Assembly (NCBI GenBank): GCA_028292825.1
Contig: JAQGLO010000046.1
Location: 1-37,444 of the forward strand
DNA from: Alphaproteobacteria bacterium
Lineage (GTDB): Bacteria > Pseudomonadota > Alphaproteobacteria > Micropepsales > Micropepsaceae
Reading direction: 5' to 3'
Length of the DNA: 37,444 bases
Positions 1-37,444 of this stretch are shown here, one piece after another. The first letter of the stretch is position 1. Each line of letters starts with the position of its first letter. Position numbers and translations under genes: made by a program. Below the pieces are notes generated by a model. That model was given only the letters and a program-made list of their open reading frames with translations. It did not search any database and had not been told where the DNA came from.

Positions 1-256
1 CCTGGATGAAGGGCAGCTTCTCGCGCACATCGGTGACGACGGCTTCGGACGTGGCCGTGAGACGCGACGAGATATAGGCATAGCCGGTGAGCTTGCCGTC
101 GGCATCGGTCAGCGGCGCCATCAGGAAAGGCATGTCCACATTGGTGCCCGGCTTGCCGCCCTTCTTGTCGCCGCCTTCGCTTTTGGCGTGCTCCTCCGCG
201 GCCGATGCAGGAAAGGCCAGCACGGCCAGGCAGGTGAGGATCGCAGCCAGTTTCAT
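1..256 (-). CDS. Exported hypothetical protein, possibly FliL-like (partial)
   Basis: The reading frame starts with ATG at 256 and runs off the left edge of the window after 85 codons, so only the N-terminus is seen. Residues 1 to about 19 form a signal peptide (short basic start, Leu/Ala-rich core, cleavage near ASA-AE). A charged Lys/Gly/Glu linker follows (about 20-37), then a segment reading NVDMPFLMAPLTD with a following beta-rich stretch. That pattern loosely recalls FliL-like proteins with a short membrane-anchored N-terminus, but I do not recognise the family with certainty. It lies 34 bases downstream of thiL on the same strand and is probably the last gene of the glyA-thiL run seen here. 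The upstream ribosome-binding site is weak. Confidence 0.6.
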   Translation of the reverse strand, partial: MKLAAILTCLAVLAFPASAAEEHAKSEGGDKKGGKPGTNVDMPFLMAPLTDADGKLTGYAYISSRLTATSEAVVTDVREKLPFIQ

Positions 257-290
257 GGGGCCAAGCTGGCAAAACAGGGTTAGGGAAGTG

Positions 291-1214
291 TTAAAAATGC
301 CGGTAGCCGGGCTTGGACACTGCGGCTTCGCTGCCGTTTATCATCAGGCTCACGCCCTCGCCCGCCGCGACATGGCCGATAGGAGTGAAAGGCCCGGTCA
401 GTCCCGGCGCGGCGGTGAAAGCGATCTGGTAGTCGTCACCCGCCGCCACGGCGCGCAGCAGTACGGCGTCGCCCCAGAGCGCGCGCAGCGGATCCGACAG
501 CGGCACATGCGCGCCGTCTACCACAATGCGAAGTTTCGACGCGGACGCGATATGGCCGAGATCGGCAATCAGTCCGTCGGAGATATCGACGCTTGCGCTG
601 GCGATGTCGCGCAGCGGCGCCGCGAACGTCACCGGCGGCTGCGGCACGCGATAGCGGGCAATCAGAAAATCGCGCTGTTCTTCCGTCAACGCATGTTTCT
701 CGCGGCGGAAGATCGCAAGGCCGCCGCCGGAATCGCCGATGGTGCCGGTGACATAGACATGATCGCCGGCGCGCGCACCGCTGCGCCGGATCATCCCGCC
801 CTGCGGCACATATCCAAAGGCGGTGACGGAAATCGCCAGCGCGCCATCAGTGGCGCTGGTGTCGCCGCCCAGAAGCGTGATGCCGAAACGCTGCTGGTCT
901 TCGGCCAGGCCCTGCGCGAAACCCGCCAGCCAGTCGGGCGTCACCGTATGGGGCAATGACAGGTTCAGCAGGTAATGCGCCGGCTCGGCCCCCTTGGCGG
1001 CGAGGTCGGACAGGTTCACGCGCAGCGCCTTTTGCGCGATGGTGGCGGCAGGATCGAAGCCGAAGAAATCCACGCCCTCGGCGATGGCGTCGGTGGTGAC
1101 CACCAGGTCGTGACCGGCGCGCTGCGGCAGGATCGCAGCATCATCGGTCAGGCCGAGCCCACCCGCGCCCGCCAGCGGCGCGAAATAGCGCGCGATGATG
1201 CCAAATTCATCCAT
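291..1214 (-). CDS. thiL: Thiamine-monophosphate kinase ThiL
   Basis: ThiL phosphorylates thiamine monophosphate with ATP to give thiamine diphosphate, the last step of cofactor synthesis in the cytoplasm. The 307-residue product has the usual ThiL/PurM-like order: an N-terminal MDEFGIIARYF start, the Mg/ATP loop GLTDDAAIL, the central LGGDTSATDG motif, and the C-terminal ISDGLIADLGHIA motif that binds substrate. Length fits the family. A TTG two codons upstream (1220) would also work, but ATG at 1214 gives the MDEFG start usual in the family, so I chose it. It follows nusB by 24 bases, the common nusB-thiL pairing. Confidence 0.95.
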   Translation of the reverse strand: MDEFGIIARYFAPLAGAGGLGLTDDAAILPQRAGHDLVVTTDAIAEGVDFFGFDPAATIAQKALRVNLSDLAAKGAEPAHYLLNLSLPHTVTPDWLAGFAQGLAEDQQRFGITLLGGDTSATDGALAISVTAFGYVPQGGMIRRSGARAGDHVYVTGTIGDSGGGLAIFRREKHALTEEQRDFLIARYRVPQPPVTFAAPLRDIASASVDISDGLIADLGHIASASKLRIVVDGAHVPLSDPLRALWGDAVLLRAVAAGDDYQIAFTAAPGLTGPFTPIGHVAAGEGVSLMINGSEAAVSKPGYRHF

Positions 1215-1238
1215 GCCCAAACCCTGAACCGAAGAAGA

Positions 1239-1724
1239 TCAGAAGTCGAGTTCGCCTTCAGGTGTCGACAGGCCGAATTCAGCCGCGCGCTTGCGCTTGG
1301 CGATGGTGTCCAGCGCGGCATTGACGAAACCGGGCTCGTCGGCGCCGAAGAAGGCCCCGGCCACGGCCACATACTCGTCGATCACGACCCTGGCCGGCAC
1401 ATCGCGCCGCGCCACCAGCTCAAACACGCCGGCACGCAGAATGGCGCGCAGGATGGAATCGACCCGCTCCAGCTTCCACTTTTCCGAAAGCGCGGCGACG
1501 ATGGCGCGGTCGATCTCTTCCTGGTGCTGCGGCACGCCATTGAGAATGGCGTTGAAGAACTCCTGGTCGGGCATCACCGGCAGTTCGGAGAAGCGATGTT
1601 CGGCGAATTCCTGCGCGATTTCCTCGGCGCCGCTGCCGTTCATCTCCATCTGATAGAGCGCCTGCACCGCGCCCAGGCGGGCGGCGTGGCGGCTGTCGGA
1701 TTTGCTTGTCTCTTCGGCGCTCAT
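1239..1724 (-). CDS. nusB: Transcription antitermination factor NusB
   Basis: NusB binds boxA RNA with NusE/S10 and supports antitermination of rRNA operons. The 161-residue protein shows the all-helical NusB pattern: SRHAARLGAVQALYQMEM at the N-terminus (arginine-rich RNA-binding helix), a middle helix bundle, and the family signature VDSILRAILRAGVFEL followed by VPARVVIDEYVAVAGAFFGADEPGFVNAALD. The ATG at 1724 overlaps the TGA of ribH in an ATGA arrangement, so translation of nusB is probably coupled to ribH. thiL follows after 24 bases. Length is normal for alphaproteobacteria. Confidence 0.96.
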   Translation of the reverse strand: MSAEETSKSDSRHAARLGAVQALYQMEMNGSGAEEIAQEFAEHRFSELPVMPDQEFFNAILNGVPQHQEEIDRAIVAALSEKWKLERVDSILRAILRAGVFELVARRDVPARVVIDEYVAVAGAFFGADEPGFVNAALDTIAKRKRAAEFGLSTPEGELDF

Positions 1725-2140
1725 CGCCCATATCCCAGGCGATCACCGAAGGTGACCAGCGCCAGGCAGGCTCGCGCCGCATCGCCGCCCACATCCTGGG
1801 TGACGGCCAGGTCGCGGGCGGCGCCCTCGTCCGTGGCCAGCACGATGCCGTTGCCCAGCGCGATGCCGGCCCCGCCCAGGCTCACCAGACCACGCATGGC
1901 CTCGGCATAGAAGATGCCGGCGACCTGTACATGGCCGGCGACGCTGCCGAGCGCGACATAGCCGTCAAAGGGCCGGGGCGAGCGCGATGCGATGGCGATG
2001 GCTGCCGGGATTTCCAGCACCCCGGGCACGGACATGCGCTCGAACTGCGCGCCGCCTTTTTCCAGCGCGGCCGTGGCGCCATCCACCAGCGCGTCGGCAA
2101 CATCGGGATGGTACCGCGCTTCAACGATCAGGATGTTCAC
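1721..2140 (-). CDS. ribH: 6,7-dimethyl-8-ribityllumazine synthase-like protein, divergent active site
   Basis: RibH condenses 5-amino-6-ribitylaminouracil with 3,4-dihydroxy-2-butanone 4-phosphate to give lumazine, the precursor of riboflavin. The N-terminal half is clearly RibH (ILIVEARYHPDVADALVDGA, then SVPGVLEIPAAIAIA at 37-51). The normally invariant catalytic segment RGETxHF is replaced: residues 62-78 read VALGSVAGHVQVAGIFY, one residue shorter than expected and without the catalytic His and the RGET loop. The other frames do not restore the motif, so a simple frameshift is unlikely. At 139 residues it is slightly short. It starts with GTG five bases after nrdR, with an AAGG about 12 bases upstream. 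Fold assignment is firm; enzymatic activity is doubtful. Confidence 0.85.
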   Translation of the reverse strand: MNILIVEARYHPDVADALVDGATAALEKGGAQFERMSVPGVLEIPAAIAIASRSPRPFDGYVALGSVAGHVQVAGIFYAEAMRGLVSLGGAGIALGNGIVLATDEGAARDLAVTQDVGGDAARACLALVTFGDRLGYGR

Positions 2141-2145
2141 GCGCG

Positions 2146-2610
2146 CTAGACCTTATCCTCATCGCCTTCGAGATCGCCGATCAGCTTTTCGAAGTCGCGG
2201 GTCTCGCGGAAATTCTTGTAGACCGAGGCAAAGCGCACATAGGCCACCTTGTCCAGGCTGGCCAGCGCCTGCATCACCAGCTCGCCGATCACATTTGCGG
2301 GAATCTCGTTCTCGCCCATGGATTCCAGGCGGCGCACGATGCCGGTGACGGTGCGTTCCACCCGCTCGCGTTCCACCGGGCGCTTGCGCAAGGCGTGATT
2401 GATGGAACGCTCCAGCTTGTCGCGGTCGAAACTTTCGCGCCGGCCATTCTTCTTGACCACCACCAGTTCGCGCAGTTGCACGCGCTCGAAGGTGGTGAAG
2501 CGGCCGCCACATTCTGGGCAATGGCGGCGGCGGCGGATGGCCGAATTGTCCTCGGAAGGACGGCTGTCCTTCACCTGGCTGTCTTCATGGGCGCAAAAGG
2601 GGCAACGCAT
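2146..2610 (-). CDS. nrdR: Transcriptional repressor NrdR
   Basis: NrdR senses ATP/dATP and represses ribonucleotide reductase genes by binding NrdR boxes. The 154-residue protein has the N-terminal zinc ribbon with Cys3, Cys6, Cys31 and Cys34 (CPFC and CPEC pairs), the RFTTFERV motif just after it, and an ATP-cone from about residue 47 ([18 protein letters not shown]) to about 140. Length matches the family. It starts with ATG eight bases after the glyA stop behind a good AGGAG site, so it is almost certainly in the glyA transcript. No ribonucleotide reductase gene lies in the window. Confidence 0.97.
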
Positions 2611-2618
2611 GGCGGCTC

Positions 2619-3917
2619 CTAACGGTAAATCGGAAAGCGGGCGCAGAGTTCGCCCACGCGGCGCGCCACGCTCTGTTCGACCTGGGCGTCGCCTTCTTCA
2701 TTCCTGGCCACCGCATCGACCACTTCCACGATCAGCTTGCCGATCTCGCGGAATTCCGCGATGCCAAACCCGCGGGTGGTGCCGGCGGGCGAACCCAGGC
2801 GGATGCCAGAGGTGATCACGGCCTTTTCGGTGTCGAACGGCACCGCATTCTTGTTGCAGGTGATGCCGGCGCGGTCGAGCGCATGCTCGGTGGGACGGCC
2901 CTTGGCGCCCTTGGGACGCAGGTCCACCAGCATCAGATGGGTGTCGGTGCCGCCGGTGACGATGTCGAGCCCGCTGGCCTTCAGCACTTCGGCCAGGGCC
3001 TTGGCATTCTCCACCACATTCTTCGCATAGGTCTTGAATTCCGGCTTCAGCGCTTCGCCGAACGCCACCGCCTTGGCGGCGATGACATGCATCAGCGGAC
3101 CGCCCTGCAGGCCCGGGAAGACGGCGGAGTTGAATTTCTTGCCGAGGTCCGCGTCGTTGGACAGGATCATGCCGCCGCGCGGGCCGCGCAGGGTCTTGTG
3201 GGTGGTGGTGGTCACCACATGGGCATGCGGCACCGGGCTTGGATGCGCACCGCCCGCAACAAGCCCGGCGAAGTGCGCCATGTCCACCATGAAATAGGCG
3301 CCGATCTCGTCCGCGATGGCGCGGAAAGCGGCGAAGTCGATCTGGCGGGCATAGGCCGAGCCGCCGGCCAGGATCAGCTTGGGCTTGTGCGCGCGGGCCA
3401 GCGCCGCGACCTGGTCCATGTCGATGCGCTGGTCGTCTTTCTTGACCGTGTAGGGGATCGGCTTGAACCATTTGCCGGAATAGTTGGCGGGATGGCCGTG
3501 GGTGAGATGGCCGCCGGCTGCCAGATCAAGACCCATGAAGGTATCGCCCGGCTGCAGCAGGGCATAGAAGACTTCCTGGTTGGCATTGGCGCCGGAATGG
3601 GGCTGCACGTTGGCATAGCTGGCGCCGAACAGCTGGCAGGCGCGATCGATGGCAAGCTGCTCGGTGACGTCGACATACTCGCAGCCGCCGTAATAGCGCT
3701 TGCCGGGATAACCTTCGGCATACTTGTTGGTCAGCACCGAACCCTGGGCTTCCAGCACGGCCTTGGAGACGATGTTCTCCGACGCGATCAGCTCGATCTT
3801 TTCGCGCTGGCGGTTCAGCTCGTCCTTGATGGTGGCGAAGACGGCCGGATCGGCGGCTTCCAGGCCCTGGGTGAAAAAGGTGTCGGTCGAATTGGAAGGA
3901 TTGGCGGCGGCCGACAT
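2619..3917 (-). CDS. glyA: Serine hydroxymethyltransferase GlyA
   Basis: GlyA is the PLP enzyme that interconverts serine plus tetrahydrofolate with glycine plus 5,10-methylene-THF, the main source of one-carbon units. The 432-residue protein contains the expected landmarks: [20 protein letters not shown] near the N-terminus, [15 protein letters not shown], the SGANANQEV substrate loop, [12 protein letters not shown], and the PLP-lysine motif [16 protein letters not shown]. The C-terminal [11 protein letters not shown] motif is also intact. The start at 3917 has an AAGGA site at good spacing. It is the first gene of the minus-strand run glyA-nrdR-ribH-nusB-thiL and is divergent from the MucR-like gene. 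Confidence 0.98.
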
Positions 3918-4159
3918 CGAAGGTCCTTTTTGAAGTGAACTGGCAACTGGAACGGGCGGGGGTGGATATAGCGCCCCCGCGCAGGAATGGCGGATTTACG
4001 CCTTCCCCGGCACCAAATCTAGCGGGTCGTGCGGGAAATTGTGAGGAACGCGCAAATCGGCGGAATCCCTGGTATTTTGACAGGCCGGGCTGCGACGGCC
4101 GGCCGCAATTACGCCGCGATCCTTGCGCAAAAAAGCTGCGGGCGTTTCGAGACAGGACA
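3918..4159. promoter_or_regulatory. Divergent promoter region between glyA and the mucR-like gene
   Basis: This 242-base gap separates two divergent genes and must hold both promoters. On the minus strand a GCTATAT -10-like element (plus-strand complement at about 3965-3971) lies roughly 50 bases before the glyA ATG; no good -35 is seen at 17 bases. On the plus strand TTGACA at 4077-4082 is a consensus -35, but no clear -10 follows at the normal spacing. No riboswitch fold was recognised by eye. Confidence 0.35.
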
Positions 4160-4591
4160 ATGGCAAAGGAAAACGGGGACGACATCCTCAGGATGGTGAC
4201 GGAGATCGTCTCCGCCTATGTCAGCAAGAATGCGGTCGATGCCAAGGACCTGCCGGGCATCATCCGCAATGTCCACGCCACCCTGGGCGGCTTTGGCGGC
4301 GGCGCAGCGCCATCCGGCGGCACCGCCACCCGCCCCCCGGCCGTGCCGGTGAAGAAGTCCGTGACCCCCGATCACATCGTCTGCCTGGAAGACGGCAAGA
4401 AGCTCAAGATGCTGAAGCGCTATCTGCGCTCGCGCTACAAGCTGTCGCCGGATGAATATCGCGCCCGCTGGAACCTGCCGCCGGACTATCCCATGGTGGC
4501 GCCCAACTACGCCGCCCGCCGCAGCGAGTTTGCCAAGAAGATCGGCCTGGGCAAGGGATCCAGCCCCAAGGGCAAGCGCAAGAAGAACTAG
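4160..4591 (+). CDS. MucR/Ros-family transcriptional regulator lacking canonical zinc ligands
   Basis: MucR/Ros proteins are alphaproteobacterial regulators that bind AT-rich DNA and control exopolysaccharide, motility and cell-cycle genes. The 143-residue protein has the N-terminal oligomerisation region (MVTEIVSAYVSKN), a Pro/Gly-rich linker at about 42-63, and the C-terminal finger core DHIVCLEDGKKLKMLKRYL followed by LSPDEYRARWNLPPDYPMVAPNYAARRS. Aligned to the Ros87 coordination set (Cys, Cys, His, His), only Cys75 is kept; the other positions are Asp78, Tyr88 and Tyr93. Family members that fold without zinc are known in Mesorhizobium, so this need not be a dead protein. A frame extends upstream to 3935, but ATG 4160 gives the standard MucR N-terminus. 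The stop shares CTAG with the convergent gene. Confidence 0.9.
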   Translation: MAKENGDDILRMVTEIVSAYVSKNAVDAKDLPGIIRNVHATLGGFGGGAAPSGGTATRPPAVPVKKSVTPDHIVCLEDGKKLKMLKRYLRSRYKLSPDEYRARWNLPPDYPMVAPNYAARRSEFAKKIGLGKGSSPKGKRKKN

Positions 4592-4770
4592 GGCTTCTTC
4601 TTTCTGAGATATTCCAGCTTGCGCCGCGCGGCGTCCGCCATCGCAGCCTGGGGCGCATTGGCGGGACCGATCACGCTGGCCTCCAGGCCGCTGTCGGGAT
4701 CGATCGCGGTCGCCTTGACCACGTTTCCCTGGATGACGAATTCAATGAAGATGCCGCCGCGTCCGCTCAA
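4588..4770 (-). CDS. DUF6898 family small protein
   Basis: This 60-residue protein of unknown function matches the small alphaproteobacterial DUF6898 pattern: [23 protein letters not shown], then [25 protein letters not shown] and a basic tail. It has no signal peptide or membrane segment. No ATG is available in the right place; a TTG at 4770 overlaps the hemA stop in a TTGA arrangement, so it is probably translated by re-initiation after hemA. Its TAG stop shares the CTAG at 4588-4591 with the stop of the convergent mucR-like gene. The family assignment is from memory of the motif; the function is not known. Confidence 0.75.
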
Positions 4771-5984
4771 GCCGCGCGGGCGATCTTGTGGGCGTCCCAC
4801 ACCACCACCAGCGCCTCGACCAGTTCGTCCATCATGGCGTCGGTATGGGCGGGGCTGGGGGTGAAGCGCAGACGTTCGGTGCCGCGCGGCACGGTGGGAT
4901 AGTTGATCGGCTGGACATAGACGCCGTGATCCTTCAGCAGCGTGTCCGACACCGCCTTGCACAGCGCGGCATCGCCCACCATCAGCGGCACGATATGGCT
5001 GGGGCTCTCCATCACCGGCAAACCGGCGGCGGCGAACTTGGCCTTCAGCAGCGCGGCGCGATCGGCAAGCCTCTCGCGCTCCACGTCCGAGGATTTGAGA
5101 TGGCGAATGGACGCCAGGGTGCCCGCCGCGATGGCTGGGGCCAGCGAGGTGGTAAAGATGAAACCCGGCGCAAAGCTGCGGATGCAGTCCACCAGTTCGG
5201 CGGAGGCCGCGATATAGCCGCCCATCACGCCAAAGGCCTTGGCCAGTGTGCCTTCCACGATGTCGATGCGGTGCATGGTGCCGTCACGCGCGGCAACGCC
5301 GGCGCCGCGCGGCCCGTACAGGCCGACGCCATGGACTTCGTCGATGTAAGTCAGCGCGCCATACTTCTCCGCCAGGTCGCAGATGGCGGCGGTGGGCGAG
5401 AATTCGCCCTCCATGGAGTAGACGCTTTCGAAGGCGATCAGCTTGGGCGCCGCCGGATTGGCGGCGGCCAGCAATTCTTCCAGATGCGCCATGTCGTTGT
5501 GGCGGAAGACATATTTGGGGGTGCCGCCATGGCGGATGCCTTCGATCATCGAGGCATGGTTCAGTTCGTCGGAGAAGATGATCAGGCCGGGCAGCACCTT
5601 GGACAGGGTCGCCAAGGTCGCGTCGTTGGAAACAAAGCCGCTGGTGAACAACAGGGCTGCGTCCTTGCCGTGCAGGTCGGCGAGTTCGCGCTCCAGCTCG
5701 ACATGATAGTGCGTGGTGCCGGAGATGTTGCGCGTGCCGCCGCTGCCGGCGCCCACCGCGTCCACCGCCTCGTGCATCGCGGCAAGCACCTTGGGATGCT
5801 GGCCCATGTTGAGATAGTCGTTGGAGCACCAGACGGTGATCGGGCGTCCCGCCACGTCCGTATGATGGGCAGCCTTGGGAAAACCACCGCATTCGCGCAG
5901 GATATCGGCAAAGACGCGATAACGCCCTTCGCGCTTGAGCGCCGACAATGCATCCTGGAAACTGGACTTGTAGGAAAACGCCAT
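4767..5984 (-). CDS. hemA: 5-aminolevulinate synthase HemA (C4 pathway)
   Basis: ALAS condenses glycine with succinyl-CoA to 5-aminolevulinate, the committed haem step in alphaproteobacteria. The 405-residue protein shows the family order: [25 protein letters not shown] start, [20 protein letters not shown] at 51-70, [13 protein letters not shown] at 78-90, [17 protein letters not shown] near 214-230, and the PLP lysine Lys249 in [14 protein letters not shown]. The ATG at 5984 gives the standard N-terminus; a longer frame upstream has no homology. The Shine-Dalgarno is weak. The next haem enzyme, hemB, lies 3.2 kb away on the other strand. No FNR-type operator was seen upstream. Confidence 0.97.
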
Positions 5985-6065
5985 GGAACTTGCCTGTGCG
6001 CCGGTCTTCGTTGTGATACGGCAGAATAACCCGAAAGAAGTCTTTGATTCCACGCAATTTGTCAC

Positions 6066-6851
6066 ATGATCTTGCCATCCCTCTCCCCGCCAATGGTGGG
6101 ACTGGTATTCGCCGTCGGTTGCGCCACGCTGCTCTGGCTGCTGTCCCTTCGCATCCGCGATGTCTCCATCGTCGATATCTTCTGGGGACCGGGAGTCGCG
6201 GGCGTGGTCGATATCGCCGCCCTGCTGGGCCATGCGGGCGGTGAACGCGCTTCTGCCGCGCTTTTTCTGGTGAATCTGTGGGCGGTGCGGCTGGCCGCCC
6301 ATATCTGGGCACGCCACCGGGGAGAGGATCACCGCTATGCCGCCATGCGGCAGAAGTTCGGGGCCCGCTGGTGGTGGTGGAGCCTGGTACAGGTGTTCCT
6401 GTTGCAAGCGATTCTCATCTGGTTCATTCCCGCCCCGCTGGTGGCCGCCATGCTGTCCAGCCGGACCGCCCTGACGTCACTGGGATATCTGGGGGTCGGA
6501 CTGGCGGTTGCCGGGCTGCTGTTCGAGGCGGTGGCCGACGTCCAGCTGGCGAGCTTCCGCGCCGTTGCCCCCAACCGGGGCAAGGTGATGGACCAGGGGC
6601 TATGGGGCTGGTCGCGCCATCCCAACTATTTCGGCGAGGCGGTGATGTGGTGGGGCTATTTCCTGATCGGCTTCTCCGCCGCCCATCAATGGTGGCTGGT
6701 CCTGTCGCCGATCTTGGTGACGTTCCTGCTGCTGCAGGTGTCGGGTGTCTCCCTGATGGAAGAAGCGATGAACGAGCGACGACCCGGTTATGCCGCCTAC
6801 AAGCGGCGGGTCAGCGCCTTTGTGCCGATGCCGCCTAGGACGCGAGGGTAA
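6066..6851 (+). CDS. DUF1295 domain membrane protein (steroid 5-alpha-reductase-like fold)
   Basis: A 261-residue inner-membrane protein with about six hydrophobic segments (for example 11-27, 42-56, 65-80, 106-122, 136-160 and 205-232). The C-terminal part carries the DUF1295/5-alpha-reductase/ICMT-like signature: [38 protein letters not shown], where RHPNYFGE is the cofactor-side motif. Family members are thought to be NAD(P)H-dependent lipid or steroid reductases or methyltransferases, but substrate cannot be told. It is divergent from hemA, and its 3' end overlaps the convergent DUF1345 gene by 17 bases. The start at 6066 has no clear ribosome-binding site; ATG at 6093 is an alternative. 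Confidence 0.85.
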
Positions 6852-7476
6852 CGCCGGCATTCACCGCCATGGCGATGAAGACGGTGTTGAAGAAGAACGA
6901 CGCGACGCCGTGCAGCAGCACCGCCCGGCGCATCACGCTGGTCTTGACCTGCACGTCGCTGACCTGCGCCGTCATGCCGATCACGAAGGAGAAATAAAGG
7001 AAGTCCCACGGCCCCGGCTCTTTGCGGCCGGGAAAATCGAGATCCTTGTCGTCGCCCGCACAGTCGGGATCGTCGAAATAATGGATGTCGGCATAGTGGA
7101 AGGCCATCACCGTGTGCAGCACGAACCAGCCCAGCGGCGCGCCGATGGCGGCCAGCACCAGCGGCAGGGTTTCGATGCCATGCTTCTTGTTCAGCGCGGT
7201 GAAGACGGTGACGGCGAAGAACAGCGCGGTGGCCAGGGTGATGAGGACCACCACGGCGAGCCCCTCGTCCTCGCTCTTGGCGCGCTTCTTGAGATCGGCG
7301 GCCTTCTGCCCGACCAATGAAACGCAGCATGCAAGGAAGACGAGATAGAAGACGTCGCCGCCGGCCAGCAGCGCCACATCCATGCCGAACACACGGCAGA
7401 GCGCCCAAGTGGCAACGCCGCAGACCAGCGCAATGTAGAAGCGGATATGCTTGGCCAGTGCGGCAGGAGCCTTCAT
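6835..7476 (-). CDS. DUF1345 domain inner-membrane protein
   Basis: The 213-residue protein has about five to six membrane segments and the DUF1345 landmarks: an N-terminal HIRFYIALVCGVATWAL helix, a central LGWFVLHTVMAFHYADIHYFDD motif, and GPWDFLYFSFVIGMTAQVSDVQV with following RRAVLLHGVASFFFNTVFIAMAVN. Its molecular function is not known; the family is widespread in proteobacteria. It lies 23 bases downstream of the LdtR-like regulator, whose stop is reached after this gene on the minus strand reading order is reversed: this gene begins at 7476 and the regulator gene ends at 7500, so the regulator is transcribed first and this gene second. Confidence 0.88.
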   Translation of the reverse strand: MKAPAALAKHIRFYIALVCGVATWALCRVFGMDVALLAGGDVFYLVFLACCVSLVGQKAADLKKRAKSEDEGLAVVVLITLATALFFAVTVFTALNKKHGIETLPLVLAAIGAPLGWFVLHTVMAFHYADIHYFDDPDCAGDDKDLDFPGRKEPGPWDFLYFSFVIGMTAQVSDVQVKTSVMRRAVLLHGVASFFFNTVFIAMAVNAGVTLAS

Positions 7477-7499
7477 GGCGCCAGCCTAGCCGAGTCGCG

Positions 7500-8009
7500 T
7501 TACAGCCTGAAACGGACCTGATCTATCCAGAAGCGCTCCAGGCGCTTCAGGGTGACATTCAGGCTGTCCAGGTCGGCGGAGCCGACATTGCCCACCGCTT
7601 CCAGCGACCCCAGATGGCGGTCGAACAGTTCGCGCAGCATGTCGCGCACTGCCTCGCCCTTGCGGGTCAGGCGCACCAGCACCGAGCGGCGATCGGCTTC
7701 CGAGCGTTCGTGATGGATGTAACCACCTTCCACGAGCTTCTTGAGATTGTAGGAAACGTTGGAACCCAGATAGTGCCCGCGCGTGCGCAGCTCGCCCGCC
7801 GTCAGTTCCTGGTCGCCGACATTGAACAGCAGCAGCGCCTGGACCGAATTGATCTCGCGCTCGTCGCGCCGATCAAGTTCGTCCTTGATCACGTCGAGCA
7901 GCTGACGATGCAGCCTCTCCACGAGATTGAGGGTCTCGAGATAATATTTGCGTACCGCAGGCGCGCTACCCAGCGCCACCGCGGTCTGCGGTTTGGTCAT
8001 CGCCGTCAT
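7500..8009 (-). CDS. MarR-family winged-helix regulator, LdtR-like
   Basis: A 169-residue winged-helix protein. The core reads RQLLDVIKDELDRRDEREINSVQALLLFNVGDQELTAGELRTRG followed by YLGSNVSYNLKKLVEGGYI (recognition helix region) and HHERSEADRRSVLVRLT (wing). This arrangement is that of LdtR, an alphaproteobacterial MarR-type regulator linked to L,D-transpeptidase expression and osmotic tolerance in Rhizobiales. No transpeptidase gene is in the window. ATG 8009 has a GGGGA site nine bases upstream; ATG 8000 is an alternative. The DUF1345 gene follows 23 bases downstream and could be cotranscribed. The 160-base gap upstream (8010-8169) contains AT-rich GATTGTTT-type repeats that may be operators, but I could not define a site. 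Confidence 0.85.
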   Translation of the reverse strand: MTAMTKPQTAVALGSAPAVRKYYLETLNLVERLHRQLLDVIKDELDRRDEREINSVQALLLFNVGDQELTAGELRTRGHYLGSNVSYNLKKLVEGGYIHHERSEADRRSVLVRLTRKGEAVRDMLRELFDRHLGSLEAVGNVGSADLDSLNVTLKRLERFWIDQVRFRL

Positions 8010-8169
8010 CTTTAATCCCCGCTTTTTGCAGGGCCCACCTATTGTTACGGCCAGATTAGGGGTGAGGTCTTAAAGACGCGTAAAATGTGCCGCACGCGCA
8101 GCAACGCTTTCCCGATCAGGACGATCTTGTATCCTCATGGCAAACAATCGGTAAACAAGCGCGCGACAA

Positions 8170-11505
<3,336 letters not shown>

Positions 11506-11520
11506 GCGCGGCTGCCGGCA

Positions 11521-12138
11521 TTATTCCCGGGTCGCAAAGAGACTGCGCAGGATGATTTCGGCGCGGGCGGGAAGCACGTGAAGGCCTGAGCGACGCTGGC
11601 CCAGGTCGATCACGTTCTCCAGCACCAGCATGGCCAGGCCATGCACGCTGGCCCACACCGCCAGGCCCAGGGCGCTGTCATGCAGCGCCGCGCCGATTTC
11701 CGTGCCGATGGAATCCGCCTTGAGGCCCAAGGCGGGGAACTGGTCGCGATTGGGAAGCTGGCCGCCGAACATCAGCCGCGCCAGCGCCGGCCGCGCCGCC
11801 ACGAACCGCATATAGGCAGCGCCGATATTGGCGATCTTGTCGGATTCGGTGCCTGAAGCCTTGGCCGCTTCGCTCAGCGCATCGCGCAGCTCGTCAAAGC
11901 CCTCAATGGAAAGCTCCACCAGCAACGCCTCGTGATTGGGGAAATGCCGGTACGGCGCGGCATGGCTGACACCTGCCTTGCGGGCCACGGCGCGCAAGGT
12001 CAGCGCCGCCAGCGATTCCTCTTCGAGAATGGCGCGTGCCGCTTCCAGGAGACCATTGCGCAGATCGCCGTGGTGATAGCCACGGCCGCTACCGGTGCGC
12101 GGCGGGGGCGCCGTGCCGGTGGTATCGCGTTCATTCAT
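11521..12138 (-). CDS. TetR/AcrR-family regulator with WHG C-terminal domain
   Basis: A 205-residue repressor-type protein. Residues about 26-72 form the TetR DNA-binding domain (LRNGLLEAARAILEEESLAALTLRAVARKAGVSHAAPYRHF pattern, read in parts), with the recognition helix VSHAAPYRHF. The C-terminal half has WASVHGLAMLVLEN, the WHG motif of the TetR_C_33 family. ATG 12138 was chosen because a GAGG site lies at the right distance; the longer frame upstream overlaps the dehydrogenase gene and has no homology. It is the last of five same-strand genes (emrR-emrA-emrB-dehydrogenase-tetR), 16 bases after the dehydrogenase stop, so it may regulate that unit or a distant target. Confidence 0.9.
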   Translation of the reverse strand: MNERDTTGTAPPPRTGSGRGYHHGDLRNGLLEAARAILEEESLAALTLRAVARKAGVSHAAPYRHFPNHEALLVELSIEGFDELRDALSEAAKASGTESDKIANIGAAYMRFVAARPALARLMFGGQLPNRDQFPALGLKADSIGTEIGAALHDSALGLAVWASVHGLAMLVLENVIDLGQRRSGLHVLPARAEIILRSLFATRE

Positions 12139-12154
12139 ATTCAAACCTCGTGCG

Positions 12155-13039
12155 CTATGCCTTGCTCCCTTTTCGCGCGGTCTCCTGGCGCACGAAAAGG
12201 CTCGATGTATCCCAACGCTTCCCCCCCAAATTCTCCACTTCTGCATAGAACTGGTCGACCAGTGCCGTCACCGGCAGGCTGACCCCCTGCTTGCGCGCTT
12301 CATCCAGCGCGATGTTCAGGTCCTTGCGCATCCATTCCACCGCGAAGCCGTGATTGTATTCGCCCGCGCTCATGGTCTTGTAGCGGTTCTCCATCTGCCA
12401 GCTCTGCGCCGCGCCCTTGGAGATCACGTCCGTCACCGCTTCCATGTCGAGTCCTGCGGCGCGCATCAGGCTATAGGCTTCCGCCATGCCCTGCACGATG
12501 CCGGCGATGCAGATCTGGTTGGCCATCTTGGTCAGCTGGCCCGAACCTGCCGGGCCCAGCCGCTTGGCCAGCTTGGTGTAAACGGCCATGACCGGCTCGG
12601 CCTTGGCATAGGCGGCTTCGCTGCCGCCGCACATGATGCCCAGCTTGCCGTTGACGGCGCCCGCCTGCCCGCCCGACACCGGCGCGTCCACGAAATCAAA
12701 ACCGCGCTTCTGGGCTTCTTCCGCCAGTTCGCGGGCGATTGAAGCCGAAGCCGTGGTGTGATCCACGAACAGCGCACCCTTGGCCATGGCGTCGAAAGCG
12801 CCGGCGGCACCCAGCGTCACTTCGCGCAGGTCGGAATCACGGCCCACGCAGCAGAACACGATCTCATGGCCCTTGGCGGCCTCGGCCGGAGTCGGCGCGG
12901 TCTCGCCGCCATACTCCGCCTTCCACTGCGCCGCCTTGGCGGGATTGCGGTTGTACACCGTGACGTCATGGCCGGCCTTCTTCAGGTGGCCCGCCATCGG
13001 ATAGCCCATCACGCCTAGGCCAATGAATGCAATTTTCAT
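12155..13039 (-). CDS. NAD(P)-dependent beta-hydroxyacid dehydrogenase (3-hydroxyisobutyrate dehydrogenase/tartronate semialdehyde reductase family)
   Basis: The 294-residue protein belongs to the family oxidising 3-hydroxyisobutyrate, or reducing tartronate semialdehyde, with NAD(P). It has the Rossmann motif GLGVMGYPMAGHL at 7-19, an Arg in VYNRNP that favours NADP, the substrate motif DAPVSGGQAGA near 118-128, and the catalytic Lys171 in GSGQLTKMANQ. Substrate cannot be told from these motifs. It starts four bases after the emrB stop, so it belongs to the efflux transcript. This placement is unusual for a catabolic enzyme. A link with the HIBYL-CoA hydrolase-like gene at 8170-9174 is possible but only an inference. 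Confidence 0.9.
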   Translation of the reverse strand: MKIAFIGLGVMGYPMAGHLKKAGHDVTVYNRNPAKAAQWKAEYGGETAPTPAEAAKGHEIVFCCVGRDSDLREVTLGAAGAFDAMAKGALFVDHTTASASIARELAEEAQKRGFDFVDAPVSGGQAGAVNGKLGIMCGGSEAAYAKAEPVMAVYTKLAKRLGPAGSGQLTKMANQICIAGIVQGMAEAYSLMRAAGLDMEAVTDVISKGAAQSWQMENRYKTMSAGEYNHGFAVEWMRKDLNIALDEARKQGVSLPVTALVDQFYAEVENLGGKRWDTSSLFVRQETARKGSKA

Positions 13040-13043
13040 AATC

Positions 13044-14603
13044 TTATTCCACCACTTCGATTTCGTGTTTTTCGCCGGTCGCGAAGGACGGCCGCTTCAT
13101 CATCCAGATCACCACAAACACCGGCAGCGAAATCAGGAACATGAAAAGGAAGTCGTTGGCATAGGCCTGCACTTGCGAGCGGTATTCTATGAGAGAATTC
13201 AGATTTGCCAACCCAAAAGGGATCTGCGGGTTCATCATCAGCGAAGGTCCGTTCACACCCAACGCCCGGTTGAACGGCGACGCGACGCCCGCAAGCTGGG
13301 CATGGATGGTCTGAACACTGGTGGCCAGCACCGTGGTGGTGACGGAAACCCCAACCGCGCTGCCGATATTGCGCATCAGGTTGGACAATCCCGCGCCATC
13401 TGTGCGCAGTTGTGGCGAAAGTGTCGCAAAAGCCACCATGTTCATGGGGACAAAGACCAGTCCCATGCCGACACCCTGAACAAATGTCACCCAGGAGATC
13501 GCGCCGACTCCGATTCCCGGTGTCCAGCTGGTCATCGCCCACATCGACCAGCACAGCGCCAGCGCGCCGGCCGTCATCAGCAGGCGCGGGTCCATCTTCA
13601 TGGTGAGTCGCCCGGCGAACATCATGGCGAACATGACGCCGAAGCCGCGCGGCACCATCAGGAAGCCGGTCTGGGTGACGCTGCGGCCGGCCAGGTTCTG
13701 CAGATAGGGCGAGAGCAGCGCCGACGACGCCAGCAGAACAAGACCCATCACGAACATCAGGATCAGGCCGCTGATGAAGTTTCGATCCTTGAAGATCACC
13801 ACGGGGATGAAAGGCTTCTTCGCCGTGAACATATGTACGATGAAAAGGTACAGCGCGACGCCGGCAATGCAGCCTTCAATGACAATTTCGGGCGAGGAGA
13901 ACCAGTCCTTGGTGGTGCCGCGGTCCAGCATCAGCTGCAGTGCCGCCAGCCCGACCGACAATGCACCGAAACCGAACCAGTCGAACTTCAGGGTATTGTC
14001 GCGGGCCGTGTCCTTGAAAAACACAAGCAGCATGGCGCAGGCGGCAACGCCGAAAGGCACATTGATGTAGAACACCCAACGCCAGTTGTATGTATCGGTC
14101 AGCACGCCGCCCAGGGTCGGCCCCAGGATCGGGCCCAGCATAACCCCCATGCCCCAGATCGCCATGACCTTGCCGCGTTGCTCCGGCGGATACATGTCGA
14201 GCATGATCGCCTGCGACAGCGGGCCCAGCGCCGCGCCGAACATGCCCTGGATGATGCGGAACAGCACCATCTGCTCCAGCGACTGGGCGGCGCCGCACGC
14301 CATGGAGGCGATGGTGAAGCCGCCGATGGCCGTGATGATCAGGTTTTTCTTGCCGAAGCGCGCCGCCAGCCAGCCCACCGGCGCCGTCATGATGGCGGCG
14401 GCGATGATGTAGCTGGTCAGGACCCAGGTGATCTGGTCGCGTGACGCCGACAGGCTGCCTTCCATATAGGGCAGCGCGACATTGGCGATGGTGGTATCCA
14501 GCGCCTGCATCAGCACGCCCGCCATCGAACCGATCAGCACCGCCCATTCGGCGACCTTGCTGTCATACTGATGGGCGGCGTGCGGCTGGTGCGCGTCGGC
14601 CAC
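13044..14603 (-). CDS. emrB: DHA2-family multidrug efflux MFS transporter, EmrB-like
   Basis: A 519-residue, 14-helix DHA2 transporter that drives drug export with the proton gradient, working with an EmrA adaptor and an outer-membrane channel. Recognisable motifs are AVLIGSMAGVLMQALDTTIANVALPYMEGSL at the first helix (the motif D1 region, read in parts), the QITWVLTSYIIAAAI segment, GWLAARFGKKN (motif A), and GPTLGGVLTD with WRWVFYINVPFG (motif C and the EmrB signature). It begins with GTG directly after the emrA TAA, so translation is coupled. The dehydrogenase gene follows four bases later. No TolC-like gene is nearby. Confidence 0.94.
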   Translation of the reverse strand: MADAHQPHAAHQYDSKVAEWAVLIGSMAGVLMQALDTTIANVALPYMEGSLSASRDQITWVLTSYIIAAAIMTAPVGWLAARFGKKNLIITAIGGFTIASMACGAAQSLEQMVLFRIIQGMFGAALGPLSQAIMLDMYPPEQRGKVMAIWGMGVMLGPILGPTLGGVLTDTYNWRWVFYINVPFGVAACAMLLVFFKDTARDNTLKFDWFGFGALSVGLAALQLMLDRGTTKDWFSSPEIVIEGCIAGVALYLFIVHMFTAKKPFIPVVIFKDRNFISGLILMFVMGLVLLASSALLSPYLQNLAGRSVTQTGFLMVPRGFGVMFAMMFAGRLTMKMDPRLLMTAGALALCWSMWAMTSWTPGIGVGAISWVTFVQGVGMGLVFVPMNMVAFATLSPQLRTDGAGLSNLMRNIGSAVGVSVTTTVLATSVQTIHAQLAGVASPFNRALGVNGPSLMMNPQIPFGLANLNSLIEYRSQVQAYANDFLFMFLISLPVFVVIWMMKRPSFATGEKHEIEVVE

Positions 14604-15713
14604 TTAGATCCCGTTCAGCAGGCGGTACCAGCGGCGATGGCCGGTATCGATGTTGATGACGGTGCTCATGCCGGCACGCAGCGGGCGGTCGCATTCCGAC
14701 TTGTCGATGGCGATGCGCACGGGAATGCGCTGCACCACCTTGACCCAGTTGCCGGAGGCGTTTTCGGCCGGCAAGGCGGAGAAGCTGGAATCCGATCCCG
14801 CGCTGACGGTCTCGACATGGCCCTTCCAGTCGCATCCCGGATAGGTGTCCACCGTGATGTCCACCGGCTGGCCATTGCGGACATGGGTGAGCTCGGTTTC
14901 CTTCAGGTCGGTGGAAATCCAAAGCTTGTCGCCGATCAGGCCCACCGCGCTGGTGGTGGTGAAGGCCGACATGGCCGAGATCACCAGGGTACCAGGCTGC
15001 AGGCTGTCCACTTCGCCCACGGTGCCGGCAAAGGGCGCGCGCACGGTGGCATGTTCCAGCTGGCGCTGGGCTTCGTCCACCGCGGCCTTGGCCTTCATGT
15101 AGTCGGGGGTTTTCTCGACCGCGATATTCACGTCGCCATTCAGCTTGGCCAGCTGGGTGGCGGCCGTCTGCTGCAGCGAAGCCATGGTCGCCTGCGCATT
15201 CAGCACCGCGGCATGCTGGGTATCCAGCTGCATGGCAGCGATGGCGTTCTGTTTCTGCAGCGCCTGGTAGCGCGCATAGGTCTGGCGATTGACGTTGACC
15301 ATCGCCGCCTGGGCGCCGATCTGCGCCTGCGCCGCGCGGTACATGGCGCGGGTGGAGTTCACATCCTGCACGGTCGAAGCCAACGCGGCCTTGGCATTGT
15401 CCAGCGCGATCTGGAACGGCTTAGGGTCGAGGGTGAACAGGATTTCGCCCGCCTTGACCTTCTGGCCCTCGCGCACATTCACCGACTGCACCAGGCCGGA
15501 CACGTCGGTGGAGACCATCAGCTTGTTGGCATGGACATAGGAATCGTCCGACGACACATAGCGGCCGCTGTACAGATAGAAGAAGGCGGCGATGGCTAGG
15601 AAGATGCCCACGCCGCCGAACATCAGGACCTTGCGCACCCGCGCCTTGTCGGCCCAGAAGCCGGCCCTGGCGTTCTGAGGCGTGGCGCTGTAGGCGGAAT
15701 TCACTGCGGACAT
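14604..15713 (-). CDS. emrA: HlyD-family membrane-fusion adaptor, EmrA-like
   Basis: A 369-residue periplasmic adaptor that links EmrB to an outer-membrane channel. It has one N-terminal membrane helix (about 29-48), the lipoyl half-motif SSDDSYVHANKLMVSTDVSGLV then VREGQKVKAGEILFTLDP, a long alpha-hairpin (about 90-190, rich in Ala/Gln), and the second lipoyl motif ATVRAPFAGTVGEVDSLQPG. The C-terminal part reads ETELTHVRNGQPVDITVDTYPG, typical of EmrA/HlyD_3. Length is normal. It starts one base after the stop of the MarR regulator and ends directly at the emrB start. Confidence 0.94.
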   Translation of the reverse strand: MSAVNSAYSATPQNARAGFWADKARVRKVLMFGGVGIFLAIAAFFYLYSGRYVSSDDSYVHANKLMVSTDVSGLVQSVNVREGQKVKAGEILFTLDPKPFQIALDNAKAALASTVQDVNSTRAMYRAAQAQIGAQAAMVNVNRQTYARYQALQKQNAIAAMQLDTQHAAVLNAQATMASLQQTAATQLAKLNGDVNIAVEKTPDYMKAKAAVDEAQRQLEHATVRAPFAGTVGEVDSLQPGTLVISAMSAFTTTSAVGLIGDKLWISTDLKETELTHVRNGQPVDITVDTYPGCDWKGHVETVSAGSDSSFSALPAENASGNWVKVVQRIPVRIAIDKSECDRPLRAGMSTVINIDTGHRRWYRLLNGI

Positions 15714-15714
15714 T

Positions 15715-16167
15715 CTATTCTCCCGCCGCCGCGGCCTTGGCCGGGGGCTGCTCCATGGTCAGTTGGGACTTCATCTGCAAAAGCGCGGTGGTCACGATAT
15801 CGATGGTGGCGGGGTCCAGCCCCAGCGTGATCTCGGCCAGCAGCTGCTCCTTGTAGCTGTGGATTTCCGTCAGGATGGGCTCCGCGGCCGGCAGCAGGTG
15901 CAGGCGGCGGATGCGGCGATCGGCAGGATCAAGCCGCCGCTCCAGAAGGCCCCGCGCTTCCAGGCGGTCCACCAGGCGACCGACCGTGATGGGCTCCACT
16001 TCGCAGACACCGGCCATTTCGTTCTGGGTCATGCCCGGGCTGCGCGACAGCCGCGCCAGGATCACGCCCTGGGCGCGTGTCATGCCGTAAGCTCGGGCCC
16101 AGCGGTCAAAGCGGATCCGCATCAGCCGGGCGACGTCGTAGAGTTCCACCAGCATTTCGTGTTTCAT
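15715..16167 (-). CDS. MarR-family regulator of the efflux operon, EmrR-like
   Basis: A 150-residue winged-helix repressor. The DNA-binding part reads MTRAQGVILARLSRSPGMTQNEMAGVCEVEPITVGRLVDRLEARGLLERRLDPADRRIRRLHL (given in pieces here: MTQNEMAGVCEVEPITVGRL is the HTH, and LDPADRRIRRLHL is the wing). It is the first gene of the unit, one base ahead of emrA, so it most likely represses its own operon and responds to exported compounds. An imperfect palindrome overlapping the putative -10 (16184-16200) is the best operator candidate. The start ATG at 16167 gives the usual length. Confidence 0.9.
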   Translation of the reverse strand: MKHEMLVELYDVARLMRIRFDRWARAYGMTRAQGVILARLSRSPGMTQNEMAGVCEVEPITVGRLVDRLEARGLLERRLDPADRRIRRLHLLPAAEPILTEIHSYKEQLLAEITLGLDPATIDIVTTALLQMKSQLTMEQPPAKAAAAGE

Positions 16168-16183
16168 GCGGAGAACGTAAGCA

Positions 16184-16200
16184 GCGTTATTATATAGCGC
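16184..16200 (-). promoter_or_regulatory. Candidate promoter -10 and MarR-type operator of the emr operon
   Basis: On the minus strand GCGCTATATAATAACGC contains a TATAAT-type -10 inside an imperfect 17-bp inverted repeat (GCG.TAT ... ATA.CGC). It ends 17 bases before the regulator ATG. Size and placement suit a MarR-family dimer blocking RNA polymerase. No consensus -35 was found at 17 bases. Confidence 0.45.
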
Positions 16201-16240
16201 AACAAGGTAAGCCAGCTATTTTGTGCAATGCACCCATGCC

Positions 16241-16276
16241 AAAACGAAAAAAGCCGGCGGAGTCCGCCGGCTTTTT
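16241..16276 (-). terminator. Rho-independent terminator of the porin-pstS unit
   Basis: A GC-rich stem of ten pairs (AAGCCGGCGG at 16251-16260 with CCGCCGGCTT at 16264-16273) with a three-base loop AGT, extended by A-T pairs. On the minus strand it is followed by a T-rich tract (complement of 16241-16252), so it ends transcription after pstS, 26 bases past its stop. The plus-strand T run is also present, so it may be weakly bidirectional. Confidence 0.88.
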
Positions 16277-16302
16277 CCAGTTTGGTCCGAGGGACCGGGC
16301 AA

Positions 16303-17331
16303 TTACATGCCCGAACCCTGGATGCCCTTCCACGAGGCCTCGATGGCCTTGATGGCGTTTTCCGGCAGCGGGACATAGTCCAGGCCCAGCGCCAGGCTGT
16401 CGCCCTTTTCGAAGCTCCACTTGAAGAACTTCAGGGTGTCCGCGGTGGCGGTCTGGTCCGGCGGATTCTTGTAGACCAGGATGTAGGTGGTGGCGGTGAT
16501 CGGCCAGGAAGCCGCGCCGGGCTGGTCCACCAGGATGATGTAGAAGTTCTGGCTGGCAGCACCGGCCCAGTCGGCGCCGGCAGCAGCGGCGCGGAACGCC
16601 TCCACGGTCGGCTCGGTGGTCTTGCCTTCCTTGTTGATCATCTTCACATGCGCCAGGTGGTTCTGCTTGGCATAGGCATATTCGACATAGCCGATCGAAC
16701 CGCTGATCTGCGCCACGTTGCCGGCAACGCCTTCATTGCCCTTGGCGCCGATGCCGCTCGGCCAGTCGATGGCGGTATCCGCACCGACATCCGACTTCCA
16801 GGACGGTGACACGCGCGACAGATAGGTCGCGAAGATGAAGGTGGTGCCCGAACCGTCGGAACGATGCACCACGGTGATCGCCTTGCTGGGCAGCGCGACG
16901 CCGGGGTTCAGCTTCTTGATTTCCGGCGAGTCCCAGCGGGCAACCTTGCCCTGGTAGATGGCGGCCAAGGTGGCGCCATCCAGGGTGAGCTGGCCCGGCT
17001 TGATGCCCGGGACATTGATCACGGGCACGACGCCGCCGATCACGGTGGGGAACTGGGTGAGGCCGGCGGCCGCCAGTTCCTTGGGGGTGAGCGGCTTGTC
17101 GGTGGCGCCGAAGGCGACCGTCTTGGCCTTGATCTGGGCAATACCGCCGCCCGAACCGATCGACTGGTAGTTCAGGCTGGTGCCGGACTGGCCCTTATAG
17201 ACCGCCGCCCACTTGGCGTAGATCGGGAAGGGAAAGCTGGCGCCGGCGCCGGTGATTTCCGCGGCAAAGGCGGTGGTGGCCATGGCGAGGCCGACAGCCG
17301 CGCCCAGAAGGGCCTTGTAAGTGCGTTTCAT
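16303..17331 (-). CDS. pstS: Phosphate ABC transporter substrate-binding protein PstS
   Basis: PstS is the periplasmic phosphate-binding protein that feeds the PstCAB importer. The 342-residue protein has a signal peptide (MKRTYKALLG to AFAAE, cleavage near residue 23), the PstS start ITGAGASFPFPIYAKWAA, the phosphate-contact loop SIGSGGGIAQIKAKTVAFGATDKPL and the VVHRSDGSGTTFIFATYL motif, with GSIGYVEYAYA further on. These all match the family. It follows the porin by 27 bases with a GGAG site, and a terminator lies just downstream. pstC, pstA, pstB and phoU are not in this window. Expression is probably under PhoB through the array at 19091-19130. Confidence 0.96.
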   Translation of the reverse strand: MKRTYKALLGAAVGLAMATTAFAAEITGAGASFPFPIYAKWAAVYKGQSGTSLNYQSIGSGGGIAQIKAKTVAFGATDKPLTPKELAAAGLTQFPTVIGGVVPVINVPGIKPGQLTLDGATLAAIYQGKVARWDSPEIKKLNPGVALPSKAITVVHRSDGSGTTFIFATYLSRVSPSWKSDVGADTAIDWPSGIGAKGNEGVAGNVAQISGSIGYVEYAYAKQNHLAHVKMINKEGKTTEPTVEAFRAAAAGADWAGAASQNFYIILVDQPGAASWPITATTYILVYKNPPDQTATADTLKFFKWSFEKGDSLALGLDYVPLPENAIKAIEASWKGIQGSGM

Positions 17332-17358
17332 GTGTCTGTTCTCCAGTATTGGGGATGA

Positions 17359-19029
17359 TTAGTTGGCGTATTGGAAGCGCAGGCCGAGGACATTGAAGTC
17401 CTGGCTGTCGCGATCCGGGAGCGCCGCAGTGCCCTTCGAAACGCTGACGATATTGTCCTGCAGCATGATGCGGATATTGCGATTCAGATACCAGTTCACG
17501 CCAAGCGCCGCGATGCGCTCTTCGCCGCCCAGGACACCGGCCAGCTGCGTGCCGGCGATCGCCAGTTGGCCGCTGTTCCAGTTCAGGTTGGTGTCGGTGT
17601 AGCGGGCCACCAGTTCCCAGGCGCCCCAGGAGCCGCCAGAGAGCGAGAAGGGACGCGACGGGATCGGACCCTGGAAGCCGCCCACTTCGTTGTTCAGGGC
17701 GCTGGCCGAATAGGCCTTGGTTTCGCCCGTCAGGATCCAGGAGCCTTCCACCGCCCAGCCGTAGAACTTGGGATGGTCGGCAACATTGGTGGAGGTGGTG
17801 CAGCCGGTGGCCGCGCCGATGGCGCCGCACTGGCGGTCGATCGAGAACTGGGCGTATTCGCCGCCGATGTAGAAGTTCTCGAAATTGCCTTCCAGGTCGA
17901 CCGCCCACATGTCGGCGGTCTTGGCATTGATGCCGCCGGTGGCGATCAGGCGGGTGCCGTCAACGCGGATTTCCGGGCGGTCGCGCAGGTTGAGCGACTG
18001 GCTGCCGCCGTCCGCATTGCCGTTGGAACCGCTGTACAGCACCTTGCCGAAGCTGCCACCGATCTGGAAGTTGGAGATGCCATCACTCCAGAAACGGTCG
18101 GTGACGCGGCCCAGGACCTGAGTGTTTTCGTCACCATTGCCGGGTGCGCCGGCCGTGGCCACGCTGCCATGGTTCTGCGCGCTGCCGGTCTTGCCGCCCG
18201 AGAAGGTGGCGGTGGCGGTGACATTGTCGCCGGCCCAGAAAGTGTCGGTCTTGGCCCAGCCAACTTCCACGCCGCGGCGCGAGTCGCCGGCGCCGAAGGT
18301 GTCGGCGGCGATGTTTTCAAAGTCCGGGCGTTCCATGAACATCAGGTTCGCCGAAGATGTCGTGCCTTCCATCATGAAGGCCGGCTCCAGGACGCCGACA
18401 TTGATATGCACGTTCGGGATGCCGGTATAGCTGATCACAGCCTTGTTCAGCAGGGGATCGCCTTCACCGGCATTGGGCACGCCGCTGGCGCCGAAGCTGC
18501 CGCCGTCGCTGCCGCCGGCGTTGAAGCGCAGTTCGTAGGAGAAGTCGCTATAGGCCTTGCCTTCAATGCCGAAATAGGCGCGGCGCACGACCGAGCCGGA
18601 GCTCAGGTCGCTGGGACCGGCGAAGCCGGCGGGGTGGGTGGAGTCCTGCGAATAGCCGGCAAAGTCGGCCTGGACGCGGGCGCGGATGGCGAGGGTGAAA
18701 CGGCCATCGCCCGAGGCGAAGGTGGGACGGCCATTGTCAAACGCCCAGACGGCGGAATTGTAGCCCTGTTCCAGGGTCGAAAGACGGGTGCGGTCGGCGG
18801 TGGCACGGTCCGTGGCGGAGGTCTGGGCATCTTCCAGCGCCTGGATGCGCGCCGCGAGTTCGGCATTGCTGATGCTGCCGCCGGACGGCGTGTTCAGCTG
18901 CGCCACGACCAGGTTGGGACGCTCGACATTGCTGTCCTTGGAGTCGTTATTGGTTTCGGCGGCCTGCGCGCTGGCGGCGGCGGCCATGGCGATAACGGCC
19001 ACGCTCGCCATCAGTGTCCCGATTTTCAT
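17359..19029 (-). CDS. OprO/OprP-like phosphate-selective outer-membrane porin
   Basis: A 556-residue outer-membrane protein. It has a signal peptide (MKIGTLMASVAVIAMAAAAS, cleavage near AQA-AE), then a short coiled-coil-like region (about 53-90, NAELAARIQALEDAQTSATD), then a beta-barrel rich in alternating aromatic and polar residues, with SGSVVRRAYFGIEGKAYSDFSYELRFN typical of OprO/P porins. The barrel ends in FNVLGLRFQYAN; a terminal Asn rather than the usual Phe is a small oddity. ATG 19029 has a GAGGG site; a longer upstream frame lacks homology. With pstS behind it and Pho-box repeats in front, it is probably a phosphate or polyphosphate porin. Confidence 0.9.
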   Translation of the reverse strand: MKIGTLMASVAVIAMAAAASAQAAETNNDSKDSNVERPNLVVAQLNTPSGGSISNAELAARIQALEDAQTSATDRATADRTRLSTLEQGYNSAVWAFDNGRPTFASGDGRFTLAIRARVQADFAGYSQDSTHPAGFAGPSDLSSGSVVRRAYFGIEGKAYSDFSYELRFNAGGSDGGSFGASGVPNAGEGDPLLNKAVISYTGIPNVHINVGVLEPAFMMEGTTSSANLMFMERPDFENIAADTFGAGDSRRGVEVGWAKTDTFWAGDNVTATATFSGGKTGSAQNHGSVATAGAPGNGDENTQVLGRVTDRFWSDGISNFQIGGSFGKVLYSGSNGNADGGSQSLNLRDRPEIRVDGTRLIATGGINAKTADMWAVDLEGNFENFYIGGEYAQFSIDRQCGAIGAATGCTTSTNVADHPKFYGWAVEGSWILTGETKAYSASALNNEVGGFQGPIPSRPFSLSGGSWGAWELVARYTDTNLNWNSGQLAIAGTQLAGVLGGEERIAALGVNWYLNRNIRIMLQDNIVSVSKGTAALPDRDSQDFNVLGLRFQYAN

Positions 19030-19090
19030 TACCCTCAGTCCCTCTCGTGTATCCACGCAATCTTGCGCGCGGTCGCTTTCGCAGTGGGGG

Positions 19091-19130
19091 GCTACAGGAC
19101 GATGAAGGTTCCGTGACGGTTCTGTGACTG
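19091..19130 (-). promoter_or_regulatory. Array of four phased Pho-box half sites
   Basis: On the minus strand four seven-base units are spaced by four bases each: CAGTCAC, CCGTCAC, CCTTCAT, CTGTAGC (plus-strand 19124-19130, 19113-19119, 19102-19108, 19091-19097). Consensus for PhoB is CTGTCAT-like repeats at 11-bp phase. The first three fit well and the fourth partly. The array ends about 62 bases before the porin ATG. This is the PhoB control site of the porin-pstS unit. Confidence 0.8.
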
Positions 19131-19214
19131 ACTTCGCGGATGCAGCGGAATACGGCCTTTGTCTGAAATGTCGCAGTTGTGGATTGTTAAAAACGTTGCC
19201 CTTAAGTCACGCTT

Positions 19215-19742
19215 CTATTCGCCATCCGTCTGGCGACGGCCCGGCAGGCCTTGGGGCGGTTCGCCCTGCGCCAAGGCGCCATACTTGCCCCGGAAATAGA
19301 CCAGCGGCGCGCCGGCGCCATCATGCTGGGCAAAACGCAGCACGCGGCCCAGCAGGATGGCGTGATCACCGGCCACTTGTACACTTTCACGCGCGCATTC
19401 GAAGATCGCCAGCGAATCGGCCAGCGCCGGAGGACCCAGTTCGGTGGGGATCAGGTCGATGCCGTCCAGGCTGTGCTCCCCCGCCCCCGCCAGACGCGAT
19501 GACACCGCCTTGTGGCCGCTGCCCAGGATGGAGACAGTGAAGCCCGGCGCTTCCGCGAAGGCCTTGTAGCGGCTTGAGCCCTTGTGGATGCACCACAGCA
19601 CCAGCGGCGGATCCAGCGACACCGAGGTGAAGGAATTCACGGTAATCCCGATATGGGACTGCGGCCCCTCGGCCGTCATCACCGCGATCCCTGTGGGAAA
19701 GCAGCCCAGGGCATTCCGGAAGGCGCGGGAATCAAAGCTCAT
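19215..19742 (-). CDS. Flavin reductase-like FMN-binding protein
   Basis: Members reduce FMN or FAD with NAD(P)H, often to supply reduced flavin to a two-component monooxygenase. The 175-residue protein shows the family pattern: FRNALGCFPTGIAVMTAEG at 7-25, GITVNSFTSVSLDPPLVLWCIH, then FTVSILGSGHKAVSSRLAG and the C-terminal DHAILLGRVLRF and PLVYFRGKYGAL. ATG 19742 has an AGGAT site. No monooxygenase partner is nearby, so its partner is unknown. It is divergent from motB and its 3' end faces the phosphate unit across 84 bases before the Pho repeats. Confidence 0.88.
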   Translation of the reverse strand: MSFDSRAFRNALGCFPTGIAVMTAEGPQSHIGITVNSFTSVSLDPPLVLWCIHKGSSRYKAFAEAPGFTVSILGSGHKAVSSRLAGAGEHSLDGIDLIPTELGPPALADSLAIFECARESVQVAGDHAILLGRVLRFAQHDGAGAPLVYFRGKYGALAQGEPPQGLPGRRQTDGE

Positions 19743-19874
19743 GGGCCATCCTAACCGCACCCGTTTCACACTCGGTTAAGAGCGGTTGTGCATGATCGCG
19801 CAAAGGTTAGGCGACCCGGCGAAAAGACCGCAAGCCATAACCGGGTGAATGGGCTTTTTCTGGGGTAGCAGGCC

Positions 19875-20762
19875 ATGGCCGGCGACGGTTCAATCGTCAT
19901 CAAGAAGATCAAAAAGGGTGGCCATGGCGGCCATCACGGCGGCGCCTGGAAAGTCGCCTATGCCGACTTCGTGACCGCGATGATGGCCTTCTTCCTGTTG
20001 ATGTGGCTGATCAACACCACCACCCCCGAACAGAAGCGCGGCATCGCCGACTATTTCGCGCCCCAGTCCATTGCCCAGACCGTGTCCGGTTCCGGCGGCG
20101 TCCTGGGCGGCAAGGTGATGGGCGAAGACAGCGCCCATGCCGGCGGCGCCCAGTCGGTGATGCAGAAACAGTCCCCACCTGCCCCCGATTCCAAGACCAA
20201 GGCGCTGGCCAGCGGCAGCGGCCAGGGCGCCGGCGACAACGCCAACGCCAATGATGCCCATTCGGCGCAGGACGGCGACTTCAGCCATGCCGCCGAAGCC
20301 ATCCACCAGGCGGTGCAGGACAATCCCGACATCGCCAACCTGTCGCACCAGGTCATCACCGAGAACACGCCGCAGGGCCTGCGCATCCAACTGGTGGACC
20401 AGGATGGCCGGCCCATGTTCCAGCAGGGCTCGAATGAGCCCATGCCTTATACGAAGAAGCTGCTGGCGGCCGTGGGTGCCATCGTCTCGCGCCTCCCCAA
20501 CCGCGTCTCCATCTCCGGCCATACCGGCGGCAATGATGTGAATGCCACGGGCGGCGCCTGGGAATTGTCGGCCAGCCGCGCCAACCAGGCCCGCGCCTTG
20601 CTGCAGGCGGGCGGCCTGGGCAGCGACCGCATCTATGAAGTGGCGGGCAAGGCAGGATCCGAGCCGCTGCTGCCGGAAGATCCCAATGCCTCGGCCAACC
20701 GCCGCCTTAGCATCCTGTTGATGCGCGAAGCACCCCCGGCGCCGTCAAACCCGGGTCTCTAA
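19875..20762 (+). CDS. motB: Flagellar motor stator protein MotB
   Basis: MotB anchors the stator to peptidoglycan and, with MotA, conducts protons to drive the flagellum. The 295-residue protein starts with a basic Lys/His/Gly-rich cytoplasmic tail, then one membrane helix WKVAYADFVTAMMAFFLLMWLI with the essential Asp31, the plug region, and an OmpA-like domain from about residue 140 (VSISGHTGGNDV and ASRANQARALLQAGGL motifs) to the end. motA is absent from the window and flagellar genes are not close, so this copy is detached from its partner. A MotB-like paralog of another stator cannot be excluded. Confidence 0.92.
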   Translation: MAGDGSIVIKKIKKGGHGGHHGGAWKVAYADFVTAMMAFFLLMWLINTTTPEQKRGIADYFAPQSIAQTVSGSGGVLGGKVMGEDSAHAGGAQSVMQKQSPPAPDSKTKALASGSGQGAGDNANANDAHSAQDGDFSHAAEAIHQAVQDNPDIANLSHQVITENTPQGLRIQLVDQDGRPMFQQGSNEPMPYTKKLLAAVGAIVSRLPNRVSISGHTGGNDVNATGGAWELSASRANQARALLQAGGLGSDRIYEVAGKAGSEPLLPEDPNASANRRLSILLMREAPPAPSNPGL

Positions 20763-20846
20763 AGCGAAAAATCGCGCCTGGGCGCAAATAATCTGGCTGC
20801 GCCGGACGGCGGTGCTTGTCATACTTCTGTCCGAAAGGGGCAGGCT

Positions 20847-21569
20847 TTGACCGACCAGCGCAATACCCGCATTCCGCAATTCTTCCTGACCCCCGGCGGG
20901 CCCTGCCCCTATTTGCCGGACAAGACGGAGCGCAAGGTGTTCGCACGGCTGGGCGGAAACCTGGCACAACCCCTGTCCGAAGCCCTCACCCATTCCGGCT
21001 TTCGCCGCAGCCAGTCCATCGCCTACCGCCCGGCCTGCGAAGGCTGCTCGGCCTGCGTGTCGGTGCGCATCCGCGCCAGCGCCTTTGCGCCCAGTCGCAA
21101 CCAGAAGCGCATCCTGCGCCGCAGCGATGATCTTGTCCGCGCCGAAGTGGCGGCGGAAGCCACCCGCGAGCAGTTCGCCCTGTTGCGCACCTATCTGGAT
21201 TCACGCCATCCCGGCGGCGGCATGAGCGACATGGGCCTGTTCGACTATGTCGCCATGGTCGAGGAAACCCCGGTGGCCACGCATATCGTGGAGTATCGGG
21301 CCGCGGACGGCACCCTGACCGCCTGCGCCCTCACCGACCGGCTGAAGGACGGGCTCAGCATGGTCTACAGCTTCTTCCATCCCGGCGAAGACGCCCGCAG
21401 CCTGGGCACTTACATGATCCTGGACCATGTGCGCGCGGCACAGGCCTCCGGCCTTCCCTACGTCTATCTGGGCTATTGGGTGCGCGGCAGCGAAAAGATG
21501 GATTACAAGGTGCGCTTCTCGCCCCTGGAAGCGCTGGGCCAGAATGGCTGGGAAGACCTCGTCGTCTGA
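20847..21569 (+). CDS. bpt: Aspartate/glutamate leucyltransferase Bpt
   Basis: Bpt moves leucine from Leu-tRNA to the N-terminus of proteins that begin with Asp or Glu, marking them for ClpS/ClpAP. The 240-residue protein has the ATE N-terminal cysteine set (Cys20, then PACEGCSACVSVRI with Cys64, Cys67, Cys70) and the C-terminal LGTYMILDHVRAAQASGLPYVYLGYWVRGSEKMDYKV region in pieces (YVYLGYW and MDYKVRF are the signature). It starts with TTG at 20847; the ATG alternatives do not give the family N-terminus. It ends three bases before the convergent ABC adaptor gene. Confidence 0.95.
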   Translation: MTDQRNTRIPQFFLTPGGPCPYLPDKTERKVFARLGGNLAQPLSEALTHSGFRRSQSIAYRPACEGCSACVSVRIRASAFAPSRNQKRILRRSDDLVRAEVAAEATREQFALLRTYLDSRHPGGGMSDMGLFDYVAMVEETPVATHIVEYRAADGTLTACALTDRLKDGLSMVYSFFHPGEDARSLGTYMILDHVRAAQASGLPYVYLGYWVRGSEKMDYKVRFSPLEALGQNGWEDLVV

Positions 21570-21572
21570 CGC

Positions 21573-22763
21573 TCAGGGCTGTTCGACGACCTTCACCCTG
21601 TCGCCGTCATGCAGCTTGTCCAAACTGTCGCCCGCCAGCCGGTCGCCGGCCGCGAGGCCTGACAGGATCACCACCGTCTGCTGTGTCTTCAGGCCCAGCG
21701 CCACGTCGCGCTTTTCGATCCTGTCGTCGGCGGTCAGCACAAACACACTGCCGGTGCGGCCGCTGCCCAGCACCGCAGCGACAGGCACGCTGACCCGCGA
21801 CAATATCTGGGTTGCGCCTTTCTCCGGCGCCGTCATGAACGACACCCGCGCCGCCATCTGCGGCAGGATTCGCGAGTCGCGCGCCTTGATCGCCACCCGC
21901 ACTTCCACCGTGCCCTTGCTCTGGTCGGCGGTGGGAATGATGGCGATCACCGACCCCGGGATGTCCCAGTCCGGATAGGCGTCCAGATGGATGGTGGCGG
22001 GGCCGCCGATCTGCACACGGTCGATGTAATTCTCCGCCACGTCCACCTGCACTTCCAGCGAGGTCATGTCCACGATGGTGACGATGCCGGTGCGGGTATC
22101 GCCGCCGCCGGCGGCCGACGGCGCCACCACCTCGCCCACCTGTGCCACTTTCACCGTGACCACGCCGTCAAACGGCGCACGCACCAGGGTGTCGCGCAGG
22201 TTGCTTTGCGCCAGCGCCACTTGCGCCTGGGTGACACCATAGGCGGTGCGGGCATTGTCGTAAGCCAGGCGCTGGTTATCCAGCGTTTCGTTGGAGATGG
22301 CGCCCTGCTGTTTCAGGTTCTGGTAGCGCGAATAGATCGGCGTGCTGTTTTCAAACGCCGCCTGCGCCTGGCGCGCCTGGGCCTGGGCCTGGTGCAGCGC
22401 CGCCTGGTAGTTGGAATCATCCAGTCGCGCGACAATGTCGCCGGCCTTGACCCGCTGGCCTTCCTCGAAATTCACTTCCGTGACCTTGCCCAGGATCTTG
22501 GCCGACAGGGTCGCCTTGCGCCGCGCCACGACATAACCCGAGGCATCCAGCCCGGACCCGGAGCCGGCCGCACCTTCCACCGACGCCGTCACCACATGCA
22601 CCGGCACGCGCCCGTCTGGCCAGAAATACCAGGCCGCCGCGGCGCCGGCGACAAGGGCCGCAGCCGCCACGCCCAGCAGGACGGGCGAGACACCAGACCT
22701 GCGGCGCTGCAGCGGCGCGCGCTCGATCCTGAGGGATTCCAGCAGGGATGATTTGTCGTTCAT
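21573..22763 (-). CDS. Periplasmic membrane-fusion adaptor of an ABC exporter
   Basis: A 396-residue HlyD/MacA-type adaptor. It has a basic cytoplasmic start, one membrane helix (about 27-48, VLLGVAAAALVAGAAAAWYF), the first lipoyl half ARRKATLSAKILGKVTEV with EEGQRVKAGDIVARLDD, a long coiled hairpin (about 108-190), and the second lipoyl half LVRAPFDGVVTVKVAQVGEVV, followed by a beta-barrel domain. It is the last of four genes: its ATG overlaps the stop of the upstream permease as ATGA. It would couple the two FtsX-type permeases to an outer-membrane channel; no channel gene is adjacent. Confidence 0.93.
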   Translation of the reverse strand: MNDKSSLLESLRIERAPLQRRRSGVSPVLLGVAAAALVAGAAAAWYFWPDGRVPVHVVTASVEGAAGSGSGLDASGYVVARRKATLSAKILGKVTEVNFEEGQRVKAGDIVARLDDSNYQAALHQAQAQARQAQAAFENSTPIYSRYQNLKQQGAISNETLDNQRLAYDNARTAYGVTQAQVALAQSNLRDTLVRAPFDGVVTVKVAQVGEVVAPSAAGGGDTRTGIVTIVDMTSLEVQVDVAENYIDRVQIGGPATIHLDAYPDWDIPGSVIAIIPTADQSKGTVEVRVAIKARDSRILPQMAARVSFMTAPEKGATQILSRVSVPVAAVLGSGRTGSVFVLTADDRIEKRDVALGLKTQQTVVILSGLAAGDRLAGDSLDKLHDGDRVKVVEQP

Positions 22764-23917
22764 GTCGCGCGCAAAGCCTCGACCACAGGGCGCCGCGCGG
22801 CGTGGATGGAGGGCGCGAGGCCGCCCAGCAGCGCCACCACCACGGCCCAGGCGACACCCAAAGCCACCAGTCCCGGCGATACGGTGAGAACGAACACGGT
22901 ATTGCCGAAGGCATCGCGCTTGCCGTCATACAGGAACCAGGCGATGGCCGCCCCGATCAGGGCTCCCGACACCGCCAGCACCACCGCTTCCAAAATCACC
23001 GACACGGCGACGGGAAAGGCCGAAAAGCCGAGCGCCCGCAAGGTGGCGATCTCGCGCCCCCGGGCGCTGACCGCGGCGTACATGGTGTTGAGACAGCCGA
23101 ACAGGGCGCCGATCGCCATCACCGCGCCCACGACATAGGCGATGATGATCAGGCCGGTGGTGGATTGGTCAGCGATCTTTTTGTACCAGTCGGAATGACG
23201 CGTCACCGTGACCGAGATGGCGGGGTTGGTCGTCATCGCCCGCTTGAAGGTGGCCAGCGAGTCCGGCTGCGTCAGTCGCACCAGGATGGAATTGTAGGCC
23301 TGCTTGTGCAGGGCATTCAAAACCGTCTCGGTATCGCCGATGATCTGCCCGTCCAGGATGTCGCCGGTGGAATAGACACCCACGATCGGCCAGGGACCGT
23401 CAGGCATGATGATGCTGTCGCCGATCTTCATGTGCTGGAAAACGCTCTGGGTGCCGACGCCCACGATCATCTCCCGCTTGCCGGCCTGGAACATCCGGCC
23501 TTGCAGCAGGTGAAACTCTGGACGCAGGGCCGCGCCCTTGGGGCCGAAGCCGCGCATGGTGGTATAGGCCTTGGTGCCGTTGGCGCGCAGGACCGGCACG
23601 CCCATGTTGAGGGCGCGGTCCGCCAGCGGCTTGCCATCCGTGTCTTTCGCGATGCCCGGCGCATCGATGATCAGCGGCGCGGTGGCGCGGCTGATGCTGG
23701 AATTGCCCTCGGTCTCGGCGCCCAGCGACACGACGATGGCGCGACCCGGATCGCCGGCATTGAGATAGGCCCGCGAAATGCCGGTGGTCATGGACATCAT
23801 CGACAGCAGCACGCCGATGGTGGCGCCCAGGCCGACCACGATCACCATGGAGGTCCAGAAACGCTGCGGCAGGCTTCGAAAGTTCAGCGCGGCGACAATG
23901 AAAATCTGGCGGATCAT
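22760..23917 (-). CDS. ABC export permease, FtsX/MacB type (second copy)
   Basis: A 385-residue permease with the FtsX layout: one N-terminal membrane helix (about 20-42), a periplasmic MacB-PCD-like domain (about 45-260), and three C-terminal helices (about 265-380). The tail reads GREIATLRALGFSAFPVAVSVILEAVVLAVSGALIGAAIAWFL in pieces: LRALGFS is the coupling region touching the ATPase. It begins one base after the other permease stop and its own stop overlaps the adaptor start. The two permeases differ strongly in sequence, so they are likely to form a heterodimer. Confidence 0.93.
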   Translation of the reverse strand: MIRQIFIVAALNFRSLPQRFWTSMVIVVGLGATIGVLLSMMSMTTGISRAYLNAGDPGRAIVVSLGAETEGNSSISRATAPLIIDAPGIAKDTDGKPLADRALNMGVPVLRANGTKAYTTMRGFGPKGAALRPEFHLLQGRMFQAGKREMIVGVGTQSVFQHMKIGDSIIMPDGPWPIVGVYSTGDILDGQIIGDTETVLNALHKQAYNSILVRLTQPDSLATFKRAMTTNPAISVTVTRHSDWYKKIADQSTTGLIIIAYVVGAVMAIGALFGCLNTMYAAVSARGREIATLRALGFSAFPVAVSVILEAVVLAVSGALIGAAIAWFLYDGKRDAFGNTVFVLTVSPGLVALGVAWAVVVALLGGLAPSIHAARRPVVEALRAT

Positions 23918-23918
23918 G

Positions 23919-25079
23919 TCAGCGCCCCGAAAGTGCGGTTGCGATATCCATCTGCTTCAGGCGCAGCGCCGGCAGCGCCGACGAGGCCAGCGCCACCAGT
24001 GCGGCGCCGATCGCGGCCCATATCAGCACCGTGGCATTGACACGCGGCAGCGGCACGCCATCGCCCGGCGGCAGCAGGTGCGGCAGCAGATGCGCGACCG
24101 AGGCGGCAAGGCCCACCCCCAGCGCCGCGCCCAGCAGGCAGGGCAGCGCCGCTTCCAGGAACACCAGCATCATCACCCCGGTATCGCTGAAACCAATGGT
24201 CTTGAGGGTGGCGAATTCGGCAAAGCGTTCGCGCACCGACTGGGCGATGCCGTTGGCGGTCAGGAACAGGACCATGAACATGCCGGCCAGGGCGATGTCA
24301 CGGTCCACCGCGGCGATGTCGATGCCGGAATTGGAAACGTCCAGCGCGGCTTTTTCGGTCGTGGACTGGGTCGGCACGGTGGAAGAGGCAAAATGCTGGT
24401 CGATCAGCTGCGCCATCGCCGCACTGCCGTCCGGATTGCTGGTCTGCACGAAGACCTGCTGAGTGTGATCCTGCTGGGCGGCCGGGCGCGCCTTGTTGAG
24501 ATAGTCGTAATTGCCCAGCATGAAGCCTGCGCTCATATAGGCGACATCGCCGGTGATGCCCACGACCCGCAAGGTCCACGACTTGCCGCCATCGGCACGC
24601 TTGATCTGCGGCGAAGCGATGGTGAAGTCATCACCCGGCTTGAGATGCCACAGGTCGGCCATGAACTTGCTGGCCAGGATGCCGTTGCGGGTCTTGTGCA
24701 GCGTATCCCACTGCGCCGGGGTGACCGGCCATTCCGTCAGAACCTTGGCCAGGTTCTCGTCCCCCATCAGGATAAAGGTGCGGTTGCGCGGCACCTGGTG
24801 ATAGCCGAACAGCACGCTGTCAAAGGCGACCTGCGACACCCCCGGCAGGGCCGCGATCTGGCGTGACATCGCCAGGGGCATGCCCAGGCCGTCGCCACCA
24901 AAGCGGGTGTTGGTATAGACGCGGTCGGCGCGGGCGGCCTTGCTGACCTCGTCGAAGGTGGCGTTCATGCCGATGGTCAAGCCGAACAGGGTGAAGGCGA
25001 TCATCACCGACAGAAGGGTCAGGACGGCGCGCACGGGCTTGCGCATCAGCGCCGCCCACACCAGCGGGACATAGTTCAT
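23919..25079 (-). CDS. ABC export permease, FtsX/MacB type (first copy)
   Basis: A 386-residue permease with a first membrane helix at about 17-40 (RAVLTLLSVMIAFTLFGLTI), a large periplasmic domain (about 41-265), and three helices near the C-terminus (about 268-380), the FtsX pattern. The coupling region reads ERFAEFATLKTIGFSDTGVMML. It is the second gene of the operon: its ATG overlaps the ATPase stop as ATGA, and the next permease follows after one base. Partner order and the adaptor downstream resemble the DevBCA/MacAB group of exporters, but the cargo cannot be read from sequence. Confidence 0.93.
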   Translation of the reverse strand: MNYVPLVWAALMRKPVRAVLTLLSVMIAFTLFGLTIGMNATFDEVSKAARADRVYTNTRFGGDGLGMPLAMSRQIAALPGVSQVAFDSVLFGYHQVPRNRTFILMGDENLAKVLTEWPVTPAQWDTLHKTRNGILASKFMADLWHLKPGDDFTIASPQIKRADGGKSWTLRVVGITGDVAYMSAGFMLGNYDYLNKARPAAQQDHTQQVFVQTSNPDGSAAMAQLIDQHFASSTVPTQSTTEKAALDVSNSGIDIAAVDRDIALAGMFMVLFLTANGIAQSVRERFAEFATLKTIGFSDTGVMMLVFLEAALPCLLGAALGVGLAASVAHLLPHLLPPGDGVPLPRVNATVLIWAAIGAALVALASSALPALRLKQMDIATALSGR

Positions 25080-25765
25080 GCCGTCACCCCGCGCGCGATC
25101 AGCTGGCCCTTGTCCATCTCCAGCTGGCGGGTGGCGTGATCGGCCGCCTTGGGATCATGGGTCACCATCAGGATGGTCTTGCCCTGCTGGCGGTTGAGCT
25201 GCTGCAGCAGCGCCAGGATCTCGTCGGCGGTGGCGCGGTCGAGGTCGCCGGTGGGCTCATCGCAGAGCAGGATCGCGGGATCGGCCACGATGGCGCGGGC
25301 AATGCCGACGCGCTGCTGCTGGCCGCCGGACATTTCGCCCGGCTTGTGCGAAGCACGGTCGGAAAGCCCCACAATCTCCATCGCGGCGGCGACGCGGCGA
25401 TGGCGCTCGGATTTCGACAATTTGGTCAGCAGCAGCGGCAATTCGACATTGCGCGTCGCGGACAGCATGGGCATGAGATTGTAGAACTGGAAGATGAAGC
25501 CGATATGGCTGCCGCGCCATCTGGTGAGCTGGCTGCCTGACAGGCTTTCCAGATGCTCCCCGCCCACGATCACCTCGCCGGAATTGGCGTGATCCAGGCC
25601 GCCCACGAGATTGAGAACCGTGGTCTTGCCAGAGCCGGAGGGTCCCATCAGGGAGACGAACTCCCCTGCGGGAATTTCCAGGTTCAGGTCGTGCAGGACT
25701 TCGACGGATTCCTTGCCGCGCCGATAGTGCTTGACCACGTGACGCAGTGAAATGGCGGACGACAT
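25076..25765 (-). CDS. ABC exporter ATPase, LolD/MacB-like
   Basis: The 229-residue ATPase powers the two downstream permeases. It has Walker A GPSGSGKTT (about 40-48), the ABC signature MSGGQQQRVGIARA, Walker B ILLCDEPTGDLD and the H-loop MVTHDPKA. The LolD/MacB type is shown by the EVLHDLNLEIPAGEFVSLMGPSG start and by GLDHANSGEVIVGGEHLESLSG. It is the first gene of a four-gene operon transcribed leftward. A likely promoter with an imperfect palindrome lies at 25810-25839. Confidence 0.96.
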   Translation of the reverse strand: MSSAISLRHVVKHYRRGKESVEVLHDLNLEIPAGEFVSLMGPSGSGKTTVLNLVGGLDHANSGEVIVGGEHLESLSGSQLTRWRGSHIGFIFQFYNLMPMLSATRNVELPLLLTKLSKSERHRRVAAAMEIVGLSDRASHKPGEMSGGQQQRVGIARAIVADPAILLCDEPTGDLDRATADEILALLQQLNRQQGKTILMVTHDPKAADHATRQLEMDKGQLIARGVTA

Positions 25766-25809
25766 GCGCGCTCCCTGGAAATTATGTTTCTGGAGTCTGT
25801 TCCCGTTTG

Positions 25810-25839
25810 TTATATGTCATACGTTGTATAATAAATCAA
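25810..25839 (-). promoter_or_regulatory. Candidate promoter with imperfect palindrome, ABC export operon
   Basis: On the minus strand TTGATT (complement of 25834-25839) and CATATA (complement of 25811-25816) lie 17 bases apart and fit -35 and -10. Between and over them, 25810-25831 forms an imperfect inverted repeat with TTATA/TATAA ends. The stretch is the most AT-rich in the window. Its placement, about 45 bases before the ATPase ATG, suits a repressor site; which regulator is unknown. Confidence 0.45.
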
Positions 25840-25917
25840 AATCACGCCGTGCACCAACTATCTTGCATGGCATGGTAGCCTTGTCCAATGAATAATCTGG
25901 CCGCCAAAAAAACGAGG

Positions 25918-26421
25918 CTAAATGCCGGTCGTGAGCAGCCGCACCATGTGGATTTCATCCCAGTACACACCATCCACCTTCAGCGCGCCGGGCAGCATGC
26001 CGAACGCCTTGAAGCCATGGCGTTCATAAAGCGCCTGGGCCGACAGGTTCTTGGTGTGCACGCCCAGAACGACGAATTCCGCGCCCTCGTCCCACGCCAG
26101 CGCCGTCACGGCTTCGATCAGCGCGTCGCCGACGCCCTGGCCGCGAAAGGCGCCGCGCACATACAGGGCGCCCAGATGGCCCACATGCGCCGTCTTGGCC
26201 GAACCGCTGTCGCGCCAGTATTTCGCGGTGCCGGCAAAGACGCCGCGGATCTCGCAGGTAAACCAGGCCTCGCTGCAGCGCGCACGCCAGTCATCCCGCG
26301 TCAGTGCGGATTCGACGGCCAGGTCGGCGGTGAAGGCCTCGGGATGATCGCGCAGCGATTCCAGCCGCACATCGCGGAAACGTTCCCAGTCGTCCGGCAG
26401 GATGCGGCGGGCAGCGGTCAC
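25918..26421 (-). CDS. GNAT-family N-acetyltransferase
   Basis: A 167-residue acetyltransferase using acetyl-CoA. It has the GNAT pattern: RILPDDWERFRDVRLESLRDHPEAF at the N-terminus, VGHLGALYVRGAFRGQGVGDALIEA with the acetyl-CoA-binding RGQGVG pyrophosphate loop, and LGVHTKNLSAQALYERHGF at the C-terminal end (N-x5-Y-x2-GF motif). The substrate is unknown. Its GTG at 26421 overlaps the metG TGA as GTGA, which I chose; ATG 26448 is an alternative that would overlap metG by 31 bases. Translation is probably coupled to metG. Confidence 0.88.
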   Translation of the reverse strand: MTAARRILPDDWERFRDVRLESLRDHPEAFTADLAVESALTRDDWRARCSEAWFTCEIRGVFAGTAKYWRDSGSAKTAHVGHLGALYVRGAFRGQGVGDALIEAVTALAWDEGAEFVVLGVHTKNLSAQALYERHGFKAFGMLPGALKVDGVYWDEIHMVRLLTTGI

Positions 26422-28139
26422 GCGCCGCCGCCGAACCTGGCTTTCCATTCCGCGATCTGCTCTTCGCTGATCTTGGCCACCAGCACCTCGGGCGCCTTGA
26501 TGGGCTGGCCGGGCTCCAGGTCATTGAGCAATTCCAGCATCGGCGCGCCCGGGAATGGGATCACGCCGCCGCGATAACCCACCGGCTGGATGCATTCATG
26601 GATGGTCTTTGCGAAGTCGGGCATCACCGGCCACACCAGGTGCGCGAACTGGTGGATCAGGTTCAGGCCCATGCGCACGCCCACCGCTGCCTTGGCGCGG
26701 TCGGTCTTGATGTGGGTCCAGGGCGCGGCGCGGGTCATGTATTCGTTGCCGGCCACCCAGATGGCGCGCATCTCGCCCATGGCCTTGCGGAATTCCGCAT
26801 TCTCCATGAACTCGGCATATTGCGCGATGCGGCGATCGAGTTCGGCGATCAGCTTGTGCTCATCCTCGCCATACTCGCCTTCGCCCGGCACCACGCCGTC
26901 GAAGCGCGCGACGCAGAATTTGGTGACGCGGTTGACGAAGTTGCCCAGCACGTCGGCCAGGTCCTTGTTGATGATGCCGGCGAACTGTTCCCAGGTGAAA
27001 TTGCTGTCGCTGCCTTCGGGAGCGTTGGCGATCAGGTAATAGCGCCAGTAATCGGCCGGCGCGACTTCCAGCGCCTTGTCCATGAAGATGCCGCGCTTGC
27101 CAGAGGTGGAGAATTTGCCGCCGTCATAGTTCAGCCAGTTGAAGCCCTTCAGCCGGTCCACCAGCTTCCAGGGCTCGCCCGATGCCATGATGGTGACGGG
27201 AAAACCCACGGTGTGGAAAGGCACATTGTCCTTGCCCATGAATTCCCAATAGGTGACGTCCCTGGCTTCGTCGCCATACCACCAGCTTTTCCAGGCATCG
27301 CCCTTGTTGTTCTTGTCGGCCCATTCCTTGGTGGCGGCGATATATTCGATGGGCGCATCGAACCAGACATAGAAGACCTTGCCCTGGAGCTGGCCGTCCG
27401 CGATGTCGTCGGGAACCGGGATGCCCCATTCCAGGTCGCGGGTGATGCCGCGATCGTGCAGCCCCTCGTCCAGCCATTTGTAGGCGATGGAGGTGACCAG
27501 GGACGGCCAGTCATTCTTGTGGCTGTCGATCCAGGTCCGCAGCCTGTCGGCGAACAGCGACTGCTTGAGGAACAGATGGGTGGAGTCGCGGATCTCGATA
27601 TCGTGGACCCCCGACACCGCGGAGCGCGGATTGATCAGGTCGATAGGGTCCAGCACCCTTGTGCAGTTCTCGCACTGGTCGCCGCGGGCGCGATCATAGC
27701 CGCAATGCGGACAGGTGCCGATGACATAGCGGTCCGGCAGGAAGCGTCCGTCAGTGGGACTGTAGGCCTGCTTGGTGACGCGGATTTCCAGGAAGCCGTT
27801 CTTCCACAGCGCCCGCGCGAAGTGCAGCGTCAGCTCATGGTTCTGCGGCGAGGAGGAGCGGCCGAAATTGTCCCAGCTCAGGTTGAAGCGGTCGCCCAGT
27901 TCCTTCTGCACCGCATGCCATTTGGCGGCATAGGCGGCCACCGGCATCTTTTCTTCCAGCGCCGCCAGCTCGACCGGGGCGCCATGTTCGTCGGTGGCGC
28001 AGATCGCCAGGGTGTCATAGCCGCGGCTGCGGCAATAGCGGGCAAAGATATCCGCCGGCAGCATGGAGCCGACCAGGTTGCCCAGGTGCTTGACCCCGGC
28101 GACATAGGGGATGGCGGAAGTGATCAGGATGCGTTTCAT
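26418..28139 (-). CDS. metG: Methionyl-tRNA synthetase MetG
   Basis: MetG charges tRNA-Met. The 573-residue protein has the class I motifs HLGN near residue 18 (the HIGH variant) and KFSTSGKRG (the KMSKS variant), and the zinc-knob cysteines CPHC and CENC in the connective domain near residues 141-160. It has no C-terminal EMAP/tRNA-binding extension. ATG 28139 gives the canonical MKRILITSAIPYV start; a long upstream frame is noise. No Shine-Dalgarno precedes it, and a TATATA lies only five bases before the ATG, so the mRNA may be leaderless. A GNAT gene overlaps the stop. Confidence 0.96.
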   Translation of the reverse strand: MKRILITSAIPYVAGVKHLGNLVGSMLPADIFARYCRSRGYDTLAICATDEHGAPVELAALEEKMPVAAYAAKWHAVQKELGDRFNLSWDNFGRSSSPQNHELTLHFARALWKNGFLEIRVTKQAYSPTDGRFLPDRYVIGTCPHCGYDRARGDQCENCTRVLDPIDLINPRSAVSGVHDIEIRDSTHLFLKQSLFADRLRTWIDSHKNDWPSLVTSIAYKWLDEGLHDRGITRDLEWGIPVPDDIADGQLQGKVFYVWFDAPIEYIAATKEWADKNNKGDAWKSWWYGDEARDVTYWEFMGKDNVPFHTVGFPVTIMASGEPWKLVDRLKGFNWLNYDGGKFSTSGKRGIFMDKALEVAPADYWRYYLIANAPEGSDSNFTWEQFAGIINKDLADVLGNFVNRVTKFCVARFDGVVPGEGEYGEDEHKLIAELDRRIAQYAEFMENAEFRKAMGEMRAIWVAGNEYMTRAAPWTHIKTDRAKAAVGVRMGLNLIHQFAHLVWPVMPDFAKTIHECIQPVGYRGGVIPFPGAPMLELLNDLEPGQPIKAPEVLVAKISEEQIAEWKARFGGGA

Positions 28140-28153
28140 TGTGCTATATAAAT
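28140..28153 (-). promoter_or_regulatory. Possible leaderless promoter of metG
   Basis: On the minus strand TATATA (complement of 28145-28150) is followed by GCACA and then the ATG, so a start site at the usual seven bases would coincide with the first base of metG. No Shine-Dalgarno is present. No convincing -35 was found at 17 bases, so the call is tentative. Confidence 0.35.
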
Positions 28154-28209
28154 CAGTTGAAGCCAGTCCCTCATACAAGGGGACGGCGGGGGAAGCGAGG
28201 GGATTAGTG

Positions 28210-29289
28210 ATGCAGCGCAAAAACCGGAATTTTGTCTTGGCCGCAATGGGTTCGGCCGCCTTTTTCATGGGAGCCGCCATGGCCCAGACACCGCCCCCGG
28301 CGGGTAGCGTCATCCCCGCCAGCGTGCTGGCGGACCTGCCCCACCATGACATCTCCAACGGCGTCGTGTCGGCCAAGGTCTATCTGCCGGGCGAAGGCGG
28401 CTTTTATCGCGGCACCCGTTTCGACCGTACCGGCGTGGTCGCCCATGCCACCTACAAGGGCCAGGACTATGGCCAGCCCTGGTTCTCCAGCTTTTCGCCG
28501 CATGTGCGCGACTTCCAGTGGAAGGACGACCAGGTCACCGTCTCCACCGTCAGCGCGGCGGTCGGCCCGGCCGAGGATTTCTCACCGGCCGGCTATGACG
28601 AAGCCGGCGATGGCGGAAGCTTCCTCAAGATCGGCATCGGCATCATGAAGCGCGACGCGGCGGCCTATGATTTCGTCCATGCCTATCCGGTGGTGACGGA
28701 AGGCACGCGCGGCGCCAGCGCCACAAAAAACAGCGTGCGCCTGACCCATACCCTGTCGGACAAGAAAAGCGGCTATGGCTACAGCTATGTGAAGACCGTG
28801 CGGCTGGTGCCCGGCAAGGCCCAGATGACCATCGAGCATGTGCTGAAGAACACCGGCACCAAGGACATTGTCAGCAATGTTTATTGCCACAACTTCCTGA
28901 CGCTCTCGCCCACCGATGCGCCCGGCAATGAGAATGTCGCCATCACCGCGCCCTTCGACATCAACGCGGAGAAGCCCTTTGCGCCCGGCACCGCGGCCGT
29001 GGAAGGCAAGACCATTCGCTACCTGCGCGGCGTGAAGCAGGGCGAAAGCGTCACCTCGCCGATCTCCGGCTTCGGCAGTTCGGTCAGCGACTATGACTTC
29101 AAGGTGGTGAACACCAGGACCGGCTTTGGCCAGCGCATCCGCGCCGACCAGCCGCTGGCGCGGATCAATTTCTGGTCCATCCGCACCAATGTCAGCTGGG
29201 AGCCCTATATCGCCATTGCCATCAAGCCGGGCGAGACCAAGCGCTGGACCTACACCTACGATTATTTCGGGCCCGGCGACAAAGGATGA
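28210..29289 (+). CDS. Exported protein of unknown function, mutarotase-like fold (paralog 1)
   Basis: A 359-residue protein with a signal peptide (basic MQRKNRN start, hydrophobic core, cleavage near AMA-QT at 25/26). The mature part is beta-rich. Conserved stretches include GGFYRGTRFDRTGVVAHATY, EDFSPAGYDE, YGYSYVKTVRLVPGKAQM, IEHVLKNTG, VYCHNFL and SWEPYIAIAIKPGETKRW. This resembles galactose-mutarotase-like (aldose 1-epimerase superfamily) secreted proteins. The downstream gene has the same blocks, so the two are paralogs. One difference is Cys in VYCHNFL where the paralog has Asp. Start ATG 28210 has a GAGGGG site. Its TGA overlaps the next ATG. Function is unknown; a sugar or oligosaccharide role is an inference. 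Confidence 0.8.
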   Translation: MQRKNRNFVLAAMGSAAFFMGAAMAQTPPPAGSVIPASVLADLPHHDISNGVVSAKVYLPGEGGFYRGTRFDRTGVVAHATYKGQDYGQPWFSSFSPHVRDFQWKDDQVTVSTVSAAVGPAEDFSPAGYDEAGDGGSFLKIGIGIMKRDAAAYDFVHAYPVVTEGTRGASATKNSVRLTHTLSDKKSGYGYSYVKTVRLVPGKAQMTIEHVLKNTGTKDIVSNVYCHNFLTLSPTDAPGNENVAITAPFDINAEKPFAPGTAAVEGKTIRYLRGVKQGESVTSPISGFGSSVSDYDFKVVNTRTGFGQRIRADQPLARINFWSIRTNVSWEPYIAIAIKPGETKRWTYTYDYFGPGDKG

Positions 29290-30326
29290 AGGCAGGTCTG
29301 GCGATTGCCGCATTGCTGCTGACCGGCGCGGCAACGGCCCAGCCCGTGCAGCCGATTCCCGCGTCCACCGATCCGGTAAGCGATCTGCTGGCGGCGGCAC
29401 CTGCCGTTACCATCACCAACGGCAATCTTGTCGCGCGCATCGCCCCGCCCGACCTGGACAAGGGCTTTTATCGCGGCACCCGTTTCGACCAGGCAGGCGT
29501 GATCACAAGCCTGAAGCTTGGGAGCAAGGAATTCTACGGTCCCTGGTTCGAGCGCACCGCGCCCGATGTGCTGGACTATGTCTATGTCCCCGAAGGCATC
29601 GCCGCGGGGCCGGACAGCGCCATCAGCGGGCCGGTGGAGGAATTCGCGCCACTGGGATACGACGACAAGAGCTCGCCGGTGTTCGTCAAGATCGGTGTCG
29701 GCCTGCTGCACCGGCCCGATGACAAGGCCTATGACCATTACCGCCATTACGACATTGTCAGCATTGGCCGCCGCTCCATCCGCACCACCGCGAACAGCAT
29801 CACCTTCCGGCAGTCGCTGGATGGCGCGGGTTATGGCTACACCTACGAAAAAACGCTGCGGCTGGTGCCGGGAACGGCGCAGCTTGTGATCGAGCATGTT
29901 CTGAAGAACACCGGCGGCAAGCCGATCGTCACCACCGTTTATGACCATAATTTCCTGCGCCTGGCGCCGGGCAATGAGGGCGTACAGGTGACGTTTCCCT
30001 TCGCGGTCTCGGCCGCCACGCCGCCCGCCGCCGACCTGATCCGCATCGCGGGCAAGACCCTGACCTACCTGCGGCCCATGAAGGACAAGGAGCGCGTGTC
30101 GTTCCCTGTCACAGGCTTTGGCGCCACGGCGGATGATTACGATTTTCGGATTGCGGATACCAAGACCGGGGCCGGCGTGACGATTACGGGCGACCAGCCG
30201 CTCACGCGCATCAACATCTTCTCGATAGACCGTGTGCAGTCGGTGGAACCCTATATCGCCATCGACCTGGCGCCGGGCGCGCAAAAGACCTGGCGCTACA
30301 CCTATACCTTCGCCGCCCCCCACTAG
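29286..30326 (+). CDS. Exported protein of unknown function, mutarotase-like fold (paralog 2)
   Basis: A 346-residue protein with a signal peptide (cleavage near ATA-QP at about 18/19). It aligns along its length with the preceding gene: KGFYRGTRFDQAGVITSL, EEFAPLGYDD, YGYTYEKTLRLVPGTAQL, IEHVLKNTG, VYDHNFL, and SVEPYIAIDLAPGAQKTW. Here VYDHNFL keeps Asp and His. The ATG overlaps the TGA of the first gene as ATGA, so both are made together, perhaps as a heterodimer. The gene ends 44 bases before tRNA-Thr, whose promoter lies in that gap. No characterised relative comes to mind. Confidence 0.8.
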   Translation: MKAGLAIAALLLTGAATAQPVQPIPASTDPVSDLLAAAPAVTITNGNLVARIAPPDLDKGFYRGTRFDQAGVITSLKLGSKEFYGPWFERTAPDVLDYVYVPEGIAAGPDSAISGPVEEFAPLGYDDKSSPVFVKIGVGLLHRPDDKAYDHYRHYDIVSIGRRSIRTTANSITFRQSLDGAGYGYTYEKTLRLVPGTAQLVIEHVLKNTGGKPIVTTVYDHNFLRLAPGNEGVQVTFPFAVSAATPPAADLIRIAGKTLTYLRPMKDKERVSFPVTGFGATADDYDFRIADTKTGAGVTITGDQPLTRINIFSIDRVQSVEPYIAIDLAPGAQKTWRYTYTFAAPH

Positions 30327-30330
30327 GAAC

Positions 30331-30359
30331 TTGCCATTAACGGGCGCTGTGGCTATCTC
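30331..30359 (+). promoter_or_regulatory. Promoter of tRNA-Thr
   Basis: TTGCCA at 30331-30336 and TATCTC at 30354-30359 are separated by 17 bases and precede the tRNA by 11 bases, so transcription would begin around 30366. The spacing and hexamers are close to the sigma-70 consensus. The promoter starts five bases after the stop of the preceding gene. Confidence 0.6.
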
Positions 30360-30370
30360 CAGCCTGAAGC

Positions 30371-30444
<74 letters not shown>

Positions 30445-30446
<2 letters not shown>

Positions 30447-30480
30447 TTCATTTGACCCGCCATGGCGGGTCAAATGAATG
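30445..30480. repeat. Perfect 36-nt palindrome at the tRNA 3' end
   Basis: From 30445 to 30480 the sequence equals its own reverse complement, centred on CATG at 30461-30464. It begins inside the CCA of tRNA-Thr and could form a 16-pair hairpin with a four-base loop in RNA from either strand. No T-run follows on either side, so it is not a standard terminator. It separates the tRNA from the convergent gene at 30540, and may be a processing or termination hairpin or a recombination site. Confidence 0.85.
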
Positions 30481-30539
30481 ACAAGCGGCCCGCACGACAG
30501 CGACTTGAGGGCCGCGCGTCAGCGAAACCTGCACAGCAA

Positions 30540-33449
30540 TCAATTCATATGCGCTGCCAGCAAACTGGCGGCATGCACGGCTTCCCGCTTCGCGCCGTCA
30601 GCGATCTGGTGGCGGCAGGAGGTGCCGTCAGCCACCAATACCGTATCGGCATCCGCAGCGCGGGCAGCCGGCAGCAGCGACAGCTCGCCCATCGCCAGCG
30701 CCACATCCACCGTCTCCGCCTGGTAGCCGAAAGCACCCGCCATGCCGCAGCAGCTGGATTCGATCTTCTCCAGTTGCAGGTCCGGGATCAGCCGGAGCGT
30801 CTCCTCCACTGCCCCCATGGCGCCGAAGGCCTTCTGGTGGCAATGGCCGTGCAGCAGCGCCTTTTGCGCCGCCGGCTTCAGGTCCAGCTTGAAGCGGCCC
30901 GCCTTGGCTTCGCGGACGACAAACTCTTCGAACAGCAGGGCGTGAGCCGCCGCACGTTTCGACTGCGCGCCCGGCAGCATCGCCAGCGCTTCATCGCGGA
31001 AACTGAACAGGCAACTGGGCTCCAATCCCACCAGCGGCACGCCGCGCGCGAAGAAAGGCTCCAGTGCGGCCAGCGAACGGCGCATTTCGGATTTGGCGGC
31101 TTCGACATTGCCGACGGCGAGATAAGTTCGGCCACAACACAGCGGCCGGCCTTCCGCCTTCGCCAGATGGATACGATACCCCGCGCCGGTCAGAACCTTC
31201 AACGCGTCACGCAGGATGCCGGGCTCGAAGGCGGCATTGAAGCTGTCAGCCCACAGCACCACTTCATGGCCGGTCTCGGGTCCAAAGCTTTCGCCCGCAT
31301 GGTCGAAGCGGTCGCGCCGCCAGACCGGCAGGTCACGCCGCGCGCTGAAACCTGCCACCTTCTGAGACAGCCAGCGCAGCGCGCCGATCCGGTTGCGCAG
31401 ATTCAGCAGCGGCGCGATCCTGGCGGCCAGCGGTGCATAGCGCGGCAGCCCCGCGACCAGCCGGTCGCGCAGGCTGTAGCCACGCAGCGCCGCGCGCGCC
31501 GACAGCACCTCGATCTTCATCCGAGCCATGTCCACGCCGGTGGGGCATTCGCGCTTGCAGGCCTTGCAGCTGACACACAGCTGCATGGTCTGCGCCATCT
31601 CGTCGGACGTCAGCGCCCCCGCGCCCAGTTGTCCCGACAAGGCCAGCCGCAGGGAATTGGCGCGGCCGCGGGTGACATGCTGTTCGTCGTGGGTGACGCG
31701 GTAGGAGGGACACATGGCGCCGCCTTCCGACTTGCGGCAGGCGCCATTGTTGTTGCACTGCTCGGTCGCGCCCTGAAAACCGCCCACTGCGCCGGGATAA
31801 TCCGACCAGTCCAGCGCCGGCGCGAAATCCTTCACCGCATAGCCGGGCGGATAGCGGAACAGGCTGCGCTCGTCGAACTTCGGCGCGCGCACGATCTTGC
31901 CGGGGTTCATCACCCCCTTGGGATCGAACACATCCTTCACATCCTCGAACGCCGAAACCAGGCGCGGTCCGAACATCTCTTCATGGAATTCACTGCGCAC
32001 CAGGCCGTCGCCATGCTCGCCGGAATGCGAGCCCTTGTACTGGCGCACCAGTTCGAAGGCTTCCTCGGCGATGGCGCGCATCGCTTTGACATCCTTCTCC
32101 AGCCGAAGGTTCAGCACCGGGCGCACATGCAGGCAGCCTTCGCTCGCATGGGCATACCAGGTGCCGCGGGTGCCGTTGCGTTCGAAGCATTCCGTAAGCT
32201 TTGCGGTATAGTCCGCCAGGTGCTCCAGCGGTACGGCGCAGTCCTCCACAAAGGAGATGGGCTTTCTCTGCTCCTTCATAGACATCATGATGTTGAGGCC
32301 GGACTTGCGCAGCTCGGTGACGGCGTTCTGCAGCGCGGGGTCATAGACCTCCACCACCCCGCCCCATTGGGCGCCGGTGTGCGAAAAATCCATGCCCAGA
32401 TCGCCCATCATCTGGGACAGCTGCGTCATGCGGCGGGCATTTTCCTCGGCACCGGAATCGAACTCCACCAGCAAAATGGCGCGCGGCATGCCTTTCAGCA
32501 TGGCGTCCAGGGTGGCGTGGAACATGGGAATGTCCGCCGCCAGTCCCAGCATGGTGTCGTCCACCAGCTCCACCGCGATGGGCTTCAGGGTCACCAGATG
32601 CTGTGCCGCATCCATGGCGGCATGGAAACTGCCGAAATGACAGACCCCCAGCGCCCGCTTTCCCAGCACCGGCGACAGTTGCAGGGTGACGGCAGTGGAA
32701 TAGGCCAGGGTGCCTTCCGATCCCACCAGCAGATGCGCCAGGTTGATGCGATTGTTGCGCGGGTTCAGGGCGTCGATGTTGTAGCCGCCCACCCGGCGAT
32801 GCACCTTGGGAAAGCGTCTCTCCACCTCGCCTGCTTCGCGCGCGCCGATGGCCAACAGCTTTTCGGCCAGCGGCCGTTCCGCAACGCCCACATCCGAAAG
32901 ATCGGGCGACACTTCGCCGAAATGCAGGGCGGCGCCATCGGCCAGCACGGCATCGATCCCCAGCACATTGGCGCGCATAGTGCCGTAGCGGATGGAACGG
33001 CCGCCGCAACTGTTGTTGGCCGTCATCCCGCCGATGGTGGCGCGCGACGCGGTGGAGACATCCACCGGAAACCACAGGCCATGCTTCTTCAACTGCCGGT
33101 TCAAATCGTCCAGCACGATGCCCGGCTCGACCGTCACCCGCCGTGCTTCCACATCCAGATCCAGAATCCGGTTCAGGTATTTCGAGCCGTCGATGATCAG
33201 CCCGCTGTTGACGGTCTGGCCGCACTGGCTGGTGCCGCCGCCGCGCGCCGTCACCGCCAGTCCCTCTTCGCGCGCCAGCGCCAGCGCCGTCACCGCGCCG
33301 TCCATGCTGCGCGGCACAACGACACCGGCCGGCATCATCTGGTAGTGCGAGGCATCGGTGGCATAGCGGCCGCGCGAAAAGCTGTCGAACAGCACATCGC
33401 CCGCGACATGGGCTTTCAGCCGTCGTTCCAGGCCCGGATGCGTCGCCAT
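30540..33449 (-). CDS. FAD- and Fe-S-binding D-2-hydroxyacid dehydrogenase (YdiJ/GlcD-Dld type)
   Basis: A 969-residue cytoplasmic enzyme that probably oxidises a D-2-hydroxyacid (2-hydroxyglutarate, lactate or glycolate are candidates) and passes electrons through Fe-S centres. Domains in order: FAD-binding part (about 40-230) with ARGGGTSQCGQTVN and TIGGMTANNSCGGRS; FAD-oxidase C-terminal part to about 516 with HASEGCLHVRPV and HSGEHGDGLVRSEF; ferredoxin-like Fe-S part (about 560-640) with CNNNGACRK and CVSCKACKRECPTGV; and a CCG part (about 800-910) with EPSCLF, HGHCHQKAF and SSCCGMAGAFG. ATG 33449 has an AGGGA site. It diverges from the aminotransferase gene. Confidence 0.93.
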   Translation of the reverse strand: MATHPGLERRLKAHVAGDVLFDSFSRGRYATDASHYQMMPAGVVVPRSMDGAVTALALAREEGLAVTARGGGTSQCGQTVNSGLIIDGSKYLNRILDLDVEARRVTVEPGIVLDDLNRQLKKHGLWFPVDVSTASRATIGGMTANNSCGGRSIRYGTMRANVLGIDAVLADGAALHFGEVSPDLSDVGVAERPLAEKLLAIGAREAGEVERRFPKVHRRVGGYNIDALNPRNNRINLAHLLVGSEGTLAYSTAVTLQLSPVLGKRALGVCHFGSFHAAMDAAQHLVTLKPIAVELVDDTMLGLAADIPMFHATLDAMLKGMPRAILLVEFDSGAEENARRMTQLSQMMGDLGMDFSHTGAQWGGVVEVYDPALQNAVTELRKSGLNIMMSMKEQRKPISFVEDCAVPLEHLADYTAKLTECFERNGTRGTWYAHASEGCLHVRPVLNLRLEKDVKAMRAIAEEAFELVRQYKGSHSGEHGDGLVRSEFHEEMFGPRLVSAFEDVKDVFDPKGVMNPGKIVRAPKFDERSLFRYPPGYAVKDFAPALDWSDYPGAVGGFQGATEQCNNNGACRKSEGGAMCPSYRVTHDEQHVTRGRANSLRLALSGQLGAGALTSDEMAQTMQLCVSCKACKRECPTGVDMARMKIEVLSARAALRGYSLRDRLVAGLPRYAPLAARIAPLLNLRNRIGALRWLSQKVAGFSARRDLPVWRRDRFDHAGESFGPETGHEVVLWADSFNAAFEPGILRDALKVLTGAGYRIHLAKAEGRPLCCGRTYLAVGNVEAAKSEMRRSLAALEPFFARGVPLVGLEPSCLFSFRDEALAMLPGAQSKRAAAHALLFEEFVVREAKAGRFKLDLKPAAQKALLHGHCHQKAFGAMGAVEETLRLIPDLQLEKIESSCCGMAGAFGYQAETVDVALAMGELSLLPAARAADADTVLVADGTSCRHQIADGAKREAVHAASLLAAHMN

Positions 33450-33532
33450 GCTGTCCCTGAGTGTTATTTTAATTCGGACTTTTTGCCGGTTCCGGGCTAA
33501 AAGCAATGGCATAATAAGACCAGGGAAACGTC

Positions 33533-34711
33533 ATGGCGCACGGACAGCATTTCCTGCAGATCCCGGGACCCAGCCCGGTACCGGAACGCATCCAGCGCGC
33601 CATCGACCGCCAGGTGATCGATCATCGCGGTCCCGAATTCCAGGCGCTGGGCCATGACGTCCTGGCCGGCATCCGCGAGGTGTTCGGCACCAGCGGCCCG
33701 GTGATCATCTATCCCGCCTCCGGCACCGGCGCGTGGGAAGCCGCCATCGTCAATACGCTGTCGCCGGGCGACAAGGTTTTGATGGCCGAGACCGGCCAGT
33801 TCGCCACGCTGTGGCAGAAGCTGGCATCGCGCTTTGGCATCATCGTCGATTTCATCCCTGGCGACTGGCGCCATGGCGTTAATGCGGCCGCCATCGCCGC
33901 CAAGCTGGCCGATGACAAGGCGCACGCCATCAAGGCCGTCATGGTGGTGCACAACGAAACCTCCACCGGATGCCTGTCGGACATCGCGGCGGTGAAGACG
34001 GCCATGGGATCGCATCCCGCGCTGTTGATGGTGGACACGATCTCATCGCTGGGCTCGACGCCGGTGCGGCACGAGGCATGGGGTGCGGACGTCACCGTAT
34101 CCGGCTCGCAGAAGGGCCTGATGCTGCCACCGGGGCTGAGCTTCACCGCCATATCAGACAAGGCCATTGCCGCGTCAAAGACCAACACCCTGCCCCGTTC
34201 CTATTGGGACTGGAGCGAGATGCTGACATTCAACGCCAAGGGCTTCTTTCCCTACACGCCTGCCAGCACCCTGCTCTATGGCCTGAAGGAAGCGCTGGCC
34301 ATGCTGCGCGAGGAAGGGCTGGAGAATGTCTTTGCCCGTCACCAGCGCCTGGCCGCCGCCTGCCGCGCCGCCGTGCGCGGCTGGGGCCTGGAAATCCTGT
34401 GCCAGGATCCGAAGGTCTATTCGCCGATCCTGACCGGCGTGGTGCTGCCGGCCGGCCACGACGCGGACAATTTCCGCAAGATCGCGCTGGAACAGTTCAA
34501 CATTTCCTATGGCGCGGGCCTGGGCAAGGTGGCGGGCAAGGTGTTCCGCATCGGCCATCTGGGCGACTGCAACGAACTGACACTGATGGCGGCCTTGTGC
34601 GCCACCGAAATGACCTTGCAGCTGGCCGGCGTGCCGCACAAGGCGGGCGGCGTTGCCGCCGCCATGTCCAGCTTCACGGACGAAAACAAGAAACTGCGCC
34701 TGTCCGCCTGA
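33533..34711 (+). CDS. PLP-dependent serine/alanine-glyoxylate-type aminotransferase
   Basis: A 392-residue class V aminotransferase. It starts QIPGPSPVPERI (substrate-binding start of the AGT/SgaA family), with HRGPEFQ, IIYPASGTGAWEAAI, VVHNETSTG at 138-146, VDTISSLGSTP at 167-177 and the PLP lysine Lys194 in GSQKGLMLPPGL. The C-terminal FRIGHLGDCNELT motif is intact. It would transfer amino groups to glyoxylate or a related oxoacid. It has an AGGGA site before ATG 33533. The dehydrogenase diverges from it with 83 bases between, and the carrier gene follows after 49 bases. Confidence 0.93.
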   Translation: MAHGQHFLQIPGPSPVPERIQRAIDRQVIDHRGPEFQALGHDVLAGIREVFGTSGPVIIYPASGTGAWEAAIVNTLSPGDKVLMAETGQFATLWQKLASRFGIIVDFIPGDWRHGVNAAAIAAKLADDKAHAIKAVMVVHNETSTGCLSDIAAVKTAMGSHPALLMVDTISSLGSTPVRHEAWGADVTVSGSQKGLMLPPGLSFTAISDKAIAASKTNTLPRSYWDWSEMLTFNAKGFFPYTPASTLLYGLKEALAMLREEGLENVFARHQRLAAACRAAVRGWGLEILCQDPKVYSPILTGVVLPAGHDADNFRKIALEQFNISYGAGLGKVAGKVFRIGHLGDCNELTLMAALCATEMTLQLAGVPHKAGGVAAAMSSFTDENKKLRLSA

Positions 34712-34760
34712 ACGGGCAGCGTAGATAAAAAGTATCGGGACGAAACAGTCGGGGGTTGGC

Positions 34761-36005
34761 ATGAAACGCTTGCGCGTGCCGCACATCATTCTGGCGCTGC
34801 TGTGCCTGATGTACTTCATCACCTATATCGACCGGGTCAACATTTCCACCGCCGCCAGCGCCATCCAGGACGAGTTTGGTTTCTCCAAGACCCAGCTGGG
34901 CCTGATCTTCTCCGCCTTCGCCTATCCCTATCTGGTGTTCCAGGTGATCGGCGGCTGGGTGGGCGACAAGTTCGGGGCGCGCAAGACGCTGTTCTGGTGC
35001 GGCCTGGTCTGGGCCGCGGCCACCATGCTGACCGGATTCGCCGGCGGACTGGTGTCGCTGTTCGCCACAAGGCTGCTGGTGGGACTGGGTGAAGGCGCCA
35101 CCTTCCCCACCGCCACGCGCGCCATGCAGAACTGGACCTCGCCCGGCCGCCGCGGCTTCGCACAGGGCATCACCCATGCCTTTGCGCGGCTGGGCAATGC
35201 CGTGACGCCGCCGCTGATCGCGCTCTTGATGGCGGCCTTCAGCTGGCGCGGCGCCTTCTGGCTGCTGGGCGGCATCAGCCTGGTGTGGGTGCTGGTGTGG
35301 GTCTTCTATTTTCGCAATTACCCCAAGGACCATCCCGGCATCACCCAGGCGGACCTGGACGCGCTGCCGCCGCATATCCTGGGCGAGCGTCCCAAGGCGC
35401 CTTGGCGACCGTTGCTGAAGCGGATGTGGCCGGTGACGCTGACCTATTTCTGCTATGGCTGGACCTTGTGGCTGTATCTCAACTGGCTGCCGCTGTTCTT
35501 CAAGACCAACTATCACATGGAGATTTCCAAATCGGCGATCTTCGCCTCCGGCGTATTCTTCGCCGGCGTGGTGGGCGACACCCTGGGCGGCGTGCTGTCG
35601 GACGGCATCCTCAAACGCACCGGCAATGTGCGGCTGGCGCGGCTGGGCGTGACGGTGCTGGGTTTCGGCGGCGCCTTTGCGTCGCTGCTCCCCATCCTGT
35701 TCGTGCATGACGTGACGGTGGTGGCGCTGTGCCTGTCGGGCGGCTTCTTCTTCGCCGAGCTGGTGATCGGGCCGATGTGGGCGGTGCCCATGGATATCGC
35801 GCCGCGCTATGCCGGCACCGCCGCGGGCCTGATGAATACCGGCTCGGCCTTCGCCGCCATCGCCTCGCCGCTGGTGGCGGGTTACGTCATCGACGTGACC
35901 GGAAACTGGTACCTGCCCTTCATCATGTCCATGTGCCTGTTGGGCGTGGGCGCGTTCACCGCCTTCCTGATGCATCCCGAAAAGCCTTTTGAGGAGACTG
36001 CCTGA
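34761..36005 (+). CDS. ACS-family MFS transporter of organic anions
   Basis: A 414-residue, 12-helix major facilitator carrier. The start HIILALLCLMYFITYIDRVNIS followed by GFSKTQLGLIFSAFAYPYLVFQVIGGWVGDKFG (in pieces: FSKTQLGLIFSAFAYPY) is the anion:cation symporter signature, with motif A as GGWVGDKFGARKTL. Helices 7-12 show GGVLSDGILKRTGN. ACS carriers bring in sugar acids, hexuronates, phthalate or other carboxylates; the substrate is not known here. It follows the aminotransferase by 49 bases, and its stop overlaps the cupin start by one base (TGATG). Confidence 0.9.
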   Translation: MKRLRVPHIILALLCLMYFITYIDRVNISTAASAIQDEFGFSKTQLGLIFSAFAYPYLVFQVIGGWVGDKFGARKTLFWCGLVWAAATMLTGFAGGLVSLFATRLLVGLGEGATFPTATRAMQNWTSPGRRGFAQGITHAFARLGNAVTPPLIALLMAAFSWRGAFWLLGGISLVWVLVWVFYFRNYPKDHPGITQADLDALPPHILGERPKAPWRPLLKRMWPVTLTYFCYGWTLWLYLNWLPLFFKTNYHMEISKSAIFASGVFFAGVVGDTLGGVLSDGILKRTGNVRLARLGVTVLGFGGAFASLLPILFVHDVTVVALCLSGGFFFAELVIGPMWAVPMDIAPRYAGTAAGLMNTGSAFAAIASPLVAGYVIDVTGNWYLPFIMSMCLLGVGAFTAFLMHPEKPFEETA

Positions 36006-36904
36006 TGAAAAACCTTGCCCTGACCGCCGCCCTGTTGCTGACCGCCACCGGTGCGCAGGCGCAACTGGCTTCGAAGATCACCCATTACGATGTCAGCAAG
36101 ACCGCCAATCTCAAGGCGGTGCATGACGGCGCCGGGACGATGAATTTCGGGCCGCTGATGACCGACAAGAGCATGTCGACCAACCTCCTGTTCCTGCATC
36201 GCGGCGTGCTGCATCCCCATTCCGGCATCGGCCAGCATTTCCACAACCACTGCGAAGAGATGTTCGTGATCTTTGACGACGAGGCGGAATTCACTGTCAA
36301 TGGCCGCACCTCCACCCTGAAGGGCACGGTCGGCGCGCCGGACCGCATGGGCTCGTCGCACGCCATCTACAATGCCACCGACCATGACGTGGAGTGGATG
36401 AACATCAATGTCGGCACCTCCAAGGTCTATGACGCCTTCAACCTGGGCGACGACCGGGTGGGTGCGCCGCAGGACAGGGTGCCGCAATTCGTCACCATGC
36501 ATCTGGACAAGGCACTGCTGAAACCCGGCGCCACCCCCGGCGTGATGCGCCGCCGCGCCCTCAGCCCCAGCGTGTTCTACACCGCCTGGTCCTATGTCGA
36601 TCACGAGCTGGTCGCGCCGGGAGCAATCGTGCCACAGACCGCTACGCCGGAGATGAGCGAGGCCTATTACGTCATCTCCGGCGACGGCAGCGTGACGGTG
36701 AATGGCGAGACGGTGGTGATCAAGAAAGGCGACGCCATCCCGGTCGAACCCGGCCAGGCCAAAAGCTTCAAGGGCGGCAGCGCCCCGCTGGAACTGATGA
36801 TCATCGGCGTAGCAAAAGACATGGCCGCCAAGAACGCCTTCGCCGCCGATGCCGCCAACGAAACCCCGGAACGGCTGCTGGCGGTGCTGAACAAGCCGCG
36901 TTAG
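36005..36904 (+). CDS. Exported double-cupin protein
   Basis: A 299-residue protein with a signal peptide (MKNLALTAALLLTATGAQAQ, cleavage near AQA-QL). The first cupin (about 55-140) holds the metal pattern QHFHNHCEEMFVIFDDEAEFTVNG; the second (about 195-275) has SEAYYVISGDGSVTVNGETVVIKKGDAIPV. Metal-binding His/Glu are present mainly in the first repeat. The catalytic role (dioxygenase, decarboxylase, isomerase or binding only) cannot be told. It is the last gene of an aminotransferase-carrier-cupin unit and may act on the carrier's substrate in the periplasm. The gap 36905-36991 shows only a weak hairpin. Confidence 0.85.
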   Translation: MKNLALTAALLLTATGAQAQLASKITHYDVSKTANLKAVHDGAGTMNFGPLMTDKSMSTNLLFLHRGVLHPHSGIGQHFHNHCEEMFVIFDDEAEFTVNGRTSTLKGTVGAPDRMGSSHAIYNATDHDVEWMNINVGTSKVYDAFNLGDDRVGAPQDRVPQFVTMHLDKALLKPGATPGVMRRRALSPSVFYTAWSYVDHELVAPGAIVPQTATPEMSEAYYVISGDGSVTVNGETVVIKKGDAIPVEPGQAKSFKGGSAPLELMIIGVAKDMAAKNAFAADAANETPERLLAVLNKPR

Positions 36905-36991
36905 CTGTCACTTTGCCCGTTGGATGTTGGGCCCCTCTTCCGTTCGGGGGCGGACTCGTTAATTCTGGCGGGGAAGAGAAGGACGAACCCG

Positions 36992-37444
36992 ATGACCAAG
37001 ACATATCTCAGCAAGACCATGCCCTCCCCGATCGGCATCCTGACGCTTGTCGCCAGCGAGACCGGCCTCGCCGCCATCCTGTGGGAGAATGACGATCCCA
37101 GGCGCGTGCGCCTGGACTACATCCCCGGCGACAATGCCGTGCTGCGGGATGCCGCGCGCCAGCTGGGCGAATATTTCGCCGGCACGCGCACGACCTTCAC
37201 CATGAAGCTGGATTTCACCGGCACGGAATTCCAGAAATCCGTCTGGCAGGCGTTGCTCACCATCCCGTTCGGCGAAACCCGCAGCTATGCGGACATCGCC
37301 CGCCAGATCGGCAATCCCAAGGCCGTGCGCGCGGTCGGTGCGGCCAATGGTAAAAACCCGATCTCGATCATCGCGCCCTGTCACCGTGTCATCGGCGCCA
37401 ACGGCAAGCTGACGGGCTTTGCCGGCGGGCTCGACGCCAAGGCG
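36992..37444 (+). CDS. ogt: Methylated-DNA--[protein]-cysteine S-methyltransferase (partial)
   Basis: The enzyme removes O6-alkyl groups from guanine in a suicidal transfer to its own cysteine. The first 151 codons are seen; the frame is open at the right window edge. Motifs are MPSPIGILTLVASETGLAAILW at the N-terminus, then FQKSVWQALLTIPFGETRSYADIA, AVRAVGAANGKNPI and IIAPCHRVIGANGKLTGFAGG with the acceptor Cys130. No Ada regulatory domain precedes it, so it is the Ogt type. ATG 36992 follows an AGGA-like site. Confidence 0.94.
   Translation, partial: MTKTYLSKTMPSPIGILTLVASETGLAAILWENDDPRRVRLDYIPGDNAVLRDAARQLGEYFAGTRTTFTMKLDFTGTEFQKSVWQALLTIPFGETRSYADIARQIGNPKAVRAVGAANGKNPISIIAPCHRVIGANGKLTGFAGGLDAKA

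What the first reader, a model, noticed from the sequence alone, without database searches (positions are those of the whole stretch)
1721..2140. RibH without its catalytic RGETxHF motif, in a cluster that has lost ribD, ribE and ribBA
Residues 62-78 read VALGSVAGHVQVAGIFY where lumazine synthases have a catalytic His and an RGET loop, one residue shorter. The neighbours that normally lie between nrdR and ribH in alphaproteobacteria are missing here. Either another true RibH exists elsewhere and this copy has a new role (scaffold, altered substrate), or riboflavin is made in another way. The flanking nusB and nrdR are normal, so the change is specific.
Basis: partly seen in the sequence, partly recalled or inferred. 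Interest (0 to 1): 0.6.

Follow-up and report, generated by a model that had tools for sequence, protein, structure and literature searches.

The report
Dead vitamin B2 enzyme, still kept
A group of bacteria that seems to have lost the ability to make vitamin B2 keeps one enzyme of that pathway in a form that has lost the residues for its reaction, and natural selection still protects it, which suggests that it has become something else, perhaps a vitamin B2 holder.

Summary
The gene (minus strand, 2140-1721) is a lumazine synthase (RibH) homologue without RGETxHF; nrdR abuts it where ribD-ribE-ribBA lie in relatives. It is not a base error. Of 69 genomes of the genus, 30 lack riboflavin synthase and DHBP synthase; 22 of these have a full-length RibH like the window's, 2 a cut one, 6 no hit. 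In all 22 the phosphate-binding Arg, the active-site Lys and RG[ED]T are gone (all three kept in 25 of 25 aligned pathway-bearing RibH). No second RibH was found. Riboflavin is probably imported; RibF is kept. Yet selection is strong (omega 0.118; nusB of the same genomes 0.100). The ribityl/ring half of the pocket is better conserved, and Tyr is His in 21 of 22, matching a His that contacts riboflavin in a published docking. G038, of another family, has a similar RibH between nrdR and nusB beside a complete rib operon elsewhere, so auxotrophy may not be needed. Best reading: a non-catalytic RibH kept for another job, most likely flavin binding. Loss of catalytic residues and selection are well supported; flavin binding is inference. 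No binding, activity or growth was tested.

The parts
1721..2140 (-). RibH relic: lumazine synthase homologue, 139 aa, GTG start, predicted non-catalytic
1919..1945 (-). codons of residues 66-74 (SVAGHVQVA), where RibH has the loop (C)VIRGETYHF; one codon shorter
   Evidence: coordinates by arithmetic from the start codon
1808..1810 (-). Leu111, in place of the phosphate-binding Arg (B. subtilis Arg127; Mtb Arg128)
1790..1792 (-). Val117, in place of the active-site Lys (Mtb Lys138)
2108..2110 (-). His11, in place of Tyr in pathway-bearing relatives; same column as Mtb RibH His28
2141..2145 (-). nrdR-ribH junction, 5 bp; site where ribD-ribE-ribBA lie in relatives
1721..1724 (-). 4-bp ATGA overlap of ribH stop and nusB start (19 of 22 relic and 11 of 12 pathway-bearing genomes measured)
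2146..2610 (-). nrdR (flank)
1239..1724 (-). nusB (flank)
291..1220 (-). AIR-synthase-related protein (Pfam AIRS); called thiL from operon position, recalled
2619..3917 (-). glyA (serine hydroxymethyltransferase, flank)

Best explanation
In one clade of an alphaproteobacterial genus the riboflavin pathway (ribD, ribE, ribBA) was lost, most simply once, and the cells must take up riboflavin and convert it with RibF. The remaining ribH was not discarded. It lost the site that binds the phosphate of DHBP (Arg, Lys and the RGET loop, mostly replaced by small or hydrophobic residues) but kept the fold and most of the half of the pocket that holds the ribityl chain and pyrimidine ring. I propose that the protein, probably still an oligomer, binds riboflavin or another flavin and acts as a buffer, store or carrier. 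Shown: pathway genes not found, motif lost clade-wide, purifying selection, fold predicted as RibH. Inferred: loss of activity, auxotrophy, oligomer, flavin binding and its purpose.
For: PF00677 and PF00926 both absent in 30 of 69 genus genomes, including each of the 22 with a full relic RibH; RibF present in 11 of 11 relic genomes tested (18 of 19 in all). R128 and K138 (Mtb numbering): kept in 25 of 25 pathway-bearing RibH and 0 of 22 relics; RG[ED]T 25 of 25 vs 0 of 22; H89 25 of 25 vs 8 of 22. PMC2935281 (passages): the Arg and the loop Thr bind phosphate, are called strictly conserved among known enzymes, and an uncharged residue at the Arg gives inactive enzyme. omega 0.118 over 21 relics; log-likelihood -5547.9 vs -6010.4 at omega 1. 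Ring/ribityl columns more conserved than average in relics (P 0.013), phosphate columns more variable (P 0.003); in pathway-bearing RibH both sets are conserved. Tyr to His 21 of 22 vs 0 of 25; PMC11133327 (passages) docks riboflavin on Mtb RibH at His28, Ala59, Glu61, Asn114 and others, and measures Kd 86 nM. Structure model pLDDT 95.7; nearest solved folds are RibH1 (TM 0.89-0.90), with riboflavin-bound S. pombe lumazine synthase also listed. Relics form one clade (21 of 21 in the tree). A RibH of another family, G038, at the same locus also lacks RGET, the Arg and the Lys and has His at position 28.
Against: No binding, activity or growth data. Lys138, lost in all relics, is itself listed as a riboflavin contact in PMC11133327; Ala59 is Val or Ile in 17 of 22 relics, Asn114 is changed in 5 of 22, and Ile83 is kept in 4 of 22 (window: Ala68). 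PMC2935281 also cites older work by which changes at the Arg, Lys, Thr and His have only weak effects in B. subtilis, so inactivity is expected, not certain. Six of the 30 pathway-less genomes show no RibH hit, two of them 92-93% complete (G096, G100), so the gene may be dispensable. G038 has a complete rib operon elsewhere, so a job specific to riboflavin scavengers is not needed to explain such a protein. I split the pocket into ring and phosphate sides after seeing the alignment, and the entropy test ignores relatedness. No riboflavin importer was identified. The 4-bp overlap with nusB gives a second possible reason to keep the frame.
Confidence: 0.45

Rival explanations
1. New role without flavin: a structural, regulatory or enzymatic function on another ligand or partner, perhaps tied to the neighbours NusB or NrdR, using the oligomeric RibH scaffold.
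For: Strong selection; retained fold; the loop differs between subclades (GPSHIA, ADTRVA, RTGSFHF). In G038 a similar RibH stays between nrdR and nusB although a complete rib operon with its own RGSTPHF RibH lies elsewhere, which points to the locus rather than to vitamin need.
Against: Five pocket positions on the ribityl/ring side are invariant in 22 of 22, and the new His matches a riboflavin contact; the phosphate/catalytic side is what changed.
Confidence: 0.33
2. Translational spacer: ribH is kept because nusB is translationally coupled to it through the ATGA overlap, and the protein itself does nothing.
For: The 4-bp overlap is kept in 19 of 22 relic and 11 of 12 pathway-bearing genomes.
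Against: A spacer should drift in amino acid sequence, but omega is 0.118, close to nusB itself, and conservation is patterned on one half of the pocket. By my start assignment G030 has a 10-bp gap, and in G038 ribH and nusB are 30 bp apart, yet both keep the protein.
Confidence: 0.09
3. Still a working lumazine synthase with an altered active site, fed by unknown enzymes or by imported precursors.
For: Eight of 22 relics keep His-Phe at the catalytic position. PMC2935281 (passages) cites work on B. subtilis RibH in which changes at Arg, Lys, Thr and His had only a weak influence. G043 lacks the Lys (Phe there) within a complete rib cluster.
Against: No DHBP synthase and no riboflavin synthase in any of the 22 relic genomes; the phosphate Arg is uncharged in 22 of 22, which the same paper calls inactive.
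Confidence: 0.07
4. A decaying pseudogene that happens to be open.
For: The rest of the pathway is gone; six of 30 pathway-less genomes show no hit.
Against: Full-length open frame in 22 genomes; omega 0.118; recent pairs also low (G001-G017 0.114, G006-G103 0.112).
Confidence: 0.03

Closest known systems
RibH1, type-I lumazine synthase of alphaproteobacteria (PDB 2f59, 2o6h)
   Same: Same family and predicted fold; 41-42% identity in the structural match.
   Different: The relic lacks RGET, the phosphate Arg and the Lys, and sits in genomes without riboflavin synthase and DHBP synthase.
Riboflavin-binding lumazine synthases (M. tuberculosis 2C92, Kd 86 nM in PMC11133327; S. pombe 1kyv, titled as riboflavin-bound)
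   Same: Parts of the ring/ribityl side of the pocket; aromatic residue at the stacking position in 21 of 22 relics; 21 of 22 relics have the His found at position 28 of the Mtb enzyme.
   Different: The Mtb enzyme keeps Arg128 and Lys138; binding by the relic is not shown.
RibH at the nrdR-nusB locus of G038 (another family of the class; L049 6443-6910 minus)
   Same: Adjacent to nrdR and nusB without ribD-ribE-ribBA; no RGET; Leu at the Arg position, Phe at the Lys position, His at position 28.
   Different: One sequence only, no selection test; the genome has a complete rib operon on another contig.
Brucella RibH1 and RibH2 (PMC2828483 passages)
   Same: Both are cited there as poor lumazine synthases in vitro.
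   Different: Both are active in vivo in that paper, in a genome that makes riboflavin.
Dodecin-type flavin storage proteins (recalled, from no call)
   Same: Proposed kind of job only: an oligomer that buffers flavin.
   Different: Believed unrelated; no homology was tested.

Membership tests
Lumazine synthase (RibH) | Homology to PF00885 over full length | tested here: met
   2.3e-19, profile 2-136 of 139
Lumazine synthase (RibH) | Fold | tested here: met
   Predicted, pLDDT 95.7; best PDB hits RibH1
Lumazine synthase (RibH) | NCBIfam equivalog cut-off | tested here: not met
   93.8 of 174 bits; 30.2 of 84.6 bits
Lumazine synthase (RibH) | Phosphate-binding Arg and loop Thr | tested here: not met
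   Leu111 and Val71 in the window; Arg in 0 of 22 relics
Lumazine synthase (RibH) | His in RGETxHF | tested here: not met
   Val73 in the window; His in 8 of 22 relics, RG[ED]T in 0 of 22
Lumazine synthase (RibH) | Pathway that supplies and uses its substrates | tested here: not met
   No PF00677, PF00926 or PF01872 match in G000; GTP cyclohydrolase II not searched
Lumazine synthase (RibH) | Enzyme activity; pentamer or capsid | not testable with these tools
   Needs purified protein
Archaeal-type riboflavin synthase (related to RibH; recalled) | Match to such a family | tested here: inconclusive
   All three NCBIfam hits at E 0.1 are RibH models; whether an archaeal-type model is in the library was not checked
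Flavin-binding protein (functional class) | Binds riboflavin, FMN or FAD | not testable with these tools
   Only pocket conservation was measured

The most novel reading that the evidence does not exclude
A lumazine synthase that became a dedicated flavin-holding protein: the charged phosphate pocket was exchanged for small or hydrophobic residues that could accept the benzenoid ring of the flavin, much of the ribityl side was kept, and a riboflavin-contacting His was gained. It happened when a lineage stopped making riboflavin and perhaps a second time at the same locus in another family (G038). It would be a pathway pseudoenzyme kept by selection across a whole clade.
Probability: 0.38. Interest if true: 0.77.

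Novelty: new variant of a known kind. Interest (0 to 1): 0.63.

Why it matters
A lost pathway's genes are usually expected to go (general knowledge). Here the last gene of the cluster is kept by selection in 22 genomes after losing the residues for its reaction, with pathway-bearing sister lineages in the same genus for comparison and a possible parallel case in another family. That makes a natural experiment on how an enzyme becomes a binding protein and on how riboflavin scavengers handle a scarce vitamin. It also warns that a RibH hit is not evidence of riboflavin synthesis: these genes score above Pfam's cut-off and could be counted as pathway genes in metagenome reconstructions.

Tried and rejected
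Rejected: a sequencing error (22 genomes share the change); a second RibH in the held genome; a riboflavin importer in the gap between nusB and thiL seen in some relic genomes (G105 has a cupin protein; the one other protein there that I scanned, from G035, had no Pfam match).

Not settled: an FMN riboswitch was found in 1 of 37 genomes (G032), but no more than 64 candidates were scored per genome, out of up to 165, so absence is not firm. Relic-like RibH outside the genus: G043 and G056, weak scorers that I read, keep KGET..H or RGET..H, but G038's second copy does not. Weak scorers G140, G169, G211 and G229 were not read. That loss of the Lys alone is not diagnostic follows from G043.

Weak points of method: the 3-gene tree with one outgroup gave 59 for the relic clade; the 4-gene iqtree run was stopped by its time limit before support values; FastTree on the same alignment gave SH-like 1.0. 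YN00 failed for 3 of 16 ribH pairs, and some pairs are saturated at silent sites. The omega set used 21 of 22 relics (G086 left out). Papers: searches showed no listing that by title or abstract start describes a RibH kept in riboflavin auxotrophs; listings were capped and only open-licence PMC papers are held, so this is no proof of absence. Papers seen as passages only: PMC12871164, PMC2828483, PMC9529111, PMC11133327, PMC4418817, PMC2935281.

Full report
The gene. Pfam finds DMRL_synthase only, 2.3e-19; NCBI's RibH models match below their cut-offs. The order glyA, nrdR, ribH, nusB, thiL (an AIRS-family protein) has 5 bp between nrdR and ribH and a 4-bp overlap of ribH with nusB.

The genome. 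The window is contig C211 of a 2.94 Mb assembly in 219 contigs, 82% complete. It has one PF00885 match, this gene, and no match to riboflavin synthase (PF00677), DHBP synthase (PF00926) or RibD_C (PF01872). RibF (PF06574) is present.

Relatives. Sixty-nine genomes of the genus and 27 of other genera of the family were searched. In the genus, 30 of 69 lack both PF00677 and PF00926. Of these 30, 22 have a full-length RibH of the window's type that I read; G084 has one interrupted by N; G008 has only a 3' end at a contig end; and six have no hit: G016, G025, G036, G092, G096, G100. In G016 the contig begins six codons before a stop that overlaps the nusB start, and in G025 and G036 only the longer kind of NusB-domain protein was found, so these three say nothing. 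G092 is 62% complete. G096 and G100 are 92-93% complete and may be true losses; I could not search them further. The other 39 of 69 have DHBP synthase; I read the RibH of 28 of them and all 28 have RG[ED]T, ten were not read, and G028 has a broken cluster. Nine RibH of other genera of the family all have RGET, the Arg and the Lys, with Tyr at position 28. Weak RibD_C matches occur in some relic genomes (G001, G013, G017, G030; E 1e-8 to 1e-23) on contigs other than that of ribH; the cluster RibD of pathway-bearing relatives scores below 1e-40, G028 apart. PF01872 was not searched in G061-G119.

What changed. On an alignment of 22 relics and 25 pathway-bearing RibH with Mtb RibH (states), Arg128 is Leu, Met or Gln in 22 of 22 relics, Lys138 is Val, Ala, Leu or Ile in 22 of 22, and RG[ED]T is absent in 22 of 22; all three are kept in 25 of 25. 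His89 is kept in 8 of 22. PMC2935281 (passages) states that the Arg and the Thr of the loop hold phosphate and are strictly conserved, and that an uncharged residue at the Arg gives inactive enzyme; it also cites older B. subtilis work in which changes at these and neighbouring residues had only a weak influence. Loss of activity is therefore expected, not shown.

What stayed. Gly58, the Leu at 60, Glu61, Gly113 and Gly115 (as in pathway-bearing relatives, Mtb numbering) are unchanged in 22 of 22 relics; Asn114 in 17 of 22. Mean entropy of 14 ring/ribityl columns is 0.60 against 1.06 for all columns (P 0.013); that of 8 phosphate/catalytic columns is 1.87 (P higher 0.003; one of nine was dropped for gaps). 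In pathway-bearing RibH both sets are conserved. I drew the two sets from the pocket list of PMC11133327 after seeing the alignment, and the test does not correct for relatedness. Tyr at the position of Mtb His28 is His in 21 of 22 relics and in 0 of 25 others. In PMC11133327 (passages) riboflavin docks on His28, Ala59, Glu61, Val81, Ile83, Asn114 and Lys138 of Mtb RibH, with a measured Kd of 86 nM. Against the flavin reading, Lys138 is lost, Ala59 is Val or Ile in 17 of 22, and Ile83 is kept in 4 of 22.

Selection. Codon models (GY+F3X4, last value printed) give omega 0.118 for 21 relic ribH, 0.100 for nusB and 0.036 for nrdR of the same genomes, and 0.095, 0.087 and 0.040 for 10 pathway-bearing genomes. 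With topology and kappa held, the relic log-likelihood falls from -5547.9 to -6010.4 at omega 1. Thirteen of 16 relic pairs could be computed by YN00, 0.035 to 0.199. A pseudogene or a mere spacer would not behave so.

History. Relics form one clade in trees of the flanking genes: FastTree on glyA, nrdR, nusB and thiL with nine outgroups, SH-like 1.0 for 21 relics against the rest; the 3-gene tree with one outgroup gave 59. One loss of ribD-ribE-ribBA followed by long retention of ribH is simplest. In a draw of 192 class genomes, 44 have no RibH match at all; whether these make riboflavin was not tested.

A possible parallel. G038, of another family of the class, has two RibH. One lies between nrdR and nusB with no rib gene between (28 and 30 bp gaps); it lacks RGET, has Leu for the Arg, Phe for the Lys and His at position 28, and scores below the RibH cut-offs. 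The other (RGSTPHF, Arg and Lys kept, Asn at 28) lies in a ribD-ribE-ribBA-ribH run on another contig of like G+C (0.377 and 0.370; gene names there are my reading of the sequences). It is one sequence and its history is unknown, but it suggests that the RibH left at this locus can be kept without its pathway genes, even where riboflavin is made.

Structure. The predicted fold is RibH (pLDDT 95.7); best solved matches are RibH1 chains (TM 0.89-0.90), and an S. pombe lumazine synthase entry with riboflavin is among the first ten.

Reading. A non-catalytic RibH kept for another job, most likely flavin binding. Auxotrophy is inferred from missing genes, GTP cyclohydrolase II was not searched, and no importer was found. 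The genus is unnamed here; contigs of relic genomes have the lengths of contigs in records titled uncultured Alphaproteobacteria bacterium Kiruna3_bin-1165 (G001), Rhizobiales bacterium dw_265 (G015), Rhizobium sp. Q54 MH-09jul19-258 (G035) and two Alphaproteobacteria MAGs (G024, G104).

Noticed in passing
G028, contig C2 about 754889-757726 (L036): A pathway-bearing relative has its rib cluster in pieces (stops in ribH; ribBA and ribE split), with a full-length second DHBP synthase on another contig; either assembly errors or an independent decay.
   Followed up: partly
L049 6443-6910 minus and L212 3230-6672 minus (G038): Another family's genome has a motif-less RibH between nrdR and nusB and a complete ribD-ribE-ribBA-ribH run elsewhere: a possible independent parallel to the window.
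   Followed up: partly
Between nusB and thiL in G014, G015, G017, G030, G035, G101 (L033, L034, L035, L037, L038, L174), G105 (L170) and G008 (L055): Insertions of about 1.3-2.8 kb; most hold a protein with a KKRDFL- or KKREFL-type start (the one scanned had no Pfam match), and G105 a cupin protein. The window has only 18 bp there.
   Followed up: partly
window 33533-36904 +: A class-V aminotransferase, an MFS transporter and a Cupin_2 protein in a row.
   Followed up: no
window 16303-19056 -: A phosphate-selective porin (17359-19056) next to a PBP-like binding protein (16303-17331).
   Followed up: no
G021 L043, G005 L044, G027 L045: Some pathway-bearing relatives carry a second, distant RibH-like protein; two have Trp-His at the stacking position, and the one in G027 lacks the RGET motif.
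   Followed up: no
G032, contig C93 15351-16230 (L056): The only FMN riboswitch found among 37 genus genomes lies beside a second DHBP synthase gene.
   Followed up: no
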